Positions 1 through 64,000 of a DNA stretch of 64,000 nt are shown here, in pieces (position 1 is the first letter of the stretch; every line of letters starts with the position of its first letter). Made by a program: the position numbers and the translations under genes. Source of the stretch: Tetrahymena thermophila SB210. Its lineage: Eukaryota > Ciliophora > Oligohymenophorea > Hymenostomatida > Tetrahymenidae. The notes beneath the pieces are model-generated. The model was not told the origin of the DNA. It saw only the letters and a program-made list of their open reading frames with translations, and did no database searches. The stretch lies in assembly GCF_000189635.1 (NCBI RefSeq), contig NW_002476437.1, positions 190,292 to 254,291 of the forward strand, in the 5' to 3' direction.

Positions 1-1841
1 GTTTCGATAGTTTATTTATTATTTCTTTTTCTTACTATTTACCAACTTCATTCGACTCCTTTTATAATTAATTATTAAATTTTATTAATCGTAGTATTAG
101 AAAGTAGAGAGAGATTTTAAATAAGAATTAAAAATAATATTTCTAAATTAAATATTAAAAATATTTTGAACATAAATTTTTATTATCAATATTTTACTTT
201 ATAAAGATATTGCAAATAGTTAGAAATTTATACTCTTAAAGTTTAAGACACATTTTCTTCTCTCATAAGCCTATGGATGACCTGCATACTTTCTTTATAT
301 GATTTATCTTTCATTTCTATATTTTCTATAATGCTACCTATCCTATTCAAACTAAACGCATAAAAAAATCCAGTGACAAACATAGTTATTGTTGTAAGTA
401 GTATTTCATATGTTGTTTGAGGAGTTATGTCTCCATATCCAACTGTTATCATCGTGACTGAAAGAAAATAAAATGATTGAACATACCTTGTAAAAACATT
501 TGCATCTTATATTCCTCTCACTTAGAGCCAAGTATTGTTACACCCTTATTTAATTTCATAGATTGCTAGTCCATGCCAGAAAAGACAAAATACATGGCAA
601 ACACAGGCTATAATAAAGACAAGCTTTACTAAGTCAACAATATTTTTCATGTTTTTTTAGTAGTTCAAGTAATAAGTTAGTCTATTAAAAATATCAGAAA
701 GGACAAAGAGTTTCATTAAAATCTAAAAGTAGATAGCCCAAGAGTATAAACCCTGAAGTTTTATGTCTAAAATAAACATAAATAGAGGTAGCAGTGCTAT
801 TTAATCCATGATGAAGTTCTTTTTTAAATACGTTATAGCTGCTTTTTTCCTATCGAAAATAACGTTACCTTTTTCAACAACTCCTGTATTGAAAGTAAAC
901 AGTATATCTAAAACAAACACAACAAAGACAGTCTAAAAGAAATTTACATAATACTAAGGATCCATTTAAAAGAAATTTATCAAACTAAAGAGGAACATAA
1001 CACTAACAATAAGTATTGCTTGGAGAATATCCCATAAAAATTTATAAATATTATATGGCTAAAATATTGGTATATTTTCAATTAGGCAATTCACAAATTT
1101 AGTTAAGAATTGTAGAATCTTTCTGAGTTTTGGTATATAATTTAGAAACTTTAGATTTCTTTAGCTTTATTGAATTTAAAAGATAGACGAGGCATCATTA
1201 ATTAAATAATGCTAATCTCTTGTTAATTTTCCTAAAATTCTAGTGTTTTTTGTAAGCAGTCGATAAAAACTTTTAACATTTACTAGCAAATTTATTGCTC
1301 TAATTAATTTTTTTGGATTTTTAATTTATTTCTTTGATTTTCCTTCATATTGGCTTCTTTAAAGTTCAAATTTTGATTTAATTTATTTTTAATCTAATTC
1401 TATTGAAATTCTTGATAGTTTTGAGCCTTAACATTAAATATCGTTGGGTATTTTAGTTATCTATATTTTTGATTCATCTTTTCTTTCTATTTAAGAGCTC
1501 TAATCTAATCCATACATATTTTTTTCAATTACACTCATCTACTGAAACTACGAGCTTTAATCATCATTTATTTCTTAATCTGTATTGAAGTACTATTAAT
1601 CATTTAAATTTGTGTAAAAGTTATGTTAATTTTCTGTTTTTAGATCATCATGTGTTTATTCTTTTACAGTTTCGCTTTATTTCATGCTTAGATAGATTAA
1701 ATCCTAATGATCCTTTAGCAATATAAAAAATTTGGCAATTAAATAAAATAAGGAAATTTTAAATACCTATTTATTAAATTAAACACTATTCATATGAATA
1801 TTAAAACCATTTTCCTCTTGAGTGATTATATTTTCTATCAT
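1..1841 (-). CDS. CNBD-type six-TM K+ channel, copy 1 (3' end beyond window)
   Basis: First of three tandem paralogues; the C-terminal CNBD and tail lie beyond the left edge. Model: exon 1 at 1767-1841, a 54-nt intron, exon 2 at 198-1712, an intron at 59-197, exon 3 from 58 off the edge. Exon 1 encodes 25 residues starting MIENII. Exon 2 carries a polar N-terminus, then S1-S6. The S2-S3 loop has the FDRKKAA motif typical of CNG/HCN/EAG-like channels. The pore has the K+ selectivity filter TVGYGD, followed by S6 and a helical C-linker (MREENVSQTL). TAA/TAG are read as Gln. Expected role: plasma- or ciliary-membrane K+ conductance; ligand and gating are not shown by sequence. The S4 segment has few basic residues, so voltage sensing may be weak. 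No in-frame TGA breaks the visible part. Confidence 0.88.
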
Positions 1842-2588
1842 TTAATAAAAAAACACTCTTCAAAGTAATCTTTTTACCAATAAATAATTTCTTTATATTT
1901 TAATAAAGTAGAACTTTGATAACAATTTTTCTTTGATTTAAGTAGTCAATTTAAAATAGAAGATTAATAATATTAGCAAAAAATTTCATTCAATTGAATA
2001 CAATTTGCTTTTGATAATTAACTCAATTCTCATTTAGTGATTTAAGTTAATTAAACAGTTATTTGTTAAAAGCTCAATTTTAATCCATAATATATATATA
2101 TATTCATGATTAATCAAAAAAATAGCTGTCCTTATTTTAATTTAGTATTTTTTAACAAAATCTATTTTCGTTTTTAATATAAAATATATTTCATTTAAAA
2201 TTTATTTTCACTATTTCATAAAAGTAGATCTTCGTTTTTAAATATTAATCTAAGGAAAATATGGATTGAGACCTTGGGTTAATTAAAAATAATATACTCT
2301 TAAATTTAGATCTAACTATCTATCTATCAATTTTAGAGAGTTTTATGTTTTAAATTATAAAAAATAGGAATTAATATTTATATATACAAAAAATAAAAAA
2401 TAAGCATTTACAATTTATATATTTTGAAATTTTGTTTATTTTTAATTACCTTAATATCTAAAATTTTAGTGTATAGCCTTGAAAAAGGTAGTATGTCATT
2501 GTACTATACATATATATAATTAAATATTAATCATTAATTTTATAATTTAGTTACTTAAAATTTAAGCTCTTAATAATATTAAAAATAT
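1842..2588. other. Intergenic spacer between channel copies 1 and 2
   Basis: Very AT-rich spacer of about 750 bp holding the promoter of copy 1 and the 3' flank of copy 2. It contains a short (TA)n run near 2090-2102. No coding frame or RNA gene is supported. Confidence 0.5.
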
Positions 2589-5500
2589 TCATTATTAAGC
2601 TTCGATAATTTCATTTGCTTTAATATTGTAACTAATTTATCTTAGGTTTTTTTTATTTGATCCAAGTATCCTTGATGGCTATTTCCTCAAAGATTTTTTC
2701 TTATTTTACTTTATCTTAATAGTTTTTAGTTTTTAAATGACTGAACTAATATTGAAATTTGGATAGTAATATTTAAAATTATTAGCTTTATCAAATATTT
2801 GTAACATTAAATAATTAGAATCTATTAATTATTATTAAATTGCATTTTATTATGAATAAATATTATTTTGATTGAATAAATTATTTTAAAGCGACGATAA
2901 ATTATTATTTTATAGAGATTAATAATTTATTTCTTATTTACCCACTTGGTGCAGTTATTTTCTTAAGATGTCTTTGTTATTTATTTCTAATAAAAGAGAA
3001 GATCTATTTTTTAAAATTTCTGGTAAAAGTTTACTATTTTCACTCTCAAATATCAAAGAGTTTTAATTTTTATTTATATTTGATTCTTAAGGATAGAGCT
3101 TATAAACATTTTTATTTTATACATTTGAACGTCTTTTAGCAATTAATGGAGAGTTATTCATTTATTGAGCGATTTATGAAAACATATTCTAATTTTGATT
3201 ATTTTAGCTGATTAAATTTTAGATTTGATTTTAAGTAACTGATTACCTTTTATTAGCAATATTAAAAATATATCCTTAATTTTATTATGATTAAAAATGC
3301 TGATTCATTTGATTTAATAGTTTAAAGGGCTTTCTAATTGTTGTATTTTAATTATTTTGTAACTAATTTTATAAAGCTTCTTAAAGAATTATTTAAGAAA
3401 TTCTTCTGTTTTATTATTACATTTGCCTAATTAAGGTAACTTTCTTACTTTATCTTCTATTTAAATGTTATTATTTTTAAACTACTTATTTACTACATCC
3501 CAATTCATTTTTACTCACATTTTAGCCATTTGAAACAGATTTTATTGTGCTCTAAGATGTGTAATTAAGATTTTATTTGGATTAATCTAAATTTGAAATT
3601 GTTGAATTGCTTGATTTAAATTTTTCATCTTTTAATGTTGGAACTTATTCATTTTTTATGTCAAACAAAAAGGGAGGAGTGTTTTTTAAATCATTTAAAC
3701 TAATTTTAAGCATTTAAGATGTTGTTAAATGTTTAAGTTATTCTAAATGATTTAAAGAGGTTTCATCAAAAGATTAGGATCTCATAATTTATTATTAAAA
3801 TACATCATTAAAATTACCTATTTTTTAATCATTACTTTCTTATATTTATTTATTTAATCTTGATTGATTATGAATAGTTTTTTATTTGTCTCTTTAGATC
3901 AATTCTTCTTTTTTTTCAACATCTAAATTATAGAGGCTTTAAGATTTTTTCTTAAAAAAGTGATAGGCATTCTTATTTTAATATATTTTAACTTTATTAA
4001 TTAAATTTACTACATCTTGTTAAGATTTATTATTTTTTAATTCTTTTGATTCTTAATTTTAGCTGATTATTTTATTTTCTTAAAAAAATCTGTTACTAAT
4101 CATAGGTTTTTTAGCTTTTCCTTCGTCGTAAACCTAGCTTTAACATTTTTTATCATTATTTTGGTAAGATAATTAAGAATTTTAATGTGAATTTTAGATC
4201 TAACTTTCGATATTTTTAATTTCTTCATTTTAGCTTTTAAGTGAGCTTTATTATTTGAATTTTTTTAAAGACCTTTATGTAAAACTGCTTAAGCTAGAAT
4301 TTTATTCAAAACCTGAAGTTTCCTATTCATCTCCATTTTATAGTACATATTAAAATTCTACTAAACCACTGTGAGGCTATATTTTATCTAAACTTAAATG
4401 CCTTGATCTGTTATTTAGAGACTAAATTCTTTATTTATTTTAATAATAAGCAGGTTACATTTTTTCAATTTCTGTATTCATTAAATCTTAAGAAATAATT
4501 TAATTTTATTAATTTTCTTGCTCTTAATCTTAATCCACCTCAGAAATAATTTAATTAGTTTTTATTATTTTATTTTATTCCTGAGCTATTTATTCTAATG
4601 CTTCTAATTCTAATATTTATTATTCTAAATAAGCTTCATCTTAACTATAATGTATCTGGTCTTCTAAATTCTATAAATCCTAAAAATTATCTTCTTTATC
4701 TAAGAATTCGAAAATAGCTTCTATTATATCAAAATTAAAGGTAAGAGAATTATATTTTTATTTTCTTCTTTCAAAAATTTATCTTTTCAAATGAGGATTT
4801 GTTTTGTTTTCTTTTTAAATCAGTGTTTAAATAGAAAGTGTTAAATGAGTTTTAGGGCATTTTAAAGAAACGTGATCTGTCTTACTACATGTGTAGCATT
4901 TTATGTTGAAAAGCTTTTGATTTTATTTGAATATATAAGCCTCTCTTAGCATCTAGAAATTCTCAAAATCTTACTCTGATTGTTTAATGCAATTAAAAAA
5001 TTTGTCCCTAGAAATTTTATAAGTTCTACAAAATTCGCTTGCTTAAGCTGTCAATATTCTCACACTTCCTTAAATTAATTACATATCACCAAAATACTAT
5101 GATTTATGTAACTGAGCAATTACTAAATTCTAACTTTGATTTCTATCTTAGTATTCATAAGTAATTTTGACACTTCCTTTAACTATATAATACAGAGCAC
5201 TGTCATCTAAATCTCCTTATTGAAAAATATATTCTCCAGGTGAAAATAGACATTCTTCCATTATTTCAACAATTTTTGATTTAGATTCTAGCTTGTCAAT
5301 AAATTCTATATCTTTCAAATACTTTCCTTAAACATCTTGAATGAGACCATATTTTAATTATTTTGATAGTTTATCTATTATTTCTTTTTCTTGTTATTTA
5401 CATACCTCATTTGATTCCTTTGTATATGTTTTAATTTATAAATTAGTTTTAATCGAATTATTATAAATAAATAAATTGATAACATTAAAAATTAATTTGT

Positions 5501-7393
5501 CAATTTTAATATATTTTAAATTTTAATTTTTATATAAGTAAATTCTTCTTGAATAGTATAACTTTTTTTGATTATTAATTTTATAAATTCTTCTATTAGT
5601 AATATTACTTACTATTCCTTTGTCTATTGATAATATATCCAAGTTTTATTTTTGAAAAGAGGGGGTATATCTCATATAAAAAAGAATATTATAATGCTCA
5701 AATTAAATTTTGCTATTAAATAAATAATTTACTTTATAAAGATACTGTAGATAGTTTGATATTTAAACTCTTAAAGTTTAAGATACATTTTCTTCTCTCA
5801 TAAGCCTATGAATGACCTGCATACTTTCTTTATACGATTTATCTTTCATTTCAATATTTTCAATAATACTACCTATCCTATTCAAACTAAATGCATAGAA
5901 GAATCCAGTGACAAACATAGTTATTGTAGTAAATAGTATTTCATATGTCGTTTGAGGAGTTATATCTCCATATCCAACTGTTATCATTGTAACTGAAAGA
6001 TAATAAAATGATTGAACATACCTTGTGAACACATCTGCATCTTATATTCCTCTTTATTATAGCCAAGTAGTGTTAGAACCTTGATTAATTTCATAAATTG
6101 CTAGACCATGCCAAAAAAGGCAAAATACATGGCAAACGCAGCCTATAATAAAAACAAGTTTTACTAAATCAACAATGTTTTTCATGTTTTTTTAGTAATT
6201 TAAATAGTAAGTTAGTCTATCGAATATATCAGAGAGGACAAAAAGCTTCATCAATATTTAAAAGTAGATAGCCCAAGAATATATACCTTCAAGTTTTATA
6301 TCTAATAAAAACATAAAGAGAGGCAGTAATGCTATTTAATCCATGATGAAATTCTTTTTTAAATATTTTATGGCAGCTTTTTTCCTATCAAAAATAACAT
6401 TGCCTTTTTCAACAACTCCTGTATTGAAAGTAAATAACATATCAAAAACAAATAAAATAAAGACGGCTTAAAAAAAATATACATAATTCTTATAATCCAT
6501 TTAAAAGAAATTGATCAAACTAAAGAGAAACATAACACTAACTATTAGTATTGCTTGAAAAATATCCCAAAGAAATTTGTACAAGTTGTAGGGTTAGAAC
6601 ATAGGTATTTTATTTATTATGCAATCAATAACTCTAATAGATACTAGTAGAACTTTTTTAAGTTGAGATAAAAACTTAAAAAATGAATTGTTTTTTTATT
6701 TTTTATGAGCTTAAAAAATTGATACATTATCATTTATTAGATAATGCTAATATTTTGTCAATTTTTCTAATACTCTTGTATTTCTTGATATTTAACGATA
6801 AAAAGATTTCACATTTACTAACAGATTAATAGCTCTTATCAGCTTTTTTGGATTTTATCTGCTATTTATTTCTTAAAATTCATTCTTATAAGTTACTGAA
6901 ATAGTTTTTGGTTTTTATTCATCCTAATTCGAATGTTAGGATTGTTTTTAATGAATTGAATCTTAAAATTTAAAAGATTGTGATGTTAAATCTAGATTTT
7001 TACTTTATCCATTTTTTTCATACAAGTTGTCATTGTTTTCCATATTTTGCTTAAACTCTTCAATATTTTCTTACTAATTCTAAGTATATGAGTTTTCTAT
7101 CTATTAATTTTGTTGACTGAACTCTTCAAACTATTGATCATTATTATTTGTAAAAAAAAACTATTATATTTCTGATTTTAAGTCATCATTTGTGCACTCT
7201 TAGACAGATTCTCCTTATTTATTATTGAGTTTCAGTAAATCTAAATGATCCTAATAATAATAGACAAAATATAAAATAAGAAACAAATTTGTATTTATGA
7301 AAACACAAAAAAAGATACTTATTCATTCAGTTTAATACTTTTCATGTGGTAAATTAAAGTACTTTCGTTATTAATAGATGAAAAATCAATCAT
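2589..7393 (-). CDS. CNBD-type six-TM K+ channel with CCHC zinc knuckle, copy 2
   Basis: Complete gene of three exons (7319-7393, 5733-7250, 2589-5417) with introns of 68 and 315 nt, giving about 1473 aa. The order is: 25-residue exon 1 (MIDFSS...); Asn/Gln-rich cytosolic N-terminus; six TM segments in the second half of exon 2; filter TVGYGD near residues 449-454; C-linker; CNBD at about 550-660 (SPGEYIF, LYYIVKGSVKI); then a zinc knuckle C705-x2-C708-x4-H713-x4-C718 (CYTCSKTDHVSLKC); then about 750 residues of Gln/Asn/Ser/Lys-rich tail. The CNBD phosphate cassette is unusual (FGDMQLIQGS, then RILTA). Start chosen at the ATG whose exon splices in phase to the conserved GATCAT acceptor shared by all three copies. 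Exon sequence is very close to copy 3, so the duplication is recent. Likely a membrane K+ channel; ligand unknown. Confidence 0.9.
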
Positions 7394-8163
7394 TTATGCA
7401 ACTTTAATTGAAAAAAGTGCTAAGTTATTTTGAGTAAATTTTATTAAATGTGAAGTAGAATTATTCTTTTTCTTATTATTTATTTTTATCAATTATTTAG
7501 ATAGCTTTATGAAAAATAATATCTATTTAACATGAAAGTTCACAAATTTAATTTCTAAATTATTTTTAAAGGCAAACTAGTTTATTAAAAACACAAATTA
7601 TTGTACATCCAAACACCTATTATGAGCAAAGCTTTATTATAAAATTTTATTGAAAATGAAAGCTTTTAATGCATATAGCAATAAAAAAAATTCTGTTTTA
7701 AAAATATTACTTTAAATGATTAAAAGAATTAGAGTTATGTGATGAATTTAAAAATAGCTTCGACTTTCTTGAATTATATTAAATTTTGAATAATTTTTAT
7801 AATTAACAGTTTTCATATTTTTACTATTAATAAAGAAAGTTTTTTATTTATTATGAATAACACTTGAGTTTTTAAATATATTGAATTAAAGATTGAAAAT
7901 TGAATGCTCAATAGACTTCTTGCTTCTTTTATTTTTGTTTTTTAGAATTTATCAGTTCAATCTACCTGTGATTTTATTAAAAACAAATGCCTTTTAATTA
8001 TTTATGGAAAACTAATTTTTTTGCTTTAAAAAATTAAATACATTAAACACAAGTGTACTTGGGTAACTTTATCCAAACATCTGTATATATATATATTATT
8101 ATTTATTCACCTTTAACATAAAAATTTAGTTAGTTAAAATTAAGCTCTTAATATAAAAAACAT
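7394..8163. other. Intergenic spacer between channel copies 2 and 3
   Basis: AT-rich spacer of about 770 bp upstream of copy 2 and downstream of copy 3. It has a short TA run at about 8085-8095. Nothing coding is supported on either strand. Confidence 0.5.
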
Positions 8164-11100
8164 TCATTACTAAGTTTTGATAATTTCATTTGTTTTATTA
8201 TTTTAACTTATTTATTTTAGGTTTTTTTTATTTGATCCTAGTGTCCTTGATGGCTATTTCCTCAAAGATTTTTTCTTATTTTGTTTTATCTTATTTGTTT
8301 TTAGTTTTTAAATAACTGAACTAATATTGAAATTGGGATAGTAATATTTAAAATTATTAGCTTTATCAAATATTTGTAACATTAAATAATTAGAATCTAT
8401 TAATTATTATTAAATTGCATTTTATTATGAATAAATATTATTATGATTGAATAAATTATTTTAAAGTGATGATAAATTATTATTTTAGAGAGATTAATAA
8501 TTTATTTCTAATTTACCCGCTTGATGCAGTTATTTTCTTAAGATATCTTTACTATTTATTTCTTATAATAGAGAAGATCTGTTTTTTAAAATTTCTGGTA
8601 AAAGTTTACTATTTTCTAAACTCTCAAATACTAAAGAGTTTTAATTTTTATTTATATTTTATTCTTAAGGATAGAGTTTATAAAAAGTTTTATTATAGGC
8701 ATTAGAGCGTCTTTTTGCAATTAATGGAGAGTTATTCATTTGTTGAGCGATTTATGAAAACATATTCAAACCTTAATTGTTTTAGCTGATTAAATTTTAG
8801 ATTTGATTTTAAGTAACTGATTACCTTTTATTAGCAATATTAAAAATATATCCTTAATTTTATTATGGTTAAAATTGTTGATTTGTTTGAGTTAATAATT
8901 TAAAGGGCTTTCTAATTATTGCATTTTAATTATTTTAAAACTAATTTTATAAAGCTTCTTAATGAATTATTTAAGAAATTCTTCTGTTTTATTATTACAT
9001 TTGCCTAATTAAGGTAACTTTCTTACTTTATCTTCTATTTAAATACTATTATTTTTAAACTACTTATTTGTTACATCCCAATTCGTTTTTACTTACATTT
9101 TAGCCATTTGAAACAGATTTTATTGTGCTCTAAGATGTGTAGTTAAGATTTTATTTGGATTAATCTAAATTTGAAATTGTTGAATTATTTGACTTAAATT
9201 TTTCATCTTGCTATTTTTGAACTTATTAATTTTTTATATCTAACATAAAGGGATGAGTATTTTTTTAATCATTTGAACTATTTTTAACCATTTAAGAGTT
9301 TGTTTAATTTGCAAGTTAATAGCTTAAATGATTTAAAGAGGATTCATCAAAAGACTAGGATCTCATAATTTATTATTAAAATACATCTTTAAAATTGCCT
9401 ATTTTTTAATCATTATTTTCTTATATTTATTTATTTAATCCTGATTGAAATTGAATAGTTTTTTATTTTTCTCTTTAGATCAATTCTTCTTTGTTTTCAA
9501 CATCTAAATTATTTAAATTATTGAGACTTTAAGATTTTTTCTTAAAAAGATGTTAGGCATTCTTATTTTAATAAGTTGTAACTTTATTAATCAAATTTAC
9601 AGCATCTTGTTAAGATTTATCATTTTTTAATTCTTTTGATTCTAAATTTTAGCTAATTATTTTATTTCCTTAAAAAAATCTATTACTAAGCATAGGTTTT
9701 TTAGCTTTTCCTTCGTCATAAACCTAGCTTTAATTTATTTTATCATTGTTTTGGAAAGATAATTAAGAATTTTAATGTGAATTTTATATCTAACTTTCGA
9801 TATTTTTAATTTCTTCATTTTAGCTTTTAAGTGAGTTTTATTATATGAACTTTTTTATAGACCTTTATGTAAAATTGCTTAAGCTAGAATTTTATTCAAA
9901 ACTTGAAATTTCCTATTCTTCCCCATTTTATAGTTTATATTAAAATTCTACTAAACCACTGTGAGGTTATATTTTATCTAAGCTTAAATTCCTTTGCCTG
10001 TTAGTAATTAAAGAATATTTTTTTTGTTTATTTTAATTATATGTTGGTTGAATTTTTTCGATTTCTTGATTAATTAATTCTTAAGAAATAATTTAGTTTT
10101 ATTAATTTTCTTGCTCTTGATCTTAATCTACCTCAGATATTATTTAATTATTTATATTTATTTTATTTTATTCATGAGATACATAAGCCATTTATTCTAA
10201 TGCTTCTAATTCTAGCATTTATTATTCTAAATAAGCTTCATCTTAACTATAATTTAACTGGTCTTCTAAATGCTATAAATCCTAAAAATTATCTTCTTTG
10301 TCTAAGAATTCGAAAATAGCATCTATTGTATCGAAATGAAAGGTAAGAGAATTATATTTTTATTGTCTCCTTTTAAAATTTTATCTTTCCAAATGAGGAT
10401 TTGTTTTGTTTTCTTTTTAAATCAGTGTTTAAATAGAGAGTGTTAAATGAGTTTTAGGGCATTTTAAAGAAAAGTGATCTGTTTTATTACATGTGTAGCA
10501 TTTTATATTGAAAAGCTTTTGATTTTATTTGAATATATAAGCCTCTCTTAGCATCTAGAAATTCTCAAAATCTTACTCTGATTGCTTAATGCAATTAAAA
10601 AATTTGTCCCTAGGAATTTTATAAGTTCTACAAAAATCACTTGCTTAAGCAGTCAATATTCTCACACTTCCTTAAATAAATTACATATCACCAAAATACT
10701 ATGATTTATGTAATTGAGCTATTACTAAATTCTAAGTTTGATTTCTATCTTAGTATTCATAAGTAATTTTGACACTTCCTTTAACTATATAATACAGAGC
10801 ACTATCATCTAAATCTCCCTATTGAAAAATATATTCTCCAGGTGAAAATAGACATTCTTCCATTATTTCAACAATTTTTGATTTAGATTCTAGCTTGTCA
10901 ATAAATTCAATTTCTTTCAAATATTTTCCTTAAACATCTTAAATGAGACCATATTTTAATTATTTTGATAGTTTATTTATTATTTCTTTTTCTTGTTATT
11001 TACATACTTCATTCGATTCCTTTATATATTTTTTAATTTAAAAATTAATTTTAATCGAATTATTGTAAATATATTTATAACATTAAAAATTTGTCAATTT

Positions 11101-13049
11101 CAGAATATTTTAGATTTTAATTTGTATAAAGGTAAAAATTTTTTTGAATATTTGCCCTCTCATAACCTTTTATCTCATCAAATTTTTATACAACATTTTA
11201 TTTTTGAAAAGAGGGGTAGATACCATATAAAGAAAATATTATAATGCAATAATTAAATTTTGTTATTAAGTAAATAATTTACTTTATAAAGATACTGTAG
11301 ATAGTTTGATATTTAAACTCTTAAAGTTTAAGATACACTTTCTTCTCTCATAAGCCTATGAATGACCTGCATACTTTCTTTATACGATTTATCTTTCATT
11401 TCTATATTTTCTATAATACTACCTATCCTATTCAAACTAAATGCATAGAAAAATCCAGTGACAAACATAGTTATTGTAGTAAATAGTATTTCATATGTCG
11501 TTTGGGGAGTTATGTCTCCATATCCAACTGTTATCATTGTAACTGAAAGATAATAAAATGATTGAACATACCTTGTAAACACATCTGCATCTTATATTCC
11601 TCTATATTATAGCCAAGTAGTGTTACAACCTTGATTAATTTCATAAATTGCTAGACCATGCCAAAAAAGACAAAATACATGACAAACGCAGGCTATAATA
11701 AAAACAAGTTTGACTAAATCAACAATGTTTTTCATGTTTTTTTAGTAATTTAAATAATAAGTTAGTCTATCGAATATATCAGAAAGGACAAAAAGCTTCA
11801 TCAATATTTAAAAATAGATAGCCCAAGAATAGATACCTTCAATTTTTATATCTAATAAAAACATAAATAGAGGCAGCAATGCTATTTAATCCATGATGAA
11901 ATTCTTTTTTAAATATTTTATGGCAGCTTTTTTCCTATCAAAAATAACATTGCCTTTTTCAACAACTCCTGTATTGAATGTAAATAACATATCTAAAACG
12001 AATAAAACAAAGACAGCTTAAAAAAAAAATTCATAATTTTTTTGATCCATTTAAAAGAAATTGATCAAACTAAAGAGAAACATAACACTAACTATTAGTA
12101 TTGCTTGAAAAATATCCCAAAGAAATTTGTACAAGTTGTAGGGTTAGAACATAGGTATTTTATTTATTATACAATCAATAACTCTAATAGATACTAGTAG
12201 AACTTTTTTAAGTTGAGATAAAAACTTAAAAAATGAATTGTTTTTTTATTTTTTATGAGCTTAAAAAATTGATACATTATCATTTATTAGATAATGCTAA
12301 TATCTTGTCAATTTTTCTAATACTCTTGTATTTCTTGATATTTAACGATAAAAAGATTTCACATTTACTAACAGATTAATAGCTCTTATTAGTTTTTTTG
12401 GATTTTTAGTATTTTTTATTTCTTAAAATTCATTCTTACAAGTTATTGAAATAGTTTTTGGTTTTTATCCATCTTAATTCAAATGTTAGAATTCTTTTTA
12501 ATGAGTTGAATCTTTTAATTTAAAAGATTGCGATGTTAAATCTAGATTTTTACTTTATCCATTTTTTTCATAGTAGTTTTCATTATTTTCTATATTTTGC
12601 TTAAACTCTTCAATATTTTCTTACTAATTCTAAGTATATGAGTTTTCTAGCTATTGATTTTGATAATTTAACTGGTCAAGCAATAGATCATTATTATTTG
12701 TAAAAAAAAACTATTATATTTCTGTTTTTNNNNNNNNNNNNNNNNNNNNNNNNNNNNNNNNNNNNNNNNNNNNNNNNNNNNNNNNNNNNNNNNNNNNNNN
12801 NNNNNNNNNNNNNNNNNNNNNNNNNNNNNTTTTAAGTCATCATTTGTGCACTCTTATACAGTCTCTCCTTATTTATTATTGAGTCTCAACAAATCTAAAT
12901 GATCCTAATTAATAATAGGGCAAAATATAAAAAAAGAAACATATTTATTTTTAAGAAAACACAAAAAAAGATACTTATTCATTCAGTTTAATACTTTTCA
13001 TGTGTTTAATTAAAGTGCTTTCGTTATTTAGAGAAGAAAAATCAATCAT
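8164..13049 (-). CDS. CNBD-type six-TM K+ channel with CCHC zinc knuckle, copy 3
   Basis: Same structure as copy 2: exons 12975-13049, 11283-12904 and 8164-11019, introns of 70 and 263 nt, about 1482 aa once the gap in exon 2 is closed. It has the TVGYGD filter, S2-S3 FDRKKAA, the CNBD, the zinc knuckle (CYTCNKTDHFSLKC) at about 10480-10525, and the same long polar tail. Indels against copy 2 in the tail are whole codons (for example an extra Asn-Asn-Leu), and the frame stays open to TGA at 8164. Both copies therefore look maintained as proteins. The 100-N block at 12730-12829 falls in the N-terminal cytosolic region and not in the channel core. Function as for copy 2; what distinguishes the copies cannot be told from sequence. 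Confidence 0.9.
12730..12829. other. Assembly gap of exactly 100 N
   Basis: Fixed-length scaffold gap within exon 2 of channel copy 3. It is bordered by five T on the left and four T on the right. Aligned to copy 2, the two flanks meet with a four-T overlap and keep the reading frame, so probably no sequence is missing. Confidence 0.97.
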
Positions 13050-13820
13050 TTATGCAAATTTAATTGAAAAAAATGATAAATTATTTCGAGTTAATTTAAT
13101 AGAACGCTAAGTAGAATTATTATTTTTCTTATTATTTTATCAATTAATTAAATAGTATTATGAAAAAATAAATAACTTCAATTAACATGAATAATTACAA
13201 ATTTAATTTCCAAATTATTCTGAAAAAGCAAACAACTTTATTAAAAAAAGTAAATATTGCCTGTCGCGACATCAATTTTGTGTAAAGGTTTATTAAAAAA
13301 TTTGACTGACAGAGGAAGATTTTTATATTTTAGAGCAATGCTCTGTTTAAAAATTTTTGTTTTCAATAATGAAAAGAATTAGAGTTCGTTCTGCAATGAA
13401 TTTAAAAATATTATTTATTCCTACTTTGACTCTACTTGATTCTTTTATTAAATTTTGAAAAATAAATTTGTATTAATATTATTAATAGTTTTCATATTTT
13501 TACTATTAATAAATGTTTTTATTTATTATTAATTTTCCTTAAGTTTTTAAATATATTTTATTAATTGAATAAATATTTTTAATTTCTTTTTTTAAAACAT
13601 AAATTACAATTTAATATTTAATTTCAATAATTATCATAATCAAATAAAATATTATAGAGACATTTTAAAAAATATTCCAATTTAATATTTAAAGATTACT
13701 ATAAATAAATGTATTGGATTAAGGTTAATAGTATGTCAATTTTTATTTTGAATTTATGAAATTAAATACAAATTTAAAGTTTTTAAAGTTATTATTAGAT
13801 AACTAAGAAAAATTTCATAA
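13050..13820. other. Intergenic region upstream of channel copy 3 and tRNA-Glu
   Basis: AT-rich, no supported coding frame. It holds the promoter of channel copy 3 on the minus strand and the 5' flank of the tRNA gene. A slightly G+C-richer patch near 13258-13320 was not assignable. Confidence 0.5.
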
Positions 13821-13893
13821 TCCCCTATAGTCTAGCAGGTTAGGATAGAAGGTTTTCACCCTTCAGACCCGGGTTCAAGTCCCGGTGGGGGAA
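13821..13893 (+). tRNA. tRNA-Glu (anticodon UUC)
   Basis: Cloverleaf read directly. The acceptor arm TCCCCTA pairs with TGGGGGA with one T-G pair. The D arm is followed by a five-pair anticodon stem GAAGG/CCTTC with loop TTTTCAC (anticodon TTC at 13855-13857). The T arm is CCGGG-TTCAAGT-CCCGG, and the discriminator is A. No intron. It decodes GAA and GAG. It is not one of the ciliate Gln tRNAs for TAA/TAG, whose anticodons would be TTA or CTA. A run of six T follows immediately. The internal A and B boxes of a pol III promoter correspond to the D and T arms. Confidence 0.97.
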
Positions 13894-14420
13894 ATTTTTT
13901 ATTAAAATATAAAATAAATTAAAGAAAGAATATTTTTTAACAAATTAAATATTACATTTTAAAATGAAACCCTGATAATTAATTTTCTTAATGCATAAAA
14001 GTATTAATTTTTTATCAGAAGTTAAATATTTATATTTTAAACATGAATAAATAATAAGAATTATTAATTATTATATTCTAATTATTAATTTTGTATTTTT
14101 AAAATAGTAGATTTAACAAATAAAATACTTTGTTTCTATTTTTTAAAAATATTTGTTTTTTAATTCATTTAAATTAAGAATTTTATGTGGAAAATATTGA
14201 ATAATTAATATAGAAAAAAGACAAATAAATCTTTTAAACAGAATCCACTAATTATTTAGTTAACTAAAAAATAAGAAAATCAAAATTATAGAAAGAGCAA
14301 TTATTTAAAAAATTTCTACAACTAAATAAATAAAATCTAATACAAAAAAAGTATTAGCAAAAACTGATACAAAAGTTTAAGATTCTCAAATTTGTTTAGC
14401 ATTAAATAATTATTATAAGC
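13894..14420. other. Intergenic, possible 5' exon of the F-box-like gene
   Basis: AT-rich. An ATG at 14185 opens a Lys/Asn-rich frame ending at TGA 14367. It could be an upstream exon of the gene that follows, but I could not match a splice phase between them, so it is not annotated as coding. Confidence 0.4.
13895..13900 (+). terminator. Pol III T-run terminator of tRNA-Glu
   Basis: Six consecutive T directly after the tRNA 3' end, the usual RNA polymerase III stop. Confidence 0.8.
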
Positions 14421-16229
14421 ATGTAAAACTTAATAATGATTTTTTTTAGCTAAATAATATATTTTTATTAAAATAGGAAACAAAAGACAATATAAAAATC
14501 ATCAACAATATAAAATAAAACAGATTCTCAATAAAAGGTTTTACAATAGAATGGCGAGTTAAATTCTTTAAAATAAATAAAAAATAGTTCTTAAAATTAG
14601 AATAGCAAGAAATAGAGTGACATTTCATAAACTTAGCATAAAATTTGTAAAGTAGAAGTAAAATAAAATTAAATCTCAGGAGCTGTTTTAAATAAGAATA
14701 ACTTTTCAGAAGAGTAAAAGCAAAATAGTTTATCAGATATAGAAGAAAATGACCAAAAGAAATTTACTTAGAAATTTAAATTTTTTGATATTTTTAGCAA
14801 TTCTTTGCTTGAAAGAATATATTTGTTTCTTGAGCTAAAAGATTATGTAAAACTTGCTACTCTTTGTCATAAAGCTAGAAACATGATACCTTATGCTATT
14901 AAACTATAAAACTACTCTAATTTAATTAGAAATGAGGTAGATGATTTCTATTAAAAAACGAATCTTGAAGAGATGTGTGAGTCTTTTGTAAATATCCAAA
15001 AAAAATTCTAAGAATTGATGAAAGATTAATTTATCATTGAAATAAATTAGTAATTAAAAGAATTTAATAAAAAGACAATAATTAGTAAAGAAACCTTATT
15101 AGATATTTTAGTAGCTGCAGTGAATTATTTTATGAAAAAAAACATTAAAAAGAATGAAGTGATTGATTATATTTTACAAAAGGGAGTTTACAATGTTTTT
15201 AAATCATTAGATTTAAATTATGTCAAACCTTCAAATGGTATTTTAAATATTCCTGAATATCCTTCGAATGTAAAATCATGCAGTTTAAACAGTTTAATTT
15301 ATTGTGTAAGATAGTATTTCAAAATTTAATAGAATTTAAAGCATTCAATAGAAAAATAGAGTGAATGTATCAAAATGATCAAAAAAGAAAAATATTATAA
15401 GTTTTTTGAAGCAAATAAAATAAAGCTAAAAATAAAATATGAGAGACCAATATATTGTTTAAAAAAAACAAGTAAAGTGTTTGACTACTTGAATAAAAAT
15501 ATAATTTAACTGATAATACCCTTTTTAACCTTTTAAGATCTGCTTTTATTAAACTTAAGTAATAAAACTATGTAAGAACTAGCAGGTTAAGGAGTTAATT
15601 AGATTGTCGAAAATCTATAGATTAAAAGAAATAACCTACTAACTTAAAATTAAATATCTGATATGTAAACAAAAATGGTGTATTACATTTAACACTTTAA
15701 GGTATTTTCTGCAATAAATTAAGGTTTGATAGCAAATGATTACATATGCTAAAATAAAGCTCTTAAGGAAATATTTATAACACTTTGTTAGATATTTCTA
15801 AGAGATTCTTCAAACATGGAATAATTAATTAGCTATAAAAAATATTAATAATTAAATTATTTTAATTTTTAACATGAATTTTATGACATTTAGGAAAATA
15901 AAAAGAATTTAGTTGAAAACATATTGATAAAATATAATGATGAATTTATTTAAAATAATAAAGAAGCAAGTTAGGATGTTATTTCACTACAAAAGTATTT
16001 AAAAGGACTATTAATTTATTTAGAATTAAAGTTAACAAAGAACGATTACTAAAATGTTGAGTCTTTATATAACTAAAATATCTCTTTGCTAGATTAAAAA
16101 ATCTACAGATACCAAAAACTCTTTAAAAAGAATTCTGAGTAACTATAGCTTTTTGAAATTAACTTAAATCTCTAAAAATATTAAAACTAAAGAAAGTGTA
16201 AATGTGCTCCTATTAGAATGTTTTCTTGA
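14421..16229 (+). CDS. F-box-like hypothetical protein
   Basis: One long frame under the ciliate code, about 602 aa to TGA at 16227-16229. The first in-frame ATG is at 14421, but part of the segment to about 14476 may be intron or 5' UTR, so the start is uncertain. The first 130 or so residues are Gln/Asn/Ser/Lys-rich and probably disordered. At about 14790-14900 comes a helical stretch (SLLERIYLFLELKDYVKLAT) shaped like an F-box helix-loop-helix. The rest is Lys/Leu/Asn-rich and probably helical. If the F-box reading holds, it would be a substrate adaptor of an SCF-type ubiquitin ligase. No LRR, WD40 or kelch partner domain is obvious, so this is a weak assignment. It converges on the large minus-strand gene at 17016. 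Confidence 0.6.
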
Positions 16230-17015
16230 AATAAAAATTAAAAAAATTTTTTTTTATATATTTTTTATTTGAATTTTTAAAAATTATTAACTGGAATTAC
16301 TTTTATTTATTTTTCAATTAGGATTTTCGAGGTTATAAATCAAATTTATAATTGTATCATTTTATCTCTTGAAAATAAAAGATAATTTTAGATATAAAAC
16401 AACTTCAAAAAAATTATTTTTATTTATTTATTATTATTAAAATGTTAATTGGGGTATATTAAAAGCACATTAATTTCCATCATTTTTATTAAATTTTTGT
16501 CATTCAACTGGTGTTTTATAACAAAATTTTTATTAAATATTTTATATCCCTCTTAATAAAATATCTAAGGATTTCTATTTTATATATTTGGTTTTAAATA
16601 AAATATTGCTAGCTAATTTTCAAGAAGACTAAATTATTCAAAATTTAGATTTTAAATCATTTATTTTTTCATATTCTTATATTGTTAAATAAATTTAATC
16701 TCAAATTCATAGTCGCCTTTTAATTTATTTTAAGTTTAAATTAAATTTATTCTAAAGAAAATTCATTTTAAAAAAGTAAATTTTCAAATAAATATCACTA
16801 AAGAATTTTTATATTTAAATTTTAAAATAAAAGTTTTCTGGATTTTAATATTTTTAATACATAAAAATAAAACCAAATACATTATTAATAAGTTAAAAAT
16901 GAAAGATAGATATAATAATTTGATCTAGATTTTATAAGGAAACCACTTAAATTAAACTTTGCAGTAGCTAGCTAAGTATGGTTATAAATTCAAGTAATTA
17001 TATCAAATTTTTCAG
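16230..17015. other. Intergenic region between convergent genes
   Basis: AT-rich 3' flanks of the plus-strand gene ending at 16229 and the minus-strand gene ending at 17016. Long T and A runs; no coding or RNA feature supported. Confidence 0.55.
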
Positions 17016-20000
17016 TCACTAGATGAAAAAAGGAAAACATATATCTTAGAGATAGTTTGTAAAATATGAATTTACAATAGTATTTAAAGAATTATTTTAA
17101 TAATTTGTCTAATTTAGATATTGATGTAAGCTAACATTAATAAGACATTTTTGTTATTAAGCATTTTTAAATTAATATTATATGGAGCTAAACTTGCATT
17201 AAAAGAATTTCTTTTTTATATCTTCTGTATCTTTCTAGCACTATTCATTATTTGAATCATAAATAAAAACTATTTCTTTTTAATATTTGATTGTATCTCT
17301 GAGAACAAATATCAAAGGAATTTCATTTTGAGGAGATAATTATTTTACTTTATAAATTTAAACTTCATATGATTTGGGTTATTTAATTTGAGAAAAATAT
17401 TCATAGATTAAAATTTTATCTTGCTAAAATAGCCTTTTTTCACTTTTTTATTATTGTATCCAAATGTACTTTAAATGAAGTTAAAATTTATATCCGTTTT
17501 TATTTTGATCATATGTTTATTATGTTATTTTACCACTTTGTTAATCTTATAACCATATCAATAAATATAATATTGTTAAAGCTTAATCTTATTCAAAAAT
17601 ATTATTATCTGTATTAAGTTTAATCTTAATGTATGATTCAATTTATAAATTTTGTAAAAATGATGGAGGATTCTCTTCATAAAAACAATAACATTTTTAA
17701 TTTAAATAAATTAAAATTTAAAATTACTAATAAATATTTCCAATGATGTAAATATGAGACTTATCTTTAAAAAATTGAATTATTTTATTTTTCTATTGAG
17801 AGTCTTTTATATCTCTTATTTCACTAACATATCCATAATCTTTTAGATAATCTAAATTAAATTTTTTTACACCATTAAATATTTTTTTGAAACTTTCTTC
17901 TTAAATCAAGCCAAGAAAGTTCTTTAAACAGTATTATTTATATTCTTATGATTAATCAGTTTCTTTTTTATTATTGAACTATGGCTAATCTTAAATTTAA
18001 ACTTAAAAACCTAATTAAACACTATTAGTTTATACTTCAACTTAAAAATCTTATTTTTTCTAATTAATATAATTTTAATCATCAATTTCTTTTTAAACGG
18101 TTTTAGTTACTGTTTATTTTTATTCAAAATTTTTTTAAAGTGATTATTAAAATTAACCTTTACTCTGAGGAATTTATTGATCTTTTTAATTAAGAAGCTA
18201 ATAAATCTGTTCATTAGTGTTTTCAATTAAAAATTTTAGAAACCATTCATTAAAATCGACAGGTAGCTGCTGTTTTTCTACTTCTTAGATATTTAATATT
18301 TAATTAAGTAAAAATAAAAAAAAATATTTGGTTAACTGATTATCTTCTTTTAAAATATCGCTAAATAGTGAGAAGAATAGTATCTTTTAAAACTTGTATT
18401 CAAATATGAGTTTATAAGCCTTAACAATATCTCCCTCTTCATTTTTAAAAGATTCTTTCTTAGTTAAAAAGAAAAGTGTTTAATATTACTTTTTTTTATC
18501 CTTGTATGCTACTATTTATGGGATTTTATTTTAGTCTTAAAATATAATTAATTCATCTTAATATTGATTTTATTTTTAAGCAAATTGTTTAAATTCTGAT
18601 TGAAGTTATCTATTAATCTTTTCTTTTTAATTTAATAGCTCTTAGTTAGCTACTTTAAGAATCTCTTTAAACACCTGTGTCAATTAATAAGTATACTCAA
18701 GAGTTTTTTAATAATATGTGAAAGACATTTAAGATATAAACGGTTCAAACTTCGATTCTTTTTTAAATTTATTGATGAAACCTTTTAAAATACTTTTCTA
18801 TTATTTTTTAGCCAAATAAGATTATATTGTCTCAAATTTTTCTTCAATGTACATAGCTAATATACCGCATTTGTGAGATTTTTCAAGCTAAAACAAAAAT
18901 TAAGGGAGATATTTTCTTTCAATTTCAAATTATTTAACTCTTTATTCAATTTCATCCTTCAAACCACATTTAATAAATTAATCATTAATTTTATACTAAA
19001 AGAGTTAAGAATAATTACTAAGTTTAAAAAAAAAATCTTGTAAACCAAGATTTATGTTTATTATTGCATAGACTGTGTCATCTTCAATATAGAGTGGTAA
19101 CTTTGAAACAAATTTAACTTTAAAGAATGGAAGATTTTAATTTGAGTTAAAGTAATAATCTATAGAGTCACCCTTTGTTAGCTACATTTAATTATTAATT
19201 TGCTTGAGAAGATCTTCTACTTTCTTGGTTTATATGATAATTCTTTTTAAAATGTGTCTTATTAAAAAAATTAGTAATATTGGATCATTAATATTTTCTA
19301 ATTAACTCCAATCTTCGTTTTCTGATAAAACACTTTTAAATAATGATAAAAAGCTTTCTTTTTAAAAAAGTTTTTTCAGATTATCCAAAGCCATGTTACT
19401 CAATTAATTTGAATAGATTTTTATTGTTTTTAGATTTTCTAAAATGTCTTAAGCTCTTTATTTTAAGTAATAATTTGCAACTACTGTTTGCTCATATTAA
19501 CAACACGCTATTTCAAATAATTGATCTTATTTTGTTTTGAGTTATAAAATAGTGTCATCAGTATCATTTCTTATGTACATCAAAAAATACTCTGACATTT
19601 CTGTTTCTATAGGGCCTAAGTTTGCTGCTGTGTTAGCTTATTTAAATAGAATTTCATTAACAACAGAGTTAAGAGAATCTTGTGATTATTCTAAAAATTA
19701 GTTTAATTGCTCATTCATAATTTATATTTTCTTATAAATAATAACAACAGAAAGTGTATCTATTTCATAAATATTTTTAATTTTGATTAATTTCCAATAT
19801 TAGTTAATTAAGTTGATCAATTCATTCTTTTTATTAATAAAAGTGCTCTTTAACGAATCTAAACCTTTATTCTCAGAATTCAAATCAGCTATCCCTTTCT
19901 ATAAGTCTCTTTATATTTCCTCTTTTATTTAATAAAGACAACTGTTAAAGGACTAGATTAAATTATTCTCAAAGTATTATCCTTAAATCTAATAATACTT

Positions 20001-22684
20001 ATAATTGTTTAATTTATCTTAGGTTAACTTTTACATGGAAACACAATTAAAGTGTATACAATCAATAATTTCACCAGTTTAAAAATAATGTAAGTATTAC
20101 AATAGCATATTTTTAACAAATTCTTTATTTATTTTAGTTTCAAAAACTTAATATAGTTAATCAGGTCTAAACAATTCTGATAAAATTCCTGTATGTATTA
20201 ATTGTAATTCTTTAAAACATTACTCATAAATTTCAGAAGGCAATTAATACTAATCTAGAATTTTTTAATTATCAAAAAATTTTAAATTAGATATTCCTTT
20301 AATGCTAGAGTTTATTGTAGAGTTGAATTCCTAAATAGATGTATCAATTGCATTTTTTAATACTTCAAGGTTATAAATTTAGCCTAAATCTTTTGTATTA
20401 ACTTCCTAATATAGTTTCTAAATATTTTATTATGTCTCTTGGCTAATTACTTTTTCAGCAAGTATTTAAATAATATTATTATCAGAGTCAAACTGCTGCT
20501 TGGTCAAAAACTAAAATGTATCTTTTGATTTGCCATGTGTTGTCTTTTAAGTCTCATCATCTTTTTAATCATTTCTAATTTATTAAAAAAAATAATTTTT
20601 ATTTTCAATTTAAGATTTGAGTTTTTTATTTAAAATTAATGGGAGAGTTTAAATTTGCCTAGAAATTAAATTCTTTTATTTAAAAAAAATCTAAATTTGG
20701 ATTTAAAGCTATTGAAATTTATTAACAAAAATTTAAAAATCCCCTTTAAATTAGATAAAAATATATTTATTTAATTATTAAAACTAAGAATAATTAATTA
20801 ATTAATTACTTAAAATTGCTAGATTATTCAGTAGTAGATGAATTCAGATATGTGTTAAACTTTTTTTCCTCTTGCTAGCTTTGCAATGGAATATTATTTT
20901 CTCCTATAATTTTAACTTAACTTTTTTATGGTAAATCTTACTTTTCATAAGATGTGTCTTTTGGCTAATTATAGCCTTCACTTCTTTATTACTTATTTTG
21001 ATTCTGAGGGTGATTAAATATTTGTTAGATTTCATCGTTTTTTTATTTTTAGAAATTGAAATTTGTTTAGCCATTTGCAATTTTTTATTAATTAGTTTTA
21101 TAAAAGTTTTAGTTAAAATTGTTCTAAATATTAATGGTGTTATTTTAAATACTTATTGGCTCGAATTGTTAGGTTTAATGATTGCTCTACTATTCGATGT
21201 TATTTAAATTTACTTTAGAAGTTTATTCGTTTTGTTAGTATTGATTAATTTTGTTTGTTTCTATAATTTAACTATTTGCTGCATCTTTTAAAGGATATTA
21301 CTAGCTAAATTAATCTTAATTCTATATCTAACTGCTTTATGATTAACTAATTTCTGAATCTTTTAATTCTTAAATTACACTTAAATTCATCCCTTAAGGC
21401 TATTAATTAGATTAAGACTAAGTTAAATCATCTAGCTATGAATTTTCTTTTTTTTTGTTTAATTCTGCTTATATTGGTAAATTTCTATATTAAGGTTGTT
21501 GTTATTGTTATTGTTGCTGTTATTAATATTATTGTTATAGCTGGTTCATCTGATAGATATTGTTCATTTAGTTCAAATTGCTTTATTAAGATTATTCCAT
21601 ATAGTTTTATTATTGCAATAAATAACTATTTGAAAATGGTTAAGTATTTTAATTATTATTTAGTTGTTAATTTGCTAAATTTGAATTAATTATATTATTC
21701 TAAATAGTATTTTAAGGATATTATGGTATTATTGCCTATGAATTATTAGGTTAGCTATAATTATTCTACTGAAAATTATATTAATTGGCTTAAGGCATTA
21801 TGTTAGAATCCATTTTTATGCCTTGCTAATATGAATTTAAATTTTATTGATTTTATTAATTATTTCTTAAAAAAGGTATTTATTTACCTTTATCAATATT
21901 GAAGATATTATTTGCTTAGGGTTGTTGATTAGTATTTTGCATAGGAGAGTTTTTAGCATTTTGTCCAGAGTTTATAATGGGAAGTTTATTTGTATTGATT
22001 TTTGAATTAACTAAATTCTAATATGCTTTTGTCTTTTATGATGAATCAAAAGTATTGTTAATTAGTTAGTATTATTCTTATGCTTATGCTTAAATTGTAT
22101 TTTAATTTTTCTGCTATTCAGTATTTCTATCTTTTATTGAGTGGCCTCTTTTTGGTTTATCAAATGGTTTAGACGAATCTGATCTAATTTAAGTTTAATT
22201 TTAATTATTAACATTTGGCTATTAACCATTTCGACTTCTATCATTTTAGAAGTTAGGATTGGAGTTATTTTAAGGAAGTTAGTTTTATTAGAATTGTTGA
22301 TAATAATTACTATTCTATGGTTATTACTAAAATTAGTTTTACTAAACATTTGTCTGTGTTTGTGTTTGAAGTGACATTTTCTAAATATCATTATTTTATG
22401 TTTAATAATTATAATTTTTTTATTTTTCATTATATTAAACCTAATTCTGCAGTTAAAAACTTGTTTATTAATTTTATTGAAAATTATTTTATCTCTGTTA
22501 CTAAGATTAGATGCTTGCTGGTTTAAATTAATAGATTTATTAAGCTTCCTACTTACTTGATTAGGTTTCTATTTATAAGTGATAATAATGTTAATATTTT
22601 TAAAAAAAAATCATTGTTGTTACATTAAGTTTATTGCTGAATCGCACGATTTGGCAAATTAAATCCTTGTCTCAAATTACTCAT
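17016..22684 (-). CDS. Large hypothetical protein with Gln/Asn-rich N-terminus (1792 aa)
   Basis: Three exons with matching phases: 22624-22684 (MSNLRQGFNLPNRAIQQQTQ), 20810-22568 and 17016-20574, introns of 55 and 235 nt, total 1793 codons. No TGA occurs in frame over more than 5 kb. Residues from about 20 to 600 are dominated by Gln and Asn with scattered Ser, Thr and Pro, a prion-like disordered composition; most Gln codons are TAA or TAG. The C-terminal two thirds are ordered-looking, helix-rich and Leu/Ile/Lys/Glu-rich, with coiled-coil-like stretches (EIEQRVKQFEIERKY). The last 250 residues have mixed beta/alpha character (KSHIYIIGNIYQQFQILIY). I do not recognise a family, and there is no signal peptide or TM segment. 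The start is chosen because the exon-1 ATG gives a clean phase-1 junction; ATG 22614 lies inside the intron. It could be a scaffold of cytosolic or RNP assemblies, but that is speculation. Confidence 0.8.
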
Positions 22685-23015
22685 TTTAATTTTACTTTTA
22701 CTTTATGTCTTCTTCTTACTTTCTTTCTTTCCTTCCTTCTTCCTATTTCACAAAAGTTTATCTTATTTTATGCGATAATAAGCTTGCTTTAACTTTTATT
22801 TAAAATTGGAAAAAAATTACTTTTATCAAATTTTTTTTAATAAAATATATGTTGTGATTTTAGAATATTTTGCATAAGAAAGTTGATAAAGGGTAAGAAT
22901 GAATAAATAAATAAATTCAAAATACACTCAAAACAAAATCAATATTAAAAACTCATTGTTTTTATCATCTATTTACAATTTATTATTTACATAAATTTTA
23001 TTTATATTATTTAAT
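22685..23015. other. Intergenic spacer
   Basis: About 330 bp between two minus-strand genes. It holds the promoter of the Gln/Asn-rich gene, including a pyrimidine-rich stretch near 22705-22750 (purine-rich on the gene's strand). No other feature. Confidence 0.5.
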
Positions 23016-25323
23016 TCAATAGTAAAATGAATGATTTGTAATTTAAGCAGAAACAAAAGAGCCATTTCTCTAGAAATTTCTTCCATTTTTGCAGCTGCTA
23101 TTAGCTGTTTACCTTCTCTCCTTTTAAGAAGGAGATTTAACCATTTAACCAGATATAAAAAAGTTTTGCTATGTTATGCTCTTTGTTGATTACCTACTCA
23201 TACTACTTTTTGTTGAAAAGACTGAATTCATGTTCAAAAACTTTTAATCCATATAGCTATTTTCCTCTAGCATTTTTTAACTTAGATCTTGTAAACTAAT
23301 CCTAGATCTGACATTCTAAAAAATATTTTGCAAAATAATAAGTTTGTTTTTAATAAATGAAATATTTTTCAAAGTTAATTTTAAATTAAATAAATTTTTA
23401 ATTATTTTTTTTTGTGCTCAAAAATTAAATATTCTAATTAGTTACTCAATATTCTAATTGATTATCAAAGTAAATTTATTATTTAATCAAAATATTTATT
23501 TGCACATCGAAACAAATAAATGATTTATAAGAGAATTAATTTGCTAAATTAAAATAAAGAGAATGAACAAAATATATATTATATTTTACTTGCATATATC
23601 CTGGTAGAGCGTGATTTGGACATTATTCTCTTGGCAATTGCTTCTCGAAAGGAATTATGTTAAGCTTATTGCTATTATTAATATATCAAATTATATTTTA
23701 ATCTTATTGTTTGTTTTACATTTATTGATTTACTTTTTATAGACTATGGATTTTTTGTTTGGGTTTTTTACCCACTAATCATATTCATAATGAACTCCTT
23801 AGTACACACCTACTAATTTATTTTCGAGAGATTTATGTGGAGAGATTTTGCTGAAATTTGGACCCACTCGGCCTAATGACTTCTTAGTAACCTCAAAGTT
23901 AGGCTGATATCCATTATCTGGTATTTTCTCAACAGGTTTAAAAGTACTAACTACTTCTCTATTTAATTATTTATTAAACGACAAATCTCTTAAATGTTTC
24001 ACTTTCGAGCTGACTTAAGATTCATTTAAATATTCAAATCTCTTCTCATTCACTTTATAAAATTTATCGTAACTATCTTTAGATCTGTTTTACAAATTAT
24101 TTATAAATTATTCAATAAACAATTTATTTATTTTTTATGTTTTAAAAATTTGTAATTAAAATATTTTTTGGAAACTATTTTATTTATTTATTTATTTTTT
24201 ATAATTAAATTTTGATTTTAATTTAGTTTTAATTACCTATTGAGCTGTCTTTTAAAATCTATAAAACCAGAAACCTTTCTTTTTACTCTCTCTGGATAGG
24301 CAATTATTTCATTATTGGCTTTCTCAGGTGATTACGAATGGGATTATTAATTCACTTAATCATAGGATTTATCTAAATATGATTTACAAAAACTCTATTA
24401 TGTATTTATTTTTATTGGTGTTTTTTAGTTATTAGGCGTTTTTTACTATTCTTTGCTTCTCTTTGAAGGTGATTGCAAAAAAGATCGAGTAAGCACCATA
24501 CTTTGATCAAGGGTTGCTGCTTACTCCTTAGAGTTATTTTGCATCACAGATTGACGAGCTTAGTTTATTGTGCTTTACTACTATTACTAGCATTATGAAG
24601 CTAATATATTTTACTATGTTTATTACTTGAATTTCTGCTAGGTTTTATAAACCTTTAAAATGTCCCAAACTAACTATGGCCTCCTATATATTCAAATTGA
24701 ATAATCTACATTTTACAAAATCAGTTTTTAGAACTAAATGGAATTTAATAAAGACTAAGTAAGATAAGTAAGTAACCATTTGCATAAAATTCTCTTGCAT
24801 TAACGATATAAGATAAATCATAATAAAAGATTTACTTTTTTAATGGATCTGGATTAACATAAATAAACCCACCTTTTTTTTTGCTTCTAACTTCTTATTT
24901 TTAGGACTTAATTATTTTATTAGAAAGAAGTTAATTATTCAAATCATTTTTATCATTTTTTAATAAAAAACTTACAAAAGGTCTATTATATTATTCACGG
25001 CTAATTTATTTCTAAAATGGCTCCATTTTATTTGCAGTATCAATTTTTTCTTTAATTGTTATCTAATAATCATGGAAATAACTTCTTTAATTTTATATAT
25101 TAGCTGTATTTGGCCTATTTAATTAGCTTTCTTTTGTGAGGGCTTCTATTTCATCAAACAAATTTGAGTAAGGATTCTGATTTGCTAAAAATGATTCCTT
25201 CTTTTTATTCTTTGTTGTTTGTGAATTAATAACTCTTTCAAGCATGGTTCTAGCATCTCCGCTTTATCTTCCAGATTTGCTAAACATGCCCTATCCGCTT
25301 GGATCATACTTATCTTGAATCAT
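23016..25323 (-). CDS. Hypothetical basic protein, five exons (555 aa)
   Basis: Exons 24836-25323, 24237-24683, 23734-24084, 23590-23671 and 23016-23315 join in consistent phase to 556 codons ending TGA at 23016. The protein starts MIQDKYDPSGQGMF. It is soluble, with no TM or signal peptide, rich in Ser, Gln, Asn and Lys, and probably mostly disordered. Better-ordered stretches are KKGGFIYVNPDPLKKRPQ, KVSGFIDFKRQLNR and a Tyr/Trp-containing block before exon 4 (VGVYQGVHYEYDQWV). Exon 4 encodes LPREQCPNHALPGYMQ, which reads as a short conserved-looking motif. I do not recognise the family. The composition and short aromatic motifs would fit a cytoskeletal or ciliary microtubule-associated protein, but this is a guess. 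It is transcribed in the same direction as its neighbours, with separate promoters. Confidence 0.8.
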
Positions 25324-26084
25324 TAGCTTTCAAAATAATTTTAGACTAAAATATTTATTTGTTAAGCTATTAGTTATCTTTATTAAAAAATATTCCACAC
25401 AAAATCAATTAATGTTTGTTTATTATTCTATTAATTTAATACTTAAACAATAATTAAAAATATTACTTTATCATTCATTCATTCATTAAGCGTAATTAAT
25501 TTAATAATTATAATTTAAAAGTAATTAGTGGATAACACTCATTATCTCCTTTAATTCACTCCACATAAATATAAATGATTAATAAAATTAATTAAAAGTA
25601 AGTTTTGTAAATAATATTTCAATTCAAAGATATCTATTTATTAATTTAATTAAATTCAAATTCTATTTAATTACTATTCTGCTAAAAAAAATAATTAAAT
25701 ATTTTATAAAAAATATATTTTTAATGCTTTCTAACTTAAAAAAAAATATATGATAAGTATTTTTAAGCAAATTTCTGAATAAAATTAAAATAAATCTAAA
25801 ATTTTACATATATTTTTTTGAGCTATTTTTTGAAATTATATACGATAAATAAGATCATTATTTATTGAATATTTGTGAATCATATATTTATATATATAGA
25901 TGTATTTATTATTAATATTTATTTTACTTCAAACAAAACTTTTACTAGTTTGAGCACATGCAGATTACATGAAGAAATCTAAAAAATATTATTAACAATA
26001 ATTTTCACTTTAGTTTTACTTATTTGAATTTGAATTATTACTTTATTTTTTTTCATTTAATTATAATTTATCATTTTCTTACAT
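25324..26084. other. Intergenic with short CATT repeat
   Basis: AT-rich spacer between two minus-strand genes. It contains four CATT units around 25470-25490 and a TA-rich run near 25885-25900. No gene supported. Confidence 0.5.
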
Positions 26085-28823
26085 TCATTTTTTATTTAAT
26101 TATTCAGAAACCATTGCATTGATTTCATTTTCGCTTATTAAATATTTCTTTGTAGCCTCTTAATCTATTTTATAAGTAGGAAAATTAAAATAAAATCAAT
26201 ACATTTATTAACAATATAATTTATAATTACAATTGAATTCAGGTTGAGGTAAATCGTCAAACTTAAGAATCTCAAATTCATCAGCAAATAAGGCTGGGTT
26301 ATGATCGCTTATTTTACTAACAAGATCGAATCTTTCTATTTTTTTAGTAAATTACTTTTATTATTAAATTAAATTTGCAATAATTTATTACATAAACACA
26401 TGAAGCAAGTCTACAGATAAGACCAAAGATGCTTTGCCTCAGGATTAAAGGAAAGAGCATTCAAATAAAGTCTAGCAGCTTCATCAAAATCTTATTTATA
26501 AGCATGAGCTATACCTAAATTTACCCAAACTCTGACATAGTTAGGTTTAAGCTCAAGAGCTCTGTAGTAAGCATTAATGGCTTCATCTGCCTTTCCAAGC
26601 TGAGCAAGAGTGGCACCAAGTTTGTTCCATAGTGAATAGTTACTAGGGTCATACTTCAAAGCTTCTCTAAATGACTCTACAGAACCTTAGTAATCTCTTG
26701 ATATATATTGCAAGACAGCTAAGCAAACCTTATTTTATTTTAAAATTTATAACATTTAAATTTGATAAAATTTTTTTTGTATTAAATGAAGAAATTAGAG
26801 AGATTTCAATTACATGTAAATCAGCATTTTATGGGAATTGGTTACGAGCAGCATAGAATGCATCGAGCATGTTTTTATTCATATTCTTAATATCATCAGT
26901 GGATAATTCACTATATACTTTATCATCAGGTACTATGTCAGCAGGTATAGGGAAAGCTTTTTACATATCACTTATTAAGTACCATTATTTGAGGAAGCCC
27001 ATGGCCTTAACTTCATCCAAAATATTTGTACATGAAACACCTAAAGCGAGGAAAGTATCTGGGTTTCTATCATCTTTTTGTAAGGCATTCTAAATTTTTT
27101 ATAATAGGTAAGATAATTAATCAATTTAATGAATGTTTAAAAATCTAAATTACTAATAAACAGGCAACAGCTCTTTAATCTTGATCCATTTCTTAGTGCA
27201 ATCTTCCCATTAGTCTCCAAGTGTTAGCGCTGCTGGGAGCGTCAGGATTCTTTTAAATTTGAGCTTCTAAGGCAAGAATAGCATCAAATGGTCTGCCACT
27301 TGCAATAAATTCTAAAGCAAGGTGGAGAGGATTTTCATGTGACATATAAGGATTGGCTTTATTGAAGGCATATCTACCTGAAGCATCTTTGTATAAACTT
27401 TATTCTTCTAAATCACTTGCTTTTTACCATGCTTTGCTTAATTCTTCATAATCTCCTGATTCCTACATATATTTTAAGACATCTTAATATTCCTTGTCCA
27501 ATTTCTCTTCAAATCCTTCTTCATCTTGTCTTTCTTTTTCGTACTCTGATCTATTATTTTAAATTTATTTTTACTAAAATTTTAAATCGAAAAAGCATTC
27601 TTATTTTACATTTTCTATTGCCAATATTATTCTAAATTAAATCCATCATTGTTTTCAGATTGCTTTTACTCTTCCATAGCGTTTTCATAGGCTTTGTTGA
27701 AAACTAAAAATTTTTTTATTTTGTTTGTTATAAAAAGTAATACAAATTATTTAATAAATTCAATTTACTTGCATCAATATCTTTTTAATCTTAATCTGGA
27801 ACTCCTTCTACAATTTCATTACCTTCAATTTTTAGCTGACCAGATTTGAGATGTCCCATGAAGTGCAAAAACTTAGAGTTTTTCATTCTTGGGCTGTCAT
27901 CCTTGGCCATTTTATCAAACAACTCGCCAGCATCATGCTTGATCTTTTGCTACTCGAGCTCAACATTTTCCATTTCGTTTTCCATCATTAATTGCTTTTA
28001 AATATTGTTTCATACTTATTATAATGCCAAATAATTTTTGGAAAATAAAGCTTAAATAATAATGTTAATTATTTTAAAATAATAGCAAGGATAAAAGGGT
28101 AATGCTGTTACTTATGCATATTCTTCAGCTTCTTATTGTAGCTTTAGAGAATCAAATTGCTAGCTCATTAATTTTTCTTATTCTTACATTTATTAAATTT
28201 ACAATGCTTGCTACTATCTGAATTATTCTTGCATCATTTAATCCATCATCATATTTTCATGATGCATCATTTGCTATTATTAAACAAAAGCTTGTTCCAT
28301 TTATAAATTTTGCTAGTGCATTAACATTTATTGTTAGTTAAAGTGTTAATCCATAACTTATTAGTTAGCCATTTCTTCTTTATTTATCATATCAAACTTT
28401 TAATTCATTATTTGCATCATTTAAGCTCTTTCTTGCATAGCATTCTTCATCAGATCACCTTGTTATCCATCGGTTCTGAAACCTTACAATCTATCCCTAT
28501 TTTTTAAATCAAAAGAGTTCTAACCTTAAAAAAAGCAAATAGGACAAATGGAGAGCTTAAAGAATTTAAAATTTATTTCTAATTATTACTAATTCTAAGC
28601 ATTTCCCATGAATAAACTTCCCATTAATCTATTAAAAGGATTTATGTTAACTTGAGAGGAAGACTCGCCATTTACATTACAAGCACCTAATAGAAAATTT
28701 AAAACAATAGATTTAGATCAGAGAGCTCAATGGAATGGTTAAAAAAGTATAATATGTATAAATAATAGGGCGATGATTTTTATAAATAGTTATTTTACCT
28801 CCTGTTAAGATATCACGCATCAT
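26085..28823 (-). CDS. PEX5: Peroxisomal targeting signal 1 receptor PEX5
   Basis: Cytosolic shuttling receptor that binds C-terminal PTS1 peptides and delivers cargo to the peroxisomal docking complex. Exon 1 (28799-28823) splices in phase to exon 2 at 28686, giving MMRDILTGGACN with Cys at residue 11, the position of the conserved ubiquitinated Cys of PEX5 proteins. An NPFNRLMGSLF helix follows, then an unusual Met/Gln-rich stretch (about 28150-28470). A conserved pre-TPR block has RMKNSKFLHFMGHLKSG. The C-terminal half is a run of TPRs (for example PLHLALEFIASGRPFDAI, DTFLALGVSCTNILDEVK, DYQGSVESFREALKYDPS, NLGIAHAYKQDFDEAARL). The last exon, after the acceptor near 26180, ends at TGA 26085. 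At least seven short introns were inferred from phases; the junction around 28560-28620 is unresolved. I saw no clear WxxxF/Y pentapeptide. Confidence 0.92.
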
Positions 28824-30133
28824 TTTTCCTATAATATAAAAATGCTTTGCTTTTATTTAAAATCAATGTTAGTTTTCTATTTATAAAAATTTTAATTTGT
28901 TAAAAAGATAAAATCAAAGGGATTTAATTATTCCTTTTAATATAGCAATCTAATAAAGGATTAATAATAATGAATAATTCTTGTTTAATATGAAAACTGA
29001 TGACGTACGAAACCTCATTTTTTATCAACATATATCATTTTTTTTTTACACATATTACAAAATCTTATTTTCATTTTTATGGTTAACATTCTAAAAGAAT
29101 CATTAAACTTTCTCAAAAAATGCAAATTGATAAATCAAATATCTAATTTTGATAAGATTTATCTTCTAGAAAAATAAATGCCCTTTTCCTACAAATTTAT
29201 TAAAAGAATTTTTTTGATATTTCAAATAGTAATCTTGCAAATTAACAACTTATGTTAAAAACTTTACAAAAGTATTTTATTTTTTTTAAATAAGCTTTTA
29301 GTAACTTTTATAAAAGTAAATTTAATGAAAATTTATTTTCTCCTTAAAAAATTTTTTATAATAAAAAGTATGTTTATAAAAATTATAAATTAAATTATTT
29401 TAAAATATTTCATTTTTTTTATTAAATTCTGATACCCTTTTATTCTAAAAAAATTAGAATTATAAAATTTTATAAACAAATTTAAATTTTATTAGGGGGA
29501 AAATAAATTTAGATTTATTAGATTTTAGAATATTACAAATTAGTAAATGAAATGAAAGAATGGTTATCTGAGCAGAAAAAAAAAATTATTTATATAACAA
29601 TTGAACGAGCTAGAAAATAAGTATTTGCACAAAGCTTATTGAGTTCTTTTTTTGGTTAATAATTAGACCAATTATTTTTGGAATTAGAACATCTATTAAA
29701 TTTAGTAAGTGATTCATAAAAATGAAGAGAATGTATATGAATGAAAGTTTGATTAATAATTTTTAATTCTGAGTATTTTAAAGGAAAAATATATGCAAAA
29801 TAAATGAATGAATACGAAGAAATAAATAATATTTAATATTCAATGATTGAATATTATTTTTTAATAAACTTTTTTGTAAGTTATGATTAGATTAATTGTT
29901 ATTTTTTAAGTAAATAGTTTTGGTGAGTGTTTAGTTAATTTATTATTTGGTTAATTTATTACCATTTTGGTAAGAATCTGTTGATAATAAATGTAGTAAG
30001 AAGTGTTTAGTTAGATACAAAAAATTATTTATGTTTCTAAATTATTTTTAATATAAGTGAAAATTTTTTTTTGATAAATTATTATTGATTGAGATTATTT
30101 ATTTTATATACAATAAACTGTTTTTTTTATTAT
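28824..30133. other. Intergenic region
   Basis: About 1.3 kb of AT-rich DNA between PEX5 and the kinase gene. A 57-residue frame at 29552-29725 (plus) is the longest thing seen and is not convincing. No RNA gene recognised. Confidence 0.5.
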
Positions 30134-31147
30134 TCAATTTAACCAAGGATGATTCAGTATTCCACAAGCGTCTAGTCTTTTTAAAGGGTCTTATTGAATC
30201 ATACCAATAATTAAATCAAATAATAGGTCTTTTTTTTCTAACTCAGTGTTAATCAAATTTTAGTTAAGTGTCTACAAGAAATCTGCTCCGCATTTTTAAA
30301 TTTGTTAGTATTTTTTAGAAGAGGAGTATTCTTTTTCGTATTTTCCTATCATATTTTCCAAAAACACAATATTAAACAAAGCAAATCCCAGAGAAAGAAT
30401 ATCGTTTCCTTTTTCTAGACCCATTTTTACTTCTTATTTTTGAATGGATTCTATCATTTCAGGTGATAAGTACATTTTAACTCTGTTTTTCCATTTAGGA
30501 TAAACATTGATGCTCGTTTAGGTACTCTATGACAGTAAACTTGACGAAAAGGAAGAGTCATGTAATTAACTGTTATCAGTATGGTGGTCTGTATGAATTT
30601 CATATGAATACGCAAAATCAGTCAGCATGAAAACAGGTACTTACTTTTAATCATCTGAAATAAAGCAAAGTATGTTTTCAAGTTTAATATCATTATGAGC
30701 TATATTTTCTCCTTAGTGAAGGTAGTTCAGTGCCGAGGCTACATTTCTCAGTAACTGTCTCACTTCTTCTAAGGAGTATGCAGCGCGCTTCTGTTGTTGG
30801 CTTCTCTCAATAAAATAGTGGAAGGCATCACAAGAGGCTCTTGGGAAGCTAATAGCACATCCACCTCTGTATTACTTGTAATATTCAATCGGACTTAAGA
30901 TATTCTCATGAGAAAGCCGTGAAGCAATGTTGTATTCGTTTTCAATGTCTTTGCAAGAAGATATACACTTTTCGTCATCCCTTAAATGGAGGCATTCTTT
31001 GATGACGAGCTTCTCAACAAACTTGCTCTTTTTAGATTATTTTTCGAATCCTGATACAAGAATTCTGTTTGAGTAAGACAATTCTTCTAAGTCTTAGCAT
31101 GTATCCCGAATATAATTTGAGTGTTAGTTTTTTGGTTGAAATGTCAT
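30134..31147 (-). CDS. Divergent protein kinase-like protein (337 aa)
   Basis: Single exon of 338 codons from ATG 31147 (MTFQPKNQ) to TGA at 30134. Kinase landmarks appear in order: beta-3 Lys in KLVIKE (K50), an alpha-C Glu candidate (E69), catalytic loop HNDIKLEN (151-158) where most kinases have HRD-K-N, a DFA (177-179) in place of DFG, a SPE motif (228-230) in place of APE, an alpha-F Asp in NDILSLGF, and a C-lobe Arg near DPLKRLDA with the terminal HPWL. The Gly-rich loop is not recognisable. Catalytic Lys and both Asp residues are kept, so weak activity is possible, but HRD-to-HND, DFG-to-DFA and the missing Gly loop point to an atypical or pseudo-kinase. The family resembles the expanded soluble kinases of ciliates. 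TAA/TAG encode Gln within it. Confidence 0.88.
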
Positions 31148-33020
31148 TTTACATAAAATCACAATTTATTGATTAATTAATTATTATCAAAACTCAGTAT
31201 GAAAATTTGAGTATTTATATCACCTTTGGTTAGTAAATTGAGCAAAAAAAAATCCAGTTGATTTTAAAATTTGGTTATCCCTCCCCAAGAGTTATGTATT
31301 TGATAAAATTTCAATCAAAAATTAATATGTTTAAATGATAATTTTGATCAAAATCTATTCAAAAATGCATGAAAACCAAACAAAAACTTGTTTTCAGAAA
31401 TAGGAAAATAATAAAAATCAAATAGACACAATATATAAAGCTAACAAACCTTCAAAATGGAGGTAAATGTGCGAAATATGACACTCAATAATGATGCGTA
31501 ATCACTCTTTTATCACTTTGAGCTCATTACTTATCTTATAACTATGTCATCTGACTATCTTTAAGGCTGATTAGTGAGTATTCGAGCTATGTGCAGACGA
31601 TTGGCTCTGGTCAAAACGTAAAGTAAAAAGAATAAAATTTGTTTGAAACAAATTTTGATTTGATTTGATAATGTTTGATAATATTGTAAAAATTGATTGA
31701 GTGATTGCAAAGCATAAAAAATAAAGAAATATTAGATGTTAATCAATGATTTAGTTAGCTGGTAGACATATAAATTTCAAAATTCAAATGATAATAAAAC
31801 AAACGATTTAAAAATAATTAGTAAAATATTTTAATTAATTTTGTGTATTTTTTATCAAAAGCTAAAATTAAATTCTAATTCAAATAGTTCAATTTGAGAA
31901 AATAAAGCATTAAAAGATTGATATCTATCAATACGAATTGATAGCAATAATTAATAGCTTCTTTCATCAATTAAATCAACTAAGTAAATAAAAACATATT
32001 AATTTATCATAGTCTGCCTTATTAAATCTGAAAAGTAAGAGTTTACCTGTTTATTTCTGATAAAATTTTTATCTATTCTAAATCCTTTCTATTAAATTTT
32101 TTTTAAAAAATCTAATAAATTAATTAACTCAAATACCATGTTGATATCTGATATGCATGCTATCTATTTCATAGACATAAAAATAAAAAACTTTTATTTT
32201 TTTAAATTAATTTATGAAGTAATGCTTTTATTAATTCTTATTTATACAAAATATCTAACTAAATAAATAAAATAGAGGATTTAGTATATGTTTTACAAAA
32301 TGACATTTAAGTATTTATGGAGATTTAATAATAATTTGAAAAAGAGAAATTAGATAATTCCAACAACAACTTTTAAAGTGTGTCATATTACAAAAATTTG
32401 ATAGATTGCTTTGAAGAACTATAAAATATAAATACATAAAAATAATGAATTGAAGTAGGATTCATATATCTATAAATTACAAAAATAAAAAATTTATCTT
32501 TTTATTTAAGTAAATAAATCATTTTTTTTCTATTAATAATAAAATAATTTCAATTTTTTATTTAGATGAAACATTTACAATTTAATATTAAAATAAAATT
32601 AAAATACTTAAGATAATTCAGCGAAAGTGAAATACAATAAGTTAAAATGAGCTATTTATTAGTTTTTGAATAGCGTCTATAATAAGAGCATATCTTAAAA
32701 GTTAACTTGTTTATCTATTAAAAACAGGACTTTTTTAATTAATATTAAAGTGATCACCGATAAATAAATAAATTATTCTTTTATTAAAAATAAACTTATT
32801 TGAGAAATTAATTAATTTATTTTATATAGCTTTATCTTATGTGTAATAATGATTAACTCAAATAAATTAATATCTTTAGTATTTTCAATATAAAATTATT
32901 TATGTTTAATAAAAAAATAATAAAATTTAAACATATATAAGATAATATTTACAGTAAATAATTAATAAATTTTAATAATTATATAAATAATTTTGTATAG
33001 AGAGAGAGTGAGTGAGTCAT
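31148..33020. other. Intergenic region with a G+C-richer block
   Basis: About 1.9 kb upstream of the kinase and downstream of INTS3. The stretch 31440-31620 is clearly richer in G+C than its surroundings and might hold a non-coding RNA or the kinase promoter and 5' UTR. The rest is AT-rich, with short GAGA/GAGT repeats at 33000-33017. No coding frame supported. Confidence 0.45.
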
Positions 33021-36000
33021 TCATTATTAAATTTGTAATGTCATTAGATTAGTCTGGTACTGTTTTAACTCAGATTGCTATAATAAAAATATGTTTATTA
33101 TTAATAATAAATCTAATAAAGTATATTAATATATGAATTTGTATAATTACTTATAAGTGTTATGATAATTTATTATAGAGCTTTGGCTCAAAAAATTCTT
33201 TGAATCCTTGCTAATTGAATTTTATACCATATTTCTTCCATGACATGCAATTTTCTAATCAAAATGGAGATTTTATTGTAAGTAGGTATTTTAAATAATA
33301 AAATTAATTACATATTAAAGAAGGCAAGCATTAAGGATTAAACGTTTCTGAAGCTAATAATTTTTTAAATAAACCTAGTAAGACAGATTGATCAACATTT
33401 TTGAGAAGGAACCCAAATTTTTCTCCTTAATTAGTGTCCATAATAAATAAATTCATAATTGTGATCTTTTGATTAGAAAAATTAAGCGAATTTACAGAAT
33501 GTTTGTAATATAAATTGGTTACATCTTTATTTTGCTTCAAAAATTTTGATAAAAAGGAGGATAGATTTCCCCAAAAAGAAAGATTATCATCTATTTAAAC
33601 AAACGGATCAGAAAGGAAAATCAAAATTTCTTTAATAACATTCTCTATGATTTATGGTCTAATTAATTATTTAGAAGTTGCTTTGTAATTAATATCAATA
33701 AAATATCTAAATTAAATTATTAATTACTTCTTTATATTTGTTAACAAATATGATTCATAAATTCTCCAAAAGGAATCTTGCTCATATTCTACCATTGCAA
33801 AAGCTTTAGAGAAGGTTTAATTTAGGTCTGAAGTGAAAGCGAATAGTTTTAAGTTAGTTATAATGGGAACCAGCTCAGTTATAATAAAACTCGAAGAGCA
33901 GTACAAGCAAATAGATTTCATAAACATAAAATTTAGAAAAACAACATCAAAGCTATTAATAACAAGCTAAGAAATATAATAAAAATATTTAAATAAAAAG
34001 TTTTACTTCTGAAAAATATTTATTTACATTTTTGATGAGGGTCTAGAAATTTTTTGGTCCTAAAATTAAGTATATTTTATTCATCTCTTCCTTTACATCA
34101 AATTAAATTTTTGAAGAAGAGTTTTGATTATCTTTAGAGACTATACTTAAATATATTTTTTTTAGTGAAGCTAAAACAACTTGTTTATCTTTTTATAAAT
34201 ATGCGGCTGAGAGTTGTATAAATAAGAAATCAGCCATGTTATTATGTATAATATTCAGCTATTCAAAAATTCCAAACATCATTTTGTAATCTGAGTCATT
34301 TTCTTTTCTATGCGCATCTGCTAATTGATTGATAATCTCCAGACAAGCATTCTCTTAAATAACTAATATTGAATTTAATAACAACGACTATTAAATTTGC
34401 AGCTTAAAATAGATAAATTTTTTTTAATTTAATTGAATTATTGAGTTTTGGAGGATTAAAGAAATTTTAATTATTTTTTATGGCTAAAAAAGAAAAAAAG
34501 ATTTGATAATAATATAAAAAAGCGGGAGTTAAAGCAATTGGTTATAAAAATTGAATTTAAAATTACTTATATTTAAATCATCAAAGTGGGATTGAAATAC
34601 ATTATAAATTAAAGCCGCAGCTGACTAAATCATTACAGCTTCGTTTTTAGAATTTGACTTTGATTTCATTTGTCTGATGAATTCCTAATTCCAAAAAAAA
34701 AACACTTTTATTTCTATATTGAAAACAAAAATGAAATACATTTAAAAATTCTTGCAAATTTTCGATGGATGGATTTTGAGCAAGTTAATTGATTTCATCA
34801 CTAAAGTTTGAATAAAATTCTTGAGGAAGATACATTTCTGCTTAATCTGTGACTTCTATTTCTTCAAATTCTTCTTCTATCTAATCATATTAAGGTTCCA
34901 GTTATTCTTCTATTTCCTCTTCCAAGTTTGGGGTACTACAAGTAACACTGCAAGCAGTATAAGGTTGCTTTGCTTAATTGCTTTATATTTTAAAAATAAA
35001 TGATTTATGTAAAAAATATATTAATGATATTCAATCATTAATGTAAAATTTAACAAAAATATACTGTAATTAATCAATTTTATAATATTTATCTTTGTTA
35101 GAATTATTTAAATATTTTAAAATCAATTTTAAAAGAGTTTTATTAAAATTTATTAAAATCTTTGTAATTGAAAAAAATAATTTACAGTACCTATTTTTAT
35201 TTTTACATGTTAATTTTTTAAAGCTATTTTGGGTTTCAAATTTTTTAAGTTTTTAAAATGCAATTAGAAAATAAATATAATTTACTCTTAAAGTTTGATG
35301 TCACTTGGATTGTAAATGTCGCTAATTTACTGTATATCATTTGAAGTACTTTCTGAGTCATTAAATCTATATGGAGTTTCTACATTTAGAGGATCATATC
35401 CTCTAACATTTTTATATTTGCTAGATATTTTTTCAACCTTTGGTTCTTATGGGATCATTTGCTAGTATGAATACTTTTAATTTTGGACTTCAATGTGGAC
35501 ATCACTTGGATTGTAAAAATTAGAAGAATCTTCTTCTTTCATATCTACGTCATCATCGTCATCATCAAATTTTTATCTGCTAGAAACCTTGAATTAGGTA
35601 TTTTCTGAAATGTAGATTTCATCATCAGAGGAAGAGTTAATGTCAACTTTAACAGATTGAGAAGGGATTGGAAGATTATTAGTAATTGATAATTCATAGA
35701 TTTGATTTCCCGAATTTTATGTGTTATCTAAAAGCTGTCTAATTTCTTTTCTTATGTCGCTTAATGATACTCTCATTAGAATATCATCTATTTTTCTATA
35801 AAAAAGGAATCAATTTATTGTAAAATATTTTATGTTTGTTAAAATTTTAATTTAATTGTTTAATTACATAAACTTTTCTTATTATCCTATTAAGAAGCAT
35901 TTTCTAATTGAATTTCTATATTTATCAGTCTAGGCTGGATTAAACTTTTGGTAGTAAAGAAGTATGAATTCTAGCATTTCTTGAATGATCTTTGGTTCCT

Positions 36001-37578
36001 TAAGACAATTTATAAATTAAAGGCCAGAGATAATAGGCTTAAAATCATCTTGTTCGCTAAAAAAGTAAGATAAAAATATTAATGGTGAGTTTGTTTCATA
36101 AAATATTCACATACTTGTAAAATAGCCAATCATGGAATATTGCTTCTTTAATCTGGGATTTAATGAGGTCTAAATTCTCTGAATTGTTAAGAGCCCATAA
36201 AAATATTTGAGGCTTACAGTCTATACAATTTGGGTTTTGTTGGTTGTTGTTTTGAATTAAAAAACGTATAATATCAACAAATAAAAATTAAATATTGGAC
36301 TCAGGAGTTTTATATTATTTCATAATCCATTTTAGTCTGTATTCGTTTGCACTAGAACTATTTGACTTAAATAAAATTATTTTAATGTTTTCAACAATAT
36401 TAAATCTTAAAATAAATTCTTTTAATAAGAAATGAATGATAGTTTACATATTATATTAATAAAGTATTTCAAAAAAAATGTTTTGAACAATGTAAATAAA
36501 TAAAAAAATTAATTAATTTTCGGTTACACTTAGCATAGGCTCTAGCATATATTCTAGTTTGCAAGGAATTAAAACAGAATATATAAAATATTTTTATTCT
36601 TTCTTAACGTATACATTTTTGATTAACATATCTAAGAGAGTACTAAACAGTTTAATAAAATTAATAAATATTATACAGAATATTTCTAAATTATTATTGT
36701 GGTTACTCGCCATTAGGTTGCACTGTTAGTAAGTCTTTTGTAATTTATTCTAGCTCATCTTTATTGGTATCGGAGAGCAGCCTAACTAAATCTCTACCAA
36801 GAGAGAGACAAGCTATTTTATCATGATTCCAGATAACTTAAATAATTAATATCATGATTTGCTTATATTCGGATAAGCTAGGATCGTCTACGTACATGAA
36901 AATATTTAGTAACTTAATGGTTTTAAAGAATACTAAAATGTTAATTGCTTGAAATGTTTTAATGCTTTCTATATTGTCATAAATTAGAGTTATTATTTTT
37001 GAAAAGTAAGTTAAGTTTCTTTCTGAAAAATCTCCTTAAATAATATTCTTCAGGTAGTAAAAAAAAACTTCATCCAAGCGAAACATTTCATTATATTTCA
37101 GTAGAGTTTCTAAAATGGCCCCAAGTTAGTAAACAGCCTGATCTTTCAAATCGTCAAACTCAAATTGTTATATCTATATAATTATTTATCAAGTCAATTA
37201 AATTAATTAAGCAAATTTTAACTTCTATACCCATATTAATTTGTTTATGAATTCCTCCATCGCTTGAGTTCTTATTGTCTTTAAATATTAGAAGAGCTAG
37301 CAGCGATTAATATAAAAAAGTATTAAATTTTTTAGATTATTTTTCAATTAAATGTTACTTCTTATTCGTTATCTTTACAAAGCAGAATATGGTAAAGAAT
37401 ACCGTGTGATATAAAGTGCATATTTTAATCATTATTTAGAGTCTTTTGTTAAAAAATAGAAATCAAAAATAAATTGGATTGAACATCAATCAAACTTCAA
37501 GAATTTTAATTAAAAACAAAGCTGTACTAATTGCTGAATTTTTCGAGACCTTTCTGCTACAGAAGAATTATTATCCAT
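33021..37578 (-). CDS. INTS3: Integrator complex subunit 3 (INTS3) homologue
   Basis: INTS3 is a HEAT/ARM-like helical subunit of Integrator, which cleaves snRNA and other pol II transcripts; in animals it also scaffolds the SOSS ssDNA-binding complex. About a dozen exons were read. Exon 1 is 37528-37578 (MDNNSSVAERS) and exon 2 is 37359-37442 (ISHGILYHILLCKD). Later landmarks match the family in order: CLSLGRDLVRLLSD near 36760-36800, AIFHDWLFYK near 36120, the helical repeat LQFINCLKEPKIIQEMLEF near 35990, a long acidic Ser-rich linker (about 35300-35700) with two YNPSD motifs, then the conserved C-terminal half (EFYSNFSDEINQLAQNPS; SAAALIYNVFQSHFDDLN; MADFLFIQLSAAYL). The final exon ends LQIQQ then TGA at 33021. 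The splice from the linker to the C-terminal half (about 35000-35280) is inferred and not fully resolved, so two adjacent genes remain a lesser possibility. Confidence 0.82.
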
Positions 37579-38761
37579 AATATGCTTCAGGAAATAGAAC
37601 GAATTGACGAAAATCTATATAAAAAAGAATTATTACACCAAAGAAATAAAAAATTTTGCTATGAAATGCAGATAATAAAATTAGCTGATTGAAAAATGCT
37701 TCTATCAATCAAAGTTATTGATAGTGAGAGAAATGAAAAACAAACATAAGCAAGTTTTTGTTTGTTTTAAATAATATATGCAAATAAATATGCTGACTTA
37801 ATCATGTTCGTTCAAATAATGACAGAGAGAATATTTGTAAATATTATATTCGCTTTTTAAAAATGATTCTAGGACCTAATTATTCTATTCTACTAATTAC
37901 ATATTTATTGTCTACAACCAAAAAAGTAAAAAATCTTATTTTAAAATTAATTAAAAAATACAAAAAAGATTGCCAATCAGATTGTAATTAACTTGTTATT
38001 TACAAATACTACATATAAAGTGCAAAAATAAGCTTATATTTAGTATAAATTATATTCTAATCAAATAAAAAATTGTAATTAATTAAAATATTTTTTTATT
38101 AGAGTTATCATTATTAATTAATATATTTCTAATCAATTTTTCTCTGTTTCAATAAATTAGCATCTAAAATACTAAAAAATTTTATTTTAAAGATAAATGA
38201 ATTTTTATATAATTAGAAAATATTTGAAATACTAGAGTATTTTATTAGCTATCTGTTAATTAGCTTTTTGATGGCAGCATAGCCACAATAAATTTTAATA
38301 GTTATTCAATAAATATGAGAGGTCTTAAATAATAACAAGCCATTTATTTTTATTTAAAATTGATTTAAATATTAGCAAAATTGTTTAAATTAACTACTCT
38401 ATGTGCCAAAAATTAATTGACAAAAATAAAAGAGGAACATTTATTATCCATATTTGAATTGGTTTTTTTATTTAATTTTCATTCAATAAATAATAACTTA
38501 CTCTAATTATTTTTTTAGCTTTCATCATATTTTTAAATAATATCTCTATTAGTTATTTTTAATTTAAATGATAATGAAAATGAAGTATAAAATGGGATAA
38601 GTTATTATTATTGATTGATTGATATAATTTCTATTTTTTATATCCTGCAAAAAGTTATTGATATGAATAAATAAAATAAGTTAAAATTAAAAGATAGAGG
38701 AGATAAATAAATAAATTTTATTTTATATAAAATAATATTATTAAGTTTAAAAATTATGATT
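37579..38761. other. Intergenic region
   Basis: About 1.2 kb of AT-rich spacer upstream of INTS3 and downstream of the coiled-coil gene, with GATT repeats at about 38613-38624. No gene supported. Confidence 0.5.
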
Positions 38762-41700
38762 TCAATCTTAATCATTTTCGTCATTTTATTCTTCCTCTTC
38801 TTCTTATTTATCTTCATCATCTTCCTCGTTGTTACTTAAATTGTCTTTTTCTTTATCATCATCGTCATCTTATTCTTCATCTTAATTATTATACTCCTAT
38901 TCATTTTCTTCTTCAATTTCTTAATCCTCTTCCTCATCTTTATGAGTATCTTCTGCTTAGCTTACAGAGTTATTTTCTGTATGAGATTATTGTTTAGAGT
39001 TTTCTTCAGCTGTCCTTTATTTTTCATGTGTATTATCTATTGTTTTATCGGTAGAAGAGTTATCAATTTATTCAAATTTGCTTGTTTTTTGTTCTTGGTT
39101 TTATTCTTCAGGGTGTATGATTTTATAATTTCCTCCTTTCTTTGACATGCTTGGTATTTTTACTCTTACTGGTGAAAGACTCTATTTAATTATTTAAATA
39201 AAATATAAAATAAAAGATTTATTTAGGAGAAATTACAAATTAAGGATTAGGATGGGCATTTTTAATATCATCTTTTGTAGCAGCTAGATCAAAAACACTA
39301 TTGTAGTTCTTTTTCTTCATCAAAAGAGAGTCGTTCTACATATTTTGATTGTTGAGTGAGTAATTACTTGGTGCTCTTCCATTATTTGAAGATACTGGTG
39401 TCCATCTCTAATCATCTTCAACTGTCTATTTTTCAGGTAAGCCAAATCCTTATTAAAGCTTTTTTTGAAGTTCTACTTTTTTTTGTTAATTAATAATATC
39501 CTCTATACCTTCTTAAATTGTTTTTTCATCAAAAGGAATCCAGTTACCAGAAGGGTTTTGATTCAGCATAGTTTTCTTATTTTAAACACTATGCTAACCT
39601 ATTGGGTTTTGCTAGAACTAAAATATATTCTAATTTGCATATGAAGAGGGCAAAGAGCTATGCTTTACTAATTTAATTATTTTAAATCAACCTTAAAATC
39701 TAAAATAATTAAATTTACATTAATTCTTTCCAAATAGCTAAACATTTCTCTGCTATTCAAGTATTCTATTTTGATAATTTTTAAGATTCTACTTTCTAAT
39801 TTACTCAATACTTGTAAGTGGTGAGACTTAATTTTCATCATTTAGAGGTGGTAGATTGATATTATTGTTTTCTCCTTTCCTATTAGAAAAAACACTGTTA
39901 TTTTAATGGAATTTGTTATCATTTATGTTGCTGGACTCATCTATTAAAGCTTCAAGTTTACTAATTTTTTATTTCATTCTAATTATGTCATTTTCTTTTA
40001 CTCTTAGAAGTGTTTATTGGGATTTAAGCATATCTCTCACCATTTTTACTTCATTATCTTTTTCTTCTTGAGATTTCTTTATTTCTTAATTTATTTTTAA
40101 AATTAATGAATTATTGAGCATCATATTTTAATAAATAAATGAAATTAATACAAGGTAATATCTTTTTTTGGTACTCTTATAGTTATTTCTAAGCTTTTAC
40201 CAAATTAGTTTTCAGCCTTTCGTTCTTAATTAAAAAAAATAGTTGAATTATATTCTAATGCTGTAAATTAACTAATTAATTACATCATTGTAAAACATCA
40301 TTTTTATCTTATTAAAATTTATTGATTCATCTTCTTTTTATGATAGCTTATCCTGAATTTATCTCATTTTTGCAGCAAGTTATTTTAGCTAATAAATTAC
40401 AGTCAATAAAAGTATTATTAAATAATCAATTTACTTTATTTTCTTTTTGGTTATTTTACTCCCTCAACTCTTCAAGATCCTAATCTTATTATTCTTTTAT
40501 GAATTTAGTCTCGTCTAGCTAATAAATTATTCAAAATTAAAGCAAAAAAAATGATTAATTCTTATTTTAATAAAGCTGTAGTAATATTTAATTTAAAAAC
40601 TAATCTAAACTAAAATTTAAGAATAAAAAAAAATAAATTATAAATTTATAAAATCCAGATAAATAATTAAATCACTTATATTTTTTAAAATTTTTAAATC
40701 AATTAAATTACTTACATTTAAAAAAATTTTTTTTAATTAATTTAATCATTAATGGAAAAAATAAATTTGGTTTATTAAAACGAAATATTTAAATTAAAAT
40801 AAGCTAAATAAATAAAAATATTTTAGTTACTTCACTAATTTTTTGGTCAATTTATTCTTTTGTCTCTTAAATTGTTTTTCTATAATTAGTAATGAGTGTA
40901 CTTTGCTAATTCTTTATTCTAAATTAGTAATTTATATAAATATTTAGGTAATACTAAATAAGCAATTTTTGAAATTACTTTTCCATAACCTCAACTTCTG
41001 ATTTTAAATTTTATATTTCAAGTTCTTTTTCTAAGAGTTAATGGTCGAAATCTTCTTATTTTGACTTATGAGTGTTTCTCTCTTCTATTAGCTAGCAAGA
41101 AATAAGTTAATTTTAATTTAAATATTAATTTATACTTAATTTTTCATTTTGGTATAGCTTTCCTACAAATTTTGAATTTTATTTTCATAATTATGAGACA
41201 AGTTTTATATTTTATTTTGGTATTCTTGATCATTCTTAATATGTTTTTACTTCTCCTCTTCTATCTACTAATTTAATGCTTATACTTAATTATTCAGTTC
41301 TTAAACCAAACTAGATAGTTAAGGTATTTTCTTTAGCTTTTCTTCACTTTCATTTTGTAAAAGTTCAATTTCATTTTATTTATCTTACAGTGCCTGTTCT
41401 AATTAACTTAACCTAAGCATCATCTAATTGATCTATAAATCTTTTTATTCAGCAAGTTCATTTTAATTTTTCTACATAAAGCTCATATTTTCATTCAACA
41501 TTTTTATTTCCTTTAAAAATAAATTTATTTTAATAAAAAAACTTTAAGTTTAATAAAAACGCCCTTCAAGAGTTAATTTTTTTTATCCAGTTAATAAAAT
41601 CATTAATCAATCAACAAAAAACGATAATTCTTAGAAATTAAAATAAATTTCAAGTTGTTTTATTATGGAAAAATAATAAATACATCATTAACAAAATCTC

Positions 41701-43561
41701 CTTTCAAAAATAAATAAATAAATGATAGAACAATTATTATTACTTGAACAAGAAGTGAGTTTTTTTAGTTCATAATATCTATTTGATTGCAAAATTCTTC
41801 ATTTTTTTTTTATTCTAATTCTAACACAATCCTTTTTTTTTCCATAAGCGAAATAAATTTAAAAATCTTCATTATTTAAGCAAACTTTACTTGAGTTCTT
41901 ACTCTATTTACTTAACTTTTTAATCTCCTCCTTATTCTTCATCGCCTGCCCTAAAGTTAAAATAATTTAGCTAAAATTAATCCAAATGCATGCTTACAAA
42001 GTTTTGGCTATTTAAGATTCTAATTCTATTATTTTCTCCTATAATTGTTTGTTTTTCTCTCCTTTTTCATCCAGCAGTTTCTTTATACTCACAATTTCTT
42101 CACTAGACTCATATTGCTCTATTTTGATTTTCTAAAATCTAAATAAAAAAAATAAATCTTAATATTTAGAAATTATCAATAAACAAAGTTATACCCTGTT
42201 TGTTCTTTAAGCTAGAAATTTTATTTTTCCAATTCTTGAATCCTCTATTGAAGATCTGATATAATTCCTTTATCTTACTCTTTATCAAGCATAATCTCAT
42301 ACTGGCTCTTTTAAGCCATACTTGGTTTTGATTTTAATTTTGTTGAACTTATACTCTTCTCTATTGATTATCTCCTATTTCTAAATATTTAAAAATTAAT
42401 AAACTACTAACCTAAAACAATTAATTTTATAAATACTTTGCTTCCACAGCTTCATTGTACTTCTTCTGTAAAGATTGTAATTGCTAAATAAAAATATTAT
42501 AAACTTTAATAATAATATTATAAGAGGTTACTTCTTCCTGTTCTTTGATGTTTTTTTCTTTGTCTGTATTTTCTTTTTAAAGGTCCAATAAATTTTAATT
42601 TATAGATTCCTTCTCTAATTTTAATTACTAAAAAATAAAATAATCAGATTTTTTTTGATGAATTAATGTTTTTTATAAATTTTTTACATTAATTTGCTAA
42701 TCAGCTTATTGCAAACTTTCAACTTATTTAGCAGATGCTTCTTTCAGTGATTAAAGCTTATTTTAATATTTTTAATTGTTCACAGTTTACAATTCAAAAA
42801 TATTTTAATTACTTCGATCTAAATAGTATTTAATAATTGATCTTTTTCATCTAAGAGTTAGATTTGATGGTCGATACTAAATTTGCATTAAATATAATAA
42901 GTAATAATTAAATATTTAGCGTAGTTCTATTCAATTAAATAATCAATAAATTATTGTATTTATTTATAGAAATTCATTATTTTAGTTAAATAAAGAATAA
43001 AGATTGATTGATTGCTAAATAGTAAGAATATTTTTGCATTTATGTCAGTTTCATTTAAATATTAACCAATAAATATTATTCAAAATATATTGAAAATAAT
43101 CATAGCTCATTAAATATTTATTACGTTTCCTATTATTTTTATGCAAGTTATTCCTTTTCTTGCATTGAATTTTCTAGAGTCTTTATCAAAATCAAATACT
43201 TCTCCTCATCGAATTTGCTCTATTAATGTAAAATTAAATGATTTTCTAAAAATCACTAAATTGAATTTAATTCTTGGTAATTATAATGCGATTACTTCAC
43301 CACCTAGCGCTTCTAATAAAGCTTTTCTAGATTTAATTTAATTTTATAATTCCTCTAATTATTCATTAGCCTAATTTATCTATTATAGAGCCAACTCATC
43401 AGCTATTTTAGAATAATTATATTTAGTATTATCAATATTTAAGCAATAACAAAGAAATAAAATTTAGTAGAAATGATAAACTTGCTTGAAACAAATAAAA
43501 TTGTTAAATCAATCTTATTTTAAAATGTTAACTTACAATTTGACTATGATTGATTGGCCAT
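38762..43561 (-). CDS. Long coiled-coil protein with acidic C-terminal tail
   Basis: Multi-exon gene with many short exons and AT-rich GT-AG introns. Exon 1 starts at ATG 43561 (MANQSQSN) and splices in phase to SDELALQQINQANEQLEELQ. Most exons encode Glu/Lys/Gln/Leu heptads, for example SDLQQRIQELEKQNFQLKEQ near 42200-42270, KKLLDEKGEKNKQLQEKII near 42040-42090, and ISKLEALIDESSNIND near 39940-39980. Exon 39239-39600 carries a less helical region (NPSGNWIPFDEKTIQEGIED). After an intron at about 39174-39238 comes SLSPVRVKIPSMSKKGG. The last 70 or so residues are Asp/Glu/Gln-rich, ending at TGA 38762. No TM or signal peptide. The architecture fits a cytoskeletal, basal-body or ciliary structural protein, but I cannot name the family. 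One junction near 43200-43290 does not resolve with standard splice sites. Confidence 0.75.
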
Positions 43562-44098
43562 TGCAGATAAGTGTATTTTTGCTTGAATAAACTATTGCTA
43601 AACTATAGATAACTTTATCAAATATTTGAAAGTAAGAAATAATAATTAATATATATATTTATATTTCACTGAATCAATCGATTAAATATTCATTAAGTAA
43701 ATTAATTCTTTATTAATTGGTTTAATTCATAAATTTTACGCATTAAGTTCTGCATTTCTATTTTAATTTATAAAAATATTGTTTGATCATATCGGAATTC
43801 AAAAATATCAAGTCTAGTAAATAAAAATTTCAGCTTACTCATATTATCAAATGTTTTATATAAATTGTTGAAAGACGAATTGATATATTTTTTAACTGCA
43901 TTTCATTAATAATTAAAATTATGGAACCTTATCAATAAATAAATAAATCAATCAATTAAACAAAAAAATTTACATTAAAATTTTGAATATTTTTGAAGAA
44001 AGTAAACTTAATATTAATTATAACATTCTTTTAGAAATTCTTAGAAAAAATATTCTAAAAAAGGCAGATCATACAAGAATAATTAATATTTAGAAATT
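43562..44098. promoter_or_regulatory. Divergent promoter region
   Basis: About 540 bp of AT-rich sequence between the coiled-coil gene (minus) and a small plus-strand gene. It must hold both promoters, but no specific element could be identified. Confidence 0.45.
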
Positions 44099-44553
44099 AT
44101 GGGAGAACATCCATATTTTAATTTAAAAAGCTACGAAGATTTTAACAAGCAAGATAGTTTAATACTTCTTAAGCCAATATATAATAAAAAAATTATGTTT
44201 ACTGCTGCAAAGCCAAACAACAAAGACTATATTGAGGAATCTGAGCAGTAAATAAATTATCTTCTACTTTAAAATAATTAAGCAAATACTTTTAAATAAT
44301 TAAAAAGTTGTTTTCTTTATTGTGAACCTAAGCATAAAAAGCCTGATGAAAAATTCTAAAACTGTCTGAGTATCATTTTATACTTATTTTTTTTAAATAT
44401 TGAAGACATTTATCAGCATTAATGAAATCCTTTTGTAAATTTGCTAATTTTAAAAATAATTTAGAAACTTGTCTTGCAAAATGGAAAGGCATTCACGAAT
44501 ATACATCCACTCCTGAGTTTAGCGGACTTTTCTTACCCAAAAAACTAAAATGA
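44099..44553 (+). CDS. Small Cys-containing hypothetical protein (135 aa)
   Basis: Two exons, 44099-44369 and 44417-44553, separated by a 47-nt GT-AG intron; together 136 codons. The protein starts MGEHPYFNLKSYEDF and ends FSGLFLPKKLK. It has no TM segment. The second half has five Cys: CFLYC, then NCLTLMKSFC, then KNNLETC, spaced in predicted helices. This recalls small helical Cys-paired mitochondrial intermembrane-space proteins (CHCH-like), but the spacing (x3, x7, x11) is not the classic twin Cx9C, so the link is speculative. The start is the first ATG, and the exon-1 frame contains TAA-encoded Gln. It stands alone, divergent from the coiled-coil gene. Confidence 0.72.
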
Positions 44554-46006
44554 AAACCTAATTAAACAAGTAAAATTTCAAACTAGGTCAAATAACCTAT
44601 TCATTTGCTAATATTATATCTAATAATTATTCTTAAACATTGAATGTAAATAATTAAATAAATAAAAAATCAAATAAAAAAACAAACAAACAAACAAATG
44701 TATATATTAATTTCGTATCTTTTTGTAGAAGTCTAAATAATATATTAACAAAAATCTAATTAAATTTTCATCAAGCATAATTTATTTAATTGTATTTAAA
44801 AAAATTCAATTCAATATTCAACTAATCTATATTTTTATACTAGAATTAGCTTGTTTAAAATAAAATTTTTTATTAATATTTTTTTATTTCATATGATCAC
44901 AATATAAAGTAAATTAAAATAATAAATATTTTATCTATAAATAATCCATATTTAATAATAAAATATACGTTTTGTCTGTCAATAGGTTTATAATAAACTA
45001 ACCAATTTTCTAATTTAGTAATTTTTTTTCCAATAAAAGATTTTTATTGTATTCATTTTATTTTACTTCATATCTACTATTAAATAAATTTGATTTTATG
45101 AAATTTTATTCAAGAAAAAAATGAAATTATAAAGCTAATTAAAGCATTATGTTATTTAAATAAGATTGCATAAATAATCTATATTTATCTTTCTTTTGAC
45201 ATATTTTATTGAAATTATTATTAAATTCAAAAGTAAATAGTCTAATAAGATTTTGTTAAATTTTTTAAACTGAAATAAAATTAAAGAATATTTGCTTTTT
45301 ATAATTAATTATTTATTAAATAATATTTTATTATTGAATAATATTTTAAGGATGAATTAAAAAAAAATCTTTATTTAAAATAATTTAATAAATTAAAGCA
45401 GCTAAAATTAAATAAATAAAAATGCATTTAAAAATTTTTAATTTTAAGGAAAATATTTTTTTTAAAAATATCACATTTGGTAATTCTTATATGTTTTAAT
45501 AATATATTTTTGCAATAAATTCAGATAAATATAAAGAAGGCAATAACTGACTTTAATCTAATTTTTGATCAATAAGCAAGATTGATGATTATTACTAATA
45601 AAGCTTTTTTATGAAAGAAAGATTGATTATAAAAGATATTGTATTTTTATTTAAAATTTGTTTAGATTGAAATTTTCATTAGATTCAACTAACCAATATT
45701 ATTCAAACACGCTTTGAAGCATTAATTGGGCTACTAAAATATATGCTGAATTAGAAAGTAGTAAATTTTAATACATAAAAACTGACTTTGTAAATTATTA
45801 TTTATTTATTTATTTATGTGTGTATTATTAATTAAATAATTGTATGTATTTTTGTTTGATTGATTGTTTGCTTTTCTCATATCTTTTAATGTATTTCATA
45901 TCCTTATTTATTAAATAAATAAATAAATTCTATTGAAATCTTTTTAATTAATTAATAGATATTAATTACAAATATTTAATTTTCATTGCAAATAATTAAA
46001 AGCAAA
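44554..46006. other. Intergenic region
   Basis: About 1.45 kb of very AT-rich spacer between two plus-strand genes. Simple repeats include CAAA units at about 44677-44698 and TTTA units near 45800. No gene supported. Confidence 0.5.
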
Positions 46007-48478
46007 ATGAATATTAAACTTAGCAGAAACATATTCTTAGCAGCCATTTTGGTTTGTCTCTTTGCAGGTGTATATTGCGAAAGCTTGCTCAAAAATAGAG
46101 TTATTGTTGTTGTTGATAGTTCTTCATATTAACATACTCACTCAACATTCTTTAATGACCTTAGATGTAATTAGACATTAATTGTTAGTTAGTTAGCATA
46201 TTAAATAATTAATTGAATGGATCAAATATTTTTTTCATTCTCTTTAATTCTAGTACATAAATTCTTAAATGGAAGCTGCTATCAAATAGACATTTAAATT
46301 TATTTAAATTTTAGTAATTTAACTCTTTTTATTTTATAATTAGCCAAGGGATACGATTTAGATTTTAGAGCATTAAACTCAGCTACTATCAAGTTATTGA
46401 CTTATGGTGAATATAATTATGATTAAATGATTGTTATTGCCTCCTCACATATGGGTAATCATTTAAATATCTCAATTCTAAACAATTTTAATAATATTTA
46501 TCTTAACTTAATTAAATTTAATTCTAAATTTATTTGATCATCTTTATTTAATATCTTATTACTTTATAATCAAAGATGGCAAGGGTTTAACCAAAAATAA
46601 AATTGCTGAGTTTTTCGATTCAGGCCGTAACGTTTTTATTGCTACTGATATTGACTCTTCAAAGACAATCCGTTAATTATACAACGAATTTGGTGTTGAT
46701 ATTGATGAATATGTAAAAAATAAATTATCATTTTATATTTGTTGAATCTAAATAAAATGAGAAAAAATAAAGAAATAAACTTTAAATATGAGAAGGAATT
46801 AATTTCTAAAAGCGAATAGAAATCAAAAATTAAAATAAATACTTTTAAATAGAAAAAGTAAGTAAATCACCACTATTAGATAGATAGATAAGTGATTGCA
46901 TTGCAAGAATACTCTTTTAAAAATTACATCTAATTTGTATATAAAATAGTTGCTATTTAAAAGGATTATTTTCTAAGATTAAAAAAAATGTAATTAAATA
47001 GCATAAAGATCTTAAAAACGATTTGCATTTATTAGGAAAAATGCTAAGATTAAATTAAAATATATAAACAATACTCAATTTAAAAATCTATTAATTGCAA
47101 ATAATAACTATAAATAAGTTTTTACTAAAATTAATAACATTGTTCGTGACTATTTTAAGAAATTAATAAAAATTTTATTTTACAATAATTATTAGAAAAT
47201 TTTGTTAAACTAAATTATTTTATCATTTACTTTAGAGTTCAAGAGTTTAAGATCACTTTAATAAGGATTCTGAGTAAGATCACAGTTATGTTTATTCTAA
47301 AAATATAATAAAACAAGAAGTATTCTGTCCCTAATTAGATAAGCCTATTCTTTATAGAGGTGCTGGTTTGACTATGACTCCATACGAAACTTACTAAGTT
47401 TATGGCGTTTTACGTGGTGAAGATACTACTTACTCCTATTCTTAAGAGAGAAGAGAATCAGTAAACTCAGGAAGCTAAGTTATCCTTGTGTCTGCTACTT
47501 AAGTAATTAATTCATCATTACTTAGCATATTTTATAATTTTTTCATTATATAGGGTAGAAACAATGCCAGAGCTGTCCTTACAGGTTCAATCGAAATGTT
47601 GAGCAACGAATTCTATAAAAATGAGTAAGCAAACCAAAAATAAATTATTTTTAATCTAAAATTTTATCAAAAACAATAGAAAATATGCTAACAGATAATT
47701 TGTTAATAATGTTATTGACTGGAACTTCGGTTTAAATGGTGTTCTCAAGGTTGGAAAAATCACATACACTAGAAAAGGAGAAAAAGAAAATTCTAACGAA
47801 TATAGAATTAAAGATTTCTTAGATTACTCTATTGAAATTTTCACATACAGCTAGAAAAAAAATAGTTGGGTTCCTTACATTACCGACGATATTGTTCTTG
47901 AATTTATTATGCTTGACCCTTATATCAGATAAACTCTCACAAGAGAAGGAAAAACACAAGTCTATAAAGCAAGCTTCTAGGTAAATTTTAATAAGATTAT
48001 TAAAAATTAATTAACTTTTTTTATGCTTTCAATTTACTAAATAAAAAAAATTAAATCAAAAATTATTTTTTAATTAAGATAAATTTATAAATAAATTGAG
48101 TATCTTTTTAAAACTTTTAAAATAATTAAAAAATTTACTAAAAATCATAAATTTTACTTATTTTTTTTATTGAAAAGATTCCTGACAAGCATGGTATCTT
48201 CAAACTTAAGGTCAAATATCAAAAGCCTGGATTTACTTTTATTGAAGAATCTAATAAGGTACATATTTAATTAAATTTTAATTATTATTCATCTATAAAT
48301 AATTAATTAATAGGTTACTGTTAGACCATTTAAGCACAATGAATATCCTAGATATTTAGAACAAGCTTATCCTTACTACTTTAGTACTTGGGCTACTCTG
48401 ATTGGATTTTTAGTATTAGTTGTTTACTTCTTGTTCCATTAAGATAAAGAAGTATCTGTGAGTAAAAAAACTGACTGA
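46007..48478 (+). CDS. DDOST: Oligosaccharyltransferase 48-kDa subunit (OST48/DDOST/WBP1)
   Basis: Subunit of the ER oligosaccharyltransferase that transfers glycan to nascent proteins. Eight exons (46007-46166, 46344-46454, 46576-46712, 47236-47502, 47554-47624, 47680-47980, 48178-48258, 48314-48478) join to 431 codons. An N-terminal signal peptide (FLAAILVCLFAGVYC) precedes the lumenal GATase-like domain (RVIVVVDSSS; DLRSKGYDLDFRALNS; VFIATDIDSS). Family landmarks follow: LYRGAGLTMTP, NNARAVLTGSIEMLSNEFY, DFLDYSIEIF, WVPYITDDIVLEFIMLDPY, VTVRPFKHNEYPRYLEQAYP. A single TM (ATLIGFLVLVVYFLF) precedes a short cytosolic tail ending KKTD, a dilysine ER-retrieval signal. That supports the stop at 48476-48478 over splicing at the overlapping GTGAGT. 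Length is close to the usual 430-460 aa. Confidence 0.96.
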
Positions 48479-49137
48479 TTAATCTTTAGTTGGAACGATT
48501 GATTGGATTAATTTTAAATAATTTTGAATTTTAATGTTTAGTAAAAACAGGGTATGATAAATAAACTTAAATAAATAAATTAAAATTGTATAAATAAAAC
48601 AAATAAGCTAAATATCTATCTATCTATTTATCTACTTGTTTGTTTAATATACCACTTACTTTCTAATATATCAAATTTAATATTATCTTTATTTTAATTT
48701 ATACTAAATTTATTTTGTTTCTTAAATGAGAAGTGAATATGTATGTATGTAGGTTAGAATTATTTCTAAATAAATAAATAAATTATTAATCATTTTCTTT
48801 AATTATTAAATTCAATTTGCTATTCATTTATAATTAAATAGTTAAAAAATCTTATCAATATCAAAAAAAAATAATTTTTTATTAATTACTTAGTATTTTT
48901 AAGTTTGAGCTTATGCTTATGCTTGTATGTGTATGTCTTATTTCGTTTGTGGTTTATGTAGAATAATTAAAAAGCTAAAATTTTTGTTATATTAAACAAA
49001 TAGACATATCACCAGTATATTCAATTTATATAGTAGTTAACTAACAAAAAATCTTAATTTATCAAAAAATTTGATAAAAAGTTATTTGAAGGTATTATAA
49101 TTTAGCATATATTCCTAGTTTTAGTAAATCAGATAAA
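48479..49137. other. Intergenic spacer
   Basis: AT-rich spacer between OST48 and the cyclophilin gene, with a GTATGTAT-type short repeat near 48736-48750. No gene seen. Confidence 0.5.
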
Positions 49138-51210
49138 ATGGGAAAACATAGACACACTAAAGATCGTATGTTTATTTCATACACCGAGCATAAAATGGGT
49201 AAATTAATAATGTTATTTTAATACTTTTTAACAGTTATTAAGTATGAATAAATTTATATTTTGAAATATTTTTACTTATTAATAATAGAATGGGGTGGTA
49301 AAAAAGATCCAGAAAAAGTTCCTATGAGTAAATTACCATTTTTTTGCTGTAGTTTGAGCTTAACTCCTTTTAAAAATCCTGTATGTTCTCCAGATGGAAT
49401 TGTATTTGATATTATGTAAAATCTACTTGCTTTTTTATTATAATTACTTATTTTGATGAATAACTAAATATTAACTTATAATTTATAAAAAGGAGCATCA
49501 TTCCTTACATAAAAAAGTATAAAAAAAATCCAGTCACAGGCGAGGATTTAAAAATTAGCGATTTAATTACTTTGAAATTTTCTAAAAATGATAATGGTGA
49601 ATATTAAGATCCAATTTCTTTTAAAGTATTCACTGACCATACTCACATTGTAACAATTAAGACTTCAGGCAATGTATACAGCTTCGATACAGTTGATAAA
49701 CTTAACAGAGAAGCAAAGTATTGGTAAGATTTAATGACTGGAGAAAAATTCACACCAAAAGACATCATAACTTTGAATGATCCTAAAAATTTAGAAAATA
49801 GAACTATCAAAAATTTTGATTATATAAGAAATAATATTGAAGTTGAATTGAAAGATAAAGGAAATGATGCCTTTATCAATAAGAATGAAGCTACAAAAAA
49901 TATTCTTACCAAATATTAAGAAAAACAAAAGGTATTTTAATATTTATAATAAATTAATTTTTGAGTTTATTTTAGAGTTTCTTTAAAATTATATTAATAG
50001 TAAGAAAATCTTGAACAGAAAAAGAAAGACGATGAAGAAATAGAATAAATTAGGAAATAGAGAAAGGAAGAATTAGAGAAACTTGAAAAAGGAGAGCAAA
50101 TTCCTGTTGCTGATTTTATAAAATCAGCTATTAGAAACAGAGATTTCATTCATTAGAGAGAAACTACTAGTGATGTTGCTGTCAGTGTTACAAGTACAGC
50201 CTCTGCAGTTATGAGAGAATAAGGAAGTTTAGAATTCAGAAGTTTAAATGAAACAGAAATTAGAAAGATTATTCATGATTAGGTCAAAAATAAATAAATG
50301 AAGGGCTATGTAAATATTATAACTAATATAGGAGAAATATAATGCATGATTCATGCAAATTTTGTTCCTAAAACATCTGAAAATTTCCTCGAATTGTGTG
50401 AAAAAGGTTATTATAACGGAATTAAATTCCACAGATTAGTAAAGGACTTCATGGTAAAATAGATTCACGTTTTAAATAATGATTGAAATAAACTTACCTT
50501 TATTATTAAAATAGATTCAAGGAGGAGATCCAACTGGTACTGGAAGAGGTGGCGAGTCAATTTTCGGATATAAATTTGAAGATGAATTCCATGCTAAAAT
50601 TAGACATAGCAAGCCAGGTATTCTAAGTATGGCAAATTCAGGGCCAAACACAAATGCATCTTAATTGTAATTTAGATAGAATAATTTTTTGGTAGTGTGA
50701 ATTAACCTATTTTTTTAAAAAGCTTTATAACTCTTGGAGAGTGTGCATGGTTAGATGAGCAGCATAATGCTTTTGGTGAAGTAATTGGAAACCAATTAAC
50801 CTTACATAAAATAAATACCCATCCAGTAAATGGAGAAAAACCAGCAGTAAACAAAGTTATTTTGGAATAAATATTTAATTAATTTTTTAATAATAAAAAA
50901 GACTCCAATAACTATTGAGAAAATCATAGTAGTTGAAAATCCTTTTAGATAAGTCATAGTCAAAATGTAGGAATAAAAAAGAGAAAAGCTGAAAGAAGAA
51001 AAACGTAAAGCTTCAGAAAAAGAAAGAGAGCACGAGAGATGGATTAGCAATGATGATAAATTTATTTTACCTAAACTTGCTGAAACTGAAGAAAAGCCTA
51101 AAATAAAATCTGCTGGCTTAGCAAGCATGCTTACTGATCCTAAAAATTCAAATTATGATATACTACCAAAGGAAAAGCACAGAAAAAATTTTAATTTTTC
51201 TGACTGGTGA
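49138..51210 (+). CDS. PPIL2: U-box cyclophilin PPIL2 (Cyp60-like)
   Basis: Nuclear spliceosome-associated cyclophilin-type protein with an N-terminal U-box. Seven exons (49138-49198, 49289-49415, 49493-49931, 50001-50453, 50515-50666, 50723-50855, 50902-51210) give 557 aa. It starts [18 protein letters not shown]. The U-box region has [20 protein letters not shown] and a second U-box-like segment ([16 protein letters not shown]). A charged coiled-coil linker follows. The cyclophilin domain runs from about [20 protein letters not shown] through [19 protein letters not shown] and [20 protein letters not shown]. The tail ends NFSDW, matching the conserved end of the family. FHRL and QGGDP keep the peptidyl-prolyl site motif. 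The active-site Trp of typical cyclophilins is not evident ([13 protein letters not shown]), but that position varies in PPIL2. Confidence 0.96.
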
Positions 51211-51625
51211 AAAAACTGCTTCTATAAAATATTTATTTTTTTACTCTAATTAATATTTGATTTAAAAATATAGATATAGTTTTATATAAATTACTTAATA
51301 GCTCTAATATACCCAAAAACATTCAAAAGTTATTTATTTATTTATTAGTTATTTTTTTTTATGGTTATTAAGAATTAATAATTTACATTAGAATTAAAAA
51401 CAGTAAAAATTATTTAAATAAAATTAATTTTAAACAAATTTTTTTTGCTTATTGATAAATAAAACTCATGAAAGTTAATTTAAATCAAAATTTTATTTCT
51501 AATTTTAAATGTTTTAAAATAAAAATATCTGTTTATTATCTTTTTTTTTTTTTGTTGGAAAGTTTAGATTTATAAATGTGATAATTAAGCTTATTAATTT
51601 TAGTTAAAAAAATATAGATAAAAAG
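51211..51625. other. Intergenic spacer
   Basis: AT-rich 3' flank of PPIL2 and tRNA-Asn. The TTTTT at 51620-51624 (minus sense) is the tRNA terminator; nothing else seen. Confidence 0.55.
51620..51624 (-). terminator. Pol III T-run terminator of tRNA-Asn
   Basis: Five T (minus strand) immediately after the discriminator base. Confidence 0.75.
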
Positions 51626-51699
51626 CGCTCGATGTAGGGATCGAACCTACGACCTTGCGGTTAACAGCCGCATGCTCTAACCAGCTGAGCTAATCGAGC
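51626..51699 (-). tRNA. tRNA-Asn (anticodon GUU)
   Basis: Perfect cloverleaf: acceptor GCTCGAT/ATCGAGC with G discriminator, D stem GCTC/GAGC, anticodon stem TGCGG/CCGCA with loop CTGTTAA (anticodon GTT), T stem GTAGG/CCTAC with loop TTCGATC. No intron. A five-T pol III stop follows directly on the minus strand. Confidence 0.98.
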
Positions 51700-51971
51700 T
51701 ACCAATAGTTAATAGAATATACAGAAATATATTTTATAAGTTTGAATGACTAAGTTAGATTAATTAGTATTTTATAGAAATACACCAAAAATTAATAATG
51801 GTTGTATAATTTGGTAAAGAGATAGATAAATTGACTTATTACTAACTAATTAGATAATGAATTGATTAGTATTGAAAACATTATTATTTTTTAAATTTGA
51901 ATACATACTTGATATGCTTATATAAAACTATATATTTGATAATATTGATTTAAATAATTTAACTAGTTTCA

Positions 51972-54900
51972 TCAAAGAATATTGAAGAAAGGCTTAAGCT
52001 TTTCCTTAATAAAGAGCCATTCGTCTTTAGTTACTTCATCTCTATAATGCTCCTTTAATGCATCGATTGATCTTCTGTTTATCTAAATTAATAAAGAAAG
52101 AATGATTAGGTTGTTAAAATAATATTATTAATTAATTATATTACCATAGATACTAAATAGTCTTTTTCTGTGAAATGTCTTCCTGCTAAAATGTTACCAG
52201 TACCTCCAATTCTGATAGCTACACTACCTGTTTCCTTCTTGGCAAAAGGAATGGATTTTTTATTAACTTCAATAGATTCGACAACACCAATTTTCAACTT
52301 TGTGTTATTGAAGAGACAAACTTATGTACCAGGTTTCAATGTACCTCTTTCGATATCAACACCCATAATAATAGGTTCAGCTTTGTTGAAGAATTGTAAT
52401 GGCTATTTAAATATAAGCTGAATTAAATTCTGTACAAATATAAAATAAATTTACCTTAATAAGACATGGGAAAACAGCAAGTTTACCTTCTTCCTTCTTT
52501 CTCTCTTCTTCACATTCCTTAACGAATTTAACATAGTGGTCTTACAAATGATAAATAATATTAGCAGTAAAGATTTTAACACCATTTTCTTCGGCGTATT
52601 TCTAGGCATCAGGAAGAACTTTAACGTCGAAAACAAGCATACAAGCATACTCCTTCTTTCTTTTGCTTGGATCATCTGCTAAGACAGACTTAAGTGCTTT
52701 TGTAATGTCATCCTTTGATACAGGACCAACTGATACATATGAAACTGGAATCTTTTCCTTTTCCAAGAAGTTTAACAAGGCTTCTAATGAACCCAAAGTA
52801 GAGGCTGCAACACCAACACCCATATTTACAAGCTTGACTTTCTTTTTAACTTAATCGTAATCACTCATAACTAAATCAATAGCTGTTTGTTCTTCATCTT
52901 CAGTGTTAGCCAAATATAATTGAGAACCAGCAACAGCTTCTTCAAGATCAGGAGCAGAGATTTTAATACCCATAGAAGCATGAATAAACTATTTAATAAC
53001 ATTATATATCATTAATCACTTAAAATTTTTGAAAAAGTCAATAATCATGAAATTTAACAAATTAAAAATAACTCATATATAGATTTAATTATTAAAAAAA
53101 CTAAATAATGGTTAATGAATTAATTACATCGTGGTGTTCGTATTCACCTTTGACTCTCATTTCTTTCATGGGATGTGGAGTCAACAGTGCTCTAATTTTC
53201 GTTTTTATTGGCCCATTAAAACCTAAAAGTACTATTTTATCATCCTATCTGATTGTACCATCAACAAGAATAGCATCAATTGTTACACCCAAACCATCAA
53301 TCTTCTTGACTTCCATAACTGTACAGTTGAAGGCATCTTCCTTGACAACCATTCTTGATTTCATATACATACTTGTGTACTTGATGATAACTGATAAGAG
53401 ATCAGGAATACCTTCACCAGTAACACCAGATGTGGGTACAATAGGGAAATAAGTTTTAGGATCAGGATTATCCCAATACAAAGCTGCGTTGAAGGAGTTT
53501 TCAGCTAATTGAGTGATAATCTTTATTTTTAAAAATAGATAAATTGAAAAAATATTATTTTTTAATTTGATTGTTAATTTACTTGTTGATAACGATGATT
53601 AAAATCATTTTAGTTTTCTTTAGATTGATTTTTCAAGCTAACGTAAGAAGAAGCAAATTCGTCTGTTTTCCAATTGTAGGTTCTATCGATTTTGTTCAAA
53701 GCAATGACGAAAGGAGTCTTTCTCATTCTCAATAGATTGAGAGATTCCAAAGTTTATTGTTCAAGACCGTGCATAAGATCAATAACCAAAATAGCGAAAT
53801 CACAAAGTGATGAACCTCTAGTTCTGAGATTGGAGAAACTTTCGTGACCAGGAGTATCAATAACAAGCAAACCAGGAGCCTTGAGATCAACAGGATAATG
53901 TTCATTACATTTTTCGATTTCAACAGCGATGTTTGGGCCAGGGAAATATGTAGCACCGATTTATTAAGTAATACCACCAGCTTCACCACCTTAGACCTTT
54001 ATTTTAGATATTAAAATATTTATTTTTAGGTCAAAGATAAAAATAAAAATAAAAAATAGTTTACATTAGTACGACGGAGTTTATCAAGGAGAGTAGTTTT
54101 ACCAGTATCAACGTGACCCAAGATACAAACAATAGGAGATCTGAGAATTTCCTTCTTTTCTTCAGGCTTCTTCTCTTCTAACTTCTTTGCTTTCTTTTAT
54201 CCTTGTAAAATTTTTTCATCTCTGGCAGCTTTCTTAGCTTCTTTTTCAGCCTTTTCTAATTCGGCAAGCTCCTTCTTTGAGAGTTTTTTTCTATCAATGT
54301 TTTTGGAGTCATCAGTCTAGTCAGTGTTGTTAGATTGTGTTGAATCCTTTTCTGCCAAAGTTAATTGTTCTTACTTCTATTCAGAATCTTATTTTTGAGG
54401 TTCTGAAACTGCAGGTTCCATCATAGCTTCCCAATCATCACCTTCAAATTATAAAACCTTTTCCTCAACCTTTTCTTCGACTTTTTCTTCTTTTTTGATT
54501 ACAAATCCGAAAGGATCTTTTTCAACCTTCTTCTTCTTGGGAGCAGCTGGCTTTATTTCAGATTAAATGACTTACTTTAATTCTTCTACTTTTGGAACAC
54601 TCACACCCAAAGATTTAAGTAAAGCTTCTTTTTTGATTCTATCAGCTTCTTCTTTTTCTAATTATTCCTTGGTCTTGATCAAACCTTCCTTTTTCAATTT
54701 TTTCTTTTACTCTTTCAATTTCTTTTTCTCTTCTTCAATTCTCTTCTTTTCTTCTTCCTCTCTTTTTCTTTCTTCTTCTTCGATTCTTTTTTGTTCAGCT
54801 TCGAGTCTTTCCTTTTCTTCCTTTTCTTTTTGCAATTTAGCTTACTTTTCAAGAGCAGCTTGTGCAGCTTTGCTTAAAGCAGGAGCCTTCTTTTTCTTAT

Positions 54901-56974
54901 CATTAGCAGCTGAGGTAGCAGTGGGAGCTTCAGTAGCTTCAGTAGCTTAACCTGTAGCAAGAGCTTCTTTCTTTTATTTTTCCTTAAGCTTCTTTTGCTA
55001 TGCTTTAGAAAGCTTCTTTTCACCACCTTCTTAATCTTCACCTTCTTGTTCTTATTAACCTTCAGCAGTAGCAGCTTCTTCCTTAGGTTTTGATTCTTAC
55101 TTTTTGTTGGAATTAACAGCTGCAAGCAAAGCAGCAAGTTCATCTTCTTCTTGCTTTTTCTTTGCCTCCTATTGAAGTCTTTTCTTTTCAGCTGCAGCCT
55201 TTTTCCTTTCTTCTTCCTCCTTTCTTTTTCTTTCCATTTCTTCTTTCTTCTTTCTTTCCTCTTCTTCCTTTCTCAATCTTTCTTTTTCAAGTTCTTCTTC
55301 ATCTATTTCATCTTCTTCTGATTCTTCTTCAGACTCTTCTTCTTCACTACCTGAGAAAGCAAACATATTTTTCTTATCGTCTTATTTCTTTTAAGCAGCC
55401 TTCTTTTGAGGTTCTTGCTTCTTAGATTGCTTTGAAGGCTTGACTTCCTCTTCTTCAGATTCTTCTTCACTTTCCTCTGAACTTGCAGCAGCTGCAAATT
55501 AATTATTAGAAGGTTTTTTAGCAGCCTATTGAGGTTAACTCTTTCCTGTAGCTTACAATAACTTCTTTTGTTAAATCAACTCTTTCTTGGCCTTTTCGTT
55601 AGCCTTTTTAGAAGAATGTTAAGCAACCTAAAAGTCATCATCTCCTCCCTATCCATCTTCATTTTCTTCATCATCCTCTTATTTTTTCTTAGGAGCTCCT
55701 TTTTTAGGAGCTTCATTCTTTTTGGCATATGGTTAAAAGGGAGCTTTCTTATTTTATCCTTTAGGCTTTGAGCTTTCTTCTTCTTTATCACTCTATTATT
55801 TATCTTCGTCATCACTATCATCTTATTTCTTTTTATTAGCTTTCTTATGAGTATCTACCTTCTTAACAGGTTCTTCCTTTTTTTATGTTTTTTTTCCCTT
55901 TTTAGCATCTCCTTCATCTTCATCATCAGATTAAGCTTGCTTAGAATGTGTTGGCTTAGCTTCCTCTTCATCATCGCTATCACCGTGTTTCTTTTTACCA
56001 CCTTTTTTGGGTTCTACTTTTTTGACAGGCTCTTCTTCATCATCGCTCTCGCCATGTTTCTTTTTACCTCCCTTTTTATGATCAACCTTTTTAATAGGTT
56101 CTTCCTTTTTGGCAGCTCCCTTAGCAGCTTTCTTTCCTTTCTTATTGTCATCATCATCTTCGTCATCTGAATCATGTTTAGCTGGTTGCTTATTTTCTTG
56201 TTCATCTTCACTTTCATCATGTTTCTTTTTAGAAGCTTTTTTGGGTTCTACCTTTTTAGAAAGCTCTTCCTTTTTAGGAGCGCTTTTAGCTGATTTCTTG
56301 CCCTTTTTGTTATCTTCTTCATCTTCATCATCAGAAGCAACTTTATGGGCTGGCTAAACATCTTCATCATCACTATCATCATGCTTTTTCTTGCCTCCTT
56401 TCTTGGTTTCTACTTTTTTAGGAGGATCCTCTTTTTTGGTAGCAACCTTAGAAGATTTTTTTCCCTTTTTGTTATCTTCTTCATCATCATTATCATCTTA
56501 TTATTTAACTTATTATTTAGGTTCATCTTCTTCATCGCTATCATCTTATTTCTTTTTCGATGCCTTCTTTGGTTCAACCTTTTTTTAAGGTTCTTCCTTC
56601 TTTGCACCCTTAGGAGCTTTTTTACCTTTTTTATTGTCTTCTTCATCATCTTCATTATCTGAAGGAGCTTTATGTTTAGCATTTTCATCTTCACTATCAT
56701 CATCATTTTTCTTCTTTCCTTTCTTAGCTGCATCTTTTTTAGGAGCTTCTTCCTTTTTGGTATTCTTGGCAGCCTTTTTTCCTTTTTTATTATCATCTTC
56801 GTCATCAGAAATTTATTACTATTAGGGAACTTGAACTTCTTCATCATCGCTCTCATCATGCTTCTTTTTTCCCTTCTTTGGGGCTTCTTATTTTTTAGGA
56901 GGTTCTTCCTTTTTTGCTCCCTTAGCTGACTTATTTGCAGCCTTTTTCATTTATTTTTCGTCGTCACTGCTCAT
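51972..56974 (-). CDS. EIF5B: Translation initiation factor eIF5B
   Basis: GTPase that promotes 60S joining. Six exons (54065-56974, 53583-53996, 53128-53520, 52455-52988, 52145-52402, 51972-52082), every one a whole number of codons, give 1539 aa, longer than the usual 1000-1220. The N-terminal 900 or so residues are Lys/Glu/Asp-rich: six imperfect repeats of about 52 residues, then Glu/Lys/Arg coiled coil. The G domain has G1 [15 protein letters not shown], switch 1 GGITQQIGAT, DTPGH and NKID. Domain II and later regions follow ([40 protein letters not shown]), and the C-terminal helix ends [16 protein letters not shown]. All intron phases are 0. The catalytic His of DTPGH is intact. The N-terminus is variable in this family; the repeat structure here is unusual. 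Confidence 0.97.
55800..56795 (-). repeat. Coding tandem repeat in eIF5B N-terminus (about 156-bp period)
   Basis: Six imperfect units, each beginning with KKGKK and a Lys/Ala/Ser block, then KKEEP-x-KKVEPKK and a KKK motif, then an Asp/Glu/Ser block such as DDSDDED. The fifth unit has an internal duplication of the [11 protein letters not shown] part. Confidence 0.85.
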
Positions 56975-59387
56975 TTCTATGTTATTTATTGAGTCAAAAT
57001 AATGAATGTATAGAAAGGTTTAACTTTCTCTTCACTTTCTTATATTTTATATAATATTAATTAAAATTATTTGTTTCTTTTATTTTTAACTTTAATCTTC
57101 ACTTTATTTATTTATTATTCTCCTTCAATCTTGCTTGTAAGTGACTAACCTATCTTTTAATAATAAATTCTTTTCTCTACCATAATATTCAAAAGACAGA
57201 AATTAATAGCAAAGATATTATACTATTCTATCTAGTTTATTTCATTAATAGTTAAAAATAAGTCTAATTTATATATAATTAATTTATAATCACTCGTTTC
57301 ATATTAAAATTATTAATTTTAAGAAAAACATATTAAGGAGTACTTAAAAATACTATCTTAAATTAATGTATAACATCTTGTTAAAAATTAAATATCTTAA
57401 TAATATCTTAAAAAGATATAAAACCTTATATTTTATATGTTAATTCTAATAAATAAAAATAATAAAGAAATAAAATTTTATGTATGGTTTTCAAGTGATG
57501 CTATAATATAATATTCTTTTCTTAAGTAGTAGAGATAGATAGACATAATTTTTATTAAAAGGGTACATAAATTTCAAATAATAGTAACTGATAAAATAAT
57601 AAAATATGATTTTGACACAACAAATGAATAAAAATAGATAAATAATTTAGTAAAATTCAGAGAAATTTTTTTATTTTTAAGCTTGCCTTTCTATTAAATG
57701 GATAAAATAAATAAATAAAAGTTGTATGCTTATTTTGAAAATATTAATTACAAAATTTATATTTTTCTAAATATTTGATTTATTAATAATTGTTAAAAAA
57801 GTGAATAATATATTTAATTAAGTCGATTCAATAAAAATATCAACAAATAATTTACAATTTATTTTATTTTTCAAATAATTTTTAAAAAACTTAATATTTT
57901 AGACTTAATAATAATTATATATTTTAAATTCATTAGAATTTTATTAAAATTAAACTCATTAAATTAATAAATAATAATTATTTTGTATTTAATTTTATAT
58001 CATTCTATTTTAATTAAATATTTGTATAATAATTTTTTTATTGTTAGTTATATACTTTGGGCACTCTTGAATAATAATAAGAATAGTGAAATATGATTTT
58101 TAGATTGCGAGGAGAAAAAATAGGAGGAAAAAAATAAAATATAAAATATTTCTCTTCCTCCTTACTAAAGAGTAGTAGTATTAATTATTTTTTCTTTATT
58201 TATCACTAAAATTTTAATTTTAGAGTAACATTTATTTTATATTGAAGTAAAGTTATTATCTGACTAAAAAAAATGAAAATAAATAAATAGATTGATATCG
58301 ATAAATAGAATATATTATTAAAAAGACGTTAAAAACATAATATATTTGATGCTTTAAAAGCATATTTGTAAGATTCAATTCATTTTTATAAAACTGATTA
58401 AAAATATTTAAAACTTTTTAATTGCTCTAAAAAATTAATCATAAATTATAGTTTTAAAACTTAAAATTTAAAAATATTGCTTGTAATTTATGGAATGACA
58501 TTTTTTTACAAAACCATTTCTAATATATTTGTTTACATCAAATAAAATTAAATTTATTATATTTTTTGACTTGCAAAAAAAACCTTGTTTTTAAATAAAC
58601 TTGATCAAAAGTAAATTCATATAAAAATGTAGAAAAGTTAGATTTTTTCTAAATTTAATATTTTCATAATTAACTTGGATTCTTTGAAAAATATCTAGTT
58701 TCTTTCACTGTTAAAAATTTAAACATTTTTAAAATGTTAATATTTTCTATTTAATCAAATTTCTTTCTAGTAAAAATATAACACTTTTGCAGTATTCATA
58801 TATTTTGATTTTTAATATGACTTGCTTCAAATTATGCTTTAAAAGTTCGATTATTTAAAATGACAAAATTTTGTTATTGCATCAACACACCTAAAAAAAA
58901 TCTTGAAATAGTAAGTATCTAAAAAGATATTTAAATATTATGTATGATACTACTTAGTTTACGAATGAGCAAATTGTATTTTTTGTTTACTTCTAAAAAG
59001 AGACAGTAAATGAAAAAATAAAAACAATAAGCGAATAGATTTTGTTTTAAAAAAATTCTGTTTGTTTTCTTGAAAATAACAGAACAAACATAAGATTTAG
59101 GTAAAAAAAAAGATAAATAGCAAAAATTAAATTTTTACAAACAATATATATATCAGATTTAAGAAAAATTGATCATATTAGAAACTTATATATTGATTTA
59201 TTTTCAAGTACAAAAAAATAAATAGATTGACTGACTGATTTATTGAATTAAACATACACATAAATACAGACTCATTAATTTGTTAATTCATTAATATATT
59301 GCTTGATAAATTTCAAACTTAAGTAATTAACTAATCTAAAGTGATTGCAATTAATAAATTAAAAACTTCTACGAATAATAGTATTAT
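56975..59387. other. Long intergenic region between divergent genes
   Basis: About 2.4 kb of extremely AT-rich DNA with the promoters of eIF5B (minus) and channel copy 4 (plus). No coding frame, tRNA or clear repeat unit was found. A slightly more mixed patch is at about 58060-58150. Confidence 0.5.
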
Positions 59388-62300
59388 ATGAAGTTAAAAT
59401 CTTTAGACGAAAATAGAGCTTATCAAAAGCGCAAAACCATCAAAAAAGAAAAAAGTCTTTTTGATTTTACGCCAAGATTAGCCATACCAGAATTTACAAT
59501 TCCATCGATTAGGTAAAATGATGATGATATTCAAATATCTTTGGATTGCTCAGAAAGACACACTTTGGATATGAATGGAGATTAAACAGTTTCTGATCAT
59601 AAACTAAAAAAAAGCGCATCTTTTATGTCGAAAAATACTACCAAGAATAACATATCATTTAACAATCGATCAGATAATAACATTTTAATTCATTAAGATT
59701 AAGAAGGTTTTATGAAGTAATAAAACGATTAGAATATGGATCTTTATTCAAAGGTGGATTTCATATCTGAGAAAAATATAGCCCTTTCAATCGCTGGAGG
59801 TAGCTAAAGAAATATACCAATAAGTGCTACTAAAATTTAGAAATAATTAGCAAACAGGAGATAATCAAAGTTTTATTTTTCAGAAAGTGAAAGCAGATTT
59901 AAAATTCCAAGCTAAAATTCGAGAGAATACAAGGTAGAAAACATAGAAAACTTACCTAGGCTAAAGAGCAACTTTTCATTGATTTCTAATATAAAAGGGA
60001 ATTTAAACAAAATGTAGCAGAAAGTGATTGCTATAGGGATGCTATTAGTTTTTTATGTGAAACTTAAAACATTAAGTGGAGTAAATTAAATAACCAAGCA
60101 ATATATGTTAAGTTCGAAAGTGGATAACAAGTCTCACCAGCTGAAATGCCTTACATATTTAAATGATTTTTCTTAAATTAGTGATAAAAAACAGTAGTAA
60201 CTTAAAAAAGAAAATAACTTGATTTCTTTGTCTACAATAAATAACTAAAAAAACGAAAGTGGTTAACAAAATAAAAAATGCTCTTTTATCTAATTTTGTT
60301 TTGGCTGTATACCTGTAATTCATCCAGACTCTAAAAAATTATTCTTATTTGACATTATAAATTTGATATTTATAATTCTCAATCTAACTTACGTTCCAAT
60401 TGAAACTGTTATTGACACTCCATTTTTACAGATGTATGGCAACAAATGGTAATATAATATTATTCTTTCAAATATCTTTTGAATTAATTTTTTATAAAAG
60501 GTTTATTTTCATCACAAGCTCTATATCGGTTTACTTCTTTAGCGTGATTCTCTCTTTGAACATGGGCTATTATGATAAAGGTTATTGTATAATGGATAGA
60601 AATAAAATTCTAGTAAGGTATATGAAGTTAGGATTTTGGGTTGACATCTTAAGTACCTTTCCTATGTTCGTTAGTGGGATTAATTCAAAACCTGTTTATA
60701 AAATGTGCAATTTATTTGTTATATTAAAAATTAATTGGATTGATAAGTTTTTTTACAAGTACTTTGAGATATGCAATCTAAAGAAAAAAATAAAAAAAAT
60801 GGTCTTTTTAAAGTTTTTATACATCCTATTGAAAATTCTATTTTTCGTTCATGTTTTTGCTTGCGTTTTCCTCGCTTTCAGTTATCATGTTAATGCTACA
60901 GATAATTGGATTACAAAGTATGGATCAGACTTAGACTCAAAAGGATGGTTCACAAAAGTAAATAATTTTAAATGCATAACGCAATAATATAAAAATGAAT
61001 TAAAAATAAAATATAATAAATAGTATGTCTATGCATTTTATTGGGGAATAACGATTATGACTACTGTTGGATTAGGTGATATATTACCTAGTAATATTTA
61101 TGAAGTCTGTGTCCTCTCATTATTCATGTTTTTTTCATGTGCTGCATTTGCTTACTCTTTTAATTCAATAGGAATTATTTTAGATGAAATGAACCAAAGA
61201 AGTGATTTATTTGTGAAAGAAATGAGAATAGTTAGCAGGTATTTTTTTAAACCAATTATTGTGAAATTTTATTTATACTACTTGATTTTTTCAATTTTTC
61301 AATAACTCAAACAAAATAATTGTTAATTAATTTACTAATTGATAATGAATCAATTAGTAAGTTAGTTACTATAAAAAGATATTTATTTCAAAAAAATTTT
61401 TAGCAAAATCCTCTAAATTTAAAGTTAAGGTTTATTTTAATCAGTAATAAAGTCTATTTTTATTTAGTTTATATTGGGATTTTAATTTCTCTCATTTAAT
61501 AAATTAAAAAATGCTTTAAATTAATCATAAATAAATACTAAATAAATAGATACTTATAAATGAAGAAAGTTGATCATGAGCTTTAAATTGAAGTGAGAAA
61601 ATACATAGAATATAGATTTTAATTTGAAAATGAAATCTCTTAAGAAGAGGAAAAGATAGTTTTCAAGAGACTACCGATTAGTATCCAAGAAAAGCTAATT
61701 ATACAATCAAATATGGCTATTTTAAGGAAAATTAGTTTTTTATAAAATAATTTTTCTGAAGGGCTACTTAATAAATTGTGTTTAACTATAGAATCTGAAT
61801 AATGGTTAAACTAAGATACCATTTATAAATAGGATGATGTTTATGCTGAGTCTTCTAATAGCATCAAGTTTTATATTTTAGAAAGTGGATAAGTACAACT
61901 ACTTGCTAATGCTGGCAATCCTGATTAACCCTTAGTTATTAAAAATATTACTGATGTAGAAGATTTTGGATCTTTAGAATTCTTTAATGATGAGCCAAGA
62001 CATTATACTGCCGTTACTATAGGGACAACAAAACTACTCTCAATAAGTAGGAGTAAATTTTTATAAATTCTTAAATAGTTTCCAGAAGATTATGAAAAAT
62101 TTAAAATGCTTTGCGAAAATGCTAAGATGAACAAAATATAGTTCGATATCAAAATAAGTTGCTATTGCTGTTAGAAATATAACCATTCTCTCAAAGAATG
62201 CCCAAAAATTCATTACATTGCTAATAAAGAGCTATCAATTTTGAAAGTAATTAATTTCTATAAAATATTAAATATTTAAAGTTTCTATTAATGAACAAAT

Positions 62301-63687
62301 AATAAAAAACATGAAAACAAATTTAAGAAAATTAAAAAAAACAAGTTATAAAAAATAATAAAAAAGCTAATGAAAAGTTAATAACTAAAAAACATACAAA
62401 AAAGTAAGCCAAAATAATTTCAATAAATCATAATAAATCATTATTAATTTTAATGGAAATAATTCAAGCTTTTTTTTACTTGATTAGTAAAAATAATCAT
62501 AAAAATATTGAAGTAATTTTATATTTCAAAATAAAAATATAATTAATTGATTTATTTTTAGCATGTTTAAATCCAAAGTGTTATTTATTTGCTAAATAAA
62601 AATCAAATAAATTAGAGAAAAAACAAGCTAAAATTTAAATTTTATTTATTGTAAGGTATTTAATTAATTTTTTTCAGATTTTAGTATATTAAAAAATGGT
62701 TTATTGCAAAAAAAACACATAAATATAACTCACAAAATAAAAACCTATTATTAGTTTTAATTTTTATTTATTTATTTATTTATTTACTTACTTACTTACT
62801 TATTTAACAAATAGAATATGTTTAGTTTACCATAGTAAAGAAAGGCATCTAGAAGGAATTTTAAATTAAAAATAAACTCTCTATATGAAAATCATATTAT
62901 TTAAGAGAGAGCTATATGCTATTAATAATACAATCATGATGAGTTGAATAAAATTGAATCACCTTTAATTACTTAGGAAGATATTTTAAATACAGAAACC
63001 TATAGAAACGGAAATGGAAATATCCATAAAAATTAAAATAATTAGAAAGTACTATTGAATATAGCAACAAATGATTTGATTTCGAGAGTTGATTTTGATA
63101 TTTAAGAAAAAAATTTAAACAAACTGGTTAGGAACTAGTCTTTTTCAACAAGAAAGTCAACATGCTTACGCCCAACCCTATTCAAATAAAACACAGATGC
63201 AATAAACATTGATTAAAACGAAGACATTTTAAAATAGTAAGTTGAATCAAATTATAGTCCTGTTTCACTATCGTAAAGAAAACATCATACTACAATTAAT
63301 TTAAATACTCATGATCAATAATTATTTCATAAAAACTAAAAAAAAAATACAGAATCTCCATCCCCTCATATAAGTTATCAAAAACGACATATCTCAATAA
63401 ATAATTTACCTCAAGACGAAATCAACGAGAAAGACATAAGCTTTATGATAGATAATTTTGATAGATTAAAGAATTATAAATACTACTTTCCATATAATAA
63501 TTATGATAACATATTAAACTAATATGAAAAAATTAGACCCAAATTTAAGTATCAAAGACTTAGGAAGCCAAGCCAATATTTTTTATTTCCTAACTTGAAT
63601 TTTAAAAAATTAACTAAAAATACAAAAAATAAAATCTAATCTGAAAATAAAATAGATGTTACCTTCAATGATTCTTTTAATGCTTGA
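59388..63687 (+). CDS. CNBD-type six-TM K+ channel with CCHC zinc knuckle, copy 4
   Basis: Five exons (59388-60448, 60501-60957, 61024-61238, 61550-62246, 62815-63687) join to 1101 codons. Residues 1-330 are a polar, Ser/Lys/Asn-rich N-terminus. S1 starts near LFLFDIINLIFIILNLTYVP. The S2-S3 motif is GYYDKGYCIMDRNKILVRY. The pore filter is TTVGLGD (residues 519-525), with Leu in place of the usual Tyr. C-linker and CNBD follow (FYILESGQVQLL; FGSLEFFNDEPRHYTAV), then a zinc knuckle C782-x2-C785-x4-H790-x4-C795. A polar tail ends in a block (NYKYYFPYNNY, RLRKPSQYF) alignable with the tails of copies 2 and 3, which supports placing exon 5 in this gene. Introns are 52, 66, 311 and 568 nt. A diverged relative of the left-end array, probably a membrane K+ channel; the ligand is unknown and S4 is weakly charged. 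Confidence 0.9.
62767..62810. repeat. Short TTTA/CTTA tandem repeat in an intron
   Basis: About ten four-base units (TTTA, then CTTA) just before the acceptor of the last exon of channel copy 4. Confidence 0.8.
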
Positions 63688-64000
63688 CTTATATTAACTA
63701 CTTCTAAAAAGCAAAAATTCAAATTTTTTCATTTTATTTTAATTTTGTTTAAATTTAAAATATCTTTATAAAAATAATTATTTATTTTTGAATTTCATTT
63801 TCTCCTAAACCTTTAATCAAATTTATTAAAAGATTGTTGATTATAAAATAACTTTTTGTATTTAAATAATAATGAAAATAAAAAGATTATTAAATGACTT
63901 AATATTTATTTACTCTTTAATTATTAATAAAGCAAGATATAAATAAATTACTGTAAGAATACAAAAATTTTGAAAAATTTAATAAGTTAAAATAAAAAAA
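63688..64000. other. 3' flank of channel copy 4
   Basis: AT-rich, no further feature visible before the window ends. Confidence 0.5.

Follow-up and report, generated by a model that had tools for sequence, protein, structure and literature searches.

A CCHC zinc-knuckle motif directly behind the cyclic nucleotide-binding domain in a family of Tetrahymena K+ channels

Introduction

Channels with a cyclic nucleotide-binding domain (CNBD) belong to the most thoroughly studied of all gated channels; the C-helix of this domain, which closes over the ligand in CNG and HCN channels, is where ligand binding becomes movement. A 64 kb stretch of Tetrahymena thermophila DNA (C113:190292-254291; the window) raises the question of what a zinc-type module is doing immediately after that helix. 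The first-pass annotation noted a C-x2-C-x4-H-x4-C motif behind the CNBD in three channel genes of the window (copies 2, 3, and 4), and suggested that it might be a zinc knuckle tethering RNA or an RNP to the channel. We know of no zinc knuckle behind the CNBD in the CNG, HCN, SthK, or plant AKT, SKOR, and GORK channels, which share the C-linker and CNBD of the window copies.

Channel genes and knuckle motifs of the window

The window DNA reads with TAA and TAG as glutamine. Six-frame translation (ciliate code, table 6) revealed exactly three places that match the relaxed pattern C-x2-C-x(3,4)-H-x(3,5)-C, and the exact C-x2-C-x4-H-x4-C spacing is present in each. In copies 2, 3, and 4, the knuckle shares its open frame with an upstream CNBD (PF00027), as had been proposed; its first Cys is found about 27 residues past the end of the PF00027 match, rather than the 40-50 residues estimated initially, and the copy 3 motif, originally placed near 10480-10525, maps to 10459-10500. 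The features are as follows:

426..443, minus strand: K+ selectivity filter of copy 1
4749..5429, minus strand: modelled segment of copy 2, from the C-linker through the CNBD and knuckle to the post-knuckle helix
4857..4898, minus strand: CCHC knuckle of copy 2, CYTCSKTDHVSLKC
4980..5246, minus strand: CNBD of copy 2 (PF00027, 57.5 bits)
5961..5978, minus strand: K+ selectivity filter of copy 2 (VGYGDI)
10459..10500, minus strand: CCHC knuckle of copy 3, CYTCNKTDHFSLKC
10582..10848, minus strand: CNBD of copy 3 (PF00027)
11511..11528, minus strand: K+ selectivity filter of copy 3 (VGYGDI)
61066..61083, plus strand: selectivity filter region of copy 4 (VGLGDI)
61833..62078, plus strand: CNBD of copy 4 (PF00027, 44.8 bits; phosphate-binding cassette FGS..R)
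62160..62201, plus strand: CCHC knuckle of copy 4, CYCCQKYNHSLKEC (pattern search; member of the family alignment)
62247..62814, plus strand: putative intron of copy 4, AAA/GTAATT...AATAG/AATATG, as read from the sequence

A pattern search of the window identified four putative K+ channel pores, TVGYGD in copies 1-3 (minus strand) and TVGLGD in copy 4 (plus strand). In copy 4, GLGD replaces GYGD (61066-61083). The CNBD (L119) and knuckle (CYTCNKTDHFSIKC) of copy 1 lie just before the window start, and the motif is present there. By their architecture, the window genes encode K+ channels of the voltage-sensor type that carry both a C-linker and a CNBD; the transmembrane part of copy 2 matches PF00520 (38.6 bits) and PF07885 (37.6 bits), both above the cut-off, and the scanned reading frames of copies 3 and 4 do not include the ion-transport transmembrane part. 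Downstream of its knuckle, the frame of copy 4 likely enters an intron at 62247. The frame from 62815 reads NMFSLPQQRKASRRNFK, which resembles the family post-knuckle pattern FSxxQxR....RR, and stays open to 63687. A run of 100 N at 12730-12829 marks an assembly gap adjoining the copy 3 gene.

Distribution of the knuckle among Tetrahymena CNBDs

A PF00027 search of the 101 Mb genome gave at least 151 matches; 150 of the 540 candidates were scored, so these totals are lower bounds, and window copies 2 and 4 are absent from the resulting list. Among the at least 150 CNBDs listed, 106 were read (the 30 best-scoring, then by contig name). The exact motif occurs in frame within 75 residues of 66 of these 106, on 24 contigs, and starts 25-30 residues past the CNBD match, extending the common spacing first noticed in the window to the whole genome. 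Shuffling the 75-residue segments yielded a mean of 0.009 motif loci and a maximum of 2 (2000 rounds). In two further CNBDs, the motif lies 49-52 residues downstream in a different frame, a placement that an intron would explain, and two copies retain C, C, and H without the last Cys (C246:102123, L014, and C249:54227, L111). A single-protein search returned at least 150 scored places (of 322 candidates), and 145 of them align through the last knuckle Cys of the query; this is a count of alignments, the ligand residues having been checked in the 66 members. 

A helix signature, D-x-[EQ]-x-[FYQ], contains no knuckle residue but was derived from motif-bearing members. It picks 67 of the 106 CNBDs; the motif is in frame in 66 of these and in a different frame in the remaining one. 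Among the 39 CNBDs without the signature, which include both decayed copies, none has the motif in frame and one has it in another frame. Because the signature was read off motif-bearing members, a tree of the CNBD alone is a fairer test. The FastTree tree comprised 99 tips, namely 98 of the 106 CNBDs read (8 short hits were omitted) and copy 4. The 69 tips whose knuckle is intact or split all fell into a single group of 72 (support 0.945-0.959), together with the two decayed copies and C122:354501.

The knuckle is also associated with the channel pore. Among the 42 of 106 CNBDs with at least 1.4 kb of upstream sequence, to which the comparison was limited, a VGxGD pore precedes 20 of 22 knuckle CNBDs versus 1 of 20 non-knuckle CNBDs, and that sole exception is the decayed C246 copy, whose upstream pore reads TVGFGD. 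A stricter, earlier pattern gave 10 of 22 versus 1 of 20; the wider one was adopted after filters split by apparent introns were seen, as at C22:29243 (L058) and C174:501946 (L049), where the split falls between TT and VGYGD or VGSGD. As judged from these sequences, nearly every examined K+ channel with a CNBD carries the knuckle, and the arrangement looks built in. An array of CNBDs without a knuckle is present at C428:270680-323753; it consists of four pairs, 2-3 kb apart, plus a lone CNBD, and no pore was found within 1.5 kb upstream.

Conservation and similarity to solved zinc knuckles

The knuckle lies 24 residues past a conserved Asp in 63 of the 66 members. Position 2 of the motif is Tyr or Phe in 46/66 and position 10 is Leu, Ile, or Phe in 48/66. 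The stretch that follows is likewise conserved (CP-x-x-H ... Q-x-R ... R), with Pro directly after the last Cys in 44/66, an extra His four residues beyond it in 58/66, and Arg residues kept in 61/66 and 57/66. The nucleotide-contact residues of the CNBD are mostly retained (Gly 66/66, Glu 50/66, Arg 61/66), indicating that many CNBDs of the family probably still bind cyclic nucleotide. The cassette is FGD..R in copies 2 and 3 and FGS..R in copy 4, where binding may be weaker.

PF00098 (zf-CCHC) scores in the whole reading frames of copies 2, 3, and 4 were 12.4, 16.5, and 10.2 bits, and short segments gave 15.7 bits for copy 2 and 20.6 bits for copy 3, all under the cut-off of 20.8; taken alone, the window copies are therefore called knuckle-like. 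Ten sibling places behind a listed CNBD exceed this cut-off. By E-value, a criterion distinct from the 20.8-bit cut-off, 36 of 63 members matched PF00098 at E<=0.1; with the threshold set at E<=0.01, the number was 33 of 67. The family profile matches the solved zinc knuckles of AIR2, TUT7, HIV NC, and Lin28, with which the family shares the exact C-x2-C-x4-H-x4-C spacing and, in most members, the Pro after the last Cys; AIR2 is the best solved match after chain C of entry 7w5z (see below). Unlike these relatives, the Tetrahymena family has a single knuckle fused to the CNBD of a membrane channel, Gly before the His in only 21/66, and the further His after the last Cys.

Structural model and the 7w5z entry

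The model of the copy 2 segment is confident up to the knuckle, which directly follows the C-helix. Structure searches aligned it with the C-linker-CNBD of HCN4, CNG, SthK, and AKT1, and phmmer matches include SthK, HCN, and SKOR. Among the 50 matches listed for the copy 2 model, most stop at or before residue 169 and two reach 186-187; searches with the knuckle model alone yielded no significant match.

Chain C of 7w5z ("Cyclic nucleotide-binding domain protein"; 1471 residues, within a T. thermophila complex IV dimer entry) is a sibling channel with pore, CNBD, and knuckle (CYNCKKIGHISSSCPKTH). Its CNBD-knuckle stretch corresponds to C422:130872-131540, with 96% identity over 223 residues when 10 Gln-coding stops are counted as mismatches. 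This match identifies the genome as that of T. thermophila or of an extremely near relative. This chain is absent among the 50 matches listed for the copy 2 CNBD model, so its CNBD part may be unmodelled in the entry; either only another part of the protein was modelled, or the chain assignment may deserve a check.

Possible roles of the knuckle

Three observations suggest that the single CCHC knuckle and the stretch behind it would form one rigid unit with the CNBD: the spacing barely varies, the residues after the knuckle are conserved, and the model is confident as far as the knuckle. In the mechanism that we favor, to which we give about an even chance, one Zn2+ would hold the module in place as a structural cap where the C-helix ends, and so affect gating. 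The cap would stiffen or anchor the C-helix, whose movement on cyclic-nucleotide binding would be transmitted to, or restrained by, the knuckle and the downstream part, with the knuckle perhaps located at a subunit interface. Zinc binding, packing against the CNBD, and the effect on gating are predictions from sequence and model.

The main rival, ranked second and possible though rather unlikely, is that the zinc module provides a binding surface for a scaffold, kinase, or trafficking factor, any gating effect being secondary. AIR2 knuckles bind Trf4, and the rank of AIR2 among the profile matches, the hydrophobic residues at positions 2 and 10, and the conserved post-knuckle Arg residues are all consistent with docking. 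However, no partner is known, and the near-constant distance from the C-helix points to a knuckle packed against the CNBD over a free arm, while being compatible with docking as well. A zinc or redox sensor, in which the thiolates lose zinc or oxidize and thereby alter the C-helix lid and channel opening, would fit the conserved ligands and the position of the knuckle immediately after the C-helix in the model; the same conservation is equally compatible with structural zinc, and labile zinc lacks support, so that we regard a sensor as very unlikely.

The RNA or RNP tether proposed in the first-pass annotation appears less probable still. The first-pass interpretation is supported in part; tethering itself is favored only by the family resemblance to RNA-binding HIV NC, Lin28, and TUT7. 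Known RNA-binding knuckle proteins usually have two or more knuckles, and a single one is present here. A CNBP-like gene of the same genome (C356:22272-22775, L001) has seven tandem classic CCHC knuckles. The core charge of the family knuckles is modest (mean +0.5); that of the seven-knuckle gene averages -0.3, so that charge does not settle the question. The low frequency of Gly before the His also argues against a tether. Least probable of all is that there is no zinc site, the Cys and His residues being retained for disulphides or the fold core. The window copies do fall under the Pfam cut-off, but the exact knuckle spacing, the sibling channels above that cut-off, and the profile matches to solved zinc knuckles speak against this reading.

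Relation to earlier work and significance

Both domains are presumably already recorded on these channel proteins in automatic domain databases. We could not find an earlier description of the CNBD and knuckle arrangement, and titles and abstract openings in the literature gave none of a CNBD channel combined with a zinc knuckle. In the accessible text of two Tetrahymena respiratory papers (PMC10227065, PMC10060162), entry 7W5Z is used as a complex IV dimer and "cyclic nucleotide" is absent from the main text. The available part of the Ichthyophthirius genome paper (PMC3341644) contains none of "cyclic nucleotide", "zinc", and "CCHC"; it gives 396 voltage-gated-channel-superfamily genes for T. 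thermophila, a number from which the arrangement may touch a large share of ciliate excitability.

A lineage whose C-helix continues directly into a conserved module of zinc type would serve as a natural experiment for CNBD gating and would offer a distinct structural target. A bolder proposal, which we consider distinctly unlikely, is that Tetrahymena has a greatly expanded class of K+ channels, probably at more than 100 loci, in which the cyclic-nucleotide gate is constructed around an obligatory zinc knuckle, a zinc-clamped CNBD whose gating zinc or thiol redox state would directly set. The two copies that lack the last Cys (L014 and L111) represent natural mutants of the knuckle module.
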